Assembly (NCBI GenBank): GCA_031265595.1
Contig: JAISCM010000032.1
Coordinates: 1 to 11,401 of the forward strand
Reading direction: 5' to 3'
Length of the DNA stretch: 11,401 bases
DNA from: Tannerellaceae bacterium
GTDB taxonomy: Bacteria; Bacteroidota; Bacteroidia; Bacteroidales; Tannerellaceae
A model generated the notes under the pieces. It was not told where the DNA came from. It saw only the letters and a program-made list of their open reading frames with translations, and did no database searches. Made by a program: the position numbers and the translations under genes. The first letter of the stretch is position 1; each line of letters begins with the position of its first letter. Of this stretch, positions 1-11,401 are shown piece by piece.

Positions 1-519
1 AAAGCGCATCTTATAGGCGTTTCCCTCGGCTCGTTACTGGCTCAATATTTTGCCTTGAAATATCCCGGCCATGTACGTTCTATCGTAGCAACGGGAGGGT
101 ACAATATCAACGATACGAATGAAGAAATAAACAAAGCCCAAAAAGACTCCATCAGGAAATTCCTCTGGCTGGCGCTCACATCTATGAATAAATTCCGTCA
201 TTTTGTAGCCGGGCAGGCAGTACACTACCCCGAAAACAAAGCGCTTTATTACCGGATGGCGCAAGGCTTTATCCGCAAATCATTCGTAGCTATGGCCGGA
301 CTGAAGAAAGTGGTGTGCGAACGAAAAGACGTTCCCTGCAACTATCCGCTCCTTCTCCTTTGCGGAGAGCTCGACACGGAGTTAGCCCGGAATGTCTCCC
401 TGCAATGGCATCAAAACACACCCGGCAGCAAATTCCACCTGATCCCCGGCGCCGGACATACGGCCAATATGGACAATCCTGCCGTATTCAATCAACTTGT
501 CTTAGCCTTTTTATCCTGA
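1..519 (+). CDS. alpha/beta-hydrolase fold protein, C-terminal part (5' end outside window)
   Basis: The frame is open from base 1 to the TGA at 517-519, giving 172 visible codons; the start lies upstream of the window. The first codons read KAHLIGVSLGSLLAQ, which contains the G-x-S-x-G nucleophile elbow (GVSLG) typical of alpha/beta hydrolases, so the nucleophile Ser is codon 8. Near the C-terminus LLLLCGELDTELA supplies the usual strand plus acidic residue, and IPGAGHTANMDNP supplies the catalytic His, so a complete Ser-Asp-His triad is visible. The missing part should be the first strands and the oxyanion region. The substrate cannot be inferred; the family includes esterases, lipases, haloperoxidase-like and C-C bond hydrolases. 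No signal peptide can be judged. The gene ends in a strong terminator shared with the convergent neighbour. Confidence 0.85.
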   Translation, partial: KAHLIGVSLGSLLAQYFALKYPGHVRSIVATGGYNINDTNEEINKAQKDSIRKFLWLALTSMNKFRHFVAGQAVHYPENKALYYRMAQGFIRKSFVAMAGLKKVVCERKDVPCNYPLLLLCGELDTELARNVSLQWHQNTPGSKFHLIPGAGHTANMDNPAVFNQLVLAFLS

Positions 520-530
520 TCCGCCATAGT

Positions 531-577
531 AAAGCAAAACCCTGACAGCCTAAGCCGCCAGGGTTTTGTCTTGCTTT
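531..577. terminator. bidirectional rho-independent terminator
   Basis: AAAACCCTG (536-544) pairs perfectly with CAGGGTTTT (559-567) around a 14-base loop. An outer arm AAAGC (531-535) can pair with GCTTT (573-577) across a small bulge. The stem is A-rich on the left and T-rich on the right, so it can end transcription from both sides. It lies between the stop of the hydrolase gene and the stop of the DUF1080 gene, and the latter's stop codon (576-578) overlaps the outer arm. Confidence 0.8.
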
Positions 578-1862
578 AAAGCGTTGCCAGTTTTAAATTC
601 TTCCAGGCCACTTTTATGCCTCCTCCGTCGTGTATCTGGAGGGCGATGCGTCCTTGCCCGGCGCCTATCTTGTCGTCGCTGAAATCTACCATTTCTTCGC
701 CGTTCAGCCATGTTTTTACATTATCGCCCTGCACCCTTATACGCAGCGTATTCCATTCGCCCATTTGCAGAATTGTTTCTTTTTCGTCGGGTATCTGGAT
801 AAGCCAGCCGCGTCCGTATGATTCGTAAATGCCGCCGGTATCATGTCCGGGAGGCGCTACTTCTACCTGCCATCCGTTTACTTTCACTCCTTCTTCTATA
901 AACGAACGGATAAATACGCCCGAATTGCCGTTGGCTTCCTGTTTAAACTCTACCGTTAAGTCAAAGTCGTCGTAATATTCGCGTGTAGCCAGGTATCCGT
1001 ATTTTTCATCAGGGCCGCTTTCGCAGAAGAGTAAGCCGTCTTGTACGTACCACAATTCCGTTCCGTAAGCTTCCCAGCCTTTCAGGTCTGTTCCGTTAAA
1101 TAGATTCACTTCTTTCGTTTTGCGCGGAAGTTCTTTTACCTTTATATTGCGGAAAGAGGCCGGGTAGCCATGGTCTTGCAGGCAGATCACGCCCTTATGC
1201 GCTAATCCGTATTCGGGGGCGTTTGCCCATTTCCCGCTGTTTTTTCTTTCAAACCAATCATCTGTCCAGGCTTCGAACTCCAGGATCTTCACGCCATTCA
1301 TCCAATGTTCCACATGCCCGTTGTCAAACACGATCCGGGCGGTATTCCATTGTCCGGCGGGGTTTACGTTCATCTTGCCTGCATCCGGCGTGTACATGGC
1401 ATAGTCTACGCCCATTTTCTGCCAGGGTTCCAAGCCCTCAAAGTTCTCGTCGTCAATTAGCTGGTATTCCGGGCCGGTGACATAAGGTACGGCAAACTGC
1501 GGGCGTTCCACCACATGATACAGCATACCGCTATTCCCACCTTTGGAAAGTTTAAAATCCCACGAGAGGACAAAGTTTTCATACTCCCTGTCCGTTACAA
1601 TATACCCACTGGCGTCGCTACCTTCTCCCTTCGCCTGGATACTGCCGTCTACTACGTGCCAGGGCGTAGTAAGCGTTGTTCCGTTGTAGTCTTTCCACCC
1701 GTTCAATGTTTGCCCATCAAACAATAACTGCCAGCCGTCTGCTATTTCTTCGGGCGTTAATGTATTCTGCTTACCCTCTCCGCAAGAAAAGAATAAACCC
1801 GGCAGCATCACAGCTAAGACAACAAAGAGCGGCTTAACCAATTTTCCTTTTACTGATTCCAT
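576..1862 (-). CDS. lipoprotein with two tandem DUF1080 (3-keto-disaccharide hydrolase-like) domains
   Basis: The 428-residue protein starts with a lysine-containing n-region and a hydrophobic core (about residues 11-25) followed by FFSC, so Cys27 is the probable lipidation site and the mature protein is membrane-anchored in the envelope. Two homologous DUF1080 domains follow. Domain 1 (about 43-245) begins DGWQLLFDGQTLNGW; domain 2 (about 252-428) begins EVNLFNGTDLKGW. Each has the GNSG(M/V) turn (109-113 and 312-316), an aromatic/Gln strand (PEYQLID, WQVEVAPPG), an (E/Q)WNT strand and an N-G loop (HWMNG, TWLNG). The fold is a concanavalin-like beta sandwich. Some Bacteroidetes members hydrolyse 3-keto-glycosides, so a role in handling oxidised sugars is plausible but inferred. 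No 3-dehydrogenase or SusCD genes are visible nearby. The start is supported by the signal peptide and a promoter about 30 bases upstream. Confidence 0.88.
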   Translation of the reverse strand: MESVKGKLVKPLFVVLAVMLPGLFFSCGEGKQNTLTPEEIADGWQLLFDGQTLNGWKDYNGTTLTTPWHVVDGSIQAKGEGSDASGYIVTDREYENFVLSWDFKLSKGGNSGMLYHVVERPQFAVPYVTGPEYQLIDDENFEGLEPWQKMGVDYAMYTPDAGKMNVNPAGQWNTARIVFDNGHVEHWMNGVKILEFEAWTDDWFERKNSGKWANAPEYGLAHKGVICLQDHGYPASFRNIKVKELPRKTKEVNLFNGTDLKGWEAYGTELWYVQDGLLFCESGPDEKYGYLATREYYDDFDLTVEFKQEANGNSGVFIRSFIEEGVKVNGWQVEVAPPGHDTGGIYESYGRGWLIQIPDEKETILQMGEWNTLRIRVQGDNVKTWLNGEEMVDFSDDKIGAGQGRIALQIHDGGGIKVAWKNLKLATL

Positions 1863-1893
1863 GTCTAAATTTATAGTTGATTAAAATGTTAGA

Positions 1894-1924
1894 CAAACCT
1901 ACATAAAAATCCGCATATTGTCAA
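1894..1924 (-). promoter_or_regulatory. Bacteroidetes-type promoter of the DUF1080 lipoprotein gene
   Basis: On the minus strand a TAGGTTTG box (1901 down to 1894) fits the TAnnTTTG -7 consensus. A TTG (1924 down to 1922) lies 20 bases upstream, matching the -33 element and its usual 19-21 base spacing. Transcription would start near 1889, leaving a leader of about 25 bases before the ATG at 1862. Confidence 0.65.
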
Positions 1925-1973
1925 GCCGGGAAAATAAAAATCAAGATAGCCCCGCCCTACCTTTTCATTTTTA

Positions 1974-1981
1974 TATATTTG
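1974..1981 (+). promoter_or_regulatory. -7 box of probable promoter for the GtrA-like gene
   Basis: TATATTTG matches TAnnTTTG and continues into GCACC. It lies 27 bases before the ATG at 2009, so the leader would be about 20 bases. No convincing TTTG is seen 19-21 bases upstream, so only the -7 half is supported. Confidence 0.45.
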
Positions 1982-2008
1982 CACCGTGAAATTGTTTTTG
2001 TTTAAAGA

Positions 2009-2488
2009 ATGAAAAGAGTAATAGAGAAAATAGTCAGTTGGTTTTATTTCCCGTTCCTTAAAAAGATACTCCCTTACCATACCTTTCGCTATGCCGTTTG
2101 TGGAGGAGCAAATACGGTTTTCGACATACTGCTCTATGCCGTCTTATACAATTTCGTTTTTAAGAAGGAAAACGTCTTTTGGGGCTTTCTTGTCATCTCG
2201 CCTTATATCGCCGCCTTTCTAATTGTTTTTCCCATTACCTTGTTTACCGGCTACTGGCTGATGAATAATGTAGCCTTTCAGGGCTCGCCGCTTCGTAGCC
2301 GGACCAAGATGACACGCTATTTTCTTGTTGTCTGCTTCAATCTGGCGATCAATTACGTCGGGCTGAAGCTATTTGTAGAATATTTCCATTTTTATCCTAC
2401 CCCCTCCAAGGTATTAGTTACCGCCATTTGTACGGCGGCCAGTTACCTGTCTCAAAAGTACTTTACATTCCGGCATCATACCCGCTGA
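2009..2488 (+). CDS. GtrA-like four-helix membrane protein
   Basis: The protein has 159 residues, the usual size for the GtrA/DPMS family. The N-terminal half of helix 1 contains the characteristic FRYAVCGGANTVFDILLYA pattern (small glycine patch, then an Asn and an Asp inside the membrane). Three more hydrophobic segments follow: roughly residues 68-88 (FLVISPYIAAFLIVFPIT), 106-126 (YFLVVCFNLAINYVGLKLF) and 133-150 (SKVLVTAICTAASYLSQ). The C-terminus YFTFRHH is typical. Characterised GtrA proteins help flip or present undecaprenyl-linked sugars for glycosylation of surface polysaccharides; others have unknown roles. No glycosyltransferase partner is adjacent, so the substrate is unknown. The gene is monocistronic and converges on the downstream gene with 17 bases between stops. 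Confidence 0.85.
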   Translation: MKRVIEKIVSWFYFPFLKKILPYHTFRYAVCGGANTVFDILLYAVLYNFVFKKENVFWGFLVISPYIAAFLIVFPITLFTGYWLMNNVAFQGSPLRSRTKMTRYFLVVCFNLAINYVGLKLFVEYFHFYPTPSKVLVTAICTAASYLSQKYFTFRHHTR

Positions 2489-2505
2489 GGTATTTCCGGC
2501 CTCTC

Positions 2506-3219
2506 TTATTCTCCCGGGGTTATGCCGTACAGGGTGAGGGTGAGGGTTAATGAGGCGTTTTCTATGCGCGCTTTGTTGTACCAGATACGGGAGAATACGC
2601 CAAGGGCTGCATCCCGTATGTCATTGGCATTAAAGCTTCCTTTCCTCATAAAATCGGGGCCGAACGCTTTGCATGAAAAGTCGATAAATTTCTTTAGGCT
2701 GTCGCTGGCTTCATTTGTATTACTGATGAACACCAGATCATACCGCTTATTTTCATATTGAAGAATAAGGACTCTGAAGAAAGTAGACAGTTCTAATTTG
2801 GGAAGCTCCAATGCGAATAATTCCATCGGATGGCCGTTAGCGCCTTTGCCTCTTCTTACTGATTTAGGGTTATGTTTAAAAATATCGTATATATTAACGG
2901 AAAAGAAGTCTGCTATATCTTCTACTGCCTTTTCCGGTTCCTTTTCTCTTTTCTTTTCCATTTCCTTTTCTTTTTTCTTTTCCTTCTCCGGCTCCTTTTT
3001 CTTTTCCTTTTCCGGCTCTTTTTCTTTTTCTCTTTCCTTCTCTTTCTCTTTCTCTTTTTCCTTTTCAGGAGGGAAAGGGGAGGGCAAAGGCTCAGGGATT
3101 ACCTCTTGTGCGGGAGGCATAACAGGTGTCTCGATATTCAAAGGCCTTTCAATTTCAGGCTCTTTCGTTGTGTTTGATGATGCTTCTGACTTATATTTTC
3201 CGAATTTAAACAATCTCAT
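2506..3219 (-). CDS. hypothetical protein with Lys/Glu-rich linker and unrecognised C-terminal domain
   Basis: I do not recognise this 237-residue protein. It has no signal peptide or membrane segment and is probably cytoplasmic. Four parts are visible: a short basic N-terminus (MRLFKFGKYK), a proline-rich stretch (about 31-51), a Lys/Glu-rich tract (52-98) that includes a tandem EPEKEKKK repeat at 68-75 and 76-83, and a folded-looking domain (about 99-237) with hydrophobic periodicity. That domain contains FFSVNIYDIF, LELSTFFRVLILQYENKRYDL and a conserved-looking KFIDFSCKAFG. The K/E tract should form a long charged helix or extended spacer, so the protein may tether its C-terminal domain to a partner. 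The GAA/AAG-rich coding strand is almost pure purine for about 130 bases. The mixed, non-repetitive C-terminal domain argues for a real gene. It converges on the GtrA-like gene. Confidence 0.75.
   Translation of the reverse strand: MRLFKFGKYKSEASSNTTKEPEIERPLNIETPVMPPAQEVIPEPLPSPFPPEKEKEKEKEKEREKEKEPEKEKKKEPEKEKKKEKEMEKKREKEPEKAVEDIADFFSVNIYDIFKHNPKSVRRGKGANGHPMELFALELPKLELSTFFRVLILQYENKRYDLVFISNTNEASDSLKKFIDFSCKAFGPDFMRKGSFNANDIRDAALGVFSRIWYNKARIENASLTLTLTLYGITPGE
2926..3066 (-). repeat. polypurine low-complexity tract encoding the K/E linker
   Basis: The + strand is almost entirely C and T here (runs such as CTTTTTCTTTTCC), interrupted by a few GG or A bases at the Pro and Met codons. It codes for residues 52-98 of the hypothetical protein on the minus strand. 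It contains a 24-base repeat (EPEKEKKK twice) and shorter AAAGAG-like hexamer repeats, all multiples of three, so length change by slippage would often keep the reading frame. Confidence 0.85.
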
Positions 3220-3249
3220 ATAAAAGTTATTGGTAAAAAACTACGGGTG

Positions 3250-3257
3250 CAAAGATA
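3250..3257 (-). promoter_or_regulatory. -7 box of probable promoter for the K/E-linker protein gene
   Basis: The minus strand reads TATCTTTG followed by CACCC, matching TAnnTTTG, 30 bases before the ATG at 3219. The predicted leader is about 25 bases. No -33 TTTG is seen at the right distance; the only upstream TTTG (3275 down to 3272) is too close (14 bases). Confidence 0.45.
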
Positions 3258-3364
3258 TAAATATCAGAGGACAAATCTGTATTATTTGAATGATTTTTGG
3301 TTTTATTATTAAAATGTTAAACATTCTTCCCATGCTATTTACGGGGTATACAGAAATAATTCCG

Positions 3365-3372
3365 TTTCTTTG
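3365..3372 (+). promoter_or_regulatory. possible -7 box for lptB
   Basis: TTTCTTTG differs from TAnnTTTG at one position and continues into CACC, like the boxes before the GtrA-like and K/E-linker genes. It lies 20 bases before the ATG at 3393, so the leader would be short (about 15 bases). No -33 element is evident. Confidence 0.35.
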
Positions 3373-3392
3373 CACCAAATTAGTGATGGGTT

Positions 3393-4145
3393 ATGGCCGA
3401 CAAACAACAGATGGTGCTCCGCACGGAGGATTTAGTAAAGAAATACAGGACACGTACAGTTGTGAATCATGTTTCTATCTACGTAGAACAAGGCGAGATA
3501 GTTGGTTTGCTGGGCCCGAATGGCGCGGGGAAAACGACTACCTTCTATATGACGGTAGGCCTGGTTACTCCGAATGAAGGAAAGATATACCTGAATGAAG
3601 AGGAGATCACCAAATTTCCCGTATACAAGCGGGCGCGTAATGGGATTGGCTATCTGGCACAGGAAGCGTCTATCTTTCGTAAGATGACGGTAGAGGATAA
3701 TATCCGCTCGGTACTTGAAATGGCCGGCCAGCCGGAGGAATACCAAAAAGAGAAACTGGAAAGCCTGATTGCCGAGTTCGGCCTGTCTAAAGTACGGAAG
3801 AACCTGGGCGACCAATTGTCGGGTGGCGAACGGCGCCGGGCGGAAATAGCCCGTTGCCTGGCTATAGACCCTAAGTTCATCATGCTCGACGAGCCTTTTG
3901 CCGGAGTAGACCCGATAGCCGTACAGGATATTCAGGCCATCGTAGCAAAGCTGAAGCATAAAAACATCGGCATATTGATCACAGACCACAATGTATACGA
4001 AACCCTGAGTATTACAGACCGGGCTTATCTGCTGTTCGAAGGAAAAGTACTCTTCCAGGGAACGGCGGAAGAACTGGCCGCTAACGAGATCGTGCGCGAG
4101 AAATACTTAGGCAAAGACTTCCAGTTGAGAAAGAAAAACTTCTAA
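3393..4145 (+). CDS. lptB: LPS export ABC transporter ATP-binding protein
   Basis: The 250-residue ABC ATPase has the usual LptB length. It shows Walker A GPNGAGKT (41-48), Q-loop Gln90 ([18 protein letters not shown]), signature LSGGE (143-147) followed by [11 protein letters not shown], Walker B FIMLDEP (162-168), the FAGVDPIAV segment typical of LptB, and switch His199 in ITDHN. The family drives extraction of lipopolysaccharide from the inner membrane as the cytoplasmic motor of LptB2FG. The phrases [12 protein letters not shown] and FAGVDPIAV separate it from generic branched-chain amino acid transporters. No lptA, lptC, lptF or lptG gene is nearby; dispersed lpt genes are common. The start at 3393 gives the short N-terminus expected for the family. 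The overlapping open frame from 3290 is out of frame and not coding. Confidence 0.95.
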
Positions 4146-4999
4146 TCGCGCAGGATACGTTTACGAAAAAGGTACGTAACGTAGCAAAAAAGGATAAACG
4201 TCAGTATCGTTATACCTACGAAAACCAGCATTTCCGATTCCGGTATCTTTCCCGATATATAGCTGTTTTCTCTCAGATCGCTATCCGCCATCCCTATAAC
4301 AGCCAGTGCATTATTGCAAAAATGCGCCAGTATCGGCAGCCAGATGTTTTTGCTCCAATACAGCAGATACCCTAAATAGGCGCCTAATAACAGGCGGGGT
4401 ATCAGCCCGGAAAACTGGAAATGGATAGCGCTGAATATAAAGGCTACGCTCCAGATAACGACATGGTGGTTCCTGATCCATCTCCCTACGATCTGCTGTA
4501 AAACACCCCGGAAAAAGAACTCCTCCGTAATAGCCGCTAAAACGGCGATAACAAGCAGATTAAAGATAATAGCCATTACGCCCGTATCGGATAAGAGAAT
4601 GGTGGTGAGTTGTTCGATCTCTTCTTCAAGCTGCTCCAGAAACGGAGGCAGTTTTATACCTTCATTCAAAACGCCGGTCAGCGTGATGGTAGGCGACAAC
4701 AAAAGCACGCCGGCAAACGTAAGCAAGGTTATCTCTATCGTAGGAAACGATCTGACAGAAAGATACTCCGCCGGCTCTTTGCTACACAGCAGGGCAACAA
4801 GCACGGCAGGCGCCAGAAACACACAGATGGCCGATACGGTCTGGATAAGCCGCAGCGTCTCCGGGCTTTGTGTACCGCCCTCCAGATCAAAGACAAGCGT
4901 GATGACACCGGAAACTAACGTACCGGCCAACGTAAGACCTATCAGTAAAGCCAACTGAAAAAGGGCCGGACGCCCGGCATATATTCCTCTTAATTTCAT
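4142..4999 (-). CDS. CPBP-family intramembrane metalloprotease (CAAX protease / bacteriocin-processing type)
   Basis: The 285-residue polytopic protein has about seven or eight hydrophobic segments. It carries the three family motifs: E159-E160-x3-R164 in [13 protein letters not shown]189-x3-H193 in IFSAIHFQF, and H226-x3-N230 in LAHFCNNAL, which supply the glutamate and histidines of the membrane-buried active site. The family is related to eukaryotic Rce1; bacterial members process peptides or membrane proteins, and many have no known substrate. No peptide or bacteriocin gene is seen beside it, so I assign no specific role. A soluble acidic stretch (121-131, [11 protein letters not shown]) precedes the catalytic core. 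The stop overlaps that of lptB in convergent orientation. Upstream lies the long repeat-rich gap, and no clear promoter is seen; TATCTTTA (5029 down to 5022) is a weak candidate. Confidence 0.92.
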
Positions 5000-5081
5000 A
5001 ATCGTATCATAAAAATGGGCTTAAAGATAATTACTTTTGCCTGATATCCGAGGTATTTATTTCATAAAAAATCAATATGAT

Positions 5082-5279
5082 GTATCTCCCAAACCATTAT
5101 CGTGTATCTCCCAAACCATCATAGTGTATCTTCCAAACCATTATAATGCTTCGGAAGAACCATCATAATAGTTAAAAAAAGTCTTCTAAATGATATAAAA
5201 AAGTCTTCTAAATGCTTGGGAAGAGTCATCACAATGCTTTGATAAAGAGTCCGTAATGGTTTACTGATGACATTGTACT
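5082..5279. repeat. degenerate tandem array, 22-base period, about nine units (array A)
   Basis: Units start at 5082, 5104, 5126, 5148, 5170, 5192, 5214, 5236 and 5258. The first three share GTATCTCCCAAACCAT or close variants. The fourth begins GCTTCGGAAGAACCATCATA. The fifth and sixth share AAAAAAGTCTTCTAAAT. The seventh begins GCTTGGGAAGAGTCATCACA. The eighth and ninth are more divergent. All nine units end in T, most start with G, and no base is gained or lost between units. A possible tenth unit lies before it at 5060-5081. The period is not a multiple of three, which argues against coding. Confidence 0.85.
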
Positions 5280-5290
5280 AACTTTTTTTT

Positions 5291-5323
5291 CCTTTCGCCG
5301 GCCTGTAATCTTTGGCCGAAAGG
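5291..5323. repeat. bulged inverted repeat next to a T8 run
   Basis: CCTTTCG (5291-5297) plus GCC (5301-5303) pairs with GGC (5314-5316) plus CGAAAGG (5317-5323), giving a 10-pair stem with a three-base bulge. A run of eight T (5283-5290) precedes it on the + strand, which is the wrong side for a + strand terminator and gives A8 for a minus strand transcript. Confidence 0.5.
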
Positions 5324-5368
5324 AGGCTGAAGGCTGAAAGATATAACGATTTTACTACTTAACTCCTT

Positions 5369-5404
5369 GACTACTCTAACGACTCTGACTACTCTGACTA
5401 CTTT
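5369..5404. repeat. 9-base tandem repeat, four imperfect copies
   Basis: GACTACTCT, AACGACTCT, GACTACTCT and GACTACTTT follow each other without gaps. A minus strand reading would give Arg-Val-Val repeats, but no gene is supported there. Confidence 0.7.
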
Positions 5405-5415
5405 TAAAAGATACG

Positions 5416-5630
5416 TTTCACCTTTCACCACCCCCTTGAAACCCGCTCCCAGAGCGAGAAGTAGGGTGAAACGTACTCCTTTCACCTATCCATTTTGCTT
5501 TCACCTCCGGCTGCCGCGCTACTTTCGCCCGCCCAACACCGGTGGAAGGAGATGCGCCGGGTGAAACGAGCACGTTTCACCCCACTTCCCGCGCTGGAAG
5601 CGGGTTTCAAGGGGGTGGTGAAAGGTGAAA
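5416..5630. repeat. long imperfect inverted repeat rich in TTTCACC
   Basis: The left arm 5416-5474 and right arm 5572-5630 are 59 bases each and pair with four mismatches; the outer 32 bases (5416-5447 with 5599-5630) are exact. The spacer is 97 bases. The heptamer TTTCACC or its complement occurs nine times: 5416, 5423, 5465, 5480, 5499, 5560, 5575, 5617 and 5624. The left arm is also bounded by its own short inverted ends, ACGTTTCACC at 5413 and GGGTGAAACGT at 5464-5474. A nested pair CTCCTTTCACC (5476-5486) with GGTGGAAGGAG (5541-5551) lies in the spacer. Confidence 0.9.
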
Positions 5631-5657
5631 GCAGTATGTTTATATCCCCTGAGAAGA

Positions 5658-5678
5658 GCGATAAAAGTACCCTATCGC
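5658..5678. repeat. small hairpin GCGATA/TATCGC
   Basis: GCGATA (5658-5663) pairs with TATCGC (5673-5678) around nine bases, followed by AGCTTTTT. It resembles a weak + strand terminator, but no upstream gene would use it. Confidence 0.3.
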
Positions 5679-5735
5679 AGCTTTTTCGCTTCCGCTGATC
5701 TGTTAAAATAGTACAAGCCGGCAAAAGGAAAAAAA

Positions 5736-5845
5736 TCTTCGCGAAGTCTCCAGCAACTCTTCGCGAAGACGTTGGAAAAACATCGCGAAGTCTTTACAAA
5801 CTCTTCGCGAAGACTTAGAAAACTCTTCGCGAAGAATAAAAGATT
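5736..5845. repeat. array of five TTCGCGAA palindromes at exact 22-base spacing (array B)
   Basis: The decamer CTTCGCGAAG starts at 5737, 5759, 5803 and 5825, and a variant CATCGCGAAG at 5781, so all five are 22 bases apart. Three copies extend to the 12-base perfect palindrome TCTTCGCGAAGA. The linkers differ (TCTCCAGCAA, ACGTTGGAAA, TCTTTACAAA, ACTTAGAAAA). The array ends about 30 bases upstream of the -33 element of the tig promoter. The two-turn spacing would place the sites on about the same face of the helix. Confidence 0.9.
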
Positions 5846-5876
5846 CGTACAATATATATTTTATTTAACTATACAA

Positions 5877-5908
5877 TTTGTGAGATTAAAAGATTAAACC
5901 TAATTTTG
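5877..5908 (+). promoter_or_regulatory. promoter of tig
   Basis: TTTG (5877-5880) is followed after exactly 20 bases by TAATTTTG (5901-5908), a full match to the Bacteroidetes -33/-7 consensus. An A/T-rich stretch lies just upstream (5850-5876). Transcription should start near 5914, giving a leader of about 39 bases. Confidence 0.8.
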
Positions 5909-5952
5909 CAGCCTAAAATTCGATATTATAACAATTTAATAAATCATCAGGA

Positions 5953-7326
5953 ATGAATATTTCACTCAAACGCAATGATGATGCCATAAGTGGCGTTCTG
6001 GAAGTAGAAGTGGTAAAGGCTGATTATGCAGGCCAGGTAGAGAAAGGCTTACGTGGATACCAGCAAAAAGCGGAGAGACCGGGCTTTCGTAAAGGAAATG
6101 TGCCAATGGGCATAATCAGGAAGATGTACGAAAAACCCGTATTGGCCGATGAAGTAAATAAACTCGTTTCTGAAAGTGTGGCTAAGTACATACAGGAGCA
6201 TGGCGCAGATTTCTTAGGCGAGCCTTTACACAATGAAGAAAAACTGCTCAGTATAGATTTCGAGACCCAGGAGGATTTTGTTTTTTATTTCGATGTTGCC
6301 CTGGCGCCCGAAGTAACGGTTGACTGGAATAAAGACGATAAGCTGCCGTATTACCAGATAGCGGTAGATGATGAAATGGTTGAAGAGCAAGTGGATTCCT
6401 TCCGCGACAATTTTGGCGTATTAGATGATACGGTAGAAACGGTAGAAGAAAAAGACCTGATAAAAGGTCTCGTAACGGAGCTGGGAGACGACGGATCGCC
6501 CAAAGAAGGCGGCATAGTGATGGAAGACGGCATACTGATGCCTCTGTATATAAAGGATGAAGAAGAAAAGAATAAGTTTATTGGAGCAGCGAAAGGCAGC
6601 GCGATCACCTTCAATCCGGCCAAAGCGTATAACGGGGTTGTAGCAGAAATCGCTTCTTTCCTGAAGGTAAACCGGACGGAAGCAGAAAGCATTGTAACGG
6701 ATTTTACTTTTGAGATCAGGGAAATCTCCCATCACAGGAAAGCTGAAATGAACCAGGAGTTTTTCGACAAAGTACTTGGAGAAGGCAGCGCAACGACGGA
6801 AGAAGAATTCAGAAATAAAATAAAGGAGCAGATCCGTGAGCAGTTTACCCCGCAGAGCGACACCAAATTCTTACTGGACGCCCGTAAATACCTGCTGCAA
6901 AAGGTAGGAAGCGTAAGCTTTGCCGATGATATACTAAAGCGCGGGCTAAAGCTTTCGGGAGAAGGCAAGACAGCGGAGATGGTGGAAGAAGAGTATCCGA
7001 AGGTTATTGAAAACCTGACATTTCAGTTGATAAAAAGAGGTATTACAAAAAAGAATGACATTCCGGTTTTGGAGGAAGACGTAGAACGGATAGGAAGGCG
7101 CTTTGCCCAATCCTATCTGGCCCAATCCGGTATGTATTCTGCTTCCGCCGAAGTATTAGACAAGTATATGAAAGAATTGTTGGGCAACGAGCAAATACTC
7201 CGCACCATAATAGATCATGCCTTTGACGACAGGTTTATAACCTGGCTGAAAAACGAAGCCGACCTGGACGTTAAAGAGGTTTCTTACGACGATTTCAAAA
7301 AACTAACCGACGAAGAAAAGCAATAA
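5953..7326 (+). CDS. tig: trigger factor (ribosome-associated chaperone)
   Basis: The 457-residue protein matches trigger factor in length and layout. The N-terminal ribosome-binding domain carries the signature GFRKGNVP (44-51), the loop that contacts ribosomal protein uL23. A middle region (about 150-255) sits where the FKBP-type prolyl isomerase domain lies, but is poorly conserved, as is usual in Bacteroidetes. A long helical C-terminal domain (about 260-457) forms the chaperone cradle and ends in an acidic/lysine tail. It binds nascent chains leaving the ribosome and delays misfolding. The ATG at 5953 is preceded by AGGA directly adjacent, too close for a classical ribosome-binding site, in line with the weak Shine-Dalgarno use of the phylum. 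It has its own promoter and lies upstream of clpP; no clear terminator follows, so some read-through into clpPX is possible. Confidence 0.95.
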   Translation: MNISLKRNDDAISGVLEVEVVKADYAGQVEKGLRGYQQKAERPGFRKGNVPMGIIRKMYEKPVLADEVNKLVSESVAKYIQEHGADFLGEPLHNEEKLLSIDFETQEDFVFYFDVALAPEVTVDWNKDDKLPYYQIAVDDEMVEEQVDSFRDNFGVLDDTVETVEEKDLIKGLVTELGDDGSPKEGGIVMEDGILMPLYIKDEEEKNKFIGAAKGSAITFNPAKAYNGVVAEIASFLKVNRTEAESIVTDFTFEIREISHHRKAEMNQEFFDKVLGEGSATTEEEFRNKIKEQIREQFTPQSDTKFLLDARKYLLQKVGSVSFADDILKRGLKLSGEGKTAEMVEEEYPKVIENLTFQLIKRGITKKNDIPVLEEDVERIGRRFAQSYLAQSGMYSASAEVLDKYMKELLGNEQILRTIIDHAFDDRFITWLKNEADLDVKEVSYDDFKKLTDEEKQ

Positions 7327-7386
7327 ACAACCCAAATAAAGACTGTATAACAGCAGAAAGGGGTTTCTATCCAAAAAAAGTACCTG

Positions 7387-7440
7387 CGGATAACAAATTA
7401 ATTGTTTCTTTCGGAAATTTATTTATAACTTTGTTATCCG
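7387..7440. promoter_or_regulatory. exact 11-base inverted repeat framing the clpP promoter
   Basis: CGGATAACAAA (7387-7397) is the exact reverse complement of TTTGTTATCCG (7430-7440). The left arm lies just upstream of the -33 TTG and the right arm covers the TTTG of the -7 box through the predicted start region. The 32-base spacer is A/T-rich. It could be an operator for a dimer with looping, or a hairpin in read-through RNA from tig. No T run follows, so it is not a standard terminator. Confidence 0.6.
7402..7433 (+). promoter_or_regulatory. promoter of clpP-clpX-recQ
   Basis: TTG (7402-7404) and TAACTTTG (7426-7433) are separated by 21 bases and match the -33/-7 consensus. Transcription should start near 7440, giving a leader of about 78 bases before the clpP ATG at 7518. 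Confidence 0.7.
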
Positions 7441-7448
7441 GTTTACGT

Positions 7449-7470
7449 AAAGGAGGGGAATCCCTTCTTT
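7449..7470 (+). promoter_or_regulatory. hairpin in the clpP 5' leader
   Basis: AAAGGAGGG (7449-7457) pairs with CCCTTCTTT (7462-7470) through nine pairs, one of them G-U, around the tetraloop GAAT. It begins about 10 bases after the predicted transcription start. It could stabilise the mRNA 5' end or affect translation; no aptamer family is recognised. Confidence 0.5.
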
Positions 7471-7517
7471 ATGTCTTTATAATACAGAATACTAATTAAG
7501 ATTTTTAAGTTTAAGTA

Positions 7518-8180
7518 ATGGAAGATTTTAAAAAATATGCTACGAAGCATTTACGAATGAGCAGCAATGCGTTAGACAGCTACATAAATATAACGAGCGA
7601 TTATATTTCTCCAACGATCATTGAAGAACGCCAGTTGAATGTAGCCCAGATGGATGTATTTTCACGATTGATGATGGACCGCATCATTTTTCTGGGGACA
7701 CAGGTAAACGACTATACCGCCAATGTGATCCAGGCGCAATTGTTATACTTAGATTCCAGCGACCCGGGGAAAGACATATCTATCTATATAAACTCTCCCG
7801 GAGGATCTGTTTATGCCGGCTATGGCATCTATGATACCATGCAGTTCATCGGCTCGGATATATCTACTATCTGTACCGGTATAGCAGCCTCTATGGCATC
7901 TGTGCTGCTGGTAGCCGGAACGAAAGGAAAACGTTTCGCCCTGCCTCATTCACGCGTAATGATCCACCAACCGATGAGCGGGGCGCAAGGACAAGCCTCA
8001 GACATGGAAATTGCCGTTCGCGAAGTACTGAAAGTAAAGAATGAACTTTATACCATCATCGCAAACCATTCGGGGCAGCCTTTCGACAAAGTAGAGAAAG
8101 ACGGCGACCGCGATTATTGGCTGGATTCGGCCGAAGCAAAAGAATACGGCATGATAGACGATGTATTAACACGTAAATAA
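7518..8180 (+). CDS. clpP: ATP-dependent Clp protease proteolytic subunit
   Basis: The 220-residue serine peptidase (family S14) has the complete triad: Ser125 in [11 protein letters not shown], His150 in RVMIHQP and Asp199 in DRDYWL. The Ser-His spacing of 25 and His-Asp spacing of 49 equal those of E. coli ClpP. The oxyanion loop [11 protein letters not shown] (91-101) and the C-terminal [11 protein letters not shown] are intact. Fourteen subunits form the two-ring barrel that degrades proteins fed in by ClpX. The N-terminal roughly 30 residues are longer than the mature E. coli enzyme and may include a short propeptide; the cleavage site cannot be placed. The ATG at 7518 follows an A/T-rich leader with no Shine-Dalgarno. 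clpX begins 23 bases after the stop. Confidence 0.97.
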
Positions 8181-8203
8181 AAACAGGAATCAGGCTTTCA
8201 TAT

Positions 8204-9433
8204 ATGGCAAAATCAGGTGAAACATGTACTTTCTGCGGAAGAAGCAGCCGCGATGTTAATATGCTTATAAACGGTATTTCGGGCGCTATCTGTGACGACT
8301 GCGCACAGCAGGCGTATGAAATAGTGCAAGAACAGATGCCGGCCCGCAGAACTTCCTTTGGGTTAAACAAAAAGGAGCTTCCCAAGCCGGAAGATATAAA
8401 AGCTTTTTTAGATCAATATGTAATCGGGCAAGACGAAGCCAAACGCTATCTTTCCGTATCGGTATACAACCATTATAAACGTTTGTTGCAGAAGGTAACC
8501 ACAGATGATGTAGAGATTGAAAAATCGAATATCATCATGGTAGGGGCCACCGGGACAGGTAAAACGTTATTGGCGCGAACGATTGCCAAACTGCTAAAAG
8601 TGCCGTTCTCTATCGTAGATGCTACGGTATTGACGGAAGCAGGCTATGTAGGAGAGGATATAGAAAGTATCCTGACGCGCCTGCTACAGGCAGCGGATTA
8701 TGATGTAGAAGCCGCCCAGCGCGGCATTGTATTTATTGACGAGATAGATAAGATCGCACGTAAAAGCGATAATCCGTCTATTACCCGCGATGTGAGCGGA
8801 GAGGGAGTCCAACAAGGCTTGTTGAAATTACTGGAAGGTTCGATTGTGAACGTACCCCCCCAGGGAGGACGTAAGCATCCCGAACAAAAGATGATAGCCG
8901 TAGATACCAAAAACATACTGTTTATCTGCGGGGGCGCGTTCGACGGAATAGAAAAGAAAATCGCCCAACGCTTAAATACGCGCGTGGTAGGCTATGCAGC
9001 CTCTAAAGAATCGAACCTGGTAGACAGGAATAATCTGCTGCAATACATTACGCCTACCGATTTGAAATCATTCGGATTGATACCCGAAATTATCGGGCGT
9101 CTTCCGATTCTTACCTATCTGGACCCTTTGGACAGGAAGACACTCCGGAGTATCCTGACCGAACCAAAAAATTCAATAATCAAACAGTATATAAAATTGT
9201 TTGAAATGGATGGAATTAAATTGACGTTTGATGAAGGCGTATTTGAATTTATTGTAGACAAAGCGTTGGAATTTAAACTGGGGGCCCGTGGTTTGCGCTC
9301 TATTGTAGAAGCTATTATGATGGAAGCCATGTATAGCATGCCTTCACAGAATAAGAAGAAGCTCCATGTTACGCCGGCATACGCACAGGATAAATTTGAA
9401 AAATCAGACAGAAACCGTTTGTTAATTGCATAG
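8204..9433 (+). CDS. clpX: ATP-dependent Clp protease ATP-binding subunit ClpX
   Basis: The 409-residue AAA+ unfoldase starts with the C4 zinc domain (Cys8, Cys11, Cys30, Cys33) that recognises adaptors and substrates. It continues with Walker A GATGTGKT (114-121), pore-1 loop GYVGED (147-152), Walker B VFIDE (176-180), pore-2 RKHP (223-226) and the sensor-2 LGARGLR (359-365). The loop that docks into ClpP reads VVGYAA (261-266) where E. coli has the IGF motif. The Walker A has Ala115 where E. coli has Pro. Hexamers unfold tagged proteins and pass them to ClpP. The gene is 23 bases after clpP and 27 bases before recQ with no terminator on either side, so co-transcription is likely. Confidence 0.97.
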
Positions 9434-9460
9434 CGTTTAATACAGTCTATTTTTTAAACT

Positions 9461-11401
9461 ATGGTAAAAAAGGATTATCTAACTGAAAAACTGAAACTAC
9501 ACTTTGGGTTTGACACCTTTAAAGGGACGCAAAAGGCCATTATTGAAAACGTATTAGCCGGAAATGATACCTTTGTGTTAATGCCTACGGGAGGGGGGAA
9601 GTCATTATGTTATCAGCTACCTTCGCTCCTGATGGAAGGGACAGCCATTGTTATTTCTCCACTGATCGCTTTGATGAAAAACCAGGTTGATGCTATGAGA
9701 AATTTCAGTGAAGAGGATGGCATTGCGCATTTTTTAAATTCTTCTTTGAACAAATCGGCGATAGACCAGGTAAAAGAAGACCTCTTAAGCGGGCGGACGA
9801 AGCTGCTGTACGTAGCGCCCGAATCACTCACGAAGGAAGAAAACACGGACTTCCTGCGGCAGATACAAATTTCGTTTTATGCCGTAGACGAAGCGCATTG
9901 TATTTCGGAGTGGGGGCACGACTTTCGCCCGGAATACCGCCGTATACGTCCGATAATAACTGAGATAGGCAAGCGCCCTGTGATTGCCCTTACAGCTACG
10001 GCAACGCCGAAGGTGCAGCATGACATCCAGAAGAACCTCGGCATGATTGATGCAACGGTGTTTAAATCATCCTTCAATCGCCCGAATCTTTACTATGAGA
10101 TCCGCTCGAAAGGGCTTGATGTAGACCGGGAGATCATAAAGTATATCAAGAGTAAGGAAGGCAAGTCTGGCATCGTTTATTGTTTAAGCCGGAAGAAAGT
10201 GGAAGAGTTTGCCGATATATTGAAAGCGAACGGCATAAGGGCATTATCCTATCATGCCGGGATGGAGTCTCAGCAGCGCACGGCCAATCAGGATGCCTTC
10301 CTGATGGAAGAAGCCAATGTGATCGTGGCAACCATTGCCTTTGGCATGGGTATCGACAAGCCAGACGTACGCTACGTGATCCATTACGACATACCGAAAA
10401 GCCTGGAAGGCTATTACCAGGAAACAGGGCGCTCCGGGCGCGACGGCGGCGAAGGGCAATGTATCGCTTTCTATGCCTACAAAGACCTTCAGAAACTGGA
10501 GAAATTTATGCAGGGGAAGCCTGTGGCCGAACAGGAGATAGGCAAGCAGCTACTCCTTGAAACAGCCGCTTATGCCGAAACGGCCGTATGCCGGAGAAAG
10601 GTGTTATTACACTATTTTGGAGAAGAATATACTGAAGATAACTGTGGAAATTGTGATAATTGTTTGAATCCTAAGAAGCAAGTGGAAGCAAAAGATTTGT
10701 TGAGCGCAGTACTTGAAGTGGTAAGTACGCTAAAAGAAAAATTTAAGACAGAGTACATAATTCATATTTTACTGGGTAACGAAACGTCCGAAATCCAATC
10801 GTATAAACACAACGAGCTGGAAGTTTTCGCGTCAGGGCAGGACGAAGACGAAAAGACCTGGAACGCCGTAGTAAGGCAAGCCCTTATTGCAGGCTACCTG
10901 ACGAAAGATATTGAAAATTATGGTTTGCTAAAGATGACCGGAAAAGGGAAGGCATTTATGGATAAACCCGAATCATTCAAAATCATTAAAGATAATGAAT
11001 TTGAAGATGAGGAAGAAGATGCGCCTGTACGTGGAGGGGCGATATGCGCCGTAGACCCTATCCTTTATTCTATGATGAAAGACCTTCGTAAGAAACTTTC
11101 CAAACGGCTGGAAGTGCCGCCGTTCGTTATTTTCCAGGATCCTTCTTTAGAAGCTATGGCGACTACTTACCCTGTTACCCTGGAAGAACTGCAAAATATA
11201 CCGGGCGTAGGAGCCGGAAAAGCCAAACGATACGGAGAAGAGTTTATAGCGCTGATCCGTAAGCATGTGGACGAAAACGAAGTAGAGCGCCCCGAAGATT
11301 TGCGCGTCCGGACGGTTGCCAATAAATCCAAACTCAAAGTATGGATCGTACAGAGTATCGACAGAAATGTGGCCCTGGCTGATATTGCCATCACAAAAGG
11401 C
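9461..11401 (+). CDS. recQ: ATP-dependent DNA helicase RecQ (3' end outside window)
   Basis: The frame is open for 647 codons from the ATG at 9461 to the window end, without a stop. It shows the RecQ motif 0 region (HFGFDTFKGTQ, 14-24), Walker A MPTGGGKS (41-48), DEAH (143-146) with the following aromatic-rich loop CISEWGHDFRPEYR, motif V/VI (IAFGMGIDKPDVRYV, then QETGRSGRDG), and the zinc cysteines 377, 395, 398 and 401. A winged-helix RQC part and an HRDC domain (about 532-605, with LQNIPGVGAGKAKRYG) follow. The enzyme unwinds DNA 3' to 5' and acts in recombination and replication-fork repair. After HRDC the frame continues into a further C-terminal segment, consistent with the longer RecQ form in Bacteroidetes. 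It is the last visible gene of the clpP-clpX-recQ run. Confidence 0.96.
   Translation, partial: MVKKDYLTEKLKLHFGFDTFKGTQKAIIENVLAGNDTFVLMPTGGGKSLCYQLPSLLMEGTAIVISPLIALMKNQVDAMRNFSEEDGIAHFLNSSLNKSAIDQVKEDLLSGRTKLLYVAPESLTKEENTDFLRQIQISFYAVDEAHCISEWGHDFRPEYRRIRPIITEIGKRPVIALTATATPKVQHDIQKNLGMIDATVFKSSFNRPNLYYEIRSKGLDVDREIIKYIKSKEGKSGIVYCLSRKKVEEFADILKANGIRALSYHAGMESQQRTANQDAFLMEEANVIVATIAFGMGIDKPDVRYVIHYDIPKSLEGYYQETGRSGRDGGEGQCIAFYAYKDLQKLEKFMQGKPVAEQEIGKQLLLETAAYAETAVCRRKVLLHYFGEEYTEDNCGNCDNCLNPKKQVEAKDLLSAVLEVVSTLKEKFKTEYIIHILLGNETSEIQSYKHNELEVFASGQDEDEKTWNAVVRQALIAGYLTKDIENYGLLKMTGKGKAFMDKPESFKIIKDNEFEDEEEDAPVRGGAICAVDPILYSMMKDLRKKLSKRLEVPPFVIFQDPSLEAMATTYPVTLEELQNIPGVGAGKAKRYGEEFIALIRKHVDENEVERPEDLRVRTVANKSKLKVWIVQSIDRNVALADIAITKG

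Follow-up and report, generated by a model that had tools for sequence, protein, structure and literature searches.

Genes and repeats between the protease gene and tig

The window, meaning the whole stretch of 11,401 nucleotides analysed here, comes from a Tannerellaceae bacterium. It carries tig, clpP and clpX on the plus strand and, on the minus strand, an Rce1-like protease gene that is divergent from tig. A further minus-strand ORF (2506-3219) contains a low-complexity EKEKEK/PEKEKKK tract, with TRF periods of 24 and 54 and no Pfam match. The intergenic region between the protease gene and tig holds two arrays with a 22-bp period, together with several inverted repeats (Table 1). The left array was overlooked in the preliminary description of this DNA, and the repeat finder split it in two.

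Table 1. Features of the region between the CAAX protease gene and tig (positions in the window)
Feature	Position	Strand	Details
Rce1-like CAAX protease (CPBP) gene	4142..4999	-	divergent from tig
Composite palindromic repeat	5050..5834	.	L204 (G013) matches 5050-5666 and 5720-5816 at 73-78%; outer limits provisional
Left array: two five-unit modules (ten units) that share one 22-bp phase	5073..5280	.	CATTATAATG type 5073-5170; CATnnnGAAGAC type 5183-5280
Leader copy in inverted orientation, towards the left array	5284..5313	-	87% inverted match to the leader
Large inverted repeat between both arrays	5416..5630	.	arms 5416-5505 and 5541-5630, 83% complementary
Leader with GCCGGCAAAAGGAAAAAAA, before the right array	5706..5735	+	87% inverted copy of 5284-5313
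A-run plus T (AAAAAAAT), left edge of the right array	5729..5736	.	a similar edge starts many relatives' arrays
Right array, five units	5737..5834	.	cores CTTCGCGAAG at 5737, 5759, 5803 and 5825, CATCGCGAAG at 5781; four 12-bp linkers; period 22
Conserved tig leader/promoter block	5860..5952	+	TTTG 5877-5880, TAATTTTG 5901-5908; outside the array
tig (trigger factor)	5953..7326	+

In the right array the CTTCGCGAAG 10-mers are perfect palindromes, with CATCGCGAAG as the variant of the fifth unit. This array had been presented as five identical palindromes at an exact spacing of 22 bases. The spacing was confirmed, all four start-to-start steps being 22, and five sites are indeed present, but they should be read as four plus one, since TTCGCGAA is exact at 5738, 5760, 5804 and 5826 and the site at 5782 is ATCGCGAA, with one mismatch. 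The number of exact TTCGCGAA sites in the whole window (five) was reached in none of 200 dinucleotide shuffles (maximum 3), and in 300 shuffles any 8-bp palindrome had at most 2 copies per 100 bp, versus 4 observed. The fifth exact site is isolated within clpP (8017-8024) and has no neighbours. Departures from the column consensus affect 1 of 50 core bases versus 13 of 48 linker bases (p = 3e-4), and a 44-bp unit describes the array better than one of 22 bp (81% versus 73% matches). No T-run was found at its right edge.

A consensus promoter had also been placed close to the end of the array. A sigma-70-type scan of the plus strand found none here; what stands of the claim is a candidate Bacteroidetes-type promoter that begins 42 bp past the array, in a block conserved among relatives. 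We take the TTTG and TAATTTTG motifs of this block to be that candidate promoter. This arrangement would suit an operator array dedicated to tig, one of the readings offered in the preliminary description, with conservation upstream of tig in relatives as its own check. A Tig match was found in 113 of the 123 genomes, the nearest relatives in the family of G001 being G023 (70%), G011 (68%) and G001 (67%). Relatives match block 5860-5960 at 77-98%, and conservation gives out some 25 bp past the right end of the array. Among 34 tig loci inspected, 8 had no visible CPBP gene and 2 were genome repeats, which left 24, or 25 regions with the window. A clear lag-22 array (at least 34 of 44 matches) is present in only three of these 25 regions despite the conservation of the promoter, namely the window, L202 (G023) and L228 (G028), with a different palindrome in each, TTTAGAGGTACGTCTAAA being that of L228; in L223 the best score was at lag 22, though weak (26). 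An array also lies upstream of tig in G001, where CPBP was not found in the locus, and another in Porphyromonas gulae, about 520 bp upstream. Arrays therefore do sit upstream of tig in several genomes, but not in most, and their palindromes differ. Furthermore, homologous arrays stand at loci without tig. The promoter block is thus conserved in relatives and the array is not, so that the proposed check largely goes against a tie to tig. From this comparison of relatives, the tig-operator reading appears largely refuted already, and we regard it as very unlikely.

Dispersed five-unit modules in Tannerellaceae genomes

Exact TTCGCGAA pairs at 22 bp occur in 2 of 123 family genomes versus 6 of 123 for the reversed-pattern control, so there is no excess of the exact word pairs. 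In viral contigs, 15 stretches were seen, each with one or two TTCGCGAA pairs at 22 bp. The pattern CATTATAATG-N12-CATTATAATG, with at most 2 mismatches, was found in 13 of 123 family genomes, giving 248 forward versus 5 reversed-control matches (none of the latter in G001, G011 or G012, and 1 in G023). These arrays usually open with an A-run and close with a T-run; between them lie units, in either orientation, that each join a 10-bp core to a 12-bp linker. Requiring an A-run on the left and a T-run on the right, we kept from 783 chains 47 complete distinct arrays of Tannerellaceae relatives and the window, among which 29 have five units and the others three (5), four (3), six (5), ten (3) or eleven (2), a few of the 47 being chance or frame-shifted, e.g. 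L085 and L114. The right array of the window falls outside this set by the edge rule, and one N-only stretch was excluded from the samples. In a typical module, about five cores, palindromic or nearly so, begin at intervals of 22 bp (two helical turns).

Within arrays, cores resemble one another beyond permutation (0 of 1000, with the window arrays in or out), and so do linkers (0 of 1000 with the window arrays, 24 of 1000 without them), in tests that ignore kinship and on relatives' arrays mostly detected through word patterns. Such likeness among cores would fit either a common reader or palindromes that correct one another.

The window array and its leader, taken together, have matches in 5 of 123 genomes, among up to 6 candidates scored per genome, and those in G035 and G068 (26-28 bp) are probably due to chance. 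In G093, L266 reads CATTGCGATG-tctccagtcaaa-CATCGCGATG-tcgttggaaaaa-CATCGTGATG-tcgttactaaac-CATTGGGAAG-acttttttatat-CATCGCGATG and is in register with the window array. The window linkers find their best match in L266 at the same position (8, 11, 8 and 6 of 12), the fourth merely as a tie, and the cores differ by a symmetric change from CATCGCGATG to CTTCGCGAAG, with CATCGCGAAG as a half-way form. L204 (G013) contains a relative of 5050-5666 (73% over the longest piece, E 1e-97) and one of 5720-5816 (75%, E 9e-11) with CTTCGCGAAG-type units. This element stands not before tig but before putatively IS66-like genes. Judged from these alignments, the window array belongs to a dispersed family as one of its five-unit modules, and it lies inside a composite palindromic repeat.

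G001 and G011 contain repeated copies of longer composites, with alignments of up to about 570 columns, that have A/T-run edges and inverted repeats on the outside; inspection by eye shows comparable ones in G012 and G093. The repetition of composites with outer inverted repeats makes the element look mobile. The outer inverted repeats in G001 and G011 are made of GTGACT words rather than of the GTGAAAC/GTTTCAC words seen in the large inverted repeat at 5416-5630 of the window, relatives of which were noticed in G012, G093, G094 and G013.

In this sense, the main rival to the protein-binding reading developed below is a selfish, MITE-like dispersed palindromic element. Its array would be an internal hairpin, its transposase would act in trans, its five units would stem from a master copy, and the host would make no use of it. 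Besides the composites, the L204 relative at another locus and the width of the CPBP-tig gap, 953 bp in the window versus 139-177 bp in 11 of the 25 divergent regions, point in this direction. So does folding, as array strands form long hairpins, the right array scoring z -5.2 on one strand and -6.7 on the other, and the arrays of five relatives -6.4 to -13.0. However, the left stretches of the window fold poorly (z -3.4 for 5060-5180) or show no tendency to fold (z +0.4 for 5170-5245), and no target duplication, transposase or autonomous parent copy was established for the composites. An 85-bp end used as a query hit 4 contigs in the 0.79-Mb sample of G001, without a long-spaced pair. Together with the Porphyromonas data presented in the next section, this makes a MITE-like origin a possibility that we consider doubtful.

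One geometry with differing palindromes in Bacteroidales

A word-free lag test with a minimum of 40 matches in 66 was applied to 1.588 Mb from five Bacteroidales genomes, where it detected 37 lag-22 arrays (10 in G133, 2 in G073, 2 in G050, 6 in G008 and 17 in G001). It detected none in 0.602 Mb composed of 200 kb of E. coli K-12 and 402 kb of tig loci from other Bacteroidota. As G001 and G133 were sampled for carrying arrays, the Poisson contrast (8e-7) is inflated; the genomes not picked for arrays (G073, G050 and G008) gave 10 in 400 kb. The layout is patchy, since 540 kb of Bacteroidales tig loci (n = 47, grouped by titles) held just 2 lag-22 arrays. Lags 14-20 and 24-33 gave 0 to 5 arrays each per sample. 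At lag 21 there were 10 arrays in G001, with about 5 to 18 units, and lag 23 gave 6 in G133, 2 in G073 and 1 in G050. We also noticed in G001 (L091, L094, L095, L122 and L146) 21-bp units with palindrome-like TTTCYGCGCRGAAA cores, in runs of about 6 to 12, which form a second period class within that genome.

Among the 37 lag-22 arrays, 35 span 4.0-6.0 units, a range whose lower limit is fixed by the test, and the only ones far from five units are L338 and L350 of G133. These (10756-11026 and 15165-15430, respectively) are two near-alike GC-rich 22-bp arrays of the CCGTAGAGC type with about 12 units. By column permutation, palindromy fell below 0.05 in 15 of the 37 arrays (9 of 10 in G133) and was not significant in 22 (13 of 17 in G001); this test was used instead of an earlier one on the whole-segment consensus, which was too blunt and put 5 of 37 below 0.05. 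One geometry goes with differing palindromes, such as GATTTATATATAAATC, TTTAGAGGTACGTCTAAA, AATAGTATATACTATT, TTTCCACTAGTGGAAA and others. Several 22-bp arrays of unlike sequence were found within G133 and within G008, and two core types in the window. At the level of sequence, then, other Bacteroidales also have the layout of about five units at 22 bp, built from unrelated palindromes, and a geometry common to unrelated sequences argues against the MITE-like element.

In P. gulae (L004, G127) the unit is GATTTATATATAAATC plus 6 bp, which makes 22, with 34 forward matches versus 0 for the control. Five units are present in 19 of 21 arrays, a set that excludes matches on five further contigs, and 84 of 86 steps are exactly 22. 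Arrays of this type occur in 2 of 26 genomes of the genus, the other one being G133, a close relative that, from its similarity, is probably P. gingivalis; here, five units were counted in 18 of 19 arrays, and the step is exactly 22 in 74 of 77 cases. We compared nine chosen orthologous pairs between both genomes. The 936 array columns held no gap event, whereas 7 fell in the 1445 columns of the near flank and 57 in the 4982 outer ones; at the near-flank rate alone the chance of zero gaps in the array columns is 0.011. Cores were identical at 681 of 720 positions versus 1235 of 1436 in the near flank (Fisher p = 4e-10), with 4049 of 4714 in the outer flank. Linkers were identical at 197 of 216 (p = 0.04), and the difference between cores and linkers was not significant (p = 0.08). 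Part of this conservation could come from gene conversion among copies. The strict geometry of the arrays looks selected, and the finding that nine arrays keep their orthologous places and are conserved above their flanks also speaks against a MITE-like element.

A neutral minisatellite grown by slippage could likewise be tandem and intergenic, and vary in sequence by lineage, as the arrays do. Nevertheless, the unit number is near-fixed in the two Porphyromonas genomes and has five as its most frequent value in the Tannerellaceae set, the spacing is exact, the window linkers vary more than the cores, and the nine orthologous pairs are free of indels, which leaves slippage hardly credible as an explanation.

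Another possibility is that the array acts as RNA, adjacent palindromes pairing into hairpins that would serve termination, mRNA stability or a small RNA. The fold scores of the two strands of the right array and the A-run and T-run edges of relatives are consistent with it, and in P. gulae a terminator-like hairpin ending in GGGTGCC precedes, by eye, most of the 21 arrays. The stem of this hairpin (L004 about 655-700, flanks of L288-L307) varies, with apparent compensatory changes by eye. On the other hand, pairing between arms is just above permutation in the Tannerellaceae set (28.5 versus 26.5 of 44, p = 0.009; p = 0.056 when G-U is counted) and is not beyond it in Porphyromonas (p = 0.92). 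Long-hairpin pairing that is weak in one group and absent in the other lowers the RNA readings. Rfam gave no family at gathering score within 4900-6000, with four sub-threshold matches only.

The gene context of the lag-22 arrays did not differ from background, computed without G001: 10 are divergent, 13 co-directional and 5 convergent out of 28 (p = 0.51), 8 of the 37 being unclassed at contig ends and 1 in a short, probably spurious, ORF. In the pattern-found Tannerellaceae set, 16 of 30 rows are divergent (p = 0.09), a count in which L085 and L114 are excluded, L088 is counted twice and 15 of 45 rows at contig ends are unclassed. A terminator reading from gene context was rejected, there being no significant orientation preference. 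Overall, a role as RNA seems improbable to us. The preliminary description had named similar arrays scattered elsewhere, downstream of genes too, as a point against its reading, and similar arrays do lie at other loci, some of them between convergent genes (4 of 30, with one locus entered twice; 5 of 28; and 5 of 17 classed in P. gulae).

A putative reader of phased palindromes, and known systems

The exact phase, the number of about five units, the dyad symmetry and the lack of indels suggest that a dimer or oligomer reads the arrays as DNA, with about two turns to each site. From this geometry and constraint, both apparent in the counts above, we infer a protein and a function. The explanation that we favour, tentatively and with confidence somewhat short of even, is that the arrays are phased sites for a putative dimeric or oligomeric DNA-binding protein, carried in the window by a dispersed element. 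A putative homodimeric or oligomeric protein would read the layout as DNA over about five phased sites on one helix face. Cores within an array would change together, because the sites share one putative reader or correct each other. The role would be chromosome-wide, in nucleoid structure, insulation or titration, rather than dedicated control of tig, and any effect on tig would be a consequence of the landing place of the element. The earlier suggestion of a cluster of sites for a putative dimer on one helical face, or of a chromosome-organising element, is compatible with the 22-bp phase, the roughly five units, the indel-free pairs and the conservation of cores above flanks.

Co-variation between the two core halves exceeds what column composition predicts in the Tannerellaceae set, where 3 of 2000 shuffles did as well (21 of 36 modules kept, below 80% identity), but not in Porphyromonas, where 825 of 1000 did (14 of 38 kept), and this weakens the dimer argument there. 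One sequence-specific protein cannot read such unlike palindromes, which counts against the phased-site reading, as do the neighbouring periods of 21 and 23 bp, the 22 lag-22 arrays with non-significant palindromy, the non-significant margin of cores over linkers and the patchiness of the layout. Shared descent of dispersed copies could alone explain the five units within one genome. A broader form of the phased-site reading, which we find rather unlikely, is a geometry-coded chromosomal mark of Bacteroidales: some five palindromes set 22 bp apart along one face of the helix, with words differing between arrays. It would be kept by a putative protein or protein family reading spacing and dyad symmetry more than sequence, and its cores would evolve in concert. 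Such arrays are carried by P. gulae and, in the family to which the window belongs, by further genomes, so that cultivable carriers exist or can be sought.

REP/BIME elements are dispersed intergenic palindromes associated with RAYT (Y1) transposases. The arrays resemble them in being dispersed, intergenic and palindromic and differ in having no tie to a Y1 transposase. The Y1 domain (PF01797) was found in 44 of 123 genomes, including G002, G011, G012, G023 and G094, and was not found in the array-bearing drafts G001, G013 and G093, for which reason a RAYT link was rejected. In plasmid iterons, e.g. the five 22-bp repeats of F incC, an initiator binds in-phase repeats about 22 bp long. Phased repeats of this length are common to both, but our array is chromosomal, with many copies per genome in relatives, and no replication-initiator domain was found in the eight window proteins scanned.

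BrickBuilt, a MITE of P. gingivalis with a 23-nt minisatellite, is described in the accessible text as having 1 to 22.8 copies, expanding and contracting, and IS5-like ends (PMC4596501). It differs from the 22-bp arrays in its 23-nt length, its own consensus and its variable copy number. Its consensus had no match in the window at up to 3 mismatches, and its ends had 2 matches with 2 mismatches versus 2.15 expected, none of them in the element. By eye, four of the six lag-23 units in G133 resemble the BrickBuilt consensus. In the portions available, PMC5771137 does not describe 22-bp arrays and leaves short repeats of 3-31 bp unannotated, PMC3878776 presents a 22-bp palindromic Crp-like motif of Bacteroides as a motif and not as a phased array, and a 2019 survey (PMC6749651) mentions neither Porphyromonas nor Bacteroid-. 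Within the open-access literature covered, and as far as the accessible portions go, five-unit 22-bp palindrome arrays in Bacteroidales were not found.

The closest comparison is with the constant-size tandem repeats of 20-23 nt described in Bacillus by Subirana and Messeguer, where, according to the available text, constant size with variable sequence is a stated puzzle, for which the authors propose a polymerising nucleoid protein or small RNAs (PMC8161180). That class is defined there by units of 20-23 nt, at least 4 repeats and at least 60% of identical length; the window array, with five units and every step of 22, falls within it. Several families of the same length and different sequence per genome, another trait of the class, are found in G133, in G008 and in the two core types of the window. 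Both systems share a fixed length of about two turns, a sequence that varies by array or species and a non-coding location, while the arrays described here are distinguished, as far as the available text goes, by palindromic cores with linkers, about five units, core likeness within arrays and indel-free orthologues (the strings "palindrom" and "bacteroid" are absent from that paper's main text). These palindromic units in about five copies, changing in concert within arrays and conserved between species free of indels, make the constant-length-repeat puzzle, as worded in the accessible part of PMC8161180, testable, the question being which protein or process requires five dyads at intervals of two turns.
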